64,000 bases of DNA from Pseudoxanthomonas gei (GTDB lineage Bacteria; Pseudomonadota; Gammaproteobacteria; Xanthomonadales; Xanthomonadaceae): contig NZ_QOVG01000001.1 in NCBI RefSeq assembly GCF_010119615.1, positions 62,001 to 126,000 of the forward strand, in the 5' to 3' direction. The notes below the pieces were generated by a model that had not been told where the DNA came from, did not search any database, and was given only the letters and a program-made list of their open reading frames with translations. The first letter of the stretch is position 1. Each line of letters begins with the position of its first letter. A program made the position numbers and the translations under genes. This document shows, one piece after another, positions 1 to 64,000 of this stretch.

Positions 1-22
1 TTCCCCGCTGCGTTGGGTGAGT

Positions 23-46
23 GGTGTTGTATTGAACTATAACACC
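23..46. promoter_or_regulatory. Candidate operator palindrome at the left edge
   Basis: GGTGTT and AACACC are separated by 12 nt, and the spacer is partly symmetric (9 of 12 possible pairs match). TATAAC, resembling a -10 box, lies inside at 38-43. This may be a repressor site for the peroxidase gene at 136 or for a gene left of the window. No partner regulator is visible, so the role is inference. Confidence 0.3.
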
Positions 47-135
47 TAATCAAAACCCGTCAAGCGTTGATGGCAAATTTGTTACCCAACTAAAGGCATA
101 CTGCCCGCCGATACCCCACCAGAGCCCTGCCTGTC

Positions 136-696
136 ATGAGTAAATCATTGAAAATAATGGCGTTTGTAATGTTGGTCGCCCTTTCAGGCGCGGCTTTGGC
201 AGGCGGCTTGCTGGATCATTCGTATAGACCGTTGGCAGGCAAGGCCCCGATCAACCTGAATAAAACCTATGCCGGGCAGGTCGTGCTGGTGGTCAACACG
301 GCGAGTAAGTGCGGTTTCACTCCGCAATACGAAGGCCTGGAAAGTCTGCAGAAGAAGTACGCGTCACGGGGTTTGGTGGTGCTGGGATTCCCCTCCAACG
401 ACTTCATGGGCCAGGAACCGGGCAGCGAAGCGCAGATCAAGGAGTTCTGCACGCTGACCTACGGGGTGAAGTTCCCGATGTTCGAGAAGGTGCACGTCAA
501 GGGCCCAAACGCCACGCCGCTCTATCGTGAACTCGCCAAGGAAACGGGCGTGGAACCGGGCTGGAATTTCCATAAGTACCTGATCGGGCGCGATGGGCGC
601 GTGGTCGCCAATTTTTCCAGCAAGGTCAAGCCCGGTGATCCCGCACTGGTGACGGCGATCGAACGCGAACTGAAGGCGGCCCGTCCTGCCAGGTAG
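136..696 (+). CDS. Glutathione peroxidase family protein with signal peptide
   Basis: Thiol peroxidase of the glutathione peroxidase superfamily (186 aa), expected to reduce hydroperoxides. The N terminus (residues 1-22, hydrophobic, ending ALA-G) looks like a signal peptide, so it probably acts in the periplasm. The active-site block NTASKCGFTPQY carries peroxidatic Cys59. Gln93 (in FMGQEP) and Trp143-Asn144 (in WNFHKYL) complete the usual tetrad. Cys105 sits where thioredoxin-dependent members keep the resolving cysteine, so thioredoxin-type reduction is more likely than glutathione. No clear Shine-Dalgarno precedes the ATG. It stands alone ahead of the FKBP gene. Confidence 0.9.
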   Translation: MSKSLKIMAFVMLVALSGAALAGGLLDHSYRPLAGKAPINLNKTYAGQVVLVVNTASKCGFTPQYEGLESLQKKYASRGLVVLGFPSNDFMGQEPGSEAQIKEFCTLTYGVKFPMFEKVHVKGPNATPLYRELAKETGVEPGWNFHKYLIGRDGRVVANFSSKVKPGDPALVTAIERELKAARPAR

Positions 697-789
697 CAGT
701 AGGCAGCGTACGCGGGGCGCGTGCGACAATGTCGACCTCGCGCCAAGCCGGTGCGGATTGATCAATCCAATTTTCCCCGGGAGTTTCTG

Positions 790-1740
790 ATGAAGCGGGC
801 AATGCGCGGCGTAGCCGCATTGATGGCGGCCAGCCTGGCCATGATGGGAAGCAATGTGTCTGCACAGACGACGCAAGGCGACAAGACGGCGCTGGTTTCG
901 GAGAAGGAAAAAATCAGCTACGCCATTGGCATGGACGTGGGCCGCTCGTTCCAGCCGGTGGCCGAGTACATCGATCTGGGCGCGTTCGAGCGCGCGGTGA
1001 AGAATGCATTCGCCGGTGCCCAGCCTTTGCAGTCGGAAGAGGAAGCCAAGGCCACCGACCAGGCATTGCGCCTGAACATGGCCGTCAAGCAGGGCGCGCC
1101 TGTGCCGGGCATGCCGCCGGGTTCGGCTCCGCCGGCGGTGGCGAAGGACAAGGTGGGTCTGATGCTGGGCGATCGTGCGGTAGGCCCGTCGTTGGCGCCT
1201 TTGAAGGACGAACTGGACCTGCCGGTGCTCATGCAGGCGATTCGAACCTCGTTCGCGAAGGCTCCGCTGCTGCTTACCGAGCAGGACGCCACGGCGACCC
1301 TGCAGGCCTACATGACCAAGAAGCAGAGCATGGCCGGCCAGAAAAACCGCGAGGAAGGCGCCGCCTTTCTCAGCAAGAACAAGGCAGTTCCGGGAGTCAT
1401 CACCACGCCGTCCGGCTTGCAATACATGGTATTGCGGGCCGCCAACGGCCAGCGTCCGACGCCTTCCAGCCGCGTCCGTGTCAACTACGAAGGCAAGTTG
1501 CTCAACGGCAAGGTATTCGACAGTTCCTACGTGCGCGGGCAGCCGGCGGAGTTTGGCCTCAACCAGGTCATCGCAGGCTGGACAGAGGGTGTCTCGCTGA
1601 TGCCCAGTGGTGCCAAGTACCGTTTCTGGATTCCGTCCAGCCTGGCCTACGGTCCGGCTGGCAGCCAGAACGGACCGGTCGCCATCGGCCCGGATTCCAC
1701 GCTGGTGTTCGATGTCGAACTGATGAGCATCCTGCAATAA
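790..1740 (+). CDS. FKBP-type peptidyl-prolyl cis-trans isomerase, exported, with duplicated N-terminal domain
   Basis: Periplasmic prolyl isomerase/chaperone of the FkpA/Mip type (316 aa from the ATG at 790). An in-frame GTG at 721 would add 23 residues in front of the signal peptide and is unlikely. Residues 1-25 form a signal peptide ending VSA-Q. The C-terminal FKBP domain (about 205-316) shows VRVNYEGKLLNGKVFDSS, VIAGWTEG and the final DSTLVFDVELMSI strand. The N-terminal half holds two similar FKBP_N-like helical segments, one starting KEKISYAIGMDVG and one KDKVGLMLGDRAVG, each followed by a leucine/alanine helix and an acidic E(Q/E)xAxA stretch. Family members normally have one such dimerisation domain. 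Confidence 0.9.
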   Translation: MKRAMRGVAALMAASLAMMGSNVSAQTTQGDKTALVSEKEKISYAIGMDVGRSFQPVAEYIDLGAFERAVKNAFAGAQPLQSEEEAKATDQALRLNMAVKQGAPVPGMPPGSAPPAVAKDKVGLMLGDRAVGPSLAPLKDELDLPVLMQAIRTSFAKAPLLLTEQDATATLQAYMTKKQSMAGQKNREEGAAFLSKNKAVPGVITTPSGLQYMVLRAANGQRPTPSSRVRVNYEGKLLNGKVFDSSYVRGQPAEFGLNQVIAGWTEGVSLMPSGAKYRFWIPSSLAYGPAGSQNGPVAIGPDSTLVFDVELMSILQ

Positions 1741-1761
1741 CTGCAAGGCGGGACGAGTCCA

Positions 1762-3114
1762 ATGCGGGTAGCAATCTTTGGAACCGGTTATGTCGGTCTG
1801 GTGACCGGCACATGCCTGGCTGAAGTGGGCCATGACGTGGTCTGCGTCGACATTGACGAGGGCAAGGTCGAAGGGCTCAAGCAGGGCGTGATACCTATTT
1901 ACGAGCCTGGGCTGGCGCCCATGGTCAAGCACAATTTCGCCGCGGGCCGCCTTGCATTCACTACCGACGCCGCCCAGGCTGTTGCGCATGGGGAACTGGT
2001 ATTCATCGCCGTCGGCACGCCGCCTGATGAAGACGGCAGCGCTGACCTGCAGTATGTGCTGGCCGTGGCCCGGACCATTGGCCAACATGCGAGCCAACCG
2101 ATCGTGGTGGTCAACAAATCAACGGTGCCGGTGGGTACCGCCGACAAGGTCAACGCCACGATTGCCGCTGAACTTGCAAGCCGCGGCGTGCAGGTTGCCT
2201 ACGACGTGGTGTCCAATCCGGAATTCCTCAAGGAAGGCGATGCGGTAGCCGACTGCATGCGTCCCGATCGCATCATCATCGGCGCCGACAGCAACGCCGC
2301 GATCGACAAGGTCAAGCGCCTGTACGCGCCCTTCAACCGCAACCATGAACGCTTCGTGGTGATGGACGTGCGTTCCGCGGAACTGACCAAATACGCTGCC
2401 AACGCGATGCTGGCCACGAAGATCAGCTTCATGAACGAGATCGCGAACATCGCCGAGCGCGTCGGTGCCGACATCGAGCAGGTTCGCCAAGGCATTGGCT
2501 CGGATCCGCGCATCGGCTGGCACTTCATCTACCCGGGCGCAGGCTACGGCGGCTCGTGCTTTCCCAAGGACGTGCAGGCGCTGGCCCACACGGCCCGGCA
2601 GCACGATTACCAGGCGCGCCTGCTCGACGCGGTCGAGGCGGTGAACGAGTCGCAGAAGGGCCATCTGTTCGAGCTCATCCAGCGTCACTACGGCGTGGGC
2701 AGGGACGAAGGCGTGCGCGGCAAGACCTTTGCGATATGGGGGCTTGCCTTCAAACCCAACACCGACGACATGCGTGCAGCCTCCAGCCGCCGCCTGCTGG
2801 AACAGTTGTGGGAAGCCGGCGCCAAGGTTCGCGCCTACGACCCCGAAGCCTCCCACGAAGCGGCCCGCATCTTTGGACAGCGCGACGACCTGGTGCTGTG
2901 CGATTCGGCGGCCTCTGCGTTGCAGGGCGCCCATGCGCTGGCCGTGGTGACGGAGTGGAAGCAGTTCCGCAGCCCCGATTTCGCCCGGCTCAAGTCGGCC
3001 CTGGGCGATGCGGTGGTGTTCGATGGTCGCAATCTCTACGAGCCGCGGGAGGTCGAAGCCGCCGGCATTGCGTACTACGGGATCGGACGCGGGAGATCGT
3101 TGCATGCAGACTGA
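1762..3114 (+). CDS. ugd: UDP-glucose 6-dehydrogenase
   Basis: Oxidises UDP-glucose to UDP-glucuronate with two NAD+, supplying uronic acid for exopolysaccharide or lipopolysaccharide. The protein has 450 aa, the usual length. The N terminus [16 protein letters not shown] is the NAD-binding GxGxxG loop. The catalytic cysteine lies in [12 protein letters not shown] (Cys266). The family motifs [27 protein letters not shown] and [12 protein letters not shown] are intact. Its stop overlaps the likely start of slyX, but no other sugar-nucleotide genes are beside it. Confidence 0.97.
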
Positions 3115-3340
3115 TCCAGGCAAAATGGATCCCGTGCTCGAAGAGCGCCTGATCGAGCTGGAGACGCGGCTGGCTTTCCAGGAACACGCATTGATGGAAT
3201 TGAGCGAAGCCCTGGCCGATGCACGGGCCGAAGGCAACCGCACTGCCGAATTGATGCGCGGCATGCTGTCGGACCTGCGCAAGGTGCGCACCGAGTTGTA
3301 CCCCGACGCGGCCGACGAGCCGCCTCCACCGCACTATTGA
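3104..3340 (+). CDS. slyX: SlyX family protein
   Basis: Small cytoplasmic coiled-coil protein of unknown biochemical role. The core [22 protein letters not shown] and the C-terminal PPPPHY match SlyX. Two starts are possible. The ATG at 3104 (78 aa) has GGGAG eight bases upstream and overlaps the ugd stop by 11 bp. The ATG at 3125 (71 aa) gives the length of E. coli SlyX but has only a weak AGG. I chose 3104 on the ribosome binding site. Confidence 0.85.
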
Positions 3341-3400
3341 TACGCTGAGTGCTCCCGGGAGTGGCGACACGCCCGCATCCATTTCCTACCGCAAACGACC

Positions 3401-4081
3401 ATGACCGATTCCTTACGCGACCAACTCCTGGGGCTGGGCTTCAAGCCGGCGCCGAAGCCTGAGCGCAAGCCCGAGGCCAGGCCGGAACGCCGGCCCGATC
3501 CGCGCCCGGGTGCGCGGCATGCCGAGGGCAGGCCCACGGGCAAACCCGGTGGCAGGCCAGGGCAGGGTGGCCGACCGGGCAACAGCGCGCCGCGTCCCTC
3601 CCAACCCAAGCCTGCGCAAGCCGGACCCGCACAGGCCAGGCCCGCTCGCTCTCGCGAGGAGATGGACCTGGGCAAGGCCTACGCGATCAGGGCCCAGAAG
3701 GAGAAGGAAGAACGCATCGAGGCCGAACGCGTCAAGCAGGAAGAAGCGCGCCTGCGTCGCGAGGCCAAGGCCAAGGTCGATGAATTGCTGAAGGACAAGT
3801 CGCTCAACGACCCGGCGGCGGACATCGCGCGTCATTTTCCCTATGGCGGCAAGATCAAGCGCATCCACGTCAATGCCCAGCAACTGAAGGCCCTCAATGC
3901 CGGCGAGCTGGGCGTTCTGCAGCAGAATGGCCGCTACCTGCTGGTGACTGCCGCGTTGCTGGCCGAAGCCGAGGCGCTGTTCCCGGCTTGCGTTGCGTTG
4001 AAGGTCGACCCTGACGCACCCGCGGGCGAAGATCCTTACGCCGACCCGCAGTACCAGGTACCGGACGACCTGGTCTGGTAA
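3401..4081 (+). CDS. DUF2058 family protein (YaiL-like) with Pro/Arg-rich linker
   Basis: Conserved cytoplasmic protein of unknown function, 226 aa. The opening SLRDQLLGLGF, the central FPYGGKIKRIHVNAQQ, the NGRYLLV segment and the closing YQVPDDLVW are DUF2058 signatures. Between about residues 15 and 85 lies a low-complexity stretch rich in Pro, Arg, Lys and Gly, followed by a charged helix (about 85-135). The linker is longer than I expect for the family and likely disordered. It converges with the MFS gene; a palindromic repeat element fills the gap. Confidence 0.85.
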   Translation: MTDSLRDQLLGLGFKPAPKPERKPEARPERRPDPRPGARHAEGRPTGKPGGRPGQGGRPGNSAPRPSQPKPAQAGPAQARPARSREEMDLGKAYAIRAQKEKEERIEAERVKQEEARLRREAKAKVDELLKDKSLNDPAADIARHFPYGGKIKRIHVNAQQLKALNAGELGVLQQNGRYLLVTAALLAEAEALFPACVALKVDPDAPAGEDPYADPQYQVPDDLVW

Positions 4082-4091
4082 GACACCAGTC

Positions 4092-4195
4092 CTGTGTGAG
4101 CGACGCCCCCCAAGGGGACTTCCTTCGGGGCGCAAGTCGCGAAGCAGTGGAATCCTGATCGCCCGCGAGCTTCGCGACTTGCGTCGCTCCTACAG
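4092..4195. repeat. Palindromic repeat element (GTAGGAGCGACG class)
   Basis: An approximately 104-bp inverted-repeat element. Its terminal inverted repeats CTGTGTGAGCGACG (4092-4105) and CGTCGCTCCTACAG (4182-4195) differ at two of 14 positions. Inside are perfect 14-bp arms GCAAGTCGCGAAGC (4132-4145) and GCTTCGCGACTTGC (4169-4182). The TAG stop of the MFS gene (4190-4192) lies inside the right terminus. It resembles REP-like intergenic repeats common in Xanthomonadaceae; copies elsewhere in the genome cannot be seen from here. Confidence 0.75.
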
Positions 4196-5398
4196 CGATG
4201 GCGCGCCACTGACGGAAGGCTGCCTGACCAGCCAGTACCAGGCGATTGCCGCTGCGAGCAGCGCGACGCAACCCGAGGCCAAAAACGCCACATTGCCGCC
4301 GAAGTGCCAAAGCTGTCCGGCGGCCAATGCTCCGATCACGCCACCGACCCCTGAAGACAGGCCGTAGAAGACGCCCTGGCCATGGCCGTTCATGCGGCCG
4401 GGGAAGAACCGCACCAGCAATTGCATGACCGCCGCGAAGAACGCGCCGAAGTTCAATGCATGGGTCAGCTGGGCCAGCAGCATCAGCGGAATGCTGTCTG
4501 GCCACAGGGCCGTGGCCCACCAGCGCAACGCGGCGCTCAGCAGGGCGAACACCAGCACCTTGCCTGCGTCCCAGCGCCGGAATATGCGGCTGGACAGGAA
4601 GAACACGCCGATTTCCGCCAGCACGCCGACCGTCCAGAACACACCCAGCATGGTGGCCGAGTAATGATGCTCGGTCAGGTAGATCGAGAAGAACGTGTAG
4701 TACGGCCCGAACGAGACCTGGGCCAGGAATGCCGCCACGAAGAAGGCAATGACCCGGGGTTGTTTCAGTCGCGCGCGGAATCCCACGTGGTTCTCGTCGC
4801 GCAGCTCGTCTACCGGATGCGCGTAGGCATTGGCGAACGACGAGGCAAGCAGGCCCGCCAGTAACGGCAGCATCAGCCAGGGCAGCGTCTGCACGCCGAA
4901 ACGGTCAAGCAGCACGCCAAACGACGACACCACGGCGATGAAGCCGATCGAGCCCCATACCCGGATGCGCCCGTAGAGGTCGCTGCGCGTGCCCAGGTGC
5001 GACATGGTGATCGATTCGAACTGCGGCATCACCGCGTTGTAGGCGAAGCAGAAGGCGCACATCACCGCGAACAGTCCGGCGAATCGCAGCGGCAGCAGGA
5101 AGGCGGCGAAACTCGCCAGTGTCAGCAGGCAACCCAGCTGCAACCAGCGGATCGGGTGTGGCGAACGGGCCGCCAGCGTGGTCCAGGTGCTGGGCGCCAC
5201 GATGCGCGTGGCATACCAGAGGCTCATCAGTATGCTGATCGCGGCCACGTCCATGCCACGCGATTTCAGGTACAGGCTCCAGTACGGGGTGAACGCGCCC
5301 AGCGCCGCGTAGTAGGCGAAGTAGAAGCTTGAAAGCCGTGCTCCCGGGATGCGGGCCACCGTGCCAGCGCGATCGGCATTGCGGCCCGTCCTATCCAT
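4190..5398 (-). CDS. MFS transporter, HcaT/phenylpropionate-permease-like
   Basis: Inner-membrane transporter of the MFS_1-like (3-phenylpropionic acid transporter) family, 402 aa, with about 12 hydrophobic segments. The N-terminal stretch SSFYFAYYAALGAFTPYWSLYL and the motif YGRIRVWGSIGFI after TM4 are typical of the group. The substrate cannot be inferred. The ATG at 5398 leaves about 22 residues before TM1. It starts 12 bp after the permuted papain-like gene, so the two are probably cotranscribed. The stop codon is embedded in a repeat element, so the last residues may differ from orthologues. Confidence 0.88.
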   Translation of the reverse strand: MDRTGRNADRAGTVARIPGARLSSFYFAYYAALGAFTPYWSLYLKSRGMDVAAISILMSLWYATRIVAPSTWTTLAARSPHPIRWLQLGCLLTLASFAAFLLPLRFAGLFAVMCAFCFAYNAVMPQFESITMSHLGTRSDLYGRIRVWGSIGFIAVVSSFGVLLDRFGVQTLPWLMLPLLAGLLASSFANAYAHPVDELRDENHVGFRARLKQPRVIAFFVAAFLAQVSFGPYYTFFSIYLTEHHYSATMLGVFWTVGVLAEIGVFFLSSRIFRRWDAGKVLVFALLSAALRWWATALWPDSIPLMLLAQLTHALNFGAFFAAVMQLLVRFFPGRMNGHGQGVFYGLSSGVGGVIGALAAGQLWHFGGNVAFLASGCVALLAAAIAWYWLVRQPSVSGAPSL

Positions 5399-5410
5399 GG
5401 CGTTTCACGA

Positions 5411-6115
5411 TCAGAACAACTCCCCGATGGGGGTATTCAGCAGTTCGCCGGCGTCGTGGGCTAAAACGCGCAGGCTGGAAATGCCGAGGTCGCGTATCAG
5501 CGAGTGGGTCTTGTGTGGCAGCGCCGAGTCGTAAAGGTCCTGCGGCGCGATGTTCTTTCCATGCACGCCCGGCGTGAACTCCACGCCTGCGGCGGCATAG
5601 CAATGCTGGACCATGGCCGAGCAGTACAGCGCGCCCTCTTTGGCCAGCAGGTTGTCGCGCTTGCGCAGGCGGGTGCTGTGCATGGCAAACAGGGTGCCAA
5701 CCAGCTCACTCAATGAATAGCTGGACAGTCCCGCCAGCAGGTCCAGGCCGGCGACCTGCACCTGGCGCGTCGTGGTGTCATCCAGCCCGAAGTCCAGGAT
5801 GGCCAGGTTGGGAAACGCCTCGTCATTGAAATAGCGGTCGGCACGGTTTTCCTGCACGCCGAGGCGGATCTGCCGGTAGCGCAGGTCCAGGTCCGATTCC
5901 AGCACCCACCAATGCCCGTCGAGGCGCTGTTCGCTGAAGAGGAACGCATGCGACCAGAGGCTGCGATGGCCGTCGTTGGTCAGCGGTGCCTGCGCCTTGC
6001 GGATGACCTTGTTGATCCAGTCGGTCCCGCCGCACAGGCCGATACGGCCGGGGCCGGCGTGCTTGCGGATGAAAGCTGCATTGGCGGAGTGGGGAGGGTC
6101 AGCGATCACATCCAT
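5411..6115 (-). CDS. Permuted papain-like (YaeF/YiiX-type, NlpC/P60 superfamily) protein
   Basis: Probable cysteine hydrolase of the circularly permuted NlpC/P60-like group (234 aa). The order of the candidate catalytic residues is permuted: His in LWSHAFLFSE (about residue 57) comes first, and Cys in ALYCSAMVQHCY (about residue 165) follows. RIGLCGG...WINKVIRKAQ near the N terminus matches the strand entering the His motif. No signal peptide is seen, so it seems cytoplasmic. The ATG at 6115 has AGGA eight bases upstream; longer upstream starts lack this. It lies 108 bp after metH part 2 and 12 bp before the MFS gene. Substrate unknown. Confidence 0.7.
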   Translation of the reverse strand: MDVIADPPHSANAAFIRKHAGPGRIGLCGGTDWINKVIRKAQAPLTNDGHRSLWSHAFLFSEQRLDGHWWVLESDLDLRYRQIRLGVQENRADRYFNDEAFPNLAILDFGLDDTTTRQVQVAGLDLLAGLSSYSLSELVGTLFAMHSTRLRKRDNLLAKEGALYCSAMVQHCYAAAGVEFTPGVHGKNIAPQDLYDSALPHKTHSLIRDLGISSLRVLAHDAGELLNTPIGELF

Positions 6116-6223
6116 GTGCAAATTCCTGGTTCTCGGGATCGGGTAAGCGCCCCATGCAGGCAGGCGTCGATTGAACGAGCACCCCGCCATGAACCCGGGT
6201 GTGGCCGCATGCGGACAACTACA

Positions 6224-8911
6224 TCATTCGGGATCGTAGTCGAGGTTCGAAGCCAGCCATCGCTCTGCCTGCACAAGCGTCGCTCCTTTGCGCCTGCCGT
6301 AATCCTCAGCCTGTTCCTTCGAGACCCGCCCAACCACGAAGTACTGGCTTTGCGGGTGGCTGAAATAGTATCCGGACACCGCCGCGGTCGGCAGCATGGC
6401 AAAACTCTCGGTGAGTGTCATGCCGGCATTGCTCCCCGCGTCGAGCAACTCGAACAGCGTGCCTTTCTCGCTGTGTTCGGGACAGGCCGGGTAGCCCGGG
6501 GCAGGGCGGATGCCGACGTATTTCTCGGCGATGAGTGCCTCGTTGTCCAGCGCCTCGTCGACCTGGTAGCCCCAGAACTCCTTGCGCACCCGCTGGTGCA
6601 GGCGCTCGGCCAGGGCTTCGGCGAGGCGATCGGCGAGTGCCTTGAGCAGGATCGAGTTGTAATCGTCATGGTCGGCCTCGAAGCGGGCCACGTGTCCGTC
6701 GATGCCGATCCCGGCGGTCACGGCGAACGCGCCAATCCAGTCCGGCTTGCCACTGTCGCGTGGCGCGATGAAGTCGGCGAGGCAGAAGTCGGGGCGGTCT
6801 ACCGGCTTGTCGACCTGCTGGCGAAGGAAGTGCAACGTGCGCGCTTCACCGTCAACGTCCAGGACCACGTCATCGCCCACGCTGTTCGCTGGCCACAGGC
6901 CGAAGACCGCCCTTGCGGTCAGCCACTTCTCCGCGACGATCTTCTTAAGCATCGTGCGGGCATCGGCGAACAGTTCGGTGGCCTGCTTGCCCACCACTTC
7001 GTCAGTGAGGATGGCCGGGTACCGGCCCGCCAGTTCCCAGGCCTGGAAAAAGGGAGTCCAGTCGATCAGCTCCACCAGCTCGGCCAGCGGGTAGTCCTCG
7101 AACGCGGTGATGCCGGGCTTGTTCGGGGCCGGTGGCGTGTAGGCATCCCAACCCCCGTCGAACTTCTGTCCCCGCGCCTTGGCCAGTGAGACCAGCCGCT
7201 TGGCATCGCCGCGGTTCCGGTGGCGCGCGCGGATCTCGGCGTAGTCCGCATCGTTGGCGGCCATGAACGGCCCGCGCAGGTCTTTCGATATCAGCGACTG
7301 GGCCACGCCGACCGCACGCGAGGCATCCTTCACCCAGACCGTTGGCGATTTGTAATGCGGGTCGATCTTCAGGGCGGTATGAGCGCGAGACGTCGTGGCG
7401 CCGCCGATCAGCAGCGGCAAGGTCATGCCCTGGCGCTGCATCTCGCGCGCCACGTGGGTCATCTCTTCAAGCGAAGGTGTAATCAGTCCCGAAAGGCCGA
7501 TCAGGTCGGCATTGTGTTCGCGGGCGCTGTCCAGGATCTTCTGGGTGGGCACCATCACGCCCAGATCGACCACATCGAAGTTGTTGCAGGCCAGGACCAC
7601 GCCGACGATATTCTTGCCGATGTCATGGACGTCGCCCTTGACCGTGGCCATGATGATCTTGCCGTTGGACTTGCCGACTTCGCCGGTGCGCAGCTTCTCG
7701 GCCTCGATGAAGGGCAGCAGGTAGGCCACCGCCTTCTTCATCACCCGTGCGGACTTCACCACTTGCGGCAGGAACATCTTGCCGGCGCCGAACAGGTCGC
7801 CCACCACGTTCATGCCATCCATCAGCGGCCCTTCGATCACATCCAGCGGACGGGTCGACATCTGCCGGGCTTCCTCGGTGTCGGTTTCGACATACTGGTC
7901 GATGCCATGCACGAGTGCGTGGCTCAGGCGTTCGCGCACCGGCTTGTCGCGCCAGGCCAGGTCGGCGACCTGGACCTCGCCTTTCCTGCCGCGGTATTTT
8001 TCGGCGATTTCCAGCAGGCGTTCGGTGGAATCCTTTCGCCGGTTGAGGATCACGTCCTCGACGCGCTCGCGCAGGTCGGGGTCCAGGTCATCGTAGATGG
8101 GCATGCCGCCGGCATTGACGATGCCCATGTCCATGCCGGCGCGGATGGCGTGGTACAGGAACACCGAATGGATGGCCTGGCGCACCGGCTCGTTGCCGCG
8201 GAACGAGAACGACACGTTGGAGACACCGCCGGACACGTGCACGCCCGGCAGCGTCTGCCTGATGATGCGCGTGGCCTCGATGAAGTCGACCGCGTAGTTG
8301 TCGTGCTCCTCGATGCCGGTCGCCACGGCGAAGATGTTGGGGTCGAAGATGATGTCTTCCGGCGGGAAGCCGACCTGTTCGGTCAACACCTTGTAGGCGC
8401 GGGTGCAGATTTCGACCTTGCGCGCGCAGGTGTCGGCCTGCCCGTCCTCGTCGAAGGCCATGACCACCGCGGCGGCGCCATAGCGCATTACCTTGCGGGC
8501 GTGATCGATGAAGGCCGCTTCGCCTTCCTTGAGCGAGATCGAGTTGACCACGCTCTTGCCCTGCAGGCACTTCAGGCCCGCCTCGATGACGCTCCATTTG
8601 GATGAATCCACCATCACCGGGATGCGGGCGATGTCGGGCTCGGACATGATCAGGTTGAGGAAACGCACCATTGCCGCTTCCGAATCGATCAGGCCTTCGT
8701 CCATGTTGACGTCGAGGATCTGTGCGCCGCTGGCCACCTGCTGGCGGGCGACTTCCACGGCGTCTTCGAAGCGACCTTCCTTGATCAGCTTCTTGAACTG
8801 GGCGCTGCCGGTGACATTGGTGCGCTCGCCGACGTTGATGAACAACAGGTCGGGAGTGATGACCAGCGGCTCGAGGCCGGAGAGGCGGGTGTGGCGTGGT
8901 TGCATGCTCAT
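6224..8911 (-). CDS. metH: Methionine synthase (cobalamin-dependent), C-terminal part: folate, B12 and activation domains
   Basis: Second half of split MetH (895 aa), which transfers the methyl of 5-methyltetrahydrofolate to homocysteine through cobalamin. The pterin-binding domain starts at [18 protein letters not shown]. The B12-binding domain carries [12 protein letters not shown] with the axial His429, followed by [12 protein letters not shown]. The activation domain holds the AdoMet-binding [12 protein letters not shown] and [12 protein letters not shown]. The homocysteine/zinc domain is absent and lies in the gene just upstream. The start ATG at 8911 overlaps the upstream stop as ATGA; a second ATG is at 8905. 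This is two intact ORFs with coupled translation, not an obvious frameshift. Confidence 0.95.
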
Positions 8912-10008
8912 GCGGCGTCCGCAAGCTCCAGGTCGGCGGGCAGGCGTCGCGGCGCAATGCCCGCAACGGCTTCGGCAATGGCCTTGATGTGCGCGGGCGT
9001 GGTGCCGCAGCAGCCGCCCACCAGGTTGAGCAAGCCGGACTCGGCGAACTCCTTCAGCGTGGCGGCCATTTCCTCTGGTGTCTCGTCGTATTCGCCGAAT
9101 GCATTGGGAAGGCCGGCGTTGGGATGCGCGCTGACATAGCCATCGGCGACGCGCGCCAGTGTCTCCACATGCTCGCGCAGGTCCTTCGCGCCCAGGGCGC
9201 AATTCAAACCCACCGACAGCGGCTTGCCATGGGCGACCGAGGCATAGAAGGCCTCGGCGGTCTGGCCGGACAGGGTGCGGCCCGAGGCATCGGTGATGGT
9301 CCCGGAAATCATCACCGGCAGCCGGCCGCCACGCGCCTCGAACACTTCCTCGATCGCATACAGCGCCGCCTTGGCATTGAGCGTATCGAAGATGGTTTCC
9401 ACCATGAGGGTATCGGCGCCGCCGTCGATCAGCCCCTCGATGGCCTCGCGGTAGGTGCCGCGCAGTTCGTCGAAGTTGGTATTGCGGTAGCCCGGATCAT
9501 TCACGTCGGGACTGATCGAAGCGGTACGGCTGGTCGGACCGAGCACGCCGATCACGAAACGCGGCTTGTCCGGCGTGGTGGCTTCGACTGCGTCGCAGCA
9601 GGCACGGGCGACGCGCGCGCCTTCCTTGTTGAGCTCGTAGACCAGGTGTTGCAGGTGGTAGTCGGCCTGGCTGATAGAGGTCGCGTTGAAGGTGTTGGTC
9701 TCCACCAGGTCGGCGCCGGCCAGCAGGTATTCGGTATGCACGCCGGCGATCACTTCAGGCTTGCTCAGGAGCAGCAGGTCGTTGTTGCCCTTGAGGTCAT
9801 GCCCTGCAGTAGCATGGCCGCAGGCGCCGTCATGGGAATGCCGGCTGTCGAAGCCGTCGGCGAAACGTTCGCCGCGATAGTCGGCTTCTTCCAGGCGATG
9901 GCGCTGGATCATGGTGCCCATGGCGCCGTCGATGATGAGGATGCGTTCGGCAAGCGCCTTCTGCAGCGCTTCGGCGCGCGACGGATTCAACCAGGGCAGG
10001 GTCTTCAT
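8908..10008 (-). CDS. metH: Methionine synthase, N-terminal part: homocysteine S-methyltransferase domain
   Basis: First half of split MetH (366 aa): a stand-alone Hcy-binding barrel. [14 protein letters not shown] opens the domain. The three zinc-ligand cysteines are present: Cys270 in GLNCALG and Cys333-Cys334 in GGCCGTTP. It should act with the downstream protein carrying the folate, cobalamin and reactivation domains. Its ATG overlaps the stop of the ArsR/methyltransferase gene (ATGA at 10005-10008) and its own stop overlaps the next start the same way, so the three products are translationally coupled. Confidence 0.94.
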
Positions 10009-10934
10009 GGCTTGATTCCAATCAGCGAGATCACTTCGAAATGGGGAGGCCGGCGTTCGCGGGTCACCGTGCCCAGGTTGGACACCTGCAGACCGGCTTT
10101 CTCGGCGAACTTGCGCAGCTCCTTGTCGCTGAAGCCCAGGTTGAGGTGCCCGTAGGCGTGCACCGCGGCCTGGTGTTCATGCCGGGCCAGGCTGCTCAGC
10201 AACAGGCGGCCGCCACGCTTGAGCACGCGCGCGGCTTCGGAAACCGCCTGCGCGGGCTTCGACGAATAGGTGAGTGCATGCATCAGCACCACCAGGTCGA
10301 AACTGTTGTCCTTGAAGGGCAGGGCGTGCATGTCGCCTTCGCGCACCTCCACGTTGGGGAAGCGCCGCAGGCGCTCGCCGGCCGCGGCAACCACGCGGGC
10401 GCTTGTGTCCACGCATACGTAGCGCTGCGCATGGGGCGACAGCAGTTCAGCCAGCACGCCATCTCCGGAGGCGATATCCAGCACGTCGCCGGTTTCCAGC
10501 AGCGGCAGCGCGGTACGCGCCATCGCTTCCCAGGTGCGGCCGGGCGAATAATGGCGCTCCATGTCGCCGGCCACGCTGTCGGCCCAGTTCTGTTCGGCCG
10601 CACGTGAAGCCAGTACCGAGGCCACGCGCTCGGCGTCCTGGCGCAGCAGCGGATCGTCGCTGCCGTCGCGCAGGCTGCGCCAGAGCTCCCGCTGCGCAGT
10701 GTCCAGGTTGTCTTCGTCGAAACGGTAATAGGCCGAAACGCCGGCGCGGCGGTCGCGCACCAGGCCGGCTTCCTTGAGCTTGGCAAGGTGGGTGGACACG
10801 CGCGGCTGGGCCAGCTGGGTGATGGCCGAGAGCTCGGCCACCGTCAGTTCCTCGCGGGCCAGCAACAGCAGCAGGCGCACGCGGGTCGCGTCGGCGAACA
10901 CCTTGAGCCGGGTCGACCAGGCTTCCAGATCCAT
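10005..10934 (-). CDS. ArsR-family regulator fused to SAM-dependent methyltransferase domain
   Basis: Two-domain protein (309 aa). Residues 1-90 form an ArsR winged helix: [43 protein letters not shown]. Residues about 140-309 form a class I methyltransferase: [15 protein letters not shown] is the SAM-binding loop, followed by VCVDTSA and [20 protein letters not shown]. No metal-binding CxC motif is seen in the recognition region. It heads the metH operon with an ATGA overlap, and a near-perfect 32-bp palindrome covers its promoter and ribosome binding site. This fits a SAM- or SAH-sensing autoregulator of methionine synthesis, as known for SahR-type ArsR proteins; the ligand is inference. 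Confidence 0.9.
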
Positions 10935-10966
10935 CAATATCTTCCTATCGCGATATAAAGATATTG
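10935..10966 (-). promoter_or_regulatory. 32-bp near-perfect palindromic operator of the metH operon
   Basis: Outer arms CAATATCTT (10935-10943) and AAGATATTG (10958-10966) and an inner TATCGCGATA (10946-10955) share one centre at 10950.5; 28 of 32 bases obey the symmetry. It abuts the ATG at 10934 and contains the AGGAAG ribosome binding site on the minus strand. It also overlaps the predicted -10 box. This is the expected layout for autorepression by the adjacent ArsR-type protein. In RNA it could also fold over the ribosome binding site. Confidence 0.75.
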
Positions 10967-10991
10967 TCTCCCCGCCGGTGCCCGCGGTCAA
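10963..10991 (-). promoter_or_regulatory. Candidate sigma-70 promoter of the metH operon
   Basis: On the minus strand TTGACC (10991-10986) is followed after 17 bp by GACAAT (10968-10963). Transcription would begin inside the 32-bp palindrome, leaving a leader of about 20 nt before the ATG. Read by eye only. Confidence 0.5.
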
Positions 10992-11057
10992 CCCACGTAC
11001 GTCTGCGTAGGGTGGCCCGGTACAATATGCGGACATGCTGACAGGAAGGGGTTTGCC

Positions 11058-12206
<1,149 letters not shown>

Positions 12207-12214
12207 TACCGCTG

Positions 12215-12247
12215 ATGCATGCAGCGGCGCCACGCTGCTGCATGCAT
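12215..12247 (+). terminator. Stem-loop after the acyl-CoA dehydrogenase gene
   Basis: Perfect 11-bp arms ATGCATGCAGC (12215-12225) and GCTGCATGCAT (12237-12247) around an 11-nt loop, nine bases after the stop. No U-run follows, so it may protect the mRNA end or act as a weak terminator rather than a classical one. Confidence 0.45.
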
Positions 12248-12394
12248 AGTCGGTGTTGCGGATCACCTGGGCTGTGCGCCTGACCTGGCAGTTGCTGTCC
12301 GGCTCGATGTTCACTGCAATCGGACGGCCCGCATGGGTTCAGTTAGAGTCTCCAGGTGCGGGGGGTTGTCTCCAGCACTTCCATGGAGAACCCG

Positions 12395-14275
12395 ATGCGC
12401 AAGACCCTGATCTTCTGTGCCCTGGCCCTCGCGACCAGCGCCCATGCCGCTGCACCCGTGGCAGGCGATGTCGCCACGCCAGTGGCGTCCGTGTCGTCGG
12501 CCGATGTCATCGCCGAAACCGGACGGCTCAACCAGTGGTTCGAGAAGAAGTATGAGGAGCAGTTGCGATTCAGTCCGATCCAGCTGACTTTCCAGGGCCG
12601 CAAGGAGCTCTACGACCAGTTTGACGACCTGTCCGACGAGGCGGTGCTGAAGCAGGTCGCCTGGCAGAAGGCCAGCGTCGAGGAAATGGAAAAGACCTTC
12701 GCCTACGCCGCGCTCAGCGACGAGGGCAGGATCTCCTACGACCTGTGGAAGCTGCAGTACGAGAACGCACGCGACGGCGTCCCCTTCCTGGGCGACGCTT
12801 ATGCATTCGAACAGATGAATGGTGCGCAGGGTTTCCTGCCGACTTTGCTGATCAACTTCCACAAGGTGGAAGAGGAGTCGGATTACACCGCCTACATTTC
12901 ACGCCTGAAAGCGGTGGGGCCGGCTTTCGACCAGTTGCTTGAACGGGCGCGCAGGTCGGCCGGGCAGGGCGTGCGTCCGCCGAAGTTCGCCTACGAAGGC
13001 GTCATCGACCAGTCACGCAAGGTCATCGCGGGTGCGCCGTTCTCGGCGGGCAAGGATTCGGCCATCTGGGCCGACGCGCAGGCCAAGGCCGATGCGCTGG
13101 TGACAGCTGGAAGGATCAATGCAAAGCGTGCGGCCGTGTTGAAGGAACAAGCGCGCAGGGCGCTGCAGGATCAGTTCAAGCCTGCGTATGAGCGGGTGAT
13201 CGCGTGGTCGACCGAAGAACTGCCGAAAGCGGCAGTGAACGCCGCGGGTGTCGGGACCACCCATGCCAATGGCAAGGCGTACTACGAGTACCAGTTGCGG
13301 CAGATGACCACCACCGACATGAGCGCCGAGCAGATCCACACGCTCGGCTTGAACGAGGTGGCTCGGATCCAGGGCGAGATGACCACGTTGAAGGACGCGG
13401 TGGGCTTCAAGGGCGACTTGAAGGCATTCTTCTCATTCATCGATTCGGACCCGCGTTTCGTGTTTCCCGATACCGACGCCGGGCGCCAGGCCTACATCGA
13501 CCAGGCTTCGCAGGCCATCGCCAACATCAAGAAGCAATTGCCGGATTACTTCGGCCTGCTGCCGAAAGCCGACCTGGTGGTAAAGCGGGTGGAAGCCTTC
13601 CGGGAACAGGATGGCGCCGCCCAGCATTACTACCCGGGCACCCCGGATGGCTCGCGACCCGGCGTTTACTACGCGCATCTTTCCGACATGAAGGCGATGC
13701 CGAAAATCGAGCTCGAGGTGATCGCCTACCACGAAGGGCTGCCCGGCCATCACATGCAGATCTCGATCGCGCAGGAGTTGAGTGGCGTGCCCAAGTTCCG
13801 CACCCAGGCCAGCGTCAATGCCTATGCCGAAGGCTGGGGCCTGTATTCCGAATGGCTGGCCAGGGAAATGCCCGGCACCTACCAGGACCCGTACTCCCGG
13901 TATGGCCAGCTGAGTTCGGAGATATGGCGTGCGATCCGCCTGGTGGTCGACACCGGGCTGCATGCGAAGGGCTGGACCGAGCAGCAGGCGGTGGACTATT
14001 TCGATGCCAACAGCGCCATACCGCTGGCTGCGATCAGATCGGAAGTGCAGCGCTACCTGGTCATGCCGGGGCAAGCCACCGGATACAAGATCGGCATGAT
14101 CCGTATCCAGGAAATGCGCAGGAAGGCCGAAACCGCGCTTGGCAAGGACTTTGACATCAGGGGTTTCCACGATGCCGTGCTGGGGGGTGGCGCACTGCCG
14201 CTGACCCTGCTGGAGCGTCGCGTCGACCAGTGGATCGCCAGCCGCAAGGCGACAGCCAAGGTGGCCACCAGGTAA
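12395..14275 (+). CDS. DUF885 family secreted peptidase (paralogue 1)
   Basis: Probable zinc metallopeptidase of the DUF885 family, 626 aa. The ATG at 12395 has GGAG six bases upstream and begins a clean signal peptide (MRKTLIFCALALATSAHA-A), so the mature protein is periplasmic or secreted. The signature HEGLPGHH lies at 446-453, with downstream EGWGLYSEWLA and Glu/Arg-rich segments that are conserved in the family. Substrate unknown. A second member of the same family is encoded at 51196-52977. It converges on the M28 peptidase gene across a shared terminator. Confidence 0.88.
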   Translation: MRKTLIFCALALATSAHAAAPVAGDVATPVASVSSADVIAETGRLNQWFEKKYEEQLRFSPIQLTFQGRKELYDQFDDLSDEAVLKQVAWQKASVEEMEKTFAYAALSDEGRISYDLWKLQYENARDGVPFLGDAYAFEQMNGAQGFLPTLLINFHKVEEESDYTAYISRLKAVGPAFDQLLERARRSAGQGVRPPKFAYEGVIDQSRKVIAGAPFSAGKDSAIWADAQAKADALVTAGRINAKRAAVLKEQARRALQDQFKPAYERVIAWSTEELPKAAVNAAGVGTTHANGKAYYEYQLRQMTTTDMSAEQIHTLGLNEVARIQGEMTTLKDAVGFKGDLKAFFSFIDSDPRFVFPDTDAGRQAYIDQASQAIANIKKQLPDYFGLLPKADLVVKRVEAFREQDGAAQHYYPGTPDGSRPGVYYAHLSDMKAMPKIELEVIAYHEGLPGHHMQISIAQELSGVPKFRTQASVNAYAEGWGLYSEWLAREMPGTYQDPYSRYGQLSSEIWRAIRLVVDTGLHAKGWTEQQAVDYFDANSAIPLAAIRSEVQRYLVMPGQATGYKIGMIRIQEMRRKAETALGKDFDIRGFHDAVLGGGALPLTLLERRVDQWIASRKATAKVATR

Positions 14276-14305
14276 ACCTCCCTGGATCAGTGATTGCCGT
14301 TCCCG

Positions 14306-14338
14306 AAAAAAACCCCGGTCTTGCCGGGGTTTTTTTTC
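14306..14338. terminator. Bidirectional rho-independent terminator
   Basis: Stem CCCCGG (14313-14318) with CCGGGG (14324-14329) and a 5-nt loop. It is flanked by seven A on the left and nine T on the right, so it gives a U-run on both strands. It lies between the convergent DUF885 and M28 genes. Confidence 0.9.
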
Positions 14339-14358
14339 ATGGTGGGTGGTGGTCCTGG

Positions 14359-16032
14359 TTAGGGAGATTTCACTGCAGGCGCGAAGCGGTCGCCGAAGAA
14401 ATCACCCTGGTTCCACTGTGGCCTTGCCGAGGCATTTCCCGCCAGCGTGCCAATGCGTGCATTGAGGCGCGCCAACCGCGCCGCGTCTTCATACTGGATC
14501 GGCTGCGAGGCATCGTCGCAGGGCCGGTGGTAGCAGTTGCGCAGGAAGGCGTCCAAGGCGTCCCTGGGGCTCGCACCGCCGGCAGACGCGGGTTCCACGC
14601 CACCATCCAGGTAGACCGCCGGTATGCCTTCCCGCACGAACGAATACTGGTCGCTGCGCACGAACACCACTTCTTCCGGGAACGGGTCGGCTGACAGTTC
14701 CAGGCCGATCTCGCTGGCGGCGGTGTCCAACGCGCTCTTCAACGTGGAATGCTCCACGCCTATCGGCACCACGTCCCTGGCTGGCGCCAGCAGCACCGGC
14801 ATGTCCATGTTGATGTTGGCGACCAGATCCGTCTTGGGCACGGTGGGATGTTGCGCAAACCAGGTCGAGCCCAGCAGGCCCTTTTCCTCGGCGGTCAGTG
14901 CGATGAAAAGCAGCGAGCGCCCGGGCTTCTTCGATGCCCCGGCAAGCTCGCGTGCGGCTTCCAGCATGATCGAAACTCCCAGTGCATTGTCCAGCGCACC
15001 GTTGTAGATGCGGTCTCCGTTGACCGCGGCGCCTATCCCGATGTGGTCAAGGTGCGCCGTGTAGGCAATGAACTGGCGCGCCAGTGCAGCGTCGCTGCCA
15101 TCCAGGCGGGCGACCACGTTGCGCGATTCGGCTGGTTCAATGCGGGTGCGCCCGGCCAGTGTCAGCGTGCCAGGCAGGTCGAAGGCCTTCAGCTTGCCGT
15201 CCTCGGCCTGCCGGAACAGCGCCTCGGCCTCGTGTGCGCTACCGGCGAACAGGGTCTTGGCCGCCGCTGCGCTGATCGACGCAGTGGCCTTGAGCTGGGG
15301 GAAGGTGTCGACGCCGGTGCCGTCCTCGTTGCGCAGGCGCATCCCAGGCATGCTCCATTTTTCGGCCGCACTGGCCCAGGAGCCACGCTTTTCGTTTTCG
15401 GGCGTGCCGACGTAGACGACGCCGACTGCGCCGCGTTCGGCCAGCGTGCGCAGCTTCTGCGTGCGGTTTGCATAGTAGGCGCGGCGATCATTGTCGAAAC
15501 GCGACGGTGCGCCACCGAACAGCACCGCGATCTTGCCACGCACTTCCACGCCGGCCAGGTCGTCCTGGCCCAGCTCGGGGGCGATAACCGCCTGGCCGAC
15601 GAAGACCGCGGGGGCGGTCAGGGAATGCGAGGGCGTGTTGTAGTTGACCCCGGGGACGAACTGTTCGACAAACTCAAGCGCGGTCCGTGCACCGTTGCGC
15701 TCGATGATGAAAGATGCCCCCTCCGGCACCAGTGTGCCTTTGAGCAGGGGCACGCGCTGGAAAAATCCGCCATCGTCGCCAGCGGGTTTGAGCCCGATCT
15801 CGGCATAGCGCCTGGCCACGTATTCGGCGGCCAGGTCATAGCCACGCGTGCCGGTGTCGCGGCCTTCCATGCGGTCGTCGGCCAGGGTGCGGACGTCGGC
15901 CTGGATGCGTGCTGCCGCAGTGGAGACCGCCTTGTCGGCGACGGGTGCAGAAGACGGTGGAGCCGTGGCTTCCTGTGGCTTGCAGGCGGCCAGCAGGATC
16001 AGCAACGAGACCAGCGGGACAGTTCGGCGCAT
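14359..16032 (-). CDS. M28 family metallopeptidase, lipoprotein
   Basis: Zinc aminopeptidase-type enzyme of family M28, 557 aa from the ATG at 16032. The N terminus has a lipobox (LLAAC, Cys17), so it is probably anchored in the outer membrane facing the periplasm. A protease-associated insert (about 120-280, around GKIAVLFGGAPSRF) precedes the catalytic domain. Visible zinc-site motifs are YTAHLDHIG, GALDNALGVSIMLE, LTAEEKGLLGS and NINMDMP, with a final CYHRPCDD histidine. Likely an outer-membrane-linked exopeptidase for peptide scavenging. Confidence 0.9.
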   Translation of the reverse strand: MRRTVPLVSLLILLAACKPQEATAPPSSAPVADKAVSTAAARIQADVRTLADDRMEGRDTGTRGYDLAAEYVARRYAEIGLKPAGDDGGFFQRVPLLKGTLVPEGASFIIERNGARTALEFVEQFVPGVNYNTPSHSLTAPAVFVGQAVIAPELGQDDLAGVEVRGKIAVLFGGAPSRFDNDRRAYYANRTQKLRTLAERGAVGVVYVGTPENEKRGSWASAAEKWSMPGMRLRNEDGTGVDTFPQLKATASISAAAAKTLFAGSAHEAEALFRQAEDGKLKAFDLPGTLTLAGRTRIEPAESRNVVARLDGSDAALARQFIAYTAHLDHIGIGAAVNGDRIYNGALDNALGVSIMLEAARELAGASKKPGRSLLFIALTAEEKGLLGSTWFAQHPTVPKTDLVANINMDMPVLLAPARDVVPIGVEHSTLKSALDTAASEIGLELSADPFPEEVVFVRSDQYSFVREGIPAVYLDGGVEPASAGGASPRDALDAFLRNCYHRPCDDASQPIQYEDAARLARLNARIGTLAGNASARPQWNQGDFFGDRFAPAVKSP

Positions 16033-16160
16033 CGGGAATCGCTCGGCTACAAAGAGCGGGAACCCTAGCATGCAGTGCTGGCGCAGGCCGAGTGCCGGAA
16101 CGCACGTGCCAGCCGCGACCGTTCCGGAGATCTATCCACCCGGCTTGGCGAATGGTCCTT

Positions 16161-19100
16161 TCACTGGGCTGGCGCCACCGGTGATTGCATGCCGCCCGAC
16201 AGGCCGTGCTCGGCCACCGGCTGCGCGTGGTCGCGTGCCAGATACAGGTAGAACGCAGGCAGCACGAACAGGGTGAACGCGGTGCCGATGGCCATGCCGG
16301 AAGCGATCACCACCCCCATCGAGAAGCGCGAGGCGGCACCGGGACCGCTGGCGATCAACAGCGGGATCATCGCGAACACCAGCGCCGCCGTGGTCATCAG
16401 GACCGGGCGCAGGCGGATCGAGGTGGCTTGTTCGATGGCCTCGCGCTTGCCCAGGCCTTGTTCGGTCTGCAGCTTGTTGGCGAACTCCACGATCAGGATG
16501 CCGTGCTTGGAGATCACGCCCACCAGGGTGACCAGGCCGACCTGGGTGTAGATGTTGATGCTCATGCCGGGGAAGGCCTCGATGCCGGCGAATTGGAGCA
16601 TCCCGGCCGCCAGCGCCAGCACGTTCAAGGTGAGCAGGGCACCGCAGATCGCCATCGGCACGGTCAGCAACATGATCAGGGCGTCGCGGAAGCTCTCGAA
16701 CTGCGCCGACAGCACCAGGAAGATCACAATCAGCGCCAGTCCCAGGGTCAGCAGCATCGCCGAGCCCTCGGCCCTGAACTGTCGCGATTCACCGGCGTAG
16801 TCGACGCTGTAGCCCTCGGGCAAGACTTCCCTGGCTGCCTGGTCCAGGATCTCCAGCGCCTCGCCCTTGCTCACGCCCGGCCGCGGCGCAAAGCTGATCG
16901 AGACGGCATTGAGCTGCTGGAAGCGTTTCAGCGATTGCGGTTGCGCGCTCTCCTTCAGGGTGACCAGGGTCGACAGTGGGATCAGCTCGCCGTCGCGGGT
17001 GCGCGTGTAGTAGTTCTGCAGCGCGCTGGCGTTGAGGCGGTCGCTGCGCTGCACCTGCGGGATCACCAGGTAGGAGCGGTTCTGCATGGCGAAGCGGTTG
17101 GTATAGCCACCCGACAGCATGGCCGCCATGTCGGCCGACAGCGTGCGCATGTCGATACCCAGGGAAGCGGCCTTGTCGCGGTCGATCTGCACTTCGATCC
17201 GCGGCTTGTCGATCTTCAGGTCCTTGTCCAGGAAAATGAAGCGCTTGCTGGCCATCGCCTTCTGCAGGATCGCGTCAGCCAACTCGCTGAGCTGGCTCAA
17301 GTCGCCGACGCCGCCGACGATGAACTCCCCGCCGCCGTCGCCGCCGGCGCTCGGAAGCGAGGGCGGCACCAGCGCGAACACGTTCAGCCCGGTCACCTGC
17401 GACATCTTCGGCTGCAGCTCCTGCTCCAGGACCGCCTTGGTGGACTTGTCGCGCTCGCCCCAGGGCTTGAGCACGAAGCCCGCCATGGCCATGGGGCTGG
17501 CGCCGCCGCCACTGCCACCGAAGCCGCCGTTGAACAGGAAATAGTCCTGTACCTCCGGAATACCCTTGGCGATGGAGGTGATTTCCTCGGTGTAGCGTTC
17601 CACGTAGTCCAGCGTGGCGTAAGGATCGGCATTGGCGATGGAAAATATGAAGCCTTCGTCCTCGAGCGGAGCCGGTTCCTTGGGCGCGGTCAGGTACAGG
17701 AAAGCACACGAGACCAGCACGATGGCGCCAAAGGTGGCGATCACCGCCCGCGTCTCCAGCGCGCCGTGCAGCCTGCGCTGGTAGCCCTGCCGCAGCCAGT
17801 CGAAGCGCCGGTCCAGCCAGGCCTCGAGCCGGCCCTTGCCACCTTCGACATGCGGTTTCAGGATCAGCGAGCACATCATCGGCGTCAGGGTCAGGGCGAT
17901 CACCCCGGACAACAGCACCGCGCCCGCCAGGGTGAAGGCGAATTCGGTGAACAGCACGCCGGTCAGGCCGCCCTGGAAGCCGATCGGAAGATAGACCGCG
18001 ACCAGGGTGGTGGTCATGGCCACCACCGGCCAGGCCAGCTCGCGCGCGCCCTTGATCGACGCATCGAAGGGCGACATGCCTTCTTCGATGTGGCGATGGA
18101 TGTTTTCCAGCACGATGATGGCGTCGTCGACCACGATGCCGATGGCCAGCACCATCGCCAGCAGGGTCAGCAGGTTGATGGTGAAGCCCAGCAGCAGCAT
18201 CAGGAACAGCGAGCCGATCAGCGACAGCGGCACGGTCACCGCCGGGATCAGCACGCTGCGCAGCGAACCCAGGAACAGGAAGATCACCACGATCACGATG
18301 ATCACCGCCTCGACGATAGTGGTGACCACTTCGTTGATCGCGTCCTGGATGGATTCGGTGCTGTCGTAGGGAATCGTCGCCTTGATGCCTTGCGGCAGCT
18401 GCGGCACGATCTGCCCATCCCACAGCTTGCGCACGTCCTTGATCACGTCCAGCGAGTTGGCATCGGGCGACACGAAGATGCCCATGAAGGTGGCTGCCTC
18501 ACCGTTGATGCGCACCGAGGTGCCGTAGTTTTCCGAACCCAGCAGTACGTCGGCCACGTCGCCCAGGCGCACGATGGCGCCGTCCTGTTCGCGTATCACC
18601 AGCCGGCGGAATTCATCGGCGTTGCGCAGGTCGGTACGCGCCGTCATGTCGATGGCGACCATCTGGCCCTTGGTCGAGCCCACGGCGGACAGCACGTTGT
18701 TGGACTCCAGCGCGTTGGCCACGTCGCTGGCGGTGACCTTCAGCGCGGTCATGCGGTCGGGCTTGAGCCAGATGCGCATGGCGAAGGTGCCGGCGCCCAG
18801 GATGTCGGCGCGCTGCACGCCACGGATGGTGACCAGCTTGGGCTGGATCACGCGGGTCAGGTAGTCGGTGATCTGGTTGTTGTCCAGGGTGTCGCTGGCG
18901 AAGGACACATACATGGCGGCGATCTGCTGGCCCTGCTGCAGGTCGATCACCGGGTCCTCGGATTCGGGTGGCAGCTGGCCACGCATCTTGTTGACCTTGG
19001 CCGCGATCTGGGTGAGTGCCTCGTTGGGGTCCTGGTCCAGGCGGATGTAGGCCTGGATGCTGCTGACCCCGGCCGAGCTGGTCGAACTCATGTACTCGAT

Positions 19101-19328
19101 GCCCTCGGCGCTGGCGACCTCGCGCTCCAGCGGAGTGGTGATGAAGCCCTGGATCAGGTCCGCGTCGGCGCCGAAGTAGGTGGTGCTGATATTGACGACC
19201 GCATTGCGCAGCTCTGGATACTGGCGCACGTTCAACTCGCTGAAGGCACGCATGCCGAACAGCAGGATGAACAGGCTTACGACGATGGCCAGCACCGGTT
19301 TTGTCACGAAGATGTCGGTGAACTTCAT
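16161..19328 (-). CDS. RND efflux transporter permease (HAE1 family), system 1
   Basis: Inner-membrane proton-driven pump of the RND superfamily, 1055 aa. The N-terminal MKFTDIFVTKPVLAIVVSLFILLFG is TM1. The relay motif AIGIVVDDAIIVLENIHRHIEEG in TM4 has the two essential Asp, and the internal duplication is visible in the second half (GVISKHGILIVEFANKLQ). A glycine-rich loop (NGGFGGSGGG) lies in the periplasmic part. It is 50 bp downstream of its adaptor gene. No outer-membrane channel gene is adjacent. Confidence 0.95.
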   Translation of the reverse strand: MKFTDIFVTKPVLAIVVSLFILLFGMRAFSELNVRQYPELRNAVVNISTTYFGADADLIQGFITTPLEREVASAEGIEYMSSTSSAGVSSIQAYIRLDQDPNEALTQIAAKVNKMRGQLPPESEDPVIDLQQGQQIAAMYVSFASDTLDNNQITDYLTRVIQPKLVTIRGVQRADILGAGTFAMRIWLKPDRMTALKVTASDVANALESNNVLSAVGSTKGQMVAIDMTARTDLRNADEFRRLVIREQDGAIVRLGDVADVLLGSENYGTSVRINGEAATFMGIFVSPDANSLDVIKDVRKLWDGQIVPQLPQGIKATIPYDSTESIQDAINEVVTTIVEAVIIVIVVIFLFLGSLRSVLIPAVTVPLSLIGSLFLMLLLGFTINLLTLLAMVLAIGIVVDDAIIVLENIHRHIEEGMSPFDASIKGARELAWPVVAMTTTLVAVYLPIGFQGGLTGVLFTEFAFTLAGAVLLSGVIALTLTPMMCSLILKPHVEGGKGRLEAWLDRRFDWLRQGYQRRLHGALETRAVIATFGAIVLVSCAFLYLTAPKEPAPLEDEGFIFSIANADPYATLDYVERYTEEITSIAKGIPEVQDYFLFNGGFGGSGGGASPMAMAGFVLKPWGERDKSTKAVLEQELQPKMSQVTGLNVFALVPPSLPSAGGDGGGEFIVGGVGDLSQLSELADAILQKAMASKRFIFLDKDLKIDKPRIEVQIDRDKAASLGIDMRTLSADMAAMLSGGYTNRFAMQNRSYLVIPQVQRSDRLNASALQNYYTRTRDGELIPLSTLVTLKESAQPQSLKRFQQLNAVSISFAPRPGVSKGEALEILDQAAREVLPEGYSVDYAGESRQFRAEGSAMLLTLGLALIVIFLVLSAQFESFRDALIMLLTVPMAICGALLTLNVLALAAGMLQFAGIEAFPGMSINIYTQVGLVTLVGVISKHGILIVEFANKLQTEQGLGKREAIEQATSIRLRPVLMTTAALVFAMIPLLIASGPGAASRFSMGVVIASGMAIGTAFTLFVLPAFYLYLARDHAQPVAEHGLSGGMQSPVAPAQ

Positions 19329-19378
19329 CGCAGGTCCTCAGCAGTTGCGATGCGCCTAGCAACGGGCGATACGCAAGA

Positions 19379-20569
19379 TCAGCGGTTGACGGCCTCCGGC
19401 CTGGCGTCGGCCGTGGGCAACACCTTGTTGTTGATGACCACCTCGGCGTCGTTGCGCAGTTTCAGCAGGCCGCTGGTGGCGACCTGTTCACCCGGCTTCA
19501 GGCCGCCGGTCACCGCGATCAGGTCACCCCGAGTGGCGCCGGTCTTGACGAAGCGCTGGGTGACGACGAGCTTGTCGCCGGCCAGCGGCTTGCCCTGCAT
19601 GTCCTTCTCGCCCGCACCACGTTTCACTTTGGAGATCACGTAGACGGCGTTGCCGTAGGGATTGAAGCTGATGGCCGTCTGCGGCACCACGATCACCTTG
19701 CTGGCGCCGCCGGTATCGAAGCCGACGTGGGCGAAGGTGCCCGGACTCAATCTGTAATCCCGGTTGGGCACGGTGGCCTGCACCTTGAAGTTCCTGGTGT
19801 TGACGTCGACCTGTGGCTCCACCGCGGTGACCGTGCCCTCGAAGTCCTGGCCGGGCAGGGCATCGACGCTGGCGCGGATCCGGGTGCCCTTGGCCACCGC
19901 GCCCATCTGCTGCTCGGGCAGCGAGAAATCCAGGTAGATCGGATCCAGCGACTGCAGGCTGACTATCGGATCGCCGGGGTTCACGAACTGGCCCAGGTTG
20001 ACCTTGCGCAAGCCAAGCACACCGTCGAAGGGGGCGCGAATGGTCTTCTGGGCGATCAATGCGCGCTGCGCGTCGGCCTGCGCACGGGTGCTGGCGGCAT
20101 TGGTGGCCCGCTGTTCCACCTCGTCCTGCGACACCAGTTTGTCCTTGCCCAGTTGCCGCCAGCGCCTGCTCTGGACCTCGGCCAGGCGTGCCGAGGCATC
20201 CAGCGATTTGAGCACCGCCAGTTCATTGGCCGAATTGAGTTGAACCAGCACGGTTCCCGCCTTGACCGGCTGGCCGGCGTTGAACATGAGCTGCTTGACG
20301 ACTCCCGCCGACTCGGTGGTGACGTCGGTTCCATTGATCGCCACGAAAGTGCCCACCGACTCCTGCGCATCCGTCCATTCCTCCTGCCGGGCGGTATAGG
20401 CAGTGATGGCCGAGGCCGGCTGCGGCATGTTGTCGAAGAATTCGTTCATGCCCTTGCTCATGACCGCCTTCAGCCCGAACACGCCGCCAAAGATCAGCAG
20501 GGTGGCCAGCAGCATCCAGATCATGCGCTTGCGGAATGAAGCGGGTTTCCTTTTTGCCTTTTCGGTCAT
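19379..20569 (-). CDS. RND efflux periplasmic adaptor (MFP), system 1
   Basis: Membrane fusion protein bridging permease and outer-membrane channel, 396 aa from the ATG at 20569 (GAGGT about seven bases upstream). An N-terminal anchor helix (RMIWMLLATLLIFGGVFGL, not a lipobox) is followed by a short coiled-coil hairpin and the lipoyl/beta-barrel halves (AGQPVKAGTVLVQLNSANELA, TIRAPFDGVLGLRKVNLGQFV, SPGTFAHVGFDTG). It is the first gene of a two-gene operon with the permease. Confidence 0.93.
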   Translation of the reverse strand: MTEKAKRKPASFRKRMIWMLLATLLIFGGVFGLKAVMSKGMNEFFDNMPQPASAITAYTARQEEWTDAQESVGTFVAINGTDVTTESAGVVKQLMFNAGQPVKAGTVLVQLNSANELAVLKSLDASARLAEVQSRRWRQLGKDKLVSQDEVEQRATNAASTRAQADAQRALIAQKTIRAPFDGVLGLRKVNLGQFVNPGDPIVSLQSLDPIYLDFSLPEQQMGAVAKGTRIRASVDALPGQDFEGTVTAVEPQVDVNTRNFKVQATVPNRDYRLSPGTFAHVGFDTGGASKVIVVPQTAISFNPYGNAVYVISKVKRGAGEKDMQGKPLAGDKLVVTQRFVKTGATRGDLIAVTGGLKPGEQVATSGLLKLRNDAEVVINNKVLPTADARPEAVNR

Positions 20570-20893
20570 GGATGGACCTCGGATCAACGGGAATCTTGGC
20601 GCAAGGGCCGGAGCAAATGGACCGCCGGTTGCCCAGCCATGTGCAACCTCCTGGCCTCGTGGCTGGAGGAGAGTCTGGTCTGGTTTTTCCCGCGGCCTTG
20701 GCACTACAACGTGCCGGGGGGTCCGGAATCGACAGCGTGGCGCACTTGCCGACACGCGGCCCCGCGAGTTTGCGAGGGTAAGGTCCAGCCCGCGTAACGG
20801 TCATTACTACGCACAATCCTCGTCATTGCGGACAATCCAGGCAAAAAAAACCCCGGCCAAGCCGGGGTTTTCCTGTCCAGTCGCGCGCAGCGG
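20570..20893. other. Intergenic region between the two RND operons
   Basis: 324 bp without a credible gene. It should hold the minus-strand promoter of RND system 1 and the terminator of system 2. A palindrome GTAACGGTCATTAC (20794-20807, arms GTAA/TTAC) is a possible regulator site. No recognisable -35/-10 pair stands out. Confidence 0.5.
20843..20870 (-). terminator. Rho-independent terminator of RND operon 2
   Basis: Stem CCCCGGC (20851-20857) with GCCGGGG (20861-20867), a 3-nt loop, and eight A on its left side that become the U-run on the minus strand. It lies about 24 bp after the permease stop. Confidence 0.9.
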
Positions 20894-23800
20894 TCAGCGC
20901 GGCGCAGGCTGGCTCTTGTGCTCCAGGTATTCCCTGGAGGACTCATCCAGCTTGTCCCCCAGCATGCGTCGCACCACCACGAAGAACACCGGGATCAGCA
21001 GCAGGCCGATGAAGGTGGCGAACACCATGCCCCCGATCACGCTGGTGCCGATGGCATGGCGCGCGTTGGCGCCGGCGCCGGTGGAGATGGCCATCGGCAT
21101 CACGCCCATGATGAAGGCGAACGAGGTCATCAGGATCGGACGGAAACGCAGGCGGCAGGCTTCGATCACCGCCTCCCGCAGGGTCTTGCCCTCGCGACGC
21201 TGCTCCACCGCGAACTCGATGATCAGGATGGCGTTCTTGGCCGCCAGTCCGATCACCGTGGTCATGCCGATCTTGAAGTAGAGATCGTTGGGCAGGCCGC
21301 GCAGCATGGAGAAGCTGAGCGTGCCCAGCAGGCCCACCGGCACCACCATCAACACCGCCAACGGGATGGACCAGCTTTCATACAGGGCCGCCAGGCACAG
21401 GAATACCACCACGATCGACAGCACCAGCAGGAGCGTGGCCGTGTTGCCTGCCAGGATCTCCTGGTAGGACATGCCCGCCCAGTCGTAGCCGAACCCCGGG
21501 GGCAGGTCGTTGGTGACGATGTTTTCCATCGTGGTCATGGCTTCGCCGGAGCTGCGTCCCGCGGCCTGCGAGCCCACCACGTTGACGGCCGCATAGCCGT
21601 TGTAGCGGGTCAACGAAGGCGGGTTGGTGACCCACTCGCTGCTGACTACGTTGCTCAGCGGGATCATGCCGTTGTCGGTAGACGAGGTGCCGGCCGCCGC
21701 CAGGTTGCTGGGGGTGTAGAACCGCGACAGCGATTCGGGGCCCATGCGATACGCCGCGTCGGCCTGCATGCTGACCCGCTTGATGCGGCCTTCATAGAAG
21801 AAGTCGTTGACGTACACCGGCGCCAGCATCAGCTGGATGGCGCTGTAGATGTCGTTCACCGACATGCCCATGGCCTGGGCCTGAACCCGGTCGACGTGCA
21901 GCTGCAGTTGCGGTGCGTTTTCCAGGCCGTTGGGACGCACCCCCATCAGCGCGGGATTCTGCGCGGCCGCCCCCAGCAACTGGTTGCGGGCCTGGGTCAG
22001 GGCCTCACGACCCGCGCCCGAACGGTCCTGCAGCCACATGTCGAAGCCGCCGAACTGGCCCAGCCCCTGCACCGTGGGCAGGTTGACAACGAAGATCTGC
22101 GCTTCCTTGATGCCGAAGAAGGCGCCATTGGCGTTCTGGATGAACTCGGTCACCGCCACGTCGCGTTCTTCCCAGGGTTTCAGCCTGATGAAGCCCATGC
22201 CGACGTTCTCGCCGGCACCGACGAAGCTGAAGCCGGCGATCTGCAGCAGGCCTTCGAACCCGGGCATCTTTTCAAGCTGGCCGCGCATTTGCGTGAACAC
22301 CTTGTTGGTGCGCTGGATGGTGGCGCCGGGTGGCAGCTGCACGATCGCCAGTGCATAGCCCTGGTCTTCCTCGGGCAGGAAGCTGCCCGGAATGCGGGTG
22401 AACAGGAAGCCGGTCAGGATGGCCAGCACCGCGAACAGGATCATCCATCGCGGCGCATGCTTGACCGCGCCGGTGATGTGGCCCACGTAGGTGCGCTGGA
22501 CCTTGTCGTAGTACTTGTTGAAGAACCGGAAGAAGCGGTTCGGCTGCTTGTCGTGGTGCTCGGATTTCAGCATGGTCACGCACAGTGCCGGGGTGAAACC
22601 CAGCGCCAGGAATGCCGAGAACCCCATGGCAATGGCGATGGTCAGTGCGAACTGCTTGTAGATCTCGCCTGAAGCGCCGCCCTGCATGGCGCTGGGAATG
22701 AACACCGCCGCCAGCACCACGGTAATGGCGATCACCGCGCCGGTGATCTGATCCATCGCCTTGCGGGTAGCTTCGCGTGCGGGAAGCTTCTCCTCGGACA
22801 TGATGCGTTCCACGTTCTCGATCACCACGATGGCGTCATCGACCACGATGCCGATCGCCAGGACCATGGCGAACAGGGTCAGCTGGTTGATGGTGAAGCC
22901 GATCAGGCTCATGCCCAGGAACGTGCCGAGCAGCGCGACCGGGATGACCAGGGTGGGGATCAGCGTGGCGCGCAGGTTCTGCAGGAACACCAGCATCACC
23001 AGGAACACCAGCACCATCGCCTCGATCAGCGTCTTGATCACTTCCTGGATGGAAATCTTGACGAAGGTGGTGCTGTCGTAAGGCGAGAACCATTCCACGC
23101 CCGGGGGGAAGCTCGGCGCCAGCTCGTCCATCTTGGCGCGTACGGCCTTGGCCACGTTCAGTGCATTGGCGCCGGGCAGAAGCTGGATGGCGAACGCGCC
23201 GGTCGGCGCACCGTTGTACTGGGTGTCCACGCCGTAGTTCTGCGCACCGAATTCAACCCGTGCGACGTCTTTCAGGCGCACGGTCGAACCATTGCTGTCC
23301 GCACGCAGGATGATCTCCTCGAACTGCTGCGGCGAGCTGAAGCGGCCTTCAGCCGATACCGTGGCGGTGAAGGCCTGGCCGTCAGGGGAGGGCGAAGCAC
23401 CCACCGAGCCGGCGGCGAACTGCACGTTCTGGCTGCGTACCGCGGTCAGCACCTGGCTGGCGGACAGGCCATAGCCCTGCAACTTGTCGGGGTTGAGCCA
23501 GATCTTCATCGCGTATTCGGCGCCGAACTGCTGGGTGCTGCCCACGCCCGGAATACGCGAGATCTGCTCCAGCACGCGCGAGCCGATGATGTCGTTCAGG
23601 CGATTGCGGTCGATGCTGGCGCTGGTCGAGCGCAGGCCCACCACCATCAGGAAGCCGGCGTTGGCTTTGGCCACGACCACGCCCTGCTGGGTCACTTCGG
23701 TGGGCAGGCGCGGGGTGGCCAGGGCTACCTTGTTCTGCACCTGCACCTGGGCGATGTCGGCATCGGTGCCGGTCTCGAAGGTCAGGGTCACGCTGACGCT

Positions 23801-24058
23801 GCCGCTGGAGCTGGACGAGGAGGTGAAATAGAGCAGGTGGTCGATGCCGGTGAGTTGCTGCTCGATCACCTGGGTGACCGACTTTTCAGCGGTATCGGCA
23901 CTGGCACCGGGATAGGTGGCGTTGACGGTGACCTGGGGTGGAGCGATGGACGGATACGACTCGACGCCGAGCCCCAGGATCGCGATCACGCCGGAAAGCG
24001 AGATCAGGATCGCCACTACCCACGCGAAGATGGGATGGTCGATGAAAAACTTGGACAT
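20894..24058 (-). CDS. RND multidrug efflux permease, AcrB/MexB-type, system 2
   Basis: Inner-membrane trimeric drug/proton antiporter, 1054 aa. The start MSKFFIDHPIFAWVVAILISLSG and the EQQLTGIDHLLYFTSSSSSSG pore-domain motif are AcrB/MexB-like. TM4 carries AIGIVVDDAIVVIENVERIMSEE with the relay Asp pair, and the second half shows GLAAKNAILIIEFA. It follows an AcrA-type adaptor by 15 bp and a TetR gene further upstream, so regulator-adaptor-permease form one unit. No outer-membrane factor follows; a terminator does. Confidence 0.96.
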   Translation of the reverse strand: MSKFFIDHPIFAWVVAILISLSGVIAILGLGVESYPSIAPPQVTVNATYPGASADTAEKSVTQVIEQQLTGIDHLLYFTSSSSSSGSVSVTLTFETGTDADIAQVQVQNKVALATPRLPTEVTQQGVVVAKANAGFLMVVGLRSTSASIDRNRLNDIIGSRVLEQISRIPGVGSTQQFGAEYAMKIWLNPDKLQGYGLSASQVLTAVRSQNVQFAAGSVGASPSPDGQAFTATVSAEGRFSSPQQFEEIILRADSNGSTVRLKDVARVEFGAQNYGVDTQYNGAPTGAFAIQLLPGANALNVAKAVRAKMDELAPSFPPGVEWFSPYDSTTFVKISIQEVIKTLIEAMVLVFLVMLVFLQNLRATLIPTLVIPVALLGTFLGMSLIGFTINQLTLFAMVLAIGIVVDDAIVVIENVERIMSEEKLPAREATRKAMDQITGAVIAITVVLAAVFIPSAMQGGASGEIYKQFALTIAIAMGFSAFLALGFTPALCVTMLKSEHHDKQPNRFFRFFNKYYDKVQRTYVGHITGAVKHAPRWMILFAVLAILTGFLFTRIPGSFLPEEDQGYALAIVQLPPGATIQRTNKVFTQMRGQLEKMPGFEGLLQIAGFSFVGAGENVGMGFIRLKPWEERDVAVTEFIQNANGAFFGIKEAQIFVVNLPTVQGLGQFGGFDMWLQDRSGAGREALTQARNQLLGAAAQNPALMGVRPNGLENAPQLQLHVDRVQAQAMGMSVNDIYSAIQLMLAPVYVNDFFYEGRIKRVSMQADAAYRMGPESLSRFYTPSNLAAAGTSSTDNGMIPLSNVVSSEWVTNPPSLTRYNGYAAVNVVGSQAAGRSSGEAMTTMENIVTNDLPPGFGYDWAGMSYQEILAGNTATLLLVLSIVVVFLCLAALYESWSIPLAVLMVVPVGLLGTLSFSMLRGLPNDLYFKIGMTTVIGLAAKNAILIIEFAVEQRREGKTLREAVIEACRLRFRPILMTSFAFIMGVMPMAISTGAGANARHAIGTSVIGGMVFATFIGLLLIPVFFVVVRRMLGDKLDESSREYLEHKSQPAPR

Positions 24059-24073
24059 TGTCTGGCGCCTCTA

Positions 24074-25342
24074 TCAGTTCTGCTGCGCGCCGGGCTGTTC
24101 GCCCTGCGGCTTGGCGGCAGGCGCCGGGTTGGTTTTGGTGCCGGCTTCAGTGCCGGTTGCAGGCGCAGGAGCAGCGGCTGGTTTGGCGGCTGCGCCCGGT
24201 GCGCCCGGCTGGGCCGCATTGGCAACCCAGGGCACGGCCTTGGCCGGCGCGCCTTCCTTGACCTTCTGCAGGCCGGCCACGATCACCTGGTCGCCACTGG
24301 CCAGCCCCGAGGTCACCAGCCACTTGCCGTCACGCGCACTGGCAGTGTCCACGTTCTTGCGCGCCACCATCCCGTCCTTGCCAACGGTCATGACGTAGGC
24401 GCCCACGGTGTCGCGCTGCACGGCGTCCTGCGGAATCAGGAAGACGTTGTTCTGTTCGCCCAGGGTCGCCTGCAGGGTCACGAAACTGCCCGGCAACAGC
24501 GTGTTGCCTGGATTCGGCAGCTTTGCCCGCAGGGAAACGGCGCCGGTCTGCGGATCCACCACCACGCCCGAGAAATCCAGCGTGCCGGGTTCGCCGTACA
24601 CGGTGCCGTCGCCCAGCAGCACCTGCACGCTGGCCTGGCCGTCGCCCTGCAACGCCACCCCGCCATTGCCCTGCGCCTTGCGCAGGGCTTCGAGCTCGGC
24701 CACGCTCATCGAGAAGTTCACGTACAGCGGGTCGAGCTGGTCCACGGTGGTCAACAGGGTCACATCGCCCTGGCCAACCAGCGCACCTTCGGTGACCTGC
24801 TGCTTGCCGGCACGGCCCGAGATGGGCGCGCGCACGCTGGCGTAGTCCAGGTTGATACGCGAGCTGGTCACGCCGGCCTTGGCCTGCTGCACGGCGGCGG
24901 CGGCGCTGCGCTCGGCGGCCTCGGCATTGTCCAGGTCCGAGCGGGACACGTACTTCTGTGCGATCAGCTGGCGGGCACGCTGGGCGGCCACGTGCGCATT
25001 GGCATAACTGGCCTGGGCCGAAGCCAGCTGCGCCTGGCTGGCACTCAGCGAGGCCTGCAGCGGGGCCGGGTCGATCAGGAACAGCACCTGGCCCTCCTTC
25101 ACGTCGCTGCCTTCCTGGTACACGCGCTTGGTGAGCACGCCGGGCACGCGCGCGCGGACGTCCGCACTGCGGAAGGGGGCCAGCCGGCCCACCAGGTCAC
25201 GCTGCAGGGGCACGGTCTGCGGCGTGGCGCTGATTACGCCCACCTCGGGCGGCGGCGGTGCGGCCTGCTCCTCTTTCTTGCAGGCGGCCAGCACCAGCAA
25301 CAGGGCGGCGCCAAGGGCGAACGGGCGAAGGGTCGGGTTCAT
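24074..25342 (-). CDS. RND efflux periplasmic adaptor, AcrA-type lipoprotein, system 2
   Basis: Periplasmic adaptor (422 aa) for the AcrB-type pump. The N terminus is a lipoprotein signal with lipobox LAAC (Cys21). Typical AcrA segments follow: APFRSADVRARVPGVLTKR, the long alpha-hairpin rich in Ala/Gln, and YASVRAPISGRAGKQQVTEGALV. The C terminus is a Pro/Ala-rich tail. The ATG at 25342 was chosen because it begins the lipoprotein signal. It is 50 bp downstream of tetR. Confidence 0.94.
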   Translation of the reverse strand: MNPTLRPFALGAALLLVLAACKKEEQAAPPPPEVGVISATPQTVPLQRDLVGRLAPFRSADVRARVPGVLTKRVYQEGSDVKEGQVLFLIDPAPLQASLSASQAQLASAQASYANAHVAAQRARQLIAQKYVSRSDLDNAEAAERSAAAAVQQAKAGVTSSRINLDYASVRAPISGRAGKQQVTEGALVGQGDVTLLTTVDQLDPLYVNFSMSVAELEALRKAQGNGGVALQGDGQASVQVLLGDGTVYGEPGTLDFSGVVVDPQTGAVSLRAKLPNPGNTLLPGSFVTLQATLGEQNNVFLIPQDAVQRDTVGAYVMTVGKDGMVARKNVDTASARDGKWLVTSGLASGDQVIVAGLQKVKEGAPAKAVPWVANAAQPGAPGAAAKPAAAPAPATGTEAGTKTNPAPAAKPQGEQPGAQQN

Positions 25343-25392
25343 GGGGTGGAGCTCCAGGTGGGGGCTTGGAAATGGAATGGGGTACAAGCGGG

Positions 25393-26019
25393 TTATGCGT
25401 GGCCGCTGGCGGCCAGCGGCTGGAATGAATGCAGGAAAGCATCGACGGCGTATTCGGCCCAACGCCGTCGCAACGCATCGGTATCACGATGCGGAAAGGC
25501 GAATCGCTGCCGCTCGAAATCCAGTCCCACGATCATGCCCAGCAACAGCTCGGCTGCCCAGGAGGCGTCGTCAAGCCGCAGCTGGCCCCGGCGCATGGCC
25601 AGGGCCAGCCACCCGGCAAGGCGTTGTTGCAGGGTGTCGCAGCCGTCGCGGTAAAGCGTGCGGGCCTCTTCCGGGAACTGCGCAGCCTCTGCACTGAGCA
25701 ACTGGCAGGTAGTGACCACGTGCGGATCGGACAGGCGTTGCAGGTGTTCCACCGCGAAGGCCAGCAGGACCGTGCGGATGTCACCCTGGCCGTCATCGAG
25801 CTGCGCCGTGGCCATGTCCAGGTGTTCCTGCATGACGCTGCGCATCAGCTCCTGCTTGCTGCCGAAATGCGAGTACAGGGTCTGCTTGGAACAGCCTGCA
25901 CGGGCAGCGACCGCATCCATGCTGATCCGGAACCCCTGTTCTGCCATCAGCTCGCGCACTGCTTCATGCACGCGCAAGCGTCGCTGAAGGGCGGGAGAGG
26001 GAGTAGGGGCGGGCTGCAT
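25393..26019 (-). CDS. TetR/AcrR family transcriptional regulator
   Basis: Probable local repressor of RND system 2, 208 aa. Helix-turn-helix: AVRELMAEQGFRISMDAVAARAGCSKQTLYSHFGSKQEL (about residues 18-60). The C-terminal half resembles the AefR-like TetR_C domain. It is the first gene of the tetR-adaptor-permease operon, and a small inverted repeat just upstream could be its own operator. The inducing compound is not predictable. Confidence 0.93.
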   Translation of the reverse strand: MQPAPTPSPALQRRLRVHEAVRELMAEQGFRISMDAVAARAGCSKQTLYSHFGSKQELMRSVMQEHLDMATAQLDDGQGDIRTVLLAFAVEHLQRLSDPHVVTTCQLLSAEAAQFPEEARTLYRDGCDTLQQRLAGWLALAMRRGQLRLDDASWAAELLLGMIVGLDFERQRFAFPHRDTDALRRRWAEYAVDAFLHSFQPLAASGHA

Positions 26020-26025
26020 CGGTCG

Positions 26026-26044
26026 GTACTATACCGTCCAGTAC
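26026..26044 (-). promoter_or_regulatory. Candidate TetR operator and -10 box
   Basis: GTACT (26026-26030) and AGTAC (26040-26044) form 5-bp arms around 9 nt, starting seven bases upstream of the tetR ATG. On the minus strand it contains TATAGT, a fair -10 box. A repressor bound here would block the operon. Inference from position and symmetry only. Confidence 0.4.
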
Positions 26045-26287
26045 ACAATTTGAACAGCATTTTTGTCCAATGGAAATCGCCTGATACGCGAGATCGCGTG
26101 CGCGCCACCGCCTTGACTGCGCCGTGCTTCCGTGCACCGCACGGCATTTCACTGCGTGATATTCCACTACCAGTCCCGCACTGATCGTTGCATGAAGATG
26201 CGCGCTGTTTTGCGGCCGCGCAACAAGGTTGTTGTGACGGTCGAGGCTACAATTGCGTACTGCCAACAAAACAGAGCCATGTACTGC

Positions 26288-29200
26288 ATGAACGCTGTTC
26301 GAAAACCAAAGAAGAACGCCGCAAAGTCCCCGTCCAAGACAGTCGTCGGTAAGACGGTCTTGAACAAGGAAGCAACCGCGACCACGAAGAAAGTGCCGGC
26401 AAAGAGCACGCTTGCGAAGAGCGGGGCCGCGAAGATCGCACCGGACAAGGCCGTGGCGGGCTTCTCGCTGGAACCTATCTTCACTGCCATCCGCAAGCGC
26501 GCGTCCGGCGCCCGCCAGGCCGAGGCCACGAGCTTCGCCGAGGCCTTCTACAAGCGCATGGAAGATGACGAATACCCGCACCACAGCCCCGACGCGTGGG
26601 CGGCGCTGGCCTGCGACATGCTGGAATTCGCACGCGTGCGCAAGCCCGGTACCGCCAACGTCCGCGTGTTCAATGCATCCAGCAAGATCCATGGCTGGGA
26701 TTCTCCGCACACCGTGTTGCAGATAGCCAACGACGACATGCCGTTCCTGGTCGATTCGGTGAGCATGGCCCTGGCCGAGGCCGGGATCGGCGTGCACGTG
26801 CTGGGTCACCCGTTGCTGCGTTTCACGCGCGACAAGGCCGGCAAGCTGACTGCAGTAGGCGAAGGCAAGCCGGAATCGCTGATGTTGCTGGAGATCGACC
26901 GCCAGCCCGCCGAGCAGATGCCGGTGATCGAAGCGCGCATACGCAAGGTGCTGGGGGAAGTGCGTTCCATAGTCCAGGACTGGAGCGCGATGCGCGGGAA
27001 GATGCTGGCGCTGGCCGACGAACTGGCCACCCGGCGCATGCCGGTCGGCGATGCCGGCCGCCGCGAGGCGCAGGAATTCCTGCGCTGGGCCGCGGGCGAT
27101 CACTTCACCTTCTTCGGCTATCGCGAATACCGCATCGAACAGAAGGGCGGCGAAGACCTGCTGGTTGCGGACGAAGGCGGCCTTGGTCTGTTGCGGGGCA
27201 AGCAGCAGTCCACCACGCGCAACGTCAAGTCGCTGGCTGCCCACTACATCCCGCAGTCCGGTTCGGTCGACACCCTGATCCTGACCAAGACCAATGCCCG
27301 TTCCAGCGTCCACCGCCCGGGCAACATGGATTACATCGGCGTGCTGGAGTTCGATGCCAAGGGCAATCCGGTAGCCGAACAGCGTTTCATCGGCCTGTAC
27401 ACGTCGAGTGCCTACAACCGCCGTCCCTGGGAAATCCCCGTGGTGCGCGAGCGCCACCAGCACGTCATGCGGCAGTCGGGATTGTCCCCTGACAGCCACA
27501 GCGGCAAGGCGCTGCGCCATATCCTGGAAACATTGCCGCGCGAAGAGCTGTTCCAGTCCAACGAGGACGAACTCAGCCGCACCAGCCTGGGCATCCTCGG
27601 GTTGCAGGAGCGCGTGCGCAGCAAGCTGTTCCTGCGTCGCGACCGCTATGGCCGCTTCTTCTCGGCGCTGGTCTACATCCCCCGCGAACGCTTCAACACC
27701 GACGTGCGCCTGCGCATCGAAGCCCTGTTGAAGGAAGCACTGCACGGCGAGTTCGTCGATACCAACGTCCAGCTGGGAGAATCGCCGCTGGCGCAGTTGC
27801 ACGTGGTCGTGCGGCCCCGCGCCGGCGAGCAGGTCGACGTGGACACCAGCGAACTGGAAGCACGCCTGGCCCACCTGCTGCGCAACTGGCAGGACGACCT
27901 TCGTGAAGCGCTGATCACCCGGCATGGCGAAGCCAGGGGGCTCAAGCTCTCGGGCATGTACGCACGCGCACTGCCTGCCGGTTACATCGAAACCGTATCG
28001 CCGGAGATCGCAGCGAGCGACGTCGAGCATCTGGCCGAGCTGAAAGGCCCTGACGACCTGCGCCTCAGCCTGCACCTGTCCCGTCGCCAGCGTGAAGGCG
28101 AGGGCAGGCTGCGTCTCAACCTGTACCGGCAGAACAAGGACCTGCCGCTTTCCGACGCTTTGCCGCTGATGGAAAACATGGGCTTGCGCGTCATCTCGGA
28201 GCATCCGTTCCGGCTGGACGTGGGCGACAGCCCGGCCTACATCCAGGAGTTCGAAGTCGAGTCGACCTTCGGGGAGATCGATATTGAAGCCCGCAGCCGT
28301 GCCTTCGAGGAGGCCTTCGCCCGCATCTGGCGTGGCGATGCCGAGAACGACGGCTTCAACCGCCTGGTGCTGGGCGCCGGCCTGGAGTGGCGCCAGGTGG
28401 CATTGCTGCGCGGGTACTGCAAGTACCTGCTGCAGACCGGCGTGCCGTTCTCGCAGAGCTATGTCGAGGAAACCCTCAATCGCTACCCGCTGCTCGCCCG
28501 CCTGCTGGTCGAGCTGTTCGAGGCCCGGTTCGATCCCTGTACCGGCAAGGAGAGCAAGGCCGAGATCAAGCAGGGCCAGGAGCGCTTCTCGCAGCAGTTG
28601 CGTGCATTGGCCGGTGCCGACGAGGCCACGCTGAAGTCGCTGCAGTACGTGATCGACACGCGGGGCGACGCGCGCGACCGCCAGGTCGAGGCTACCCACA
28701 AGACCCTGCTCAAGCTGATGGATCGCGTGTCCAGCCTGGACGAGGACCGCATCCTGCGCAGCTTCATGGGCGTTATCGAAGCGACCCTGCGCACCAGCTA
28801 TTACCAGAAGGGTGCCGACGGGTTACACACCCACACCATCAGCTTCAAGCTGGACTCGGCCAACGTGCCGGACCTGCCCAAGCCGCGCCCGTATCGCGAG
28901 ATCTTCGTCTACGGTCCGCGCGTTGAAGGCGTGCACCTGCGCTTCGGCCCGGTCGCACGCGGCGGCCTGCGCTGGTCCGACCGGCGCGAGGATTTCCGTA
29001 CCGAAGTGCTGGGCCTGGTCAAGGCGCAGATGGTGAAGAACACGGTGATCGTTCCGGTCGGTGCCAAGGGTGGTTTCTTCGTCAAGCAGCCACCGGCAGG
29101 CGGCGACCGCGACGCGGTGCTGGCCGAGGGCATCGCCTGCTACAAGATGTTCATCCAGGGCCTGCTGGACATCACCGACAACATCGTCGGCAACAAGATC

Positions 29201-31354
29201 GTGGCTCCGCTCGACGTCGTGCGCCATGACAACGATGACCCGTACCTGGTGGTCGCCGCTGACAAGGGAACCGCAACGTTCTCCGATATCGCCAACGGCC
29301 TGGCCATCGCCCATGGTTTCTGGATGGGCGACGCCTTCGCGTCCGGCGGGTCGGTCGGCTATGACCACAAGGGCATGGGCATCACCGCGAAGGGCGCATG
29401 GGAATCGGTCAAGCGCCACTTCCGTGCCCTGGGCCACGACTCCCAGACGCAGGACTTCACCTGCGTCGGCATCGGCGACATGTCCGGCGACGTGTTCGGC
29501 AACGGCATGCTGTTGTCCAAGCATATCCGCCTGGTCGCGGCGTTCGACCACCGCCACATCTTCCTGGATCCGAACCCCGACGCAGCCCGCACCTTCGTCG
29601 AACGCCAGCGCCTGTTCCAGGTCCCGCGTTCCAGCTGGGCCGACTACGACATCAACCTGGTCTCCAAGGGCGGCGGCGTGTATCCGCGCTCGCTCAAGGC
29701 CATCGCGATCACGCCGGAAGTGCGTGCGGCGCTGGACCTGGCAGAAGACGTCAAGTCGCTGTCTCCCAACGAGCTCATGAGCGCTATCCTCAAATCACCG
29801 GTCGACCTGCTGTGGAACGGCGGCATTGGCGTCTACGTCAAGGCCAGCACCGAACAGCACTCCGATGCCGGTGACCGGGCCAACAACGCCTTGCGCGTCA
29901 ACGGCGGCGAGCTGCGCTGCAGGATCGTGGGCGAGGGCGGCAATCTGGGCATGACCCAGCTGGGCCGCATCGAGGCGGCACAGCATGGCGTGCTGCTCAA
30001 TACCGACTTCATCGACAACTCGGCCGGCGTCGACACCTCCGACCACGAAGTCAATATCAAGATCCTGCTCAACGGCGCGGTGCAGGCAAAGAAGCTCAGC
30101 CTGCCGGACCGCAACAAGCTGCTGGCGTCCATGACCAACGAGGTCGCCGGGCTGGTGCTGTTCGACAACTACCGGCAGAACCAGGCGATCAGCCTGATGG
30201 AGCGAATGAGCGTGTCGCGCCTGGGTTCCAAGCAGCACTTCATCCAGACCCTGGAGGCGCAGGGACTGCTGGACCGGCAGATCGAATTCCTGCCCTCCGA
30301 TGCTGAACTCGCCGAGCGCAAGGCGCGTGGCCAGGGGCTGACCCGTCCGGAGCTCGCGGTGTTGCTCTCGTACTCGAAACTGGTGGCGTTCCAGCAGCTG
30401 CTGGATTCGGACATCCCCGAAGATGCCTACCTGTCCAAGGAACTGCAGCGCTATTTCCCGGAGCCGCTGCAGAAGAAGTACGCCGGCGAGATGGAGAAGC
30501 ATCGCCTTAAGCGGGAGATCATCGCCACTGCGGTGACCAATTCCACCATCAACCGCATGGGTGCGACGTTCCTGCTGCGTATGCAGGAAGACACCGGGCG
30601 CAGTCCCGCCGAAGTGGCCAAGGCGTTCACCATCACCCGCGAGACCCTGGACGCGCGCGCCTTGTGGACGCAGATCGACGCGCTGGACGGCAAGGTGCCC
30701 GAGTCCGTGCAGATCGATGCGCTGCAGGTGATCTGGTCGCTGCAACGCTCGTTCACCCGTTGGCTGCTCAGCCGGCCGGGTGCGATTCCCGACATCGCCA
30801 CGGCCGTGGCGCGATACCACGACGGTTACAACGAGATCAGGGCCGCCGATGGCGTGCTGCCGGCTTCGCTGCGGCCGGCCTACGAAGCGAGCCTTCGGGA
30901 CTGGAAGGCCAAGGGCCTTCCGCCCGCACTGGCCGGCCAACTGGCCGCGCTACCTTATCTGGAGCCGTCCAGCGACATCATCGAGCTGGCGCGAGCGCGC
31001 AAGCTCAAGCCGGTGGAAGTGTCGAAGGTACATTTCCGGCTGGGCGAAGCGCTGCACCTGCCATGGCTGTTCGAACAGGTCGAGGGACTGCAGGTCGATG
31101 GCCGCTGGCACGCGGTGGCGCGCGGCGTGTTGCGGGATGAGCTGGTCACCCAGCAGCGCCTGCTCACCGACCAGGTGCTGTCGATGCCGGGCGCCAATGC
31201 CGAGGCCAAGGTGCGCCACTGGATGGAACGCGACGATCCGGTCCTGCGCTTCACGCTGTCCATGCTGGATGAGCTGTCCGCGCAGAAGACCCTCGACTAC
31301 CCGACCGCATCGGTCGCGGTGCAGCGCCTGTCGCAGTTGACGGCCAAGCGCTGA
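26288..31354 (+). CDS. NAD-specific glutamate dehydrogenase, large (GDH-180) type
   Basis: Interconverts glutamate and 2-oxoglutarate plus ammonia with NAD+; the giant ~180-kDa class acts mainly in glutamate and arginine catabolism. 1688 aa from the ATG at 26288; an ATG at 26279 with AGAG four bases upstream is an alternative. Regulatory ACT-like regions fill the N-terminal half. The catalytic core has [39 protein letters not shown] and [16 protein letters not shown]. The first ~50 residues are Lys/Ala/Thr-rich and basic, an unusual extension. TACAAT at 26248-26253 could be its -10 box. It is divergent from tetR and monocistronic. Confidence 0.95.
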   Translation: [1688 protein letters not shown]

Positions 31355-31372
31355 CAGGCAAGCGTGGCTGGA

Positions 31373-31436
31373 AGAGCCGGGCTTGCCCGGCTCGCTCTCC
31401 GCCTTCAATCATGAGCAGCCGGGCAAGCCCGGCTCT
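31373..31436. repeat. Pair of inverted REP-like hairpins
   Basis: AGAGCCGGGCTTGCCCGGCT (31373-31392) and its exact reverse complement (31417-31436) are separated by 24 nt. Each 20-mer is itself a hairpin (AGCCGGGC/GCCCGGCT). The arrangement matches a BIME-like pair of REP units and resembles the SMAG-type repeats of Stenotrophomonas. It sits 18 bp after the glutamate dehydrogenase stop and could stabilise or terminate its mRNA. Confidence 0.8.
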
Positions 31437-31486
31437 GCGCCCAGGCAGCTCACGCCGCCGGCGTTGCTTGAGGTTATGCTGCGGCC

Positions 31487-32254
31487 ATGACGACGCCACG
31501 CATCGCCTTCCTGGCAAGCCCCACCGATGAAGCCCAGGCTGCACTGAAGCAGTTGACCGCGCGCCATGGCCCTTGCGAACCCGGAGAAGCCGACGTGCTG
31601 TGCGCGCTCGGCGGCGATGGCTTCATGCTGCAGACCCTGCATCGCCACGGCGGGCTTGGCAAACCCGTGTTCGGCATGAAACTGGGTACGGTCGGCTTCC
31701 TGATGAACCACTACCGTGACGACGACCTGTTCGACCGCATCGCCAACGCCGAGCCGGCCAAGCTGCGGCCGCTGGAAATGCTGGCGCAGACCGAGTCGGG
31801 AGCCACGCAGGCTTCACTGGCCTACAACGAAGTGTCGCTGCTGCGACAGACACGCCAGGCCGCGCACCTGGGCATCGATCTCAACGGCCAGACCCGCGTC
31901 GAGGAACTGGTTTGCGACGGCGTGCTGGTGGCCACCCCGGCCGGCAGCACGGCCTACAATTTCTCGGCGCATGGGCCGATCCTGCCACTGGGCTCGCACA
32001 CCATCGCACTCACGCCCATCGCCCCTTATCGCCCGCGCCGCTGGCGTGGCGCCATCCTCAAGGCCGATACCGAAGTGCGTTTCCACGTACTCGATCCGTA
32101 CAAGCGACCGGTCAGTGCCACCGCCGACTCGCATGAAGTGCGGGACGTGGTGCAGGTCACCATCCGCGAATCACGCGAGCGCACGGTGACCCTGTTGTTC
32201 GATCCCGAGCACAACCTGGAAGAACGCATCCTCAGCGAGCAGTTCGTGGTCTAG
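31487..32254 (+). CDS. nadK: NAD kinase
   Basis: Phosphorylates NAD to NADP; cytoplasmic, essential in most bacteria. 255 aa, the shorter form found in xanthomonads. The nucleotide-binding loop ALGGDGFML carries Asp44, followed by YNEVSLLR and the hallmark [19 protein letters not shown]. It lies alone between the glutamate dehydrogenase and the hypothetical secreted gene. Confidence 0.95.
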
Positions 32255-32342
32255 CAGCACGCTTCCGTAAAAGGGGTATGCTGCCGACAGCCGCGTTAAC
32301 TGGCGGCCGTGAAACACATCTGATTAGGGGAGGGGTCTCCTG

Positions 32343-32840
32343 ATGAAGAGCAAGTGGGTGGTCGTGCTGTGCGCGATGTTTGCCGTGCAGGACGTTGTTG
32401 CGTGTGGAATGACCAGCAAGCTGGTTCCGTTTTCCATGGCAGAAGGCAGTCCGCCTGTCGACGTTGCGGGCGGTGAAATACCTGCGCCGACAGCGGTGGT
32501 CACCGAGCTGGTCCGTGGCATCGGGCCCAACCATTCTTCCTGCGATGACACCGGTCTGCTGACGGTGGTGGTCGAGTGGCCGCGTGGTGGCTACAAGCTG
32601 CGGGAGCTGGGTTTCGAGTTCAAGGTAGTGGCGGGGTCCACGCCGTACGCGATCTTCCCCGAAGGCGTGGTGCAGGCGCCGATCAGCGGGCGCAGCAGCG
32701 ATTTCCTTTTCATGTGGCGCGAAGGCGCGCCAGCCCAGCAACAGCCCATCGACCTGCAGGTGGAGGTGCGGGCGGTCACCCGGGACAACCAGCGCGGGCC
32801 GCCTGCACGGATCCTGGTCAGGTCCGCTCCTGGCGCATGA
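32343..32840 (+). CDS. Hypothetical exported protein
   Basis: 165 aa, no family recognised. Residues 1-20 (MKSKWVVVLCAMFAVQDVVA) are a signal peptide, followed directly by Cys21; VVAC could serve as a lipobox, so it may be a lipoprotein. A second Cys lies in HSSCDD. The rest is predicted beta-rich (TVVVEWPRGGYKLRELGFEFKVV, IDLQVEVRAVTR), as in small immunoglobulin-like folds. A strong AGGGGAGGGG precedes the ATG. Confidence 0.65.
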   Translation: MKSKWVVVLCAMFAVQDVVACGMTSKLVPFSMAEGSPPVDVAGGEIPAPTAVVTELVRGIGPNHSSCDDTGLLTVVVEWPRGGYKLRELGFEFKVVAGSTPYAIFPEGVVQAPISGRSSDFLFMWREGAPAQQQPIDLQVEVRAVTRDNQRGPPARILVRSAPGA

Positions 32841-32884
32841 CCCCCGGGCCCGGCGCTCGCGACCTGCATGCCTGATAATGGCGC

Positions 32885-33793
32885 ATGTCTTCCGATAACA
32901 CGCCACGCCTGCTCACTGTCGCCGTCACCTCAAGGGCGCTGTTCGACCTGGAAGAAAGCCATGCGCTTTACGAAAGCGACGGCGTCGAGGCCTACAGCAG
33001 TTTCCAGCGCACCCATGAGGATGACGCGCTTGCACCGGGCATGGCGTTCTCGGTGGTGCGCAAGCTGCTCGCCCTCAACGAGGGGGCGCCGCTGGATGCA
33101 CCCCGGGTCGAGGTGATCCTGCTGTCGCGCAATTCAGCCGATACCGGGCTGCGCATCTTCAATTCCATCCAGCACCACAAGTTGGGCATCACCCGTGCAA
33201 CCTTCACCTCCGGCGAGCCCACCTGGCCGTATGCGAAGCCTTTCGGCGCGGACCTGTTCCTGTCCGCCAACCCGGAGTCGGTGCGGCGCTCGCTCGAACA
33301 TGGCATCGCGGCCGCCACCATCCTGCCGGCCAAGGCCTTGCAGCAGCGCTCGGATCAGCTGCGCATCGCCTTCGATGGCGACGCGGTGATCTTCGGCGAC
33401 GAAAGCGAGCGGGTGTCCCGGGAACAGGGGGTGGAGGCATTCGGCCGGCACGAGCGCGACCGCGCGCGCGAGGCCCTGTCGGGCGGTCCGTTCAAGGGCT
33501 TCCTGTCCGCGCTGCACGACCTGCAGGCCGCCTTCCCTGCGGGCAAGGAAGCACCCATCCGCACCGCGCTGGTCACCGCCCGTTCGGCCCCTGCACACGA
33601 GCGGGTGATCCGCACCCTGCGCGAGTGGGGCGTGCGCCTGGACGAGGCGCTGTTCCTGGGCGGCCGCCACAAGGGCCCGTTCCTGGAAGCGTTTGGCGCC
33701 GACATCTTCTTCGATGATTCCCAGCACAACATCGACAGCGCGCGCATGCATGTGGCCACCGGCCATGTACCGCACGGCGTGGCCAATTCCTGA
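32885..33793 (+). CDS. 5'-nucleotidase, cytosolic type 1 (cN-I) family
   Basis: Dephosphorylates nucleoside monophosphates; cytoplasmic. 302 aa. The family blocks are clear: AVTSRALFDLEESHALYESDGVEAY, ALAPGMAFSVVRKLLALN, VEVILLSRNSADTGLRIFNSI, GADLFLSANPESV and RIAFDGDAVIFGDESE, the last a HAD-like Asp motif. It closely follows the exported hypothetical gene and converges with the DUF2939 gene. Confidence 0.88.
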   Translation: MSSDNTPRLLTVAVTSRALFDLEESHALYESDGVEAYSSFQRTHEDDALAPGMAFSVVRKLLALNEGAPLDAPRVEVILLSRNSADTGLRIFNSIQHHKLGITRATFTSGEPTWPYAKPFGADLFLSANPESVRRSLEHGIAAATILPAKALQQRSDQLRIAFDGDAVIFGDESERVSREQGVEAFGRHERDRAREALSGGPFKGFLSALHDLQAAFPAGKEAPIRTALVTARSAPAHERVIRTLREWGVRLDEALFLGGRHKGPFLEAFGADIFFDDSQHNIDSARMHVATGHVPHGVANS

Positions 33794-33798
33794 CGCTC

Positions 33799-34335
33799 CT
33801 ACATCGGCAGGCGGACGTCCGCCAGTTTCCAGTCCAGGCCCTTGCGCTTGAATACGAACACCACCGGTTTGCCGTTTTCATCCTGGATGGTGGCCGTGAA
33901 TCTTGATGGTGATTCGTAGTGATGGGTCGCCGTTTTCAATGGGTCGGCCGGCACCGGCTTGCCGTAGGCGTCGCCATCCACGGTCTCCCGGATCGCCTGT
34001 TTCCACATGCTGCGGCCCTGCAGCAGGGCGCCAATGCCCAGCGGCGTGACCATGGCGTCGACGCCGGTGCCCACCACGCTGTTGGCCAGCGACAGCGCAA
34101 TGGCGCCGAAGAAGTTCGACTGCAAATCGCTGCCGGCTTTTCGTGCCAGTGAGTCTTCGACCTGTGCCCTGATGCTGACGCGCAGGGCAGGGAAATCGAC
34201 GTGCCGTTCGAGCTTGCCGGTGTCCTGTTCGGCGAGTGCGGTGCGTATGCCGTTGATGGCCAGGTACGGGCCGGCGGCAACATAGGCGCCCAGGGCAACC
34301 AGCAGCAGGACAACGGCCGCGATCCACTTCTTCAT
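33799..34335 (-). CDS. DUF2939 family protein
   Basis: 178 aa membrane-anchored or exported protein of unknown function. An N-terminal hydrophobic helix (MKKWIAAVVLLLVALGAYVAAGPYLA) leads into the DUF2939 core: NGIRTALAEQDTGKLERHVDFPALRVSIRAQV, with a final FVFKRKGLDWKLADVRLP. The ATG at 34335 follows the stop of the DUF2461 gene by one base, so the two are translationally coupled. Confidence 0.8.
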   Translation of the reverse strand: MKKWIAAVVLLLVALGAYVAAGPYLAINGIRTALAEQDTGKLERHVDFPALRVSIRAQVEDSLARKAGSDLQSNFFGAIALSLANSVVGTGVDAMVTPLGIGALLQGRSMWKQAIRETVDGDAYGKPVPADPLKTATHHYESPSRFTATIQDENGKPVVFVFKRKGLDWKLADVRLPM

Positions 34336-34336
34336 C

Positions 34337-35023
34337 TCAGAACTCCAGGTCCAGGGCAGCGCAAAGGTAGTCCACGAACGGCGCCAGGGCGGCGAGATCC
34401 GTCGCCAGCACCTGTCGCAGTCTGGGACCGGTGACGGTTTCATCGTCCAGCGAGCGCCAGAAGACGAAGTTCTTGTGCTTCAGGTCGTCGATGAACTCGA
34501 AATCGGCGGGGAAGCCGCGCGGAGGCCGCGACAGCAGCTCGCCTTCCTCGAACTCGAAGCGCCTGCGGAAGGGGGGCGCATGCGCGGCCGCTTTCCAGCC
34601 GCCCGGGTTGTCAACGATGAACTGGCGGATGCGGCGCTGGGTGGGCGGCTCCGGATGCCACAGCCCGGCGCCCACGAAACACTCTCCGGGCTGCAGGTGC
34701 AGGTAGAAGGAAGGAGCGGGCACCTGCTTGCGACGTTCGTGGTACAGCCGCGCACCCTGCCAGGGCTTGTATGGGGACTTGTCGTTGGAAAAGCGCGCGT
34801 CGCGATAGATGCGGAACAGCGAGCCGCCCACGGTCTTTGGATCGGAGCGGTAATGGGTGCTGACCGTCGCCAGATCCGGCTGCAGGTCGGTCAGCAGGCG
34901 CAGGAAGGGCTGCCGCACATGTTCTTCGTACTTGGGCTTGTTGGCGGTGAACCAGGTCTTGTCGTTGTGCCTAGCCAGCGCGCGGAGGAACTTGAAGCTG
35001 GCGTCTGAAAAATAAGTGCTCAT
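34337..35023 (-). CDS. DUF2461 family protein
   Basis: 228 aa, cytoplasmic, function unknown (TIGR02453/DUF2461). Typical features are FLRALARHNDKTWFTANKPKYEEHVRQPF near the N terminus, GGSLFRIYRDARFSNDKSPYK, FYLHLQPGECFVGAGLWHP and a closing LAPFVDYL. The ATG at 35023 matches the family start. It lies 35 bp after exonuclease I and one base before the DUF2939 gene. Confidence 0.87.
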   Translation of the reverse strand: MSTYFSDASFKFLRALARHNDKTWFTANKPKYEEHVRQPFLRLLTDLQPDLATVSTHYRSDPKTVGGSLFRIYRDARFSNDKSPYKPWQGARLYHERRKQVPAPSFYLHLQPGECFVGAGLWHPEPPTQRRIRQFIVDNPGGWKAAAHAPPFRRRFEFEEGELLSRPPRGFPADFEFIDDLKHKNFVFWRSLDDETVTGPRLRQVLATDLAALAPFVDYLCAALDLEF

Positions 35024-35058
35024 AGTGCCGCTGGGTCGAAGTCTGGGCAGGAAGGGAA

Positions 35059-36501
35059 CTACGAGAGTTCGGCCTTGAGGTCCTGGCCCCATACCTGCAG
35101 GTGGTCCAGGAGCGCCTGTTTCGCACCGTCGTCGGGAAACTGCTGGCGCAGGTTCGAGATTTCCGCCTCGTAACTTTCGAATGTATATTCGGACAGGCCG
35201 CCGTCCACCGTAAGGCGCTGCCTGCGATAACCATCCCATAGCCGCTGTTCGGCCTGCGTCAAGGTGCCCGGCCAGTTGCGGGCCCTGTACCGGAACAGCA
35301 ATTCAGGCAGTCGCTGATCAGTGAAGCCGAATTGGCGTGTTGCAAGATGCTCGGGCGGGGTGCCGCGCACCTCGTCCATGCGACGCTTGTCGCCATCGCC
35401 GATGAAACCGTTGTACAGCGAGGCATCGGCGTCCGGCTTGTCGTGGGCGCGCTCGCTGCCGAACACGTTGCGCATCTTCTCCGCCAGCTGCGCCGCATGC
35501 GGGCGCAACGCGTCGGCATTTGCCTCGACGCCGGCCCTGTCGATCTGCAGCCGCAGGAAATCTTCCTCGCGCAGGTGCGACCAGGCCACCAGCGCGGGCG
35601 AACGGTTGAGATGGACTTCCTTCAGCGGGATGCGTTTCTCCCCCGGCGGCAGGTCGGCCGCGGGGACGTACAGGCGGTCCGTGATCTCTTCCGGAGAAAG
35701 GTCCAGCAGCGATTGTGGATCGCCATCCAGGTCGAACACGATGATGCGGTTGTCGAAACGCGGATGGCGCGCCAGCGGCAACACCGGCGCGGCGCACATG
35801 CGGCTGGCCGGGTATCGCTGCGACACGTGCAGTGCCGGGGTCAATGCGACGGTGTCCAGCAGGCTGGCGGCGAAACGCTTGTTGCGCAGCTTCAACGCGT
35901 AGTCCCACAACTTCGGTTGCGCGTCGCGGAACGTGCGGGCCATCCCCAGGGTTGCATACACGTCGGAGAGGGCCTCGTGCGCGTCGCCCTGGCGCACCCC
36001 GTTGGCCAGTGCCAGGTGCTCCAGCTTGAACGAGGTCGCGCCGTCCTCGCGTTTCGGCCAGACGATGCCGTCAGGACGCAGGGCGTGCGCCAGCCGCATC
36101 ACGTCCAGCAGGTCCCAGCGGCAGTTGCCACCACGCCATTCGCGTTCGTAGGGATCGTGGAAATTGCGGAACAGGCCATGGCGCACGAACTCATCGTCGA
36201 AGCGCAATGAATTCCAGCCCAGCGTGCAGGTCTCGGGGCGTGACATCTCGTCGGCAATGCGGCCGAAAGCCTCGGCCTCGCCGACGCCTTCGCGCCAGGC
36301 ATGCTGCGGGGTGATGCCGGTTATCAGCGTGGCCACGGGCGAGGGCAGCAGGTCGTTGGCCGGTTGCACGAAGAAACTGACCGGTTCCTCTACGAGCTTC
36401 AGTTGTTCATCCGTGCGCACGGCGGCGAACTGGGCGATACGGGTGCGGCGCGGGTCGCTGCCAAAGGTTTCCAGGTCGTAGAACAGGAAACTGGCGGCCA
36501 T
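35059..36501 (-). CDS. sbcB: Exodeoxyribonuclease I
   Basis: 3'-5' single-strand DNA exonuclease in recombination and mismatch repair, 480 aa. The DEDD-type exonuclease domain opens with FLFYDLETFGSDP (Asp9, Glu11); GWNSLRFDDEFVR and DAHEALSDVYATL hold the later acidic ligands. The C-terminal ExoI SH3-like and helical parts are intact. Its ATG overlaps the kmo stop by one base (TGATG), which ties a DNA repair gene to a catabolic operon. Confidence 0.95.
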   Translation of the reverse strand: MAASFLFYDLETFGSDPRRTRIAQFAAVRTDEQLKLVEEPVSFFVQPANDLLPSPVATLITGITPQHAWREGVGEAEAFGRIADEMSRPETCTLGWNSLRFDDEFVRHGLFRNFHDPYEREWRGGNCRWDLLDVMRLAHALRPDGIVWPKREDGATSFKLEHLALANGVRQGDAHEALSDVYATLGMARTFRDAQPKLWDYALKLRNKRFAASLLDTVALTPALHVSQRYPASRMCAAPVLPLARHPRFDNRIIVFDLDGDPQSLLDLSPEEITDRLYVPAADLPPGEKRIPLKEVHLNRSPALVAWSHLREEDFLRLQIDRAGVEANADALRPHAAQLAEKMRNVFGSERAHDKPDADASLYNGFIGDGDKRRMDEVRGTPPEHLATRQFGFTDQRLPELLFRYRARNWPGTLTQAEQRLWDGYRRQRLTVDGGLSEYTFESYEAEISNLRQQFPDDGAKQALLDHLQVWGQDLKAELS

Positions 36502-37868
36502 CAGGCGGCGTCCACGAGCACGTCAAGACGCGCCAGCACCTGCGCATCGACCGCTTGCCAGTCGACGTTCGCCAGCGAATCCAGGCCGCGCGTCGCCTCG
36601 ACCAGGATCTCGCGCTGGATATCGCTGCGCAGCAGCGCCGTGGCATACGGAATCAGCATGAAGGTGACCATGGTGTAGTGGGGCACGAAGCGGCCGGGAT
36701 GGCGTTCCTGCAGCTGCTGCTCCAGGTCGCGCTGCAGCAGGAAGTCAGGGTCGTCCACGCGGTCGCGCATCTCCAGGTAGTTCTCGAGTGCCATCTGCTG
36801 GATCGCCGAGGCATTGGGCTTGCGCTCGGCCTCGAAGGCGGCGAAGGCCTCCGTTAGGTCCGTGTGGGCCTCGAGCTTGCGTGCCAGCACGACGCAATCC
36901 TCGAACGCGCAGTTCATGCCCTGGCCATGGAACGGCACCATGGCATGCGCGCCGTCGCCGAGCAGTACCGCGCGGCCCTGCAGGTGCCAGCGGTCGAGGG
37001 TGAGGGTAGCCAGCAATCCAGGCGGATTGCGCTCCCAGTCCTGCTCCAGCTCCGGTATCAAGGCGATCGCATCGGGAAAGTCCCGTTCGAACAGGGCCCT
37101 GGCCTCGGTGCCCGTTTTTACCGAGGCGAAGCTGGGCTCGCCCAGGTTGGGCAGGAAGGCGGTGAAAGTGAAGGTCTTCTCGTCGTTGGGCAGCGCGATG
37201 CACATGTAGCGGCCACGCGGCCAGATGTGCAGCGCATTGGGTTCGATCTGGAAACCGCCGTCGGCTGCCGGCGGAATCTCCAGCTCCTTGTAGGAATGAT
37301 CGAGGAAATCGGTGCGCTCGCCCAGGTCGTGCTGGCGCATCATCGCGGCGCGCAGCGAGGAACCGGCACCGTCGGCGCCGACCAGTGCGGTGAAATCGAC
37401 GCTGTGCGAGGAACCATCGCGGTCGTCGACGAATCGCGCGTTGCGGGCTTCGAATTCCACCGCGTCCAGGCGCTGGTGGAAGTGCAGGTGCGCGCCGGCC
37501 TGCTGGGCCAGGTCCAGCAGCACGATGTTCAGGTCGCCGCGATGGATCGACCAGATCACTTCCGAATCGTCCCGCCCGTAGCGCTGCAGCTGCTGGCGGC
37601 CATCCAGGCTGTGGACCATGCGGCCGCGCATCATCACCGCCTGCTTCATCACCTCATCGTCGGCATCGGCATGGCGCAACGCATTGCGTCCGCGCTCGGC
37701 CAGCGCCAGGTTGATGGAGCGGCCACCCTCGTAACCCTTGACGCGAGGATCGCCGCGCTTTTCGTACACGTCCACGCGCCAGCCGCGGCGAGCCAGCAGG
37801 ATCGCCAGCAGCGCGCCGGCCAGGCCCGCGCCTATTATCGTGATGGATTTTCCGGTTTCTATGCGCAA
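36501..37868 (-). CDS. kmo: Kynurenine 3-monooxygenase
   Basis: FAD- and NADPH-dependent hydroxylase making 3-hydroxykynurenine. The Rossmann motif IIGAGLAGALLA is at the N terminus, with KGYEGGRSINLALAERG, ALVGADGAGS and GDGAHAMVPFHGQGMNCAFEDC following. No ATG fits: the frame stays open upstream only through a repeat element. I chose the TTG at 37868 (GGAA eight bases upstream), which gives 455 aa, the normal bacterial length. The inverted-repeat element ends only 14 bp upstream of this start, so the original start region may have been replaced. Confidence 0.9.
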   Translation of the reverse strand: MRIETGKSITIIGAGLAGALLAILLARRGWRVDVYEKRGDPRVKGYEGGRSINLALAERGRNALRHADADDEVMKQAVMMRGRMVHSLDGRQQLQRYGRDDSEVIWSIHRGDLNIVLLDLAQQAGAHLHFHQRLDAVEFEARNARFVDDRDGSSHSVDFTALVGADGAGSSLRAAMMRQHDLGERTDFLDHSYKELEIPPAADGGFQIEPNALHIWPRGRYMCIALPNDEKTFTFTAFLPNLGEPSFASVKTGTEARALFERDFPDAIALIPELEQDWERNPPGLLATLTLDRWHLQGRAVLLGDGAHAMVPFHGQGMNCAFEDCVVLARKLEAHTDLTEAFAAFEAERKPNASAIQQMALENYLEMRDRVDDPDFLLQRDLEQQLQERHPGRFVPHYTMVTFMLIPYATALLRSDIQREILVEATRGLDSLANVDWQAVDAQVLARLDVLVDAA

Positions 37869-37882
37869 GATAATTATTCCGT

Positions 37883-38028
37883 CATTCCCGCGAAGGCGGG
37901 AACCCAGTGACTTTGCTCCGCCCCTGCCATACCAGGGTAATTCCAGTATCGATGCAGTCCTCGATCCTCTGCTCCGCGGGCCTTGTTCCCGGGGTGCAAG
38001 TCGCTGGATTCCCGCCTCCGCGGGAATG
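37883..38028. repeat. Inverted-repeat element between kynU and kmo
   Basis: 31-bp arms (37883-37913 and 37998-38028) match as inverted repeats at 28 of 31 positions. Each begins CATTCCCGCG at its outer end and contains its own hairpin (TTCCCGC/GCGGGAA). The internal ~84 bp carries no gene. It looks like a small non-autonomous repeat of the CATTCCCGCGAA type common in Xanthomonadaceae. It fills nearly the whole 178-bp gap between the two genes. Confidence 0.8.
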
Positions 38029-38046
38029 GCGATCCTGAAAAAATCT

Positions 38047-39321
38047 TTACACCCCTCTCCAGGATTCGACCTCCTCCACGAACCGGTAGACATCCATGAA
38101 CCGGTTGTACATCGGCGCCGGCGAAATGCGGATCACGTCCGGTTCGCGCCAGTCGCCGATGGTGCCGATGGAGGCCAGGTACTCGAACAATTCACGCCCG
38201 CGTTCGCGTCCGCCGGTAACCCGCAGCGAGAGCTGGCTGCCACGGCGCGATGGATCGGCCGGGGTGATGATCTCCAGCGTGTCCGATACGCGCGCACGGA
38301 TCAGCGCTTCCAGGAAACCGGTGAGTTTCTCCGACTTGGCGCGCAGGGCCGGCATGCCGCCGGCCTTGTCGAACAGCTCCAGCGAAGCCAGCAGGGGCGC
38401 CAGCGCCAGGATCGGCGGATTGCTCAGCTGCCAGCCGTCGGCGCCGGGCGTGGGCCTGAATTGCGGACCCATCTGGAAACGCGTGTCCTTTTCGTGTCCC
38501 CACCAGCCAGCGAAGCGCGGACGATCGCTGTGGGCGTGGCGTTCGTGCACGAAGCAGCCCGCCACTGCGCCCGGACCGGCATTCATGTACTTGTAATGGC
38601 ACCAAACCGCGAAGTCGACCTGGCTGTCGTGCAGCGAAAGCGGGACGTTGCCGGCGGCATGGGCCAGGTCGAATCCGACCGTGGCGCCTGCGGCATGGCC
38701 CAGACGCGCGATTTCCGCCAGATCGAAGGCCTGGCCGGTGCGGTACTGGATGCCTGGCCACAACACCAGGGCGACCCGGGAACCATGCATGGCAATCGCG
38801 CGTTCGATCGCACCCATCGAAAAGGTCCCTTCGGCCTCGTCGGGTTCCACCTCGATGAGGTCGGTCGCCGGATCGAAGCCATGGAAGCGGATCTGGGATT
38901 CGATCGCGTAACGATCGGAGGGAAATGCACCCGCCTCCATGAGGATCGCGGGACGCTCGCCGGTAGGGCGGTAGAAGCTGACCATCATCAGGTGCAGGTT
39001 GGCGGTGAGCGAATTCATCGCCACCACTTCCGCGGGCTGCGCGCCGACCACCCGCGCCAGTGGCTCGCGCACCTGCTCGTGGTAGGTCATCCACTGTGCC
39101 TCGCCGGTGAAATGGCCTTCCACCGCTTCGTGGCTCCATTTCTCCAGGACCTGCAGCACGTGGCTGCGCGCACCGCGCGGTTGCAGTCCCAGGGAATTGC
39201 CGCAGAAATAGACCTGCTCGTTGTGCTTGTGTTTCGGAATCAGGAAGTCGCCGCGCAGCGGACGCAACAGGTCCGCGGCGTCAAGGGCGATGGCGTGGGT
39301 GCGGGAAAGCAGGTCGGTCAT
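38047..39321 (-). CDS. kynU: Kynureninase
   Basis: PLP enzyme cleaving 3-hydroxykynurenine to 3-hydroxyanthranilate and alanine, 424 aa. Key motifs: NEQVYFCGNSLGLQPRG, MNSLTANLHLMMVSFYRPTGER, VGFDLAHAAGNVPLSLHD and the PLP-lysine block CHYKYMNAGPGA (Lys244). It lies between the ACMS decarboxylase gene (72 bp upstream) and kmo, all on the minus strand. Confidence 0.96.
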   Translation of the reverse strand: MTDLLSRTHAIALDAADLLRPLRGDFLIPKHKHNEQVYFCGNSLGLQPRGARSHVLQVLEKWSHEAVEGHFTGEAQWMTYHEQVREPLARVVGAQPAEVVAMNSLTANLHLMMVSFYRPTGERPAILMEAGAFPSDRYAIESQIRFHGFDPATDLIEVEPDEAEGTFSMGAIERAIAMHGSRVALVLWPGIQYRTGQAFDLAEIARLGHAAGATVGFDLAHAAGNVPLSLHDSQVDFAVWCHYKYMNAGPGAVAGCFVHERHAHSDRPRFAGWWGHEKDTRFQMGPQFRPTPGADGWQLSNPPILALAPLLASLELFDKAGGMPALRAKSEKLTGFLEALIRARVSDTLEIITPADPSRRGSQLSLRVTGGRERGRELFEYLASIGTIGDWREPDVIRISPAPMYNRFMDVYRFVEEVESWRGV

Positions 39322-39393
39322 TGGTATCCAGTTGCGAAAAAGGGAAAAACACAGGAGCGACTCACCTCGTTCCTGCGTCGATGAAATCGGAAG

Positions 39394-40419
39394 TCATGCA
39401 AAACGCGACGCCGGCAGGCCCAGCCATTCCAGCGCCGTGCCGTGGTACAGGCGCGCCTGGCCCGCCGCGTCGAGGCCAAGTGCGGCGATGCCGGCGCCCG
39501 GCTCCTGTTCGCCCAGCGGGAAGGGATAGTCGGTGCCCAGCATCACCCGGCTGGTGCCCACCGTATCCAGCAGGTACTGCAGGGCGCGCGGATCGGCGAC
39601 CCAGGAGTCGAAATACAGCTGCTTGATGTAGTCGCGCGGATTGCCCGGGTTGTCGGTAGCTACCAGGTCCGGACGCATGTTGAAGCCGTGCTCGATGCGG
39701 CCGATGGTGTACGGGAAACTTCCGCCGCCATGGGCCAGGCAGATCTTCAGCTTCGGCAGGCGTTCCAGCACGCCGCCGAAGATCAGGCAGCAGGCCGCGC
39801 GCGATTGCTCGGCAGGCATGCCGACCAGCCAGGGCAACCAGTACTTGGGCATGCTTTCGCTTCCCATCATGTCCCACGGATGGACCAGGATCGCGGCGCC
39901 CAGGTCGGCCGCCGCCTCGAAGAACGGGAACAATTCCGGCGCATCCAGGTTCCAGTGCTGGCCGTCGGCAAGCTGGATGTGCGAACCGATCTGCACGCCT
40001 TGCAGCCCCAACTGGTCGGTGCAGCGTTCCAGTTCCTGCACGGCCAGCCTGGGCGACTGCAGCGGAACGGTGCCGATGCCGGCGTAATGGCGTGGATACT
40101 GGCGACAGGCTTCGGCGGTGTGGTCGTTGAGGGACTGGTGCAGGTCCAGCGCCTGGTTGGCCTTGGCCCAGTAGCTGAACATCACCGGCACCGTGCTCAG
40201 CACCTGCACCTGCACGTCGAAGCGCGCGTAATCGTCGATGCGCACTTGCGGGTCCCAGGTCTTGGGCCAGATTTCGCGGAAGAACTTGCCGTCCTTGTAG
40301 ATCCGCGCACGGCCATCGTCGCCGTGGTGGATCACCGGGAAACGGTCGTCGTTGTATTTCTTCGCCAGGTCCGGCCAGGTATGCGGCAGGTAGTGGGCGT
40401 GCGTGTCGATCTTGAGCAT
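39394..40419 (-). CDS. nbaD: 2-Amino-3-carboxymuconate-6-semialdehyde decarboxylase (ACMSD)
   Basis: Zinc amidohydrolase-fold decarboxylase, 341 aa, removing CO2 from the ring-opened product of 3-hydroxyanthranilate. Metal ligands: the N-terminal DTHAHYLP, then ILVHPWDMMG, LAHGGGSFPY and GTDYPFPLG. QVLSTVPVMFSYWAK and the Arg-containing N-terminal region match ACMSD better than generic amidohydrolases. First gene of the block ACMSD-kynU-kmo-sbcB; divergent from the bd oxidase operon. Confidence 0.92.
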   Translation of the reverse strand: MLKIDTHAHYLPHTWPDLAKKYNDDRFPVIHHGDDGRARIYKDGKFFREIWPKTWDPQVRIDDYARFDVQVQVLSTVPVMFSYWAKANQALDLHQSLNDHTAEACRQYPRHYAGIGTVPLQSPRLAVQELERCTDQLGLQGVQIGSHIQLADGQHWNLDAPELFPFFEAAADLGAAILVHPWDMMGSESMPKYWLPWLVGMPAEQSRAACCLIFGGVLERLPKLKICLAHGGGSFPYTIGRIEHGFNMRPDLVATDNPGNPRDYIKQLYFDSWVADPRALQYLLDTVGTSRVMLGTDYPFPLGEQEPGAGIAALGLDAAGQARLYHGTALEWLGLPASRFA

Positions 40420-40553
40420 CCCCGGAGTTTAGCCGAGCGGGGCAAGGCGATGGCGCGTGGAATCCGGAACCACGCATGGCGGGTCATCGCCTTGACCCTG
40501 CATGGCCGGCTTGGGACTAGAATGACGCCGTTGCCTCCACCCTGGTACAGCTG

Positions 40554-41993
40554 GTGCCCAGCCTCGATGCCTTGCTGCTTGCGCGGATCCAGTTCGGCTT
40601 CACGATCTCGTTCCACATCATTTTCCCGGCCATCACCATCGGCCTGGCCAGTTACCTGGCGGTGCTCGAGGCGGCGTGGCTGCGCACGCGCCGGCAGGTT
40701 TACCTGGACCTTTACCAGTTCTGGATGAAGGTGTTCGCCGTGGCCTTCGGCATGGGCGTGGTCTCGGGCATCGTCATGGCCTACCAGTTCGGCACCAACT
40801 GGAGCGAGTTCTCGCGCTTCGCCGGCGGCATCACCGGACCGTTGCTGACCTACGAGGTGTTGACCGCGTTCTTCCTCGAAGCCGGCTTCCTCGGCGTGAT
40901 GATGTTCGGCATGCAGCGGGTGGGGCCGGGCCTGCACTTCCTCTCGACGGTGGCGGTGGCGGTAGGCACGCTGATCTCGGCCACCTGGATCCTGGCCTCC
41001 AACAGCTGGATGCACACACCGCAGGGCTACGAGATCCTCGATGGCCGCGTGGTGCCGGTCGACTGGCTGGCGGTGATCTTCAATCCCTCGTTCCCTTACC
41101 GGCTGGCGCACATGGTGACGGCCGCGTTCCTGGCCACTGCGCTGATCGTCGGCGCCACCGGCGCCTGGCACCTGTTGCGCGGGCGCAGCGACCCGGCCGT
41201 GCGCACCATGTGGTCGATGGCGATGTGGATGCTGCTGTTCACTGCACCCGTGCAGGCGCTGATCGGCGATATGCACGGCCTCAATACGCTGCAGTACCAG
41301 CCGGCCAAGCTGGCGGCGATGGAAGGGCACTGGGAAAACAAGCCGGGCGAAGGCGTGCCGCTGATCCTGTTCGGCATCCCGGACATGGAGCAGGAGCGCA
41401 CCCGCATGGCGGTGGAGATCCCCCGCCTGGGCAGCCTGATCCTGACCCGCAGCCTGGACGGCCAGTTCAAGGGCCTGAAGGAGTTCCCGCGCGAAGACCG
41501 ACCCAACGCGCTGGTGGTGTTCTGGACCTTCCGGGTGATGGTCGGGCTGGGCCTGCTGATGATCGGCCTGGGCCTGCTGGCGGCACTGGCGCGCTGGCGC
41601 GGGCGACTTCACACCTCCAGGCCGTTGTGGCGCATGGCCGTGCTGATGGGCCCGGCAGGACTGGTGGCGATCCTGGCCGGCTGGTTCACCACCGAGATCG
41701 GCCGCCAGCCCTGGATCATCCACGGCCTGATGCGCACCGCCGATGCGGTGTCGCCGCACACGGGCGGCGCCGTCGGCCTGACCCTGGCGGTATTCGTGGT
41801 GGTCTATTTCACCGTGTTCGGCGCGGGCACGGTGTACGCACTGCGTATCATGGGCAAGGGGCCGTCGCTGCACGAAGGCGACTCGTCGCCGGAAGGCGGG
41901 CCCGGGCAGCCGCGCCAGCCGGCAAGGCCGCTGTCGGCGGCGACCGATGTGGAAACCGCAGATGGCCGGCTGCGCGAAGGCGAGGTGGACTGA
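40554..41993 (+). CDS. cydA: Cytochrome bd-type quinol oxidase subunit I (short Q-loop, CioA-like)
   Basis: Heme-bearing subunit of a bd oxidase, 479 aa. Heme and quinol motifs: the His in FGFTISFHIIFPAITIG, GVVSGIVMAYQFGTNW, and the GWFTTEIGRQPWIIHGLMRT block. The Q-loop is short, as in the cyanide-insensitive CIO group. The best start is the GTG at 40554, with only a weak ribosome binding site; a short Ala/Pro-rich tail follows the last helix. Its stop overlaps the cydB start (TGATG). TTGACC at 40492 could belong to the promoter. Confidence 0.93.
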   Translation: MPSLDALLLARIQFGFTISFHIIFPAITIGLASYLAVLEAAWLRTRRQVYLDLYQFWMKVFAVAFGMGVVSGIVMAYQFGTNWSEFSRFAGGITGPLLTYEVLTAFFLEAGFLGVMMFGMQRVGPGLHFLSTVAVAVGTLISATWILASNSWMHTPQGYEILDGRVVPVDWLAVIFNPSFPYRLAHMVTAAFLATALIVGATGAWHLLRGRSDPAVRTMWSMAMWMLLFTAPVQALIGDMHGLNTLQYQPAKLAAMEGHWENKPGEGVPLILFGIPDMEQERTRMAVEIPRLGSLILTRSLDGQFKGLKEFPREDRPNALVVFWTFRVMVGLGLLMIGLGLLAALARWRGRLHTSRPLWRMAVLMGPAGLVAILAGWFTTEIGRQPWIIHGLMRTADAVSPHTGGAVGLTLAVFVVVYFTVFGAGTVYALRIMGKGPSLHEGDSSPEGGPGQPRQPARPLSAATDVETADGRLREGEVD

Positions 41994-43000
41994 TGGGCAT
42001 CGACCTGCCGCTGGTCTGGGCGGTGATCATCGTCTTCGCGATCATGATGTACGTGGTCATGGATGGCTTCGACCTGGGCATCGGCATGCTGTTTCCGTTC
42101 TTCCAGGAAAAGGCCGATCGCGACGTGATGATGAACACCGTGGCCCCGGTCTGGGATGGCAACGAGACCTGGCTGGTGCTGGGTGGCGCCGGCTTGCTGG
42201 CGGCGTTCCCGCTGGCGTATTCGGTGGTGCTGACCGCGCTGTACCTGCCGCTGGCGGGGATGCTGATCGGCCTGATCTTCCGCGGCGTGGCCTTCGAATT
42301 CCGTTTCAAGACCGAAGCCGGCAAGCGCCGCCTGTGGGACCAGGCCTTCATCGCCGGCTCCTATATCGCGACGTTCTGCCAGGGGATGGTCCTGGGCGCC
42401 TTCGTCAACGGTTTCCGGATGCAGGGGCAGCGCTTCGTCGGCGGAGCATTGGACTGGATCACCCCGTTCTCGGTGTTCACCGGCGTGGGCCTGGTGGTGG
42501 CCTACATGCTGCTGGGCAGCACCTGGCTGCTATGGAAGACCGAGGGCAGGCTGCATGACGAAATGCGCCAGCAGACGCGCCGCTGGATCTGGGCGCTGCT
42601 GGCCGCGATCGTGGTGGTCAGCCTGTGGACCGCGCTGGCCCAGCCGGGCATCGCTTCGCGCTGGTTCAGCCTGCCCAACCTGCTGTTCTTCGCACCGGTG
42701 CCATTGCTGGTGGGGCTGGTGATGTGGGCGCTGTTGCGCGCCCTGGCCCGCGGCGCGGAACTGGCGCCGTTCCTGCTGACCCTGGCCCTGGTGTTCCTCG
42801 GCTACAGCGGGCTGTGCATCAGCGTGTGGCCCAACATCATTCCGCCCGGCATCTCGATCCACGAAGCCGCCGGCCCGCCGCAAAGCCTGGGTTTCACCCT
42901 GGTCGGCGCGCTGCTGATCATCCCGGTGATCCTGATGTACACCTCGCTGGCCTACTGGGTCTTCCGCGGCAAGGTGCGCGACGGCGACGGCTACCACTGA
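41993..43000 (+). CDS. cydB: Cytochrome bd-type quinol oxidase subunit II
   Basis: Membrane partner of CydA, 335 aa, with about eight to nine hydrophobic helices. MDGFDLGIGMLFPF near the N terminus, APVWDGNETWLVLGGAGLLAAFP and FRGVAFEFRFK are hallmark stretches. It starts one base inside the cydA stop and ends in the same way on the accessory peptide gene. Confidence 0.95.
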   Translation: MGIDLPLVWAVIIVFAIMMYVVMDGFDLGIGMLFPFFQEKADRDVMMNTVAPVWDGNETWLVLGGAGLLAAFPLAYSVVLTALYLPLAGMLIGLIFRGVAFEFRFKTEAGKRRLWDQAFIAGSYIATFCQGMVLGAFVNGFRMQGQRFVGGALDWITPFSVFTGVGLVVAYMLLGSTWLLWKTEGRLHDEMRQQTRRWIWALLAAIVVVSLWTALAQPGIASRWFSLPNLLFFAPVPLLVGLVMWALLRALARGAELAPFLLTLALVFLGYSGLCISVWPNIIPPGISIHEAAGPPQSLGFTLVGALLIIPVILMYTSLAYWVFRGKVRDGDGYH

Positions 43001-43137
43001 TGGAAAGCGGGCCGAGGCCGCGATGGGGCAGGCGGATCGGCTGGCTGCTGCTGATCTGGGCGCTGAGCGTGGCGGGCCTGGGCTTGCTGGCCTGGCTGCT
43101 GCGGTTGCTGATGCGTGCCGCCGGAATGACCGCCTGA
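43000..43137 (+). CDS. DUF2474-type small membrane peptide of the bd oxidase
   Basis: 45-aa single-helix protein. A basic N terminus (PRPRWGRRIGW) precedes one hydrophobic helix (LLLIWALSVAGLGLLAWLLRLL). Its ATG overlaps the cydB stop (TGATG at 42998-43002), so it is translationally coupled. DUF2474 peptides are found after CIO-type cydAB, in the place CydX holds in E. coli. By analogy it should stabilise the oxidase. Confidence 0.75.
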   Translation: MESGPRPRWGRRIGWLLLIWALSVAGLGLLAWLLRLLMRAAGMTA

Positions 43138-43156
43138 GCGACCGACGCCGACGCGC

Positions 43157-43702
43157 TCAGGTATCCGGCATCACGTAGCGGGCCGGCGCCGGGTTGAGGT
43201 GCCCGCACTGCTTGCAGGTGCGATGCTCCGTCGAGGAATAGAAGCGGTCGAACACCGGCGGGAAGTCCTTCTCGATGTCGTGCAGGTGGAAGTATTCCTC
43301 GTAGACCTTGTGGTTGCACTGTTCGCAGAACCACAGCAGGCCATCGTCCTCGTGGTCCAGGCGCCTGCGTTCGATCACCAGGCCGATCGAGTCCGGCATC
43401 CGTTGCGGCGAATGCGGCACCCGCGGCGGCAGCAGGAAGATCTCTCCCGCGCGGATCGGGATGTCGCGCACCGCGCTGGAGCCGTCGTCGGCCTGCTCCT
43501 GGATGCGCAGTACCATCTCGCCTTCCAGCTGGTAGAACCACTCGGCGCCTTCATCCCAGTGGTAGTCGGTGCGCGCGTTCGGGCCGCCGACCACCATGAC
43601 GATGAAATCGCCGGCATGGATGACCTTGTTGCCGACCGGCGGCTTCAGCAGGTGGCGGTGTTCCTCGATCCAGGCGTGCAGGTTGAGCGGATTCGGCAGC
43701 AT
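43157..43702 (-). CDS. nbaC: 3-Hydroxyanthranilate 3,4-dioxygenase
   Basis: Fe(II) cupin dioxygenase opening the ring of 3-hydroxyanthranilate, 181 aa. Catalytic iron ligands are His48, Glu54 ([11 protein letters not shown]) and His97 ([10 protein letters not shown]). The bacterial-type C terminus has a rubredoxin-like second metal site: CEQC (126-129) and CKQC (163-166). Last gene of the minus-strand run; four bases after the RidA-type gene. Confidence 0.96.
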
Positions 43703-43706
43703 TGGC

Positions 43707-44132
43707 TCATTCCTCGAAGGCGGCGACGCACTTCAGTTCGATGGCGATGGGCGTCGGCAGGGCGTCGATGCCCAGCGTCGTGCGGCAGGGGGCGGCGGCC
43801 GCGTCGGGGAAATACTCGGCCCAGACGCGGTTGTAGGCCTGGAAGTCCCGTTCCATGTCGGTCAGGTACACGGTGACGTCGACCAGCTGTTCCCAGCGCG
43901 CGCCGCTGGCCTGCAGCACCGTGCGCACGTTGGCGAACACCGCCCGGCATTGGGCGTCGATGTCGTAACTGAGCAGGCGACCTTCGGCGTCGTGCACGTT
44001 GCCGACGATCGCATTGGTGGCCGGATCGCGCGGTCCGATCCCGGACAGGAACAGCAGCCCGCCGACCCGGCGCGCATGCGGGTAGTGGCCGACCGGCACC
44101 GGCGCGGAACCGGCCTGGATGGCTTCGCTCAT
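43707..44132 (-). CDS. RidA family protein, probable 2-aminomuconate deaminase
   Basis: 141 aa YjgF/YER057c/UK114 protein. [17 protein letters not shown]-like [29 protein letters not shown] and the Arg in [10 protein letters not shown] are family features. Placed between the dioxygenase and the semialdehyde dehydrogenase genes, it most likely converts 2-aminomuconate to 4-oxalocrotonate plus ammonia, as NbaF/AmnE-type proteins do. A general enamine deaminase role is the alternative. Confidence 0.85.
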
Positions 44133-44177
44133 GGCAACTCCCGCCGCCCCTTGCCGGAATGCGCCGGGACGCCGCAC

Positions 44178-44843
44178 TCATTCATGGCGGTCGTCCTGGG
44201 GATGCACCGAGGCCACCGCCTGCAGGTAGGCCGGGGCCAGCGCCTCGGTCGATGAAACGTCCATGCCCAGCTGGCGCACGCGGCCGTCGAACAGGCTGTA
44301 GACCCAGCCATGCACCGAAAGCCGCTGCCCGCGTGCCCATGCGTCCTCGACCACAGTGGTCTGGCACACGTTGAACACCTGTTCGATCACGTTGAGTTCG
44401 CACAGCCGCGCATGGCGCAGCGACTCGGTGTCCACCCCGGCCAGCAGCGGGGCATGCTTCTGGGCCACGTCGCCGACGTGGCGCAGCCAGTTGTCGGCCA
44501 GCCCGAGGCGCGCGCCGGTCATCGCCGCGTGCACGCCGCCGCAGCCGTAGTGGCCGACCAGCAGGATGTGCTCGACCTTGAGGATGTCCACCGCGAACTG
44601 GATCACCGAGAGGCAGTTGAGGTCCCCATGCGACATCACGTTGGCGACGTTGCGATGCACGAACACCTCGCCCGGGTCGAGGCCCAGGATCTGGTTGGCC
44701 GGCACCCGCGAGTCCGAGCAGCCGATCCAGAGGTAGCGGGGCGACTGTTGCTGCGAAAGGCGCTTGAAGAACCCGGGGTCCTCGTGCTTGATCCGATCGG
44801 CCCATTCACGGTTGTTGCGCAGCAGTTGGTCGAGTTCACTCAT
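44178..44843 (-). CDS. can: Beta-carbonic anhydrase
   Basis: Zinc enzyme interconverting CO2 and bicarbonate, 221 aa. Zinc ligands Cys42, His98 and Cys101 and the Asp44-Arg46 dyad sit in GCSDSR and HYGCGG, the same positions as E. coli Can. It lies between genes for aminomuconate-semialdehyde dehydrogenase (17 bp) and the RidA protein (45 bp). ACMSD of the same pathway releases CO2, which may explain the company. Confidence 0.95.
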   Translation of the reverse strand: MSELDQLLRNNREWADRIKHEDPGFFKRLSQQQSPRYLWIGCSDSRVPANQILGLDPGEVFVHRNVANVMSHGDLNCLSVIQFAVDILKVEHILLVGHYGCGGVHAAMTGARLGLADNWLRHVGDVAQKHAPLLAGVDTESLRHARLCELNVIEQVFNVCQTTVVEDAWARGQRLSVHGWVYSLFDGRVRQLGMDVSSTEALAPAYLQAVASVHPQDDRHE

Positions 44844-44860
44844 GCTTTCATTATCCCCGA

Positions 44861-46291
44861 TCAGGTTGGCAGGGCCAGGCAGACATTCTTGGCTTCGGTG
44901 AAGAAGCGCATCGCCTCGGCACCGCCTTCGCGGCCCAGGCCAGAAGCACCCACGCCGCCGAATGGCGTACGCAGGTCGCGCATCAGCCAGGTGTTTATCC
45001 ACACGATGCCCGCATGCAGCTGGGCAGACAGCCGATGCGCGCGATCGAGGTCGCGGGTCCACAGCGACGCGGCCAGGCCGTATTCACTGGCATTGGCGAG
45101 GACCAGCGCATGCGCGTCGTCGTCGAAAGCTTGCAGCGTGACCACCGGCCCGAATATTTCCTCGCGATTGCTGGCGCAGTCGGGACCGAGTGATTCGATG
45201 ACGGTCGGTTCGATGAACCAGCCCTCGCGTTCGACCCGGTTGCCGCCATGCAGGAAACGGCCGCCTTCCTCGCGCGCACGCGCTATGCAGGTCATCACCT
45301 TGTCGAAATGCGCCTGCGAAACCAGAGGACCGAGTTTGGTTTCCGGCGACATGGGGTCGCCGATGGCCAGCATGCGCACGCGGGCCACGAAGGCTTCACG
45401 GAATTCGTCGTAGATGCCGCGCTCCACCAGAAGCCGGGAACCGCACAGGCAGATCTGCCCGGAGTTCTGGAACGCCGAACGCACCAGCGTGTCCAGCTGC
45501 CCGCGCCAGTCGCTGTCGGCGAAGACCAGGGTGGGATTCTTGCCGCCGAGTTCCAGCGACAGCTTCTTCAGTGCCGGCGCCGCCAGCGAGGCGATGCGCT
45601 TGCCGACCGCGGTACTGCCGGTGAACGAGACGGCCCGCACTTGTGGGTGTGCCACCAGTGGCTCGCCGACTTCAGGGCCCAGTCCGTGCACGATGTTGAG
45701 CACGCCAGGCGGAAAGCCGATCCCGGCGGCAAGTTCGCCCAGCATGGTCGCGGTCAACGGGGTGACTTCCGACGGCTTGGCTACCACCGTGTTGCCGGCG
45801 GCCAGGGCAGGGGCGATCTTCCAGGTGAACAGGTACAGCGGCAGGTTCCACGGCGAGATGGTTGCCACCACCCCAAGCGGCGCACGCAGCGTGTAGTTCA
45901 GGCCCGCCTCGCCGTGGTGCGACTCACTGGCGAACTGCACCGCGGCCTGGGCGAAGAAGCGCAGGTTGGAAACCGCACGCGGGATTTCCGCATCACGCGC
46001 CAGGGCGAAAGGCTTGCCGCCGTCCAGGGACTCGGCGCGGGCAAAGGCATCAATGCGCGATTCAAGGGCCGAAGCGAGTTTTTCCAGCCATGCGGCACGT
46101 TCACTGTTGCGCAGGGCCGACCAGGAAGGAAGGGCGGCGGACGCTGCGGCGACTGCCGCTTCCACGTCACGCGCATCGCCACGCGCGACCTGTGCGTGCG
46201 GCTTCGCGGTTGCAGGATCGAACACCTCCAGCCAGCCACCTGAGTGCGGCGGATATGCCTGGCCATCGATCCGGTGGTGCAGCTTCTGCAT
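44861..46291 (-). CDS. Aldehyde dehydrogenase, probable 2-aminomuconate-6-semialdehyde dehydrogenase
   Basis: NAD-dependent aldehyde dehydrogenase, 476 aa. SLELGGKNP holds the general base Glu and FQNSGQICLCGSR the catalytic Cys; ISPWNLPLYLFTWKIAPALAAGN and FTGSTAVGK bind the cofactor. The sequence is of the ALDH8/AmnC type, and the context (dioxygenase, RidA, ACMSD genes nearby) supports oxidation of aminomuconate semialdehyde. The start has only a weak GGCGG; 31 bp separate it from nei. Confidence 0.88.
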   Translation of the reverse strand: MQKLHHRIDGQAYPPHSGGWLEVFDPATAKPHAQVARGDARDVEAAVAAASAALPSWSALRNSERAAWLEKLASALESRIDAFARAESLDGGKPFALARDAEIPRAVSNLRFFAQAAVQFASESHHGEAGLNYTLRAPLGVVATISPWNLPLYLFTWKIAPALAAGNTVVAKPSEVTPLTATMLGELAAGIGFPPGVLNIVHGLGPEVGEPLVAHPQVRAVSFTGSTAVGKRIASLAAPALKKLSLELGGKNPTLVFADSDWRGQLDTLVRSAFQNSGQICLCGSRLLVERGIYDEFREAFVARVRMLAIGDPMSPETKLGPLVSQAHFDKVMTCIARAREEGGRFLHGGNRVEREGWFIEPTVIESLGPDCASNREEIFGPVVTLQAFDDDAHALVLANASEYGLAASLWTRDLDRAHRLSAQLHAGIVWINTWLMRDLRTPFGGVGASGLGREGGAEAMRFFTEAKNVCLALPT

Positions 46292-46322
46292 CCGCCAAGC
46301 TTACCTGCGACGGCTGGGGACG

Positions 46323-47135
46323 TCATTGTTGGCAGTGGGGGCACCAGTACAACCGGCGGCTGGCGATCCGTTCCATCACGATCCCGCTGCCGCAGGAAGG
46401 GCACGGTTCGCCTTCGCGTTCGAATACCTTGAAGCGGAAGGTTTTCGCGGTCTGCGCCAGATAGTCCTTGCTGGAATCGGGTAGCGCGCCCTTGAACTTC
46501 GAACGGTAACTGCGGCGGGACACCGCCAGCAGTGCCTTGGCCAACGCGCGCGCTTCCCTGGGTTCAAGCGAGGCTCCGGTGCGCAAGGGCGCAAGCCTGG
46601 CCTCATACAGCACTTCCGAGCGCAGGTAATTGCCCATGCCGGCGGCGAACTCCTGCTGCAGGAGCAGCACCGCCAGCTTGCGACGGGCGAACGGAGGCGT
46701 GCCGACACGTTCTACAAACTCATCAGCCGTTACTTCGGATCCGAGGACGTCGGGGCCAAGCTTGGAAAGGAAGGGGTGGGACTCGATGGCGCTGGTCTTC
46801 CACATCTCCACCTTGGGCGCGATATGCAGGCTGGCTGCGCCTGATGCGGTGGCCAGCCACACGCGTGGCGAGCCGGTGGGCGGATCAGGCGGGGTCTTGG
46901 CCTGGAAATCCCAGTAGCCCAGCAACTGGCTGTGCGTGTAGAGCGTCAATCCGTTGTCGAAACGGGTGAGCAAGGCCTTTCCCCTTGCCTGCACGTCGAC
47001 AACGCAACGACCCTTGAGTCGCTTTTCGTAGCGTTTCAGCTCCGGAAGCGAGAACCTGGCCGTGACCAGCGGCTTGCCGGCCAGCAGCTGGCGTGCGCGG
47101 TCGGCGATGTAGTGGGTTTCGGGACCTTCTGGCAT
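46323..47135 (-). CDS. nei: Endonuclease VIII (Fpg/Nei family DNA glycosylase)
   Basis: Bifunctional glycosylase/AP lyase for oxidised pyrimidines, 270 aa. MPEGPE gives the catalytic Pro-Glu after Met removal. QEFAAGMGNYLRSEVLYEARL is the helix-two-turn-helix, and the zinc finger CPSCG...CPHCQ ends the protein. The ATG at 47135 is fixed by the PEGPE terminus. It lies between the SDR and aldehyde dehydrogenase genes with short gaps. Confidence 0.94.
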   Translation of the reverse strand: MPEGPETHYIADRARQLLAGKPLVTARFSLPELKRYEKRLKGRCVVDVQARGKALLTRFDNGLTLYTHSQLLGYWDFQAKTPPDPPTGSPRVWLATASGAASLHIAPKVEMWKTSAIESHPFLSKLGPDVLGSEVTADEFVERVGTPPFARRKLAVLLLQQEFAAGMGNYLRSEVLYEARLAPLRTGASLEPREARALAKALLAVSRRSYRSKFKGALPDSSKDYLAQTAKTFRFKVFEREGEPCPSCGSGIVMERIASRRLYWCPHCQQ

Positions 47136-47199
47136 GCCGCGATTGCAGCAAGGCCGGCGTTCGCATGTGGTGACGGGAATCGAGTGCGCCGGCAGCCGG

Positions 47200-47988
47200 T
47201 CAGATCGACTGCATGCGGCCGCCATCCACGGCAAGGCTCACACCATTTATGTAGCCGGCGGCCGGACTGGCGAGGAAGGCGATCGCCGCCGCGATCTCCC
47301 CCGCCCCGGCAAACCGGCCCACCGGCACTGTCGACAGCATGGTGGCGGCGATGGCATCGCGCGCCTTGCCGCTGGCTGCGGAGCGGTCATCGAGGATCTG
47401 TTCCAGCCGCTGCGTGCGCGTATAGCCCGGCAGGACGTTGTTGACGGTGACGCCGAGCGGGCCGAGCTCCCGCGACAGCGTCTTGGCCCAGCTGGCGACC
47501 GCGCCGCGGATGCTGTTGGAGACACCCAGGTTGGCGATGGGTTCCTTCACCGACGTCGAGATCACATTGACGATGCGGCCCCATTGCGCGTCCTGCATCG
47601 AGGGCAATACCGACTGCACGAGCATCTGGTTGGCCAGCAGGTGCCTGTGGAAAGCATCCAGGTAGGCTGCCGCATCGGCGTCGATCGCACGGCCGCCAGG
47701 CGGGCCGCCGGTGTTGTTGACCAGGATATGCACGGGGTGTGCCGCGGCGAGCGCCTGGACCTGGGCCGCAAGATTCTCGTGGAGGCTGACGTCTGCGGCT
47801 ATCCAGCCATGCCACTGCCCGGCTGCCTGCCGCGGCAGCGCCGCGGCGGCCGATTCCAGTGCATCGGCGCGGCGCGCGAGCAGGGTGACGTTGGCACCCA
47901 GCAGCGCCAGCTCCTTCGCTGCTGCGCGGCCGATACCTTCCGAACCGCCGCAGACCAGGGCGTGCTTGCCATCGAGATTCAGGTCCAT
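47200..47988 (-). CDS. Atypical short-chain dehydrogenase/reductase
   Basis: 262 aa Rossmann protein. The cofactor loop CGGSEGIGRAAA and LVNNTGGPPGGRA are clear. The catalytic YxxxK of classical SDRs is replaced: the segment reads STSVKEPIANLGVSNSIRGAV, with Ser and Arg at the usual Tyr and Lys positions. A subgroup annotated as FabG-like SDR_c8 shares this, so it need not be a mutation. Substrate unknown. Eight bases after paiB. Confidence 0.85.
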   Translation of the reverse strand: MDLNLDGKHALVCGGSEGIGRAAAKELALLGANVTLLARRADALESAAAALPRQAAGQWHGWIAADVSLHENLAAQVQALAAAHPVHILVNNTGGPPGGRAIDADAAAYLDAFHRHLLANQMLVQSVLPSMQDAQWGRIVNVISTSVKEPIANLGVSNSIRGAVASWAKTLSRELGPLGVTVNNVLPGYTRTQRLEQILDDRSAASGKARDAIAATMLSTVPVGRFAGAGEIAAAIAFLASPAAGYINGVSLAVDGGRMQSI

Positions 47989-47996
47989 GTGATTCC

Positions 47997-48629
47997 TCAG
48001 TCGTGGGTGCGTCGGTGCAGGTGGTCAATCATCAGGCCGGCGACCTCATGGGCCTGCGGGTCATCCAGCCCCTGCAGTCCGGTCACGGCGCCCTGGACAT
48101 TGGCGAGCGGATGGTTCTGGCTGAGCTTGAACGCAAGTTCGATTCGCTCCGGCACGAAACGGAAACCGGTGATGCCGCGCAGCTGGCTGCGATGGCTTTG
48201 CCGGTCATGCTCGTAGCGCCAGTCGCTTCCCAGCGCCGATTCATGTCGCGCACTCAGCCGGTCGACGATGCCGGCGAGGAACGCCTCGTCCTCCGAGCTT
48301 TCGAGCGAGCCACTCAGATGCGCCACCGCGTAGTTCCAGGTGGGCACCCGCGAGGCCTGTTCCTTGTCCGCATACCAGCCGGGCGAGATGTAGGCATGCG
48401 GGCCATGCACGATCATCAGTGCGGGGCCCGGGTGCCGGGTCTGCGGGTTGACCCTGGCCCAATGTCCTTCGACCAGCACGTTGTCGCCGTTGCGCGTGTA
48501 GATCACGGGCAGGTGGCTGGCGAACGGTGCGCCCGTGGGCGCGGTCACCAGGGTGACGAAGGAATCGCGTTCGAACAGCCGGTCCAGCGCTTCCAGGTCG
48601 GTCTCGACGAAGGCGCGTGGCGTGTACAT
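47997..48629 (-). CDS. FMN-binding negative transcriptional regulator, PaiB family
   Basis: 210 aa flavin-reductase-like split-barrel protein. MYTPRAFVETDLEALDRLFERDSFVTLVT, FASHLPVIY, VEGHWARVNPQ and PTWNYAVAHLSG are PaiB/FMN_bind_2 signatures. B. subtilis PaiB is linked to protease and sporulation control, but here no such context exists. It sits within a run of closely spaced genes downstream of asnS. Confidence 0.9.
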   Translation of the reverse strand: MYTPRAFVETDLEALDRLFERDSFVTLVTAPTGAPFASHLPVIYTRNGDNVLVEGHWARVNPQTRHPGPALMIVHGPHAYISPGWYADKEQASRVPTWNYAVAHLSGSLESSEDEAFLAGIVDRLSARHESALGSDWRYEHDRQSHRSQLRGITGFRFVPERIELAFKLSQNHPLANVQGAVTGLQGLDDPQAHEVAGLMIDHLHRRTHD

Positions 48630-48633
48630 CGGA

Positions 48634-48954
48634 TCAGGCGCGGGCGCCGAGCGATTGCACCATCAGGTGACGCAGGTCGGCCTCGTTCTCCGCACGCGGT
48701 GGCGAGACTTCATCCAGCGAGAAACCACGCGCCAGCGCGTCTTCCTCGTCCAGCCCGTCGAAGGCGACGAACTCCGCGTCGAACAGCGCCGCCCGGGCGG
48801 TGTCGTCGCTGTCATAGGTCAGGGTATTGCCGTCGCTGTCGAACACTTCGGCCGTGCCGGCCTCGCGCACCCGCAGTCGTGCCCAAACCAGCATGCGGCC
48901 CAGGGAGGCCACATACCACTGGTACTGGATGGGCAGTTCGATCGGATCAGTCAT
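48634..48954 (-). CDS. Conserved hypothetical protein
   Basis: 106 aa acidic, cytoplasmic; no family recognised. The N-terminal part reads like a small beta fold (QYQWYVASLGRMLVWARLRV, AEVFDSDGNTLTYDSDDTARAAL), ending in a helical tail. The start overlaps the upstream membrane-protein stop by four bases (ATGA), and paiB follows four bases after its stop. Coupling on both sides supports that it is real. Confidence 0.75.
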   Translation of the reverse strand: MTDPIELPIQYQWYVASLGRMLVWARLRVREAGTAEVFDSDGNTLTYDSDDTARAALFDAEFVAFDGLDEEDALARGFSLDEVSPPRAENEADLRHLMVQSLGARA

Positions 48955-49256
48955 GACATCACCGTGGACAGCAGCCAGAGCAGGCCCGCCCCAAGCACCC
49001 CGCCGAAGATCACCAGCAACGATACCTTGGCGGGGGTCGCCAGGCCGGTCAGCGCGCGATCGCCGGTCTGGCGATAGCGCCCGCTCAGCAGCCAGCCCAG
49101 CGCGACCGGTTTGAGGAAGGCGCCGGTTCCGAATTCATCGGTGATGGCCGGGTGGCGATCGCGCACATGCACCAGGGTCAGCGGCCAGAAGATCACGAAG
49201 GCACAGAAGCCGGCGATGGCGGTGGCGAAGAACAGCAGGGCGAAGAACAGGATCAT
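48951..49256 (-). CDS. Hypothetical two-helix membrane protein
   Basis: 101 aa with two clear transmembrane helices, residues 1-28 (MILFFALLFFATAIAGFCAF...) and about 78-98 (VSLLVIFGGVLGAGLLWLLS), joined by a basic loop. No family recognised. It starts three bases after asnS and overlaps the next gene by four, so it belongs to the asnS operon. Confidence 0.75.
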   Translation of the reverse strand: MILFFALLFFATAIAGFCAFVIFWPLTLVHVRDRHPAITDEFGTGAFLKPVALGWLLSGRYRQTGDRALTGLATPAKVSLLVIFGGVLGAGLLWLLSTVMS

Positions 49257-49259
49257 CGA

Positions 49260-50660
<1,401 letters not shown>

Positions 50661-50767
50661 GACTTGAATCCTTATGGAACACAACCATTAATGGAACGCG
50701 GAGTTTACCGGAGCAACGCCGGGAACGCCCTTCCCCCGGGCCTATACTTGCCGCAACAGGAGATCCG

Positions 50768-51103
50768 ATGTCCATTACCCTCACCCCCGTCGCCTTGCAG
50801 CGTGTGCAGCGTTTCGTCGCCGAAAGCGGTGCGCTGGGCCTGCGCTTCGGCGTGACCCGCACCGGCTGCTCGGGCTGGGGCCACGTGGCCGACCTGGCGC
50901 GCGAGCAGCGTCCTGACGACACCGTCTTCGAGCACGAGGGCGTCAAGGTCTACGTCGACGCCGACAGCCTCTCGCTGGTGGATGGCACCGAGATCGATTT
51001 CGGCAAGCAGGGCCTGGGCGAAACCTTCCTGTTCCGCAACCCCAACGCGACCGCCGAGTGCGGCTGCGGGGAAAGCTTCACCACCCAGGCCGACCTGGCC
51101 TGA
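50768..51103 (+). CDS. A-type iron-sulfur carrier protein (IscA/HesB family)
   Basis: 111 aa Fe-S assembly carrier. The three conserved cysteines are Cys34 (TGCSGWG), Cys98 and Cys100 (ECGCGESF). No iscSU or suf genes are adjacent, so it may be an IscA, SufA or ErpA-type protein. The promoter region shared with asnS has TATACT shortly upstream as a possible -10, and AGGAG precedes the ATG. Confidence 0.92.
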   Translation: MSITLTPVALQRVQRFVAESGALGLRFGVTRTGCSGWGHVADLAREQRPDDTVFEHEGVKVYVDADSLSLVDGTEIDFGKQGLGETFLFRNPNATAECGCGESFTTQADLA

Positions 51104-51195
51104 CCGGTCGGCGACGGCGCCGGAGTTCCTTGCGGCCGTCGTAAACAGCCGTCGTGTCGTATTAAGCTCGCGGGTCGCCGAACCCGGAGTTGCCC

Positions 51196-52977
51196 ATGTT
51201 GCGTTTCCCCCTGCTGGCCGCCCTTGCGCTCGCCAGCGTCCTGCCTGCCCAGGCCCAGGCCCAGTCCAGCGCCCACCAGTCCAGCGCCCAGGATCCGGTC
51301 CTGCACCGCCTGTTTGACGAGGAATGGGAACGCGGGCTGCGCGAAAGCCCCGAGAACGCCAGCTACAACGGCGACCCGCGCTTCAACGACCGCTGGAGCG
51401 ACTTCAGCCTCACCGCCATCGCCAGTCGCGAGGCGGCTGACCGCGAGGCACTGGCCAGGCTGCACGCGATCGACCGCAAGCGCCTGTCGGCTGCGGACCA
51501 GCTCGACTACGACACCTTCGAGTGGAACCTGCAGCGCAGCATCGAACGCCAGAAATTCCGTGAATACCTGCAACCCATCAGCCACCAGGGCGGACCGCAG
51601 ACCGCCGATGGCATTGCCGAGGTGCTGCCCTTCGCCACGCTCAAGGACTACCAGGACTGGCTGAAGCGGCTGCAGGCACTGCCCACGGTTATCGAACAGA
51701 TCACTGTGCTGATGCAGGAAGGGCTGAAGGCCGGGAACCTGCCGCCACGCGTGCTGATGCAGCGCGTGCCCGCGCAGATCGCAGGGCAGGTGGTCGATGA
51801 CCCGGCGAAAAGCGCGTTCTACAAGCCGTTCCTGAAATTCCCCGAGGGCATTGCCCAGGCCGATCGCGACCGCTTGCAGGCAGAGGCCAGGCGCATCATC
51901 GCCGCCGACGTGGTGCCGGCATATCGCAGGTTCGGGAGTTATTTCAACGAACAGTACCTGCCCCGGACCCGCGCCTCGATCGCGGCGGTGGACCTGCCCG
52001 ACGGCAAGGCCTATTACGACTTCCTGGCCCGCTACTACACGACCACCAGCCTCAGCGCCGACCAGATCCACGCCATCGGCCTGAAGGAAGTGGCGCGCAT
52101 CCGCGGCCAGATGGAAAAGGTCAAGGCCCAGACCGGGTTCAAGGGCAGCCTCGCCGACTTCTTCACCTACCTGCGCACCGATCCCAGGTTCTTCCACAAG
52201 ACGCCGGCGGAGCTGCTGACCGCGTACCGGGCGCTGTCCAAGCGCATCGATCCGGAGCTGGTGAAGGTGTTCAAGACCATCCCGCGGCTGCCGTATGGCG
52301 TGAGGCCGATTCCGGACAACATCGCACCCGACACCACCACCGCCTACTACCAGCCGGGCGCTTCGGATGGCACCCGGCCCGGCTATTACTACGTCAACCT
52401 GTACAAGCCCGAGATGCGGCCCACCTGGGAAATGCTGCCGCTTTCCCTGCACGAGGCCGTGCCTGGCCATCATTTCCAGTTCGCCCGGGGGCTCGAAATC
52501 CCGGATGCGCCGATGTTCCGCCGCACCGCCTACTTCGTGGCCTACGGAGAAGGCTGGGGGCTGTATGCGGAGCAGCTGGGCTTCGAAATGGGCCTCTACG
52601 ACGACCCCTATGACCACTTCGGCCAGCTGGTCTACGAAATGTGGCGGGCCGTGCGCCTGGTCGTGGATACCGGCATGCACTCGAAGGGCTGGAGCCGCGA
52701 GCGCGCCATCGCCTATTTCAAGTACAACGCCGCCAAGACCGACCAGGACGTGGTCAACGAGATCGACCGCTACATCGGCACTCCCGGTCAGGCCCTGGCC
52801 TACAAGATCGGGCAGATGAAGATTTCCGAGCTGCGGGCCCGGGCCAGCCGCGAGCTGGGGCCGAAATTCGACCTGCGCGAATACAACGATGCGGTCCTGG
52901 AAACCGGCTCGGTCCCGCTGGAGGCCCTGGAGCGCCATATCGACGCCTGGATTGCCGCCAAGAAGAGCGCCGGATAG
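51196..52977 (+). CDS. DUF885 family secreted peptidase (paralogue 2)
   Basis: 593 aa, related to the protein at 12395-14275. The ATG at 51196 (GGAG seven bases upstream) opens a signal peptide ending AQAQAQ. HEAVPGHH lies at 419-426, with FVAYGEGWGLYAEQLG after it, as in the paralogue. Probable periplasmic metallopeptidase of unknown substrate. It lies between the Fe-S carrier and the rpsF operon. Confidence 0.88.
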   Translation: MLRFPLLAALALASVLPAQAQAQSSAHQSSAQDPVLHRLFDEEWERGLRESPENASYNGDPRFNDRWSDFSLTAIASREAADREALARLHAIDRKRLSAADQLDYDTFEWNLQRSIERQKFREYLQPISHQGGPQTADGIAEVLPFATLKDYQDWLKRLQALPTVIEQITVLMQEGLKAGNLPPRVLMQRVPAQIAGQVVDDPAKSAFYKPFLKFPEGIAQADRDRLQAEARRIIAADVVPAYRRFGSYFNEQYLPRTRASIAAVDLPDGKAYYDFLARYYTTTSLSADQIHAIGLKEVARIRGQMEKVKAQTGFKGSLADFFTYLRTDPRFFHKTPAELLTAYRALSKRIDPELVKVFKTIPRLPYGVRPIPDNIAPDTTTAYYQPGASDGTRPGYYYVNLYKPEMRPTWEMLPLSLHEAVPGHHFQFARGLEIPDAPMFRRTAYFVAYGEGWGLYAEQLGFEMGLYDDPYDHFGQLVYEMWRAVRLVVDTGMHSKGWSRERAIAYFKYNAAKTDQDVVNEIDRYIGTPGQALAYKIGQMKISELRARASRELGPKFDLREYNDAVLETGSVPLEALERHIDAWIAAKKSAG

Positions 52978-52985
52978 CCTGCGGC

Positions 52986-53014
52986 TTGCAGCTAAGTCAT
53001 TGAGCTGACATAAT
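52986..53014 (+). promoter_or_regulatory. Candidate promoter of rpsF-rpsR
   Basis: TTGCAG (52986-52991), 17 bp, CATAAT (53009-53014). It would give a leader of about 115 nt before rpsF. Good -10 match, weaker -35; read by eye. Confidence 0.5.
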
Positions 53015-53020
53015 TTCCGG

Positions 53021-53137
53021 CTTCCCGCGGGCCTGGCTTGCGGGATTCCTTGCCCCACCGCGTCCCCCCATCTTCAGCCGGGGGACGGCCGGGGGGCTGT
53101 CCGGCCCATCAGGGCCACATCCGAAAGGGTTACAACG
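53021..53137 (+). promoter_or_regulatory. Structured rpsF leader, candidate S6:S18 autoregulatory motif
   Basis: Two GC-rich stems are visible. CGTCCCCC (53061-53068) pairs with GGGGGACG (53080-53087). GGCCGG (53087-53092) pairs with CCGGCC (53101-53106). The S6-S18 complex is known to bind a CCG-containing hairpin in its own leader in many bacteria, and this region sits in the right place. Whether the exact consensus is met was not tested. Confidence 0.45.
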
Positions 53138-53572
53138 ATGCGTCATTATGAAGTCGTGTTCCTGGTCCACCCTGACCAGAGCGAGCAAGTGCCGGCCATG
53201 ATCGAGCGTTACAAGACGCTGGTCGAAAATGGCGGCGGCAAGATCCACCGCCTGGAAGACTGGGGCCGCCGTCAGCTGGCGTACCCGATCCAGAACCTGG
53301 TCAAGGCCCATTACGTGCTGTTCAACATCGAAGTCGAACAGGCGATCCTGGCCGAACTGACCGAAAGCTTCCGCTTCAACGATGCGGTGCTGCGCCACCT
53401 GATCATGAAGCGCGATGAAGCCGACACCGAAATGTCGATCATCATGAAGAGCAAGGACGAGAAGGGCGACAAGCCGGAGCGTGGCGAGCGTCGCCGTCGC
53501 GATGACGAGGAGGGTGGCGAAGTGGTTGAAGCCGCCGCCGCAACCGATTCCGACTCTGCCGAAGCCGCATAA
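53138..53572 (+). CDS. rpsF: 30S ribosomal protein S6
   Basis: 144 aa. The start [21 protein letters not shown] and the core [27 protein letters not shown] are diagnostic. It pairs with S18 on the 30S platform. The C-terminal ~40 residues are a charged low-complexity tail ([13 protein letters not shown], then Ala/Ser/Asp-rich). First gene of rpsF-rpsR, 11 bp before rpsR. Confidence 0.98.
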
Positions 53573-53583
53573 GGAGTACCGCC

Positions 53584-53814
53584 ATGTCCAAGTTCTTCCG
53601 TCGCCGCAAGTTCTGCAAGTTCACCGCCGAGGGCGTGAAAGAGATCGACTACAAGGATCTCAACACCCTGCGCCAGTACCTGACCGAAACCGGCAAGATC
53701 GTCCCCAGCCGCGTCACCGGCACCAAGGCGCGCTACCAGCGCCAGCTGCAGACGGCCGTCAAGCGTTCGCGCTTCCTGGCCCTGATCCCGTACACGGACA
53801 GCCACGACAATTGA
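53584..53814 (+). CDS. rpsR: 30S ribosomal protein S18
   Basis: 76 aa, normal length. [52 protein letters not shown] and [11 protein letters not shown] are canonical. It binds 16S rRNA together with S6. The following spacer to rplI is unusually long (180 bp) and highly structured. Confidence 0.98.
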
Positions 53815-53828
53815 TTTTGCGGTAAGGG

Positions 53829-53913
53829 GTGAAGTCGGCGGCTGTTGCCGCCTGTAAATGGCAAAGAGTAGAAGCCTTTCATTCTTTGCAGCCCGCGCAG
53901 CGGGCGACTTCAC
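53829..53913. repeat. Cloverleaf-like nested inverted-repeat element in the rpsR-rplI spacer
   Basis: An outer stem GTGAAGTCG (53829-53837) pairs with CGACTTCAC (53905-53913). Inside are three separate hairpins: GGCGGC/GCCGCC (53837-53852), GCAAAGA/TCTTTGC (53861-53889) and GCCCGC/GCGGGC (53891-53905). The 18-mer GCCCGCGCAGCGGGCGAC at 53891-53908 recurs in the element at 63423-63568, so this is probably a mobile palindromic repeat rather than a conserved ribosomal leader. Confidence 0.65.
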
Positions 53914-53994
53914 TCTTGACCCTTCACCACTCCACTGTCATTCGGACAGCCCACCGCTGCGGGATCAACCCGCTAACGAATACGGAATAAAACC

Positions 53995-54444
53995 ATGCAA
54001 CTGATCCTCCTGCAGAAAGTGACCAACCTCGGCGTCCTTGGCGACAAGGTCGATGTGAAGCCGGGCTATGGCCGCAACTACCTGGTGCCGCAGGGCAAGG
54101 CCGTGCCGGCCACCGCCGCCAACGTCGCCGAGTTCGAAGCCAAGCGCGCCGACTACGAGGCCAAGGCCAAGTCCGTGCATGACGAAGCCGAAGCGCGTCG
54201 CGCCAAGCTGGAAGGCGCCAGCGTCACCATCAGCGCCAATGCCGCCACCGAAGGCAAGCTGTTCGGTTCGGTCGGTCCGCGCGATATCGCCGATGCCTTC
54301 ACCAAGGCCGGCCATCCGCTGGAGAAGAGCGAAGTCATCCTCGGCGAAGGCGCGTTCCGCCACATCGGCGAGTACGACGTGCTGGTTCACCTGCATGCCG
54401 ACGTCGAAACCACGGTCAAGGTCATCGTCATCGCCGACGCCTGA
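53995..54444 (+). CDS. rplI: 50S ribosomal protein L9
   Basis: 149 aa, usual length. [36 protein letters not shown] is the rRNA-binding N domain, followed by the long connecting helix and a C-terminal domain with [14 protein letters not shown]. Separated from rpsR by a structured 180-bp spacer, so it may have its own promoter. A hairpin terminator follows. Confidence 0.98.
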
Positions 54445-54466
54445 TCCTGCCGCAAGCAAGACCCGG

Positions 54467-54495
54467 ACGGGCGCCGCAAGGCGCCCGTTCTGTTT
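54467..54495 (+). terminator. Terminator after rplI
   Basis: Perfect 9-bp stem ACGGGCGCC (54467-54475) with GGCGCCCGT (54480-54488), GCAA tetraloop, then TCTGTTT. The U-run is short, so termination may be partial. Confidence 0.65.
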
Positions 54496-54554
54496 CCGGC
54501 GCCCGGACCGGTATCGCAGCGGCTGAGACCGTCGCCGGCTACAAGCAATCGTAC

Positions 54555-54563
54555 TTATCCACA
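54555..54563 (+). promoter_or_regulatory. Perfect DnaA box upstream of dnaB
   Basis: TTATCCACA matches the strongest DnaA-box form. It lies in the gap between the rplI terminator and dnaB, where the dnaB promoter should be. A single 9-mer could be chance. Confidence 0.45.
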
Positions 54564-54697
54564 GGTTGTGCCATCGCGGGTACACAGGCGGAGCACCTAC
54601 GATGGCGGACTGGAACCTCCAGGCGATGCGTTTCACCCGCGCGCCCCTCATCACCGGCCTGGCACAGGCAAGCTTCGCAAAGGAATACCCCGCCACC

Positions 54698-56092
54698 ATG
54701 TCCGCACGCCCCGGCTTCCGTTACGACCAGCACGACGCCCGCATCGAACAGTTGCGCGTGCCACCGCATTCCATCGAGGCAGAGCAGGCGGTGCTGGGCG
54801 GGTTGATGCTGGCGCCTGAGGCCTACGACCGCATCAACGACAAGCTCAACGACACCGACTTCTACCGTCGCGACCACCAGCTCATCTATCGGGCGATCAG
54901 CGAACTGGCGGAGAAAAGCCGCCCCTATGACGCGGTCACCCTGGGCGAGTGGTTCGAGTCGCAAGGCCAGATCGAACAGGTCGCCGGCGGCGCCTACCTG
55001 GTGGAACTGGCCACCACCACGCCTTCGGCCGCCAACATCGTGGCCTATGCGGAAATCGTGCGCGACAAGGCGGTCATGCGCCAGCTGATCGAGGTCGGCA
55101 CGGCGATCATCAACGACGGCTTCCAGCCCGACGGCCGCGACAGCTCCGAACTGCTGGCCAAGGCCGAGCAGGACGTCTTCGCCATTGCCGAGGCCGGCGC
55201 GCGCGGACGCACCGATTTCACCGCGGTCAACACCGCCCTGAAGGATGCCTTCGAGGTGCTGCAAAGCCGCTTCGAGAACGGCGGCAGCATCACCGGCCTG
55301 CCCACCGGCTACCACGACTTCGACGAGATGACCGCGGGCCTGCAGCCCACCGACCTGCTGATCCTGGCCGCCCGGCCGGCCATGGGCAAGACCACCCTGG
55401 CCCTGAACATCGCCGAGTACGCGGCGATCAAGTCGAAGAAGGCGGTCGCCGTGTTCTCGATGGAAATGTCGGCCTCGCAGCTGGCCTTGCGCCTGATTTC
55501 CTCCAACGGCCGCGTCAACGCCACCCGCCTGCGTACCGGCCAGCTGGAGGACGAGGACTGGAGCCGGGTCACCAGCGCCATCCGCATGCTGAAGGAAACC
55601 AAGATCTTCATCGACGACACGCCGGGCCTGTCGCCGGACGTGCTGCGCTCCAAGGCGCGCCGCCTCAAGCGCGAGCACGACCTCGGCCTGATCGTCATCG
55701 ATTACCTGCAGCTGATGGGAGTGCCGGGCAACAGCGAAAACCGCGCCACCGAGATCTCCGAGATCTCGCGCTCGCTCAAGGGCCTGGCCAAGGAACTCAA
55801 TGTGCCGGTGATCGCGCTGTCGCAGCTCAACCGCTCGCTGGAAACCCGCGCCGACAAGCGCCCGGTGATGGCCGACCTGCGCGAATCCGGCGCCATCGAG
55901 CAGGATGCCGACGTCATCATCTTTATTTACCGCGATGACTACTACAACAAGGATTCGCCGGACAAGGGCCTGGCCGAAGTGATCATCGGCAAGCAGCGTA
56001 ACGGCCCCACCGGCTCGATCAAGCTCAAGTTCTTCGGCGAGTACACCCGCTTCGACAACCTGGCCCACGATGCGGTGGGCAGCTTCGAATAA
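54698..56092 (+). CDS. dnaB: Replicative DNA helicase DnaB
   Basis: Hexameric 5'-3' helicase unwinding DNA at the replication fork, 464 aa from the ATG at 54698. The N domain shows RVPPHSIEAEQAVLGGLML. Walker A is ARPAMGKTT (Gly230-Lys231-Thr232). Then come VFSMEMSASQLALRL, LIVIDYLQLM (Walker B) and LSQLNRSLE. In-frame starts further upstream (54602, 54566) would add residues not usual for DnaB. Position after rplI and before alr is the common gammaproteobacterial order. Confidence 0.96.
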   Translation: MSARPGFRYDQHDARIEQLRVPPHSIEAEQAVLGGLMLAPEAYDRINDKLNDTDFYRRDHQLIYRAISELAEKSRPYDAVTLGEWFESQGQIEQVAGGAYLVELATTTPSAANIVAYAEIVRDKAVMRQLIEVGTAIINDGFQPDGRDSSELLAKAEQDVFAIAEAGARGRTDFTAVNTALKDAFEVLQSRFENGGSITGLPTGYHDFDEMTAGLQPTDLLILAARPAMGKTTLALNIAEYAAIKSKKAVAVFSMEMSASQLALRLISSNGRVNATRLRTGQLEDEDWSRVTSAIRMLKETKIFIDDTPGLSPDVLRSKARRLKREHDLGLIVIDYLQLMGVPGNSENRATEISEISRSLKGLAKELNVPVIALSQLNRSLETRADKRPVMADLRESGAIEQDADVIIFIYRDDYYNKDSPDKGLAEVIIGKQRNGPTGSIKLKFFGEYTRFDNLAHDAVGSFE

Positions 56093-56128
56093 GCGTGGCC
56101 GCCGCGCGGGGCGGGTGCCTGCCCGGGC

Positions 56129-56989
56129 TCAGGAAGTGCCGGTCGCGGGTTTGTCCTGGGTCACCTTGTTGAGCAGCTTGACCGCATAGCCACTGCCGGG
56201 CACCACCGCCGAGGCCACCTCGGCGCCGAGTTCGAACAACATGTCGCGTGACATGGCAATTTCGACCTTTTCGCGGAACCATTCGCCGTTCTCCACCACC
56301 TCGCCGGTCAGGCCGTCGATCTCGATCACGCCCAGCTTGTTGTTCCACGCGTACTCGAAGGCGAACACCGGCCGGAAGTAGAGGTGCGCGGTGGTGAACT
56401 CCAGCGTATCGGCCTCGATGGAGTGGGCATCGATGGGTTCGGCCGCCAGCTTCGCCTTGACCATCTGCACGGCCGCGTTGAACGGCAGTTGCGGCGGAAT
56501 GGTGCCTTCCACGTCCAGCTGGTTGCGTTCGACGGCTTTGTAGCGGTCGATGTAGCCCTGCATCCTGGCCGTTTTCAAATTGCGCTTGAGTGCGTCCTGG
56601 TGCACGACCGCGTCGATCTTGCGATGGCAGAACTCGTGCAATGGCACATCCACGCGCGGCTTGCCGTTGGCGGGAATGATCTCGAAGGCGGTGCCGGCGA
56701 TCTCGATCCTGCGCGCATGCGGGTTGGTGACCTGCAGCGCATACACCGACTCATGCATGTAATCGACCTGGCGCCTGGCCACCAAGTGCCAGAAAGGCTC
56801 GTAGCGAAGTTCCCACTTCGAAAGCTTGACCGTTTCCGGCCGGGGGCGATTCAGGGGATTGAGGCGGGCGAGGGTGCCGAATGCGTCCAGCTTGCGCTTC
56901 TCGGCCTGCTCTTCGGCGGCCCGGCCTGGATATACCTCTTCGAAGTAGAGGATGCGGTAAACCGAACTGTCCGGCGTGGGCGTTTCCAT
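56129..56989 (-). CDS. Hypothetical protein
   Basis: 286 aa, no family recognised and no signal peptide or membrane helix seen. It has an N-terminal Glu/Lys-rich helix (AAEEQAEKRKLDAFGTLARL), an aromatic segment (WELRYEPFWHLVARRQVDYMHESVYAL) and a beta-rich stretch (LYFRPVFAFEYAWNNKLGVIEIDGLTGEVV) that suggests a small substrate-contacting barrel. The start at 56989 (second of two ATGs) has AGGA six bases upstream. Divergent from alr and convergent with dnaB. Confidence 0.7.
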   Translation of the reverse strand: METPTPDSSVYRILYFEEVYPGRAAEEQAEKRKLDAFGTLARLNPLNRPRPETVKLSKWELRYEPFWHLVARRQVDYMHESVYALQVTNPHARRIEIAGTAFEIIPANGKPRVDVPLHEFCHRKIDAVVHQDALKRNLKTARMQGYIDRYKAVERNQLDVEGTIPPQLPFNAAVQMVKAKLAAEPIDAHSIEADTLEFTTAHLYFRPVFAFEYAWNNKLGVIEIDGLTGEVVENGEWFREKVEIAMSRDMLFELGAEVASAVVPGSGYAVKLLNKVTQDKPATGTS

Positions 56990-57123
56990 CATCGATCCTG
57001 CGCGGCGGCAATCCTCATTCCTACGCAATCCGCCGCCGCGGCAGGCCAAGCGCCGATCGATGCGGGAGGCTTCACGGCGCCCTGTTCGCGCTGCAAACCA
57101 GGGCGGCCCGCTACAATTCCACG

Positions 57124-58323
57124 ATGCCCGATACGCTTCCTGCCAGCACGCCCAGCACGGGCACCCACTACCGCGCCGAGGCCAGTGACCGCCCCACGCG
57201 CATCCGCGTGGACCTGGATGCCCTGGCCCACAACCTGCACGCCCTGCAGCGCCATGTCTCGGTGCCGGTCATGGGCATTGTCAAGGCCAATGCCTACGGA
57301 CATGGCCTGGTGCCGGTGGCGCGCCACCTGGAAGCGCAGGGAATCGCCCAGTTGGGTGTCGCCTTCGTCGAAGAGGGCCTGGCCCTGCGCCGCGCGGGAG
57401 TGCAGGCGCCGATCCTGGTGCTGGGCGGCATCCACGCGCCGCAGGTCAGCCAGTTCCTCATCCACGACCTGGAAGTGACGGTGTCCTCGGTCGACAAGCT
57501 TCGCCAGGTCGAGCGTGCGGCCGAATCGATTGGCCGCAAGGCCGTCATCCACCTGAAGATCGACACCGGCATGGAGCGGATCGGCGTGCACAGCGAGAGC
57601 GCGGCTCCATTCATCGAAGCGGCCGCGGCGTCGCGCTGGTGCACGGTCAAGGGCCTCTATTCGCATCTGGCCTGTTCCGACGATCCGGCCTCGCCGATGA
57701 CCGCCGTGCAGTTGCAGCGTTTCCTCGCGGCCAGCTCCCACTTCGACCGCATCGGTGCGCCCATGCCATTGCGGCACCTGGCAAATTCGGGTGGCGTGCT
57801 GCACTTCCCGGACACCTGGCTGGACATGGTGCGTCCGGGCATCGTGCTGTACGGGGTGCTGCCGGACCCGGCATCCCGGCGCAGCTTTCCGCTGAAGCCG
57901 GCGCTGTCGCTGGTGTCCAGCGTGGTGTACTTCAAGGTGGTGAAAGCCGGTCGTACCGTGAGCTATGGCGCGACCTGGACCGCCGGGTCGGACACGCGTG
58001 TCATCACCCTTCCCATCGGCTACGGCGACGGTTACCCGCGCGCGCTGTCCTCGCGCGGCGAAGTGCTGGTGCGCGGCCACCGCCATCCCATCGTGGGCCG
58101 CATCTGCATGGACCAGTTCATGGTCGACATCGGCCCGGCCGGCAGCGCCTACAACGGTGACGAAGCGGTGCTGATCGGTCGCCAGGGCGATGCGATGATC
58201 GATTGCGAAGCGGTGGCGCAGGCCGCCGGCACCATTCCCTATGAAATCCTGACCGGGCTCAACGAGCGCATCCCACGCGAGTACGCGCTCGCGAGCGCCC
58301 GCACCGGCACGGGCGGCGCGTAG
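57124..58323 (+). CDS. alr: Alanine racemase
   Basis: PLP enzyme supplying D-alanine for peptidoglycan, 399 aa. GIVKANAYGHGL holds the PLP lysine (Lys54), and the second active-site Tyr is expected in VSYGATW. MVRPGIVLYGVLP and CMDQFMVDIG are family blocks. About 20 residues precede the usual first strand (RIRVDLDAL), a modest extension. The photolyase gene begins three bases after its stop. Confidence 0.96.
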   Translation: MPDTLPASTPSTGTHYRAEASDRPTRIRVDLDALAHNLHALQRHVSVPVMGIVKANAYGHGLVPVARHLEAQGIAQLGVAFVEEGLALRRAGVQAPILVLGGIHAPQVSQFLIHDLEVTVSSVDKLRQVERAAESIGRKAVIHLKIDTGMERIGVHSESAAPFIEAAAASRWCTVKGLYSHLACSDDPASPMTAVQLQRFLAASSHFDRIGAPMPLRHLANSGGVLHFPDTWLDMVRPGIVLYGVLPDPASRRSFPLKPALSLVSSVVYFKVVKAGRTVSYGATWTAGSDTRVITLPIGYGDGYPRALSSRGEVLVRGHRHPIVGRICMDQFMVDIGPAGSAYNGDEAVLIGRQGDAMIDCEAVAQAAGTIPYEILTGLNERIPREYALASARTGTGGA

Positions 58324-58326
58324 CAC

Positions 58327-59778
58327 GTGCAGGCCAGGTCCGCGTCGCTGCCTCTCGCCCTGGTCTGGTTCCGCCAGGACCTGCGCCTGGACGACAACCC
58401 GGCCCTGCATGAGGCCCTGGAACAAGGCTATGCGCCGGTGCCGGTCTACGTGCATGCGCCGGAAGAAGAGAGCGGCTGGGCACCAGGAGGCGCTTCGCGG
58501 GCCTGGCTGCACCGCTCGCTGCAAGCCCTGGATGCGGACCTGCGCGCACGTGGCTCACGCCTGCTGCTGCGCAACGGCCCCACCGGACCGGCGCTGTCCG
58601 CGCTCTTGCGGGAAACCGGCGCCGACGCCATTTTCTGGAACCGCAAGTACGAACCCGCCACCCAGCCGCGTGATGCCGCACTGAAACGTGAGTGGCGCGA
58701 GCAGGGCCTGGTGGCCGAAAGCTTCAACGGCGCGCTGCTTTTCGAACCCTGGGAACTGGCGACCCAGCAGGGCGGCCCGTACAAGGTGTTCACCCCGTTC
58801 TGGCGCAATGCGCTGGGGCGCCTGCGCGTGCCTGCGCCGCAGGCCGTTCCGGCAACCTTGCCGTCTGTCGCTGAGACTTTCGCCAGTGAGGACCTCGATG
58901 CACTGGGTCTTGCCGCGCGGCCTGCCTGGGACAGCGGCTTCTGGGACAAGTGGCATGCGGGCGAGGCGGGCGCGCACGAGGCACTCGAAGTTTTCCTGGA
59001 TGGCGCGTTGCATGGCTACCGCAGCGACCGCGACCGTCCCGATCGCGTCGGCACCTCCCTGCTGTCGCCGCACCTGCATTTCGGCGAGATCGCGCCCTGG
59101 CGCGTGGTGGGCGCGCTGGAACAGGTGCGCACCGCCGCCAATGCCGCCGATGTGGATGCCTACCTACGCGAACTGGGCTGGCGCGAGTTCGCCTATCACC
59201 TGCTGCATCATTTTCCGGCCACCACCACCGCCAACCTCAATCCGCGCTTCGAACATTTCGAATGGGCGCCGGGCGACGACAGGCAACTGCAGGCGTGGCG
59301 TCATGGGCTGACCGGCGTGCCCATCGTCGATGCGGGCATGCGCGAGCTGTGGGCCACCGGCTACATGCACAACCGCGTGCGCATGATCGTCGGCAGCTGG
59401 CTGACCAAGCACATGCGCCAGCACTGGCTGCACGGGGCGCGCTGGTTCTGGGACACGCTGGTGGACGCCGACCTGGCCAACAACACGCTGGGTTGGCAGT
59501 GGGTCGCCGGCACCGGTGCGGATGCCTCGCCTTATTTCCGCGTATTCAATCCGGTTACACAGGCGCAGAAATTCGACCCGGCGGCGACTTACATCAGCCG
59601 CTGGGTTCCCGAGCTGCAAGCGCTGCCCGTGGCCGCGCGTTTCGCGCCGTGGCTGCATGCGGAACTGGCCAGGCGCCTGGCACCTTCGTACCCGCGCGCG
59701 CCCATGGTTGACCTGGCCCAAGGACGCGATGCCGCGCTGGCGGCCTACAAGCGCAGCGCGCCCGCCGAATCGCGTTGA
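58327..59778 (+). CDS. phrB: Deoxyribodipyrimidine photolyase
   Basis: Blue-light flavoenzyme reversing cyclobutane pyrimidine dimers, 483 aa. The N-terminal antenna domain begins LALVWFRQDLRLDDNPAL. The FAD domain has TSLLSPHLHFGEIAPW, GWREFAYHLLHHFP, MRELWATGYMHNRVRMIVGSWLTKH and WQWVAGTGADASPYFRVFNP. The start is a GTG three bases after alr, so it is probably cotranscribed. Confidence 0.95.
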   Translation: MQARSASLPLALVWFRQDLRLDDNPALHEALEQGYAPVPVYVHAPEEESGWAPGGASRAWLHRSLQALDADLRARGSRLLLRNGPTGPALSALLRETGADAIFWNRKYEPATQPRDAALKREWREQGLVAESFNGALLFEPWELATQQGGPYKVFTPFWRNALGRLRVPAPQAVPATLPSVAETFASEDLDALGLAARPAWDSGFWDKWHAGEAGAHEALEVFLDGALHGYRSDRDRPDRVGTSLLSPHLHFGEIAPWRVVGALEQVRTAANAADVDAYLRELGWREFAYHLLHHFPATTTANLNPRFEHFEWAPGDDRQLQAWRHGLTGVPIVDAGMRELWATGYMHNRVRMIVGSWLTKHMRQHWLHGARWFWDTLVDADLANNTLGWQWVAGTGADASPYFRVFNPVTQAQKFDPAATYISRWVPELQALPVAARFAPWLHAELARRLAPSYPRAPMVDLAQGRDAALAAYKRSAPAESR

Positions 59779-59827
59779 CGCCCTTCGTTGCCGCGTGCTT
59801 CACTCGGGCAGGGGAGAGGAGAGCACG

Positions 59828-61297
59828 ATGGCAACGACCAAGGCGCCGCGAAAGCCACGCAAGGAGCCCATGTCGCGGGTCGATACCGCATGGCTGCGCA
59901 TGGAACGCCCCACCAACCCGATGATGATCACCGGGGTGATGATGTTCGACGAGCCGATGAGCATCCAGCGGCTCAGGGAAGTCATCATGAAACGCTTCCT
60001 GGCCTATCCGCGCTTCCGGCAGAAGGCCGTGGACACGCCTGCCGGCGCGTCGTGGGTGGAAGACGAGAATTTCGACATCGACCTGCATGTGCGCCTGACC
60101 GCGCTGCCGGGGCGTGCCGACCGGAAATCGGAGAAGAAAGCCTTCGAGCGCTTCGTCAGCCAGCTGGCTTCCTCGCCGCTCGACAAGTCCAAGCCGCTCT
60201 GGCAATTCCACCTGATCGAGAAATACGGCACCGGCTCGGCCGTGGTCGCCCGCATCCACCACTGCTACGCCGATGGCATGGCCCTGGTGCAGGTGATGCT
60301 GTCGATGACCGATACCGCGCGCAAGCCGGTCAAGGACAGCGACCTGCGTGCGGCGTGGCTGAAAAGCGACGGTGCCAACGTGGAGCGCCGCATCGGTGCC
60401 ATCGGCCGCTACATGAAGATCGGCGGCAAGGTGCTGGACAAGGGCATGGACCTGTACCACCACCCCAGCCTGGCCAAGGTGCTGGCCAAGGAAGGCGGAG
60501 AGATCGGCCGCGAACTGCTGGCCGCACTGGCCCTGCCTGATGAACCGCCCACCCTGTTGCGCGGCGCCCTGGGCGTAAGCAAGCGGGTGGCCTGGGCCGA
60601 GCCGCTGGACCTGGATGAAGTGAAGGCCGTTGGCCGCGCCTGCGACTGCACGGTCAACGACGTGCTGATGGCCACCGCCGCCGGGGCCTTGCGCAGCTAC
60701 ATGCTGGAGCGTGGCGAATGCCTCGAAGGCGTGACCCTGCGCGCCACCGTGCCGGTGAACCTGCGTCCGCTGGAACACGCCAAGAAGCTGGGCAACCACT
60801 TCGGACTGGTGTTCCTGGAGCTGCCGGTGGGCGAGGACAATCCGATCCGCCGCGTGGAGCGGGTGGCCCGCTGCATGACCGATCTGAAGAACTCGCGGCA
60901 AGCCGTGGTCACGTTCGGATTGCTGGCCGCCCTGGGCATGGCGCCGGCGGCGGTGCAGGGCATGGCCCTGGACCTGTTCAGCCGCAAGGCCACTGCGGTG
61001 GCGACCAACGTGCCGGGCCCGCACCAGCAGTTGTACATGGGCGGCAGCGCGATGCGGGAGATGATGTTCTGGGTGCCGCAGACCGGCTCCGTCGGCATCG
61101 GCATCTCGATCCTGAGCTACAACAACAAGGTCCATTTCGGTCTGATTTCCGATGCCAAGCTGGTGCCGGATCCGGATGCGGTCATCAAGCGCTTCGGCCC
61201 CGAGTTTGAAAAGCTTCTTTACCTGGCGCTGATGGGCGACTGGGACCACAGCCTGGACGCGGCCGCGGCAGAAAAGCTGATGGCGTCTGCAAACTGA
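59828..61297 (+). CDS. WS/DGAT-type acyltransferase (wax ester synthase/diacylglycerol acyltransferase)
   Basis: Acyl-CoA-dependent acyltransferase making wax esters or triacylglycerol, 489 aa. The catalytic HHxxxDG motif is HHCYADG (His144-His145...Asp149). SRVDTAWLRMERPTNPMMI and NVPGPHQQLYMGG are conserved blocks. The start has a strong GGGGAGAGGAG. It follows the photolyase gene by 49 bp. Actual product not predictable. Confidence 0.93.
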   Translation: MATTKAPRKPRKEPMSRVDTAWLRMERPTNPMMITGVMMFDEPMSIQRLREVIMKRFLAYPRFRQKAVDTPAGASWVEDENFDIDLHVRLTALPGRADRKSEKKAFERFVSQLASSPLDKSKPLWQFHLIEKYGTGSAVVARIHHCYADGMALVQVMLSMTDTARKPVKDSDLRAAWLKSDGANVERRIGAIGRYMKIGGKVLDKGMDLYHHPSLAKVLAKEGGEIGRELLAALALPDEPPTLLRGALGVSKRVAWAEPLDLDEVKAVGRACDCTVNDVLMATAAGALRSYMLERGECLEGVTLRATVPVNLRPLEHAKKLGNHFGLVFLELPVGEDNPIRRVERVARCMTDLKNSRQAVVTFGLLAALGMAPAAVQGMALDLFSRKATAVATNVPGPHQQLYMGGSAMREMMFWVPQTGSVGIGISILSYNNKVHFGLISDAKLVPDPDAVIKRFGPEFEKLLYLALMGDWDHSLDAAAAEKLMASAN

Positions 61298-61408
61298 ACG
61301 GATCCCAATGAAAAGTTAACGTCTTCACCTGGCTTTAGCCAGCAGATCTCCGTTGTTGGGTACTTTGCCCGGGCCAACCACCCGGTTCCAGTCAAGGAGA
61401 ATTCTGAA

Positions 61409-62086
61409 ATGAAGACACAAGCAATCAAGGCCACGGTCGCCGCCCTCATCGCCACGCTCACGCTTGGCGGTTGCGCCACCTACACGGGCCAGACCAGCGA
61501 CCCCAACGATCCGAACCGCACCCGCAACAACGCCTTGATTGGCGCCGGCATCGGCGCAGTGGCCGGCCTGCTCAGTGGTGGCGACGCCACCGAACGCCGC
61601 CAGCGCGCCTTGGTTGGCGTGGGCGTGGGTGGTCTGGCCGGTGGCGCGATCGGCGCCTACCAGGACCGCCAGGAAGCCGAGCTGCGCCGCCAGACGGCCG
61701 GCACCGGCATCGAAGTCAGCCGCGACGGCGACGTGATCAAGCTCAACCTGCCCGATGGCGTGACCTTCGATTTCGGCAAGGCCAACCTGAAGTCGCAGTT
61801 CTATCCGGCGCTCGACAACGTGGCTTCCACGCTGGCGCAGTACAACCAGACCATCGTGGAAGTGTCCGGCCATACCGACAGCGTCGGCAGCGATGCCGCC
61901 AACCAGACCCTGTCCATCCAGCGCGCCAATTCGGTGGGTAACTACCTGATCGGCAAGGGCCTGGTACGCGAGCGCTTCGAGATCGTCGGCTTCGGCGAGA
62001 CCCGTCCGGTGGCCAGCAACGACAACGATTCGGGCCGTGCCCTGAATCGCCGTGTCGAGATCCGCGTGCTGCCGCTGAAGTCGTAA
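61409..62086 (+). CDS. OmpA-family lipoprotein with glycine zipper
   Basis: 225 aa outer-membrane lipoprotein of the YiaD/Pal-like group. Lipobox LGGC with Cys22. A glycine-zipper stretch (GAGIGAVAGLLSGG, then GVGVGGLAGGAIGAYQDRQ) precedes the C-terminal OmpA domain: FDFGKANL, VSGHTDSVGSDAANQTLSIQRA and ALNRRVEIRV, where Asp and Arg bind peptidoglycan. A classical terminator follows. Confidence 0.93.
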   Translation: MKTQAIKATVAALIATLTLGGCATYTGQTSDPNDPNRTRNNALIGAGIGAVAGLLSGGDATERRQRALVGVGVGGLAGGAIGAYQDRQEAELRRQTAGTGIEVSRDGDVIKLNLPDGVTFDFGKANLKSQFYPALDNVASTLAQYNQTIVEVSGHTDSVGSDAANQTLSIQRANSVGNYLIGKGLVRERFEIVGFGETRPVASNDNDSGRALNRRVEIRVLPLKS

Positions 62087-62111
62087 TCCCCAGGCTGTAC
62101 CAGTGACCAGG

Positions 62112-62140
62112 AAAGGGCCGCGCAAGCGGCCCTTTCTTTT
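62112..62140 (+). terminator. Rho-independent terminator of the OmpA lipoprotein gene
   Basis: Stem AAAGGGCCGC (62112-62121) with GCGGCCCTTT (62126-62135), GCAA loop, then CTTTTT. Confidence 0.92.
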
Positions 62141-62214
62141 TGGGCGACAGGCAGTGGGAGCGGGGTGTGTCGAGCGGACCGCAGCTTGAACACAGGCTCC
62201 CCGGCTTGAACGCA

Positions 62215-62634
62215 GGCTCGGCGACTCCGGGTGCCTGCCCAAACACCCCGCGCGCTGGCTCCGCAACCCCGCGTGCGGGCTCAGCAACCCCGTGCGCCAC
62301 CTCCAGCACCCCACGCGCCGCCTCGCGAACCCCACGCACGGGGTCCGCGACCCCGCACGCCGACTCCAGCACCCCATGCGCCACCTCGCGAACCCCACGC
62401 ACGGGGTCCGCGACCCCGCACGCGGGCTCGGCGACCCCGCACGCCGACTCCAGCACCCCGCGCGCCACCTCGCGAACCCCACGCACGAGGTCCACGACCC
62501 CACACGCGGGCTTGGCGACCCCGCGCGCCGACTCCAGCACCCCACGCGCCGCCTCGCGAACCCCACGCACGGGGTCCGCGACCCCACGCGCGGGCTTGCC
62601 GACCCCGCACGCCGGCTCGGCGACCCCGCGCGGC
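62215..62634. repeat. 21-bp tandem repeat array, 20 copies
   Basis: Twenty head-to-tail 21-bp units, about 420 bp. In one frame each unit reads as a heptad of the form GSATPHA, DSSTPRA or TSRTPRT. From 62362 the variants are arranged in a higher-order period of four units (84 bp), repeated three times. The array lies between two terminators, and because the unit is a multiple of three several frames are free of stops. No start codon with a ribosome binding site supports translation. I see no relation to either neighbour. Confidence 0.9.
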
Positions 62635-62644
62635 TGTCTTCCAT

Positions 62645-62676
62645 AAAAAAAAGCCGCCTGTGCGGCGGCTTTTTCC
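62645..62676 (-). terminator. Terminator of the helical hypothetical gene (bidirectional shape)
   Basis: Stem AAGCCGCC (62651-62658) with GGCGGCTT (62664-62671), loop of five, eight A on the left and five T on the right. The A-run gives the U-tract on the minus strand, 16 bases after the stop of the gene at 62692. Confidence 0.9.
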
Positions 62677-62691
62677 TGTTGCGGTTCCCGC

Positions 62692-63165
62692 TCAGGCAGC
62701 GGGGTTGGAATCGCTGGACTTGCGAGAGGGGCGTGCGAAGCGCCCGCCAATCTCCTTCCGCAGTTCCTTCAGGCCGTAGGCATCGCCGACCAGCTTGATC
62801 TGGCCGTAGCCGTCCAGGGATACATCCATGATGTCGTTGCCCAAGGCGGCGGTGGTGTCGTCCAGCTGGGAATAAAGCCGTCCCAGCCGTTCCAACACCG
62901 GGCGCAGCCGGTCCAGGGTCACGAAGTCGGCCTGGGCGCCGGCCACGTCCAGCATGGGCGGGACGATGTCGGGGTTGTCGCCCAGCACGCGGATGGTGGT
63001 GCGGCAGAACACTTCGCTCTTGTCGCCCATCCACAGCAGCTTGCGGCGTTCGTCCGGTTCCAGCGAAAGCAGCCCGGGCAGGGCGGCCTCCACCTGGGCC
63101 AGGGCGGCCAGGGCCGCGGCCTGCTGTTCGGGGGTGATGTCCAGCGAGATAAGGTTGAGGCTCAT
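62692..63165 (-). CDS. Conserved hypothetical helical protein
   Basis: 157 aa, cytoplasmic, no family recognised. Several amphipathic helices are expected (TPEQQAAALAALAQVEAALPGLLSL, LRPVLERLGRLYSQLDDTTAALG), with a four-helix-bundle look and a final IGGRFARPSRKS basic tail. The ATG at 63165 has GGAG eight bases upstream. It has its own terminator and no close partner genes. Confidence 0.7.
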   Translation of the reverse strand: MSLNLISLDITPEQQAAALAALAQVEAALPGLLSLEPDERRKLLWMGDKSEVFCRTTIRVLGDNPDIVPPMLDVAGAQADFVTLDRLRPVLERLGRLYSQLDDTTAALGNDIMDVSLDGYGQIKLVGDAYGLKELRKEIGGRFARPSRKSSDSNPAA

Positions 63166-63647
63166 CGGTAACTCTCCATGTTCGATCTGATCAGTGGGTG
63201 ACCCGGGGACCCGGGCCGGTCGTGCCCCGCCGCGTTTTTGGGTGTGCGGCGGGACGAGGGGAAGCGTGGCAGGGGAAGACGGGCGCGGAAATCAGCGGAC
63301 TGCCCGTTGTGGGGTAGGGCATTTGCGTCAATTTGGGTAGGGGAATTCCTACGGGCCCGCGACGTGCCCGACCACCCCCAGCAGGCCCAGCCCCGCAGCC
63401 GCTCACCCGGCCGGCCCGAAACGCCCCCTTTGCCAAAGGGGGCAGGCGCCCGCGCAGCGGGCGACGGGGATTTGCTCTTGATCTTGATCTTGATCTTGAT
63501 CTTGCTTGGGCGGTCCCTCAGCCGAAAGGCCAGAGCAAATCCCCCTCAATCCCCCTTTGCCAAGGGGGAGGCAGACCAAGGTCCGTGAATGTTGCAGGTG
63601 CGCCGCTTGAGGAACACAGTCCCGTGACACTCGCCACAAGGTTCGCC
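63166..63647. other. Intergenic region left of parD
   Basis: 480 bp with no credible gene. The right half is a palindromic repeat element (63423-63568). The left half should hold the promoter of the minus-strand hypothetical gene, but no clear boxes stand out. Confidence 0.5.
63423..63568. repeat. Composite palindromic repeat element with CTTGAT microsatellite
   Basis: Four stems: GCCCCCTTT/AAAGGGGGC (63423-63443), GCCCGC/GCGGGC (63448-63462), an enclosing GGGGATTTGCTC (63466-63477) with GAGCAAATCCCC (63533-63544), and CCCCCTT/AAGGGGG (63551-63568). The large loop carries four and two-thirds copies of CTTGAT (63477-63504). It shares the 18-mer GCCCGCGCAGCGGGCGAC with the rpsR-rplI spacer. 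Confidence 0.75.
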
Positions 63648-63887
63648 ATGGCCACCCTGAAGATATCCATGCCCGACGACCTCAAGGACTTCATTGACGC
63701 CCAGATCGGCGCAAAGGGCTACGGGTCCCGCAGCGAATATCTATGCGAACTGGTCTCGCGGCAGCGTGATGTGGAAAAGCTGCGCAATCTGCTGCTGGAA
63801 GGCGCCAATACCGGACCCGGCAAGGTCGTAACTGAAGACACCTTCAAACGCATGCGGGAAGAACTGCGCGGGCGTGTGCTGGATTGA
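63648..63887 (+). CDS. ParD family type II antitoxin
   Basis: 79 aa ribbon-helix-helix protein. MATLKISMPDDLKDFIDAQIGAKGYGSRSEYLCELV is the RHH DNA-binding domain of ParD, followed by the toxin-neutralising tail (KVVTEDTFKRMREELRGRVL). ParD genes are normally followed at once by a parE toxin gene. In the 113 bases left before the window ends, the frame continuing from its stop gives no ParE-like sequence, so the partner is missing, decayed or starts further on. An ATG at 63648 fits the family start. Confidence 0.85.
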   Translation: MATLKISMPDDLKDFIDAQIGAKGYGSRSEYLCELVSRQRDVEKLRNLLLEGANTGPGKVVTEDTFKRMREELRGRVLD

Positions 63888-64000
63888 AGCCAGGTATCTG
63901 GCGGAGCGACGGAACGCAGTACGTCGCCCGGAACAGTCACCTACCGGCAAGGGCAAGCGAGAAGTTGCTTCAGCTTTCGTCGTGTGGGTGGAGGATGGGA

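Follow-up and report, generated by a model that had tools for sequence, protein, structure and literature searches.

RAYT genes and the REP or BIME repeats that accompany them (PMC2817692, PMC3116915) combine a gene with cognate palindromic repeats of alternating orientation. A genome can hold several types, and the repeats are dispersed in intergenic DNA and co-diverge with the gene. The module that we describe here, consisting of a gene for an acidic protein of about 157 amino acids, a terminator, and an array of 21-bp dyad-symmetric units, shares these properties: its cognate repeats are dispersed and co-diverge with the gene. The two differ in their protein, as RAYT/REP has a Y1 (HUH) transposase whereas the module protein contains neither a Y1 transposase nor an HUH motif. 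They also differ in layout and number. A RAYT gene is flanked by two inverted REPs, and REPs number dozens to hundreds in a genome, whereas here a tight array of 9 to 30 units in 21-bp register lies on one side of the gene and solo arrays are few.

Plasmid centromere arrays of the ParR/parC type, in the excerpted account of PMC5016525, likewise place a small protein gene beside short repeats at helical spacing, and orthogonality between types would be common to both. Unlike the arrays described in that excerpt, the module is chromosomal, occurs several times per chromosome together with solo arrays, and encodes a protein for which profile searches recognized no DNA-binding fold; unlike in partition systems, no ParA, ParM, or TubZ motor gene was noticed next to the module in the window. 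Type III toxin-antitoxin systems (ToxIN, CptIN; PMC8860590, PMC4627078) also join a small gene to a tandem repeat array. Their repeat RNA lies upstream of the toxin, whereas the array here is mostly downstream, behind a terminator, and the module has no endoribonuclease family match and no RNA-strand preference. The heptameric G-rich repeats of Xanthomonas are intergenic and come from the same bacterial family, but in the excerpt of that report (PMC4692102) their unit is the 7-bp GGGAATC, which has G-quadruplex potential, and no gene accompanies them, in contrast to the 21-bp dyad units of variable sequence and the partner gene found here. A CRISPR array was considered and rejected, as the units of the window array are contiguous on the 21-bp grid, with no spacers, and PADLOC matches of the partner protein were at chance level. 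We found no description of the module in the open-access literature, and an earlier one may exist elsewhere.

Array and partner gene in the window

The window is the whole 64,000-nucleotide stretch that we analyzed, taken from a 3.43-Mb draft genome of the family Lysobacteraceae (G000). Judged by the ompA-type gene beside the array, the nearest named relatives are Pseudoxanthomonas. The original prediction placed a 20-copy array at positions 62215-62634. Its 21-bp units and 84-bp period are real, while the limits and copy number were slightly off: on a strict grid the array has 19 units in unbroken register, the final one half-degenerate (Table 1). TRF reported period 21 at 62245-62632 (18.5 copies) and scored period 84 higher still (4.6 copies, 85% matches), in agreement with the four-unit super-period and segmental expansion proposed earlier. 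A pattern of the unit matched 17 times in the window, every time within the array, against 1.6 matches expected from shuffles. The gene-sense unit consensus is CGCGGGGTCGCGGAGCCGGCG, and its dyad form is GGGGTC-GCG-GAGCC. We do not consider the array an assembly artifact, because it sits within a 644-kb contig and arrays of like kind recur in many independent assemblies, one of them a single-contig genome.

Table 1. Features of the module and its flanks, in window positions
Feature	Position	Strand	Basis
Terminator of the adjoining ompA-type lipoprotein gene	62112..62143	+	Sequence
Two relic units of another (older) array type	62182..62223		Match to array of the orthologous G037 module
Main array, 19 x 21 bp, dyad-symmetric	62245..62643		TRF, unit pattern, 21-bp grid, dyad test
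Rho-independent terminator, bidirectional-looking, between gene and array	62646..62675		GCCGCCTGTGCGGCGGC with A and T runs either side; detected on both strands
157-aa partner gene, unannotated family	62692..63165	-	ORF; family homologues; arrays adjoining most of 91 homologues

Two terminators flank the array, as had been claimed: that of the ompA-type gene and the bidirectional-looking one. The same ompA gene occurs in relatives that have no module after it, and blastn against their ompA loci showed that the common DNA stops at about 62142. Two relic units of sequence TTGAACRCAGGCTC, with 0.09 such matches expected, lie just past that point. They share 33 of 42 positions with the array of the orthologous G037 module and 20 of 42 with the main array, where the shuffled maximum was 25. 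Judging from this match, the array of the window seems to have changed type.

The array had been described as lacking a host gene, a view that we revise: the neighboring 157-aa ORF, whose stop codon is about 50 bp from the array with a terminator between them, is a regular partner of such arrays in dozens of genomes. Its product is acidic (pI 4.8, against a family median of 5.6) and probably mostly helical, with invariant positions R40, G47, S50, F53, G109, D111, Y120, and G131. Searches of Pfam, NCBIfam, PHROGs, PADLOC, and PDB sequences gave nothing beyond chance for this protein, and profile searches of the same libraries revealed no recognizable DNA-binding domain. Single-sequence structure prediction was uninformative (pLDDT 38). 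We found no homologues of the gene in phages and viral contigs, and an approximate query for a possible Bacteroidota relative gave nothing new. A plasmid search returned one homologue, annotated as hypothetical, on Candidatus Thiodictyon pTs417 (NZ_CP020371.1; L296 3001-3468), where a convincing array is absent.

Several open frames cross the window array, as first noted. An array that encodes a heptad-repeat protein, or is the remnant of such a gene, would fit a unit of seven codons and the one frame that, in 17 first-set arrays, is almost free of stops on both strands (1 observed, about 7.5 expected). We nevertheless regard both forms, of which the original prediction named the remnant, as extremely unlikely. 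An open frame through the repeats is missing altogether from 10 of 61 related arrays, the window frames run into the antisense of the flanking genes, and the symmetry is at the DNA level, with consensus arms that co-vary as DNA complements across modules.

Linkage of gene and array across genomes

With a sample of one genome per species, profile searches found the partner gene in 111 of 395 Lysobacteraceae genomes and in 26 of 54 genera, with up to 9 copies per genome at the threshold used. At a looser threshold, 12 matches were obtained in G135. The gene also occurs in two or more further families of Gammaproteobacteria, represented by G1092, which has the gene and an array of 42-bp period and 98% identity, and by G967, which has many gene copies and lags of 21, 42, and 63 bp. 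The G967 copies or fragments number about ten, and at no fewer than two of these loci the gene is split after residue 44 by a gap of about 42 bp (insert read in L319, reverse complement ~1465-1512).

The unit of the window array recurs at three more places in its own genome (C8:11.5k, C11:375k, and C11:472k), and a sequence-only covariance model built from the arrays of this genome located related 21-bp arrays in other genera. Several weak R1 matches (L163-L175) were dropped as coding-like DNA or as lacking a 21-bp array. Homologues of the partner gene adjoin arrays in G014, G307, G047, and G012, and degenerate copies lie beside two further arrays. When autocorrelation was computed over the 700 bp that follow the stop codon, the best lag came out at exactly 21 or 42 bp for 61 of 91 homologues, and most of the remaining ones have the array upstream of the gene. 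A lag-21 match of at least 0.5 was seen at 47 of the 91 partner-gene loci versus 1 of 72 control loci, all drawn from downstream of a single (ompA-type) gene. At the detection thresholds used, 8 of the 91 had no detected array, and some detected segments were weak. The gene is present in 13 of the 15 genomes with window-type arrays versus 98 of 380 others (p=2e-6).

Arrays occupy one side of the gene only, 3' or 5' according to clade, and none of the homologues has an array on both sides; the clade with the motif LPRNFD has it upstream. On the maximum-likelihood protein tree the array side switches once, against a mean of about 10 after shuffling, which suggests long stable residence. Of 50 modules that carry the array 3' of the gene, 40 show a terminator-like signal no more than 130 nt past the stop codon, compared with 9 of 50 on the opposite strand; ten were also inspected by eye. 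Among the modules read, the neighboring genes vary. Periods other than 21 or 42 bp (20, 19, or 43 bp), some of them near-perfect, occur at L155 1507-1631 and L159 1473-1590 and in L266, L293, L294, and L272; these arrays may either break the rule or have expanded recently.

Register and dyad symmetry

Between modules the arrays show almost no sequence relationship, yet the 21-bp register and dyad symmetry are kept. Each of the first related arrays had period 21, and dyad symmetry was significant in most of them when columns were permuted and the axis was re-chosen each time, as in GATGAGGTC-GCG-GACCTCATC and CGAGTTC-CGG-GACTCG. Dyad z exceeded 2 in 73 of 117 segments overall; the length, phase-break, and arm figures that follow apply to the subset of 61 arrays with a dyad z of at least 2 and a length of at least 190 bp. 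These have a median of 16 units, with a range of 9 to 30 between modules. Despite great substitution between units, 42 of the 61 contain no phase break, and 39 breaks were counted in about 1000 units. Complementarity between the consensus arms extends to 0.68 of positions, compared with a null of 0.48 +/- 0.014 (columns permuted, axis re-chosen). Several arm positions show all four pair types across modules, and therefore the arms changed together between modules. Array similarity climbs with protein identity, from 0.31 at 50-60% to 0.47 at 90-100%, and comes near self-similarity only above 90%. The arrays of the L211, L214, and L244 modules, whose repeats otherwise differ, all contain the AT-rich core TTGGACAAAATTT or a near match to it.

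A neutral explanation would take the arrays as a GC-rich minisatellite family that by chance lies beside the gene and moves with it. The 84-bp segmental expansion, the rapid turnover of array types with older-type relic units in the window, and the several solo arrays between convergent genes are all consistent with this. We consider it unlikely, as dozens of modules, and those of other families too, maintain register and dyad symmetry although their sequences are unrelated, and the array keeps to one side of one gene through the single switch. The simple VNTR offered in the original prediction would likewise leave the gene linkage, the fixed register, and the type-matched solo arrays unexplained.

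Folding of the arrays as single strands is far more stable than that of shuffles (z of -9.8 for the gene-sense strand in the window; mean of about -5 over the 61 arrays), as would be expected if the array were transcribed and worked as a repeat RNA, such as the antitoxin RNA of a type III toxin-antitoxin pair. Several results make this quite improbable. A terminator stands between gene and array, no promoter-like site was found in the window, an Rfam search of the region returned no family, and the partner protein has no match to a ToxN-like endoribonuclease in Pfam, PADLOC, or NCBIfam. Folding showed no strand preference (32 of 61 arrays, p=0.39), G-T (G-U) pairs are not enriched in the arms, and there is no compensation between the arms of single units (z of 0.46). 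Because unit-level compensation and strand preference are both absent, half-sites read independently in double-stranded DNA are favored over RNA hairpins or extruded DNA.

Solo arrays and a proposed protein-bound lattice

The window genome holds five modules; four of their arrays were compared pairwise and all differ, and the fifth matched no other. Solo arrays of the window type number three, those of the C46 type about three, and those of the C22 type about six; the C49 type has weak ones, and no C44-type solo arrays were found in this genome. Of the 11 solo arrays examined there, none overlaps a predicted gene, and five or more sit in the gap between convergent genes. G135, a single-contig genome, has two modules, one matched by about 4 solo arrays and the other by about 9, spread round the chromosome. 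Some solo arrays are plainly decayed modules with a gene remnant: C48:19.6k of the window genome retains the C terminus and terminator of the gene (89% over 600 bp), and C472 retains a gene fragment. G135 contains en-bloc copies of 84-87% over 340-390 bp, and other solo arrays align across the array alone.

The main rival to a bound array is a selfish or mobile element of RAYT/REP-like kind, spread by an unknown mobilizing protein, in which the protein would drive the copying of either its cognate array or the entire module, and the solo arrays would be non-autonomous descendants. The match of solo arrays to module types, the en-bloc copies in G135 and at C48, and the fact that in relatives no module follows the same ompA gene are all compatible with such spread, and the REP units of BIMEs likewise alternate in orientation and coevolve with a gene (PMC2817692). 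We find it doubtful in view of the protein, for which 28 family members gave no match to a Pfam transposase and no HUH signature was seen; a loose HxH occurs in 2 of 91 members, and 40 of the 91 contain no histidine. The one-sided array, its single change of side on the tree, and the mere handful of copies per type also speak against it. The neutral, RNA, and coding readings are less likely.

Across these genomes, gene and array are linked, register and dyad symmetry persist without sequence conservation, array types are diverse, and solo arrays match the types of modules. We propose, with a probability of roughly 50%, that gene, terminator, and array form a two-part module in which the array is a lattice bound by the protein of the adjacent gene. 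A protein-binding array was among the original suggestions and is still the leading one; the binding itself we infer. The 21-bp unit would equal two helical turns, and each turn would carry one of two inverted half-sites, in alternating orientation on the same DNA face. A lattice of dimers is suggested by the inverted half-sites and by the two turns that each unit spans: as a dimer, the protein would bind its own array type cooperatively and keep module and solo arrays together as a single nucleoprotein family. Dispersed solo arrays would then be either sites in trans, for chromosome clustering, or copies left by the spread of the element, and those that are decayed modules fit passive duplication equally well.

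We place binding at about even odds because the protein is acidic, which is unusual for a DNA binder, and has no known fold. The 20- or 43-bp periods of some modules and the 8 of 91 homologues with no detected array also count against it. If a conserved protein reads unrelated arrays, specificity must sit in its variable residues. More tentatively, and with somewhat less confidence than in binding, the modules might represent a kind of bacterial chromosomal element that has not been described before. Its DNA-binding proteins would form a family that switches specificity, with multiple mutually orthogonal members in one genome; each member would have a 21-bp dyad lattice of its own next to its gene and would gather its dispersed satellite lattices. 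Lattice sequence and specificity would turn over together while geometry is conserved.

The gene family is absent from the libraries searched and is tied to arrays whose letters are nearly free and whose geometry is fixed, which is unusual, as in most partnerships of protein and DNA it is the sequence that is conserved. Should the protein bind the array, the modules would constitute a naturally occurring collection of orthogonal DNA-lattice systems and might organize chromosomes. If it spreads arrays instead, they would be a new type of repeat-propagating element with no known transposase.

Past the array of G014, L011 1028-2400 contains many REP-like repeats (CCGGCGTTCGCCGGGATGAC) and an apparent GIY-YIG nuclease gene. 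Near the edge of the window, a small ORF at 63649-63887 resembles a ParD/CopG-type antitoxin, and its toxin, if any, would lie beyond that edge. The window also carries a hexamer array of TTGATC at 63472-63504 (5.5 copies, 96% match), possibly a slippage-prone site.
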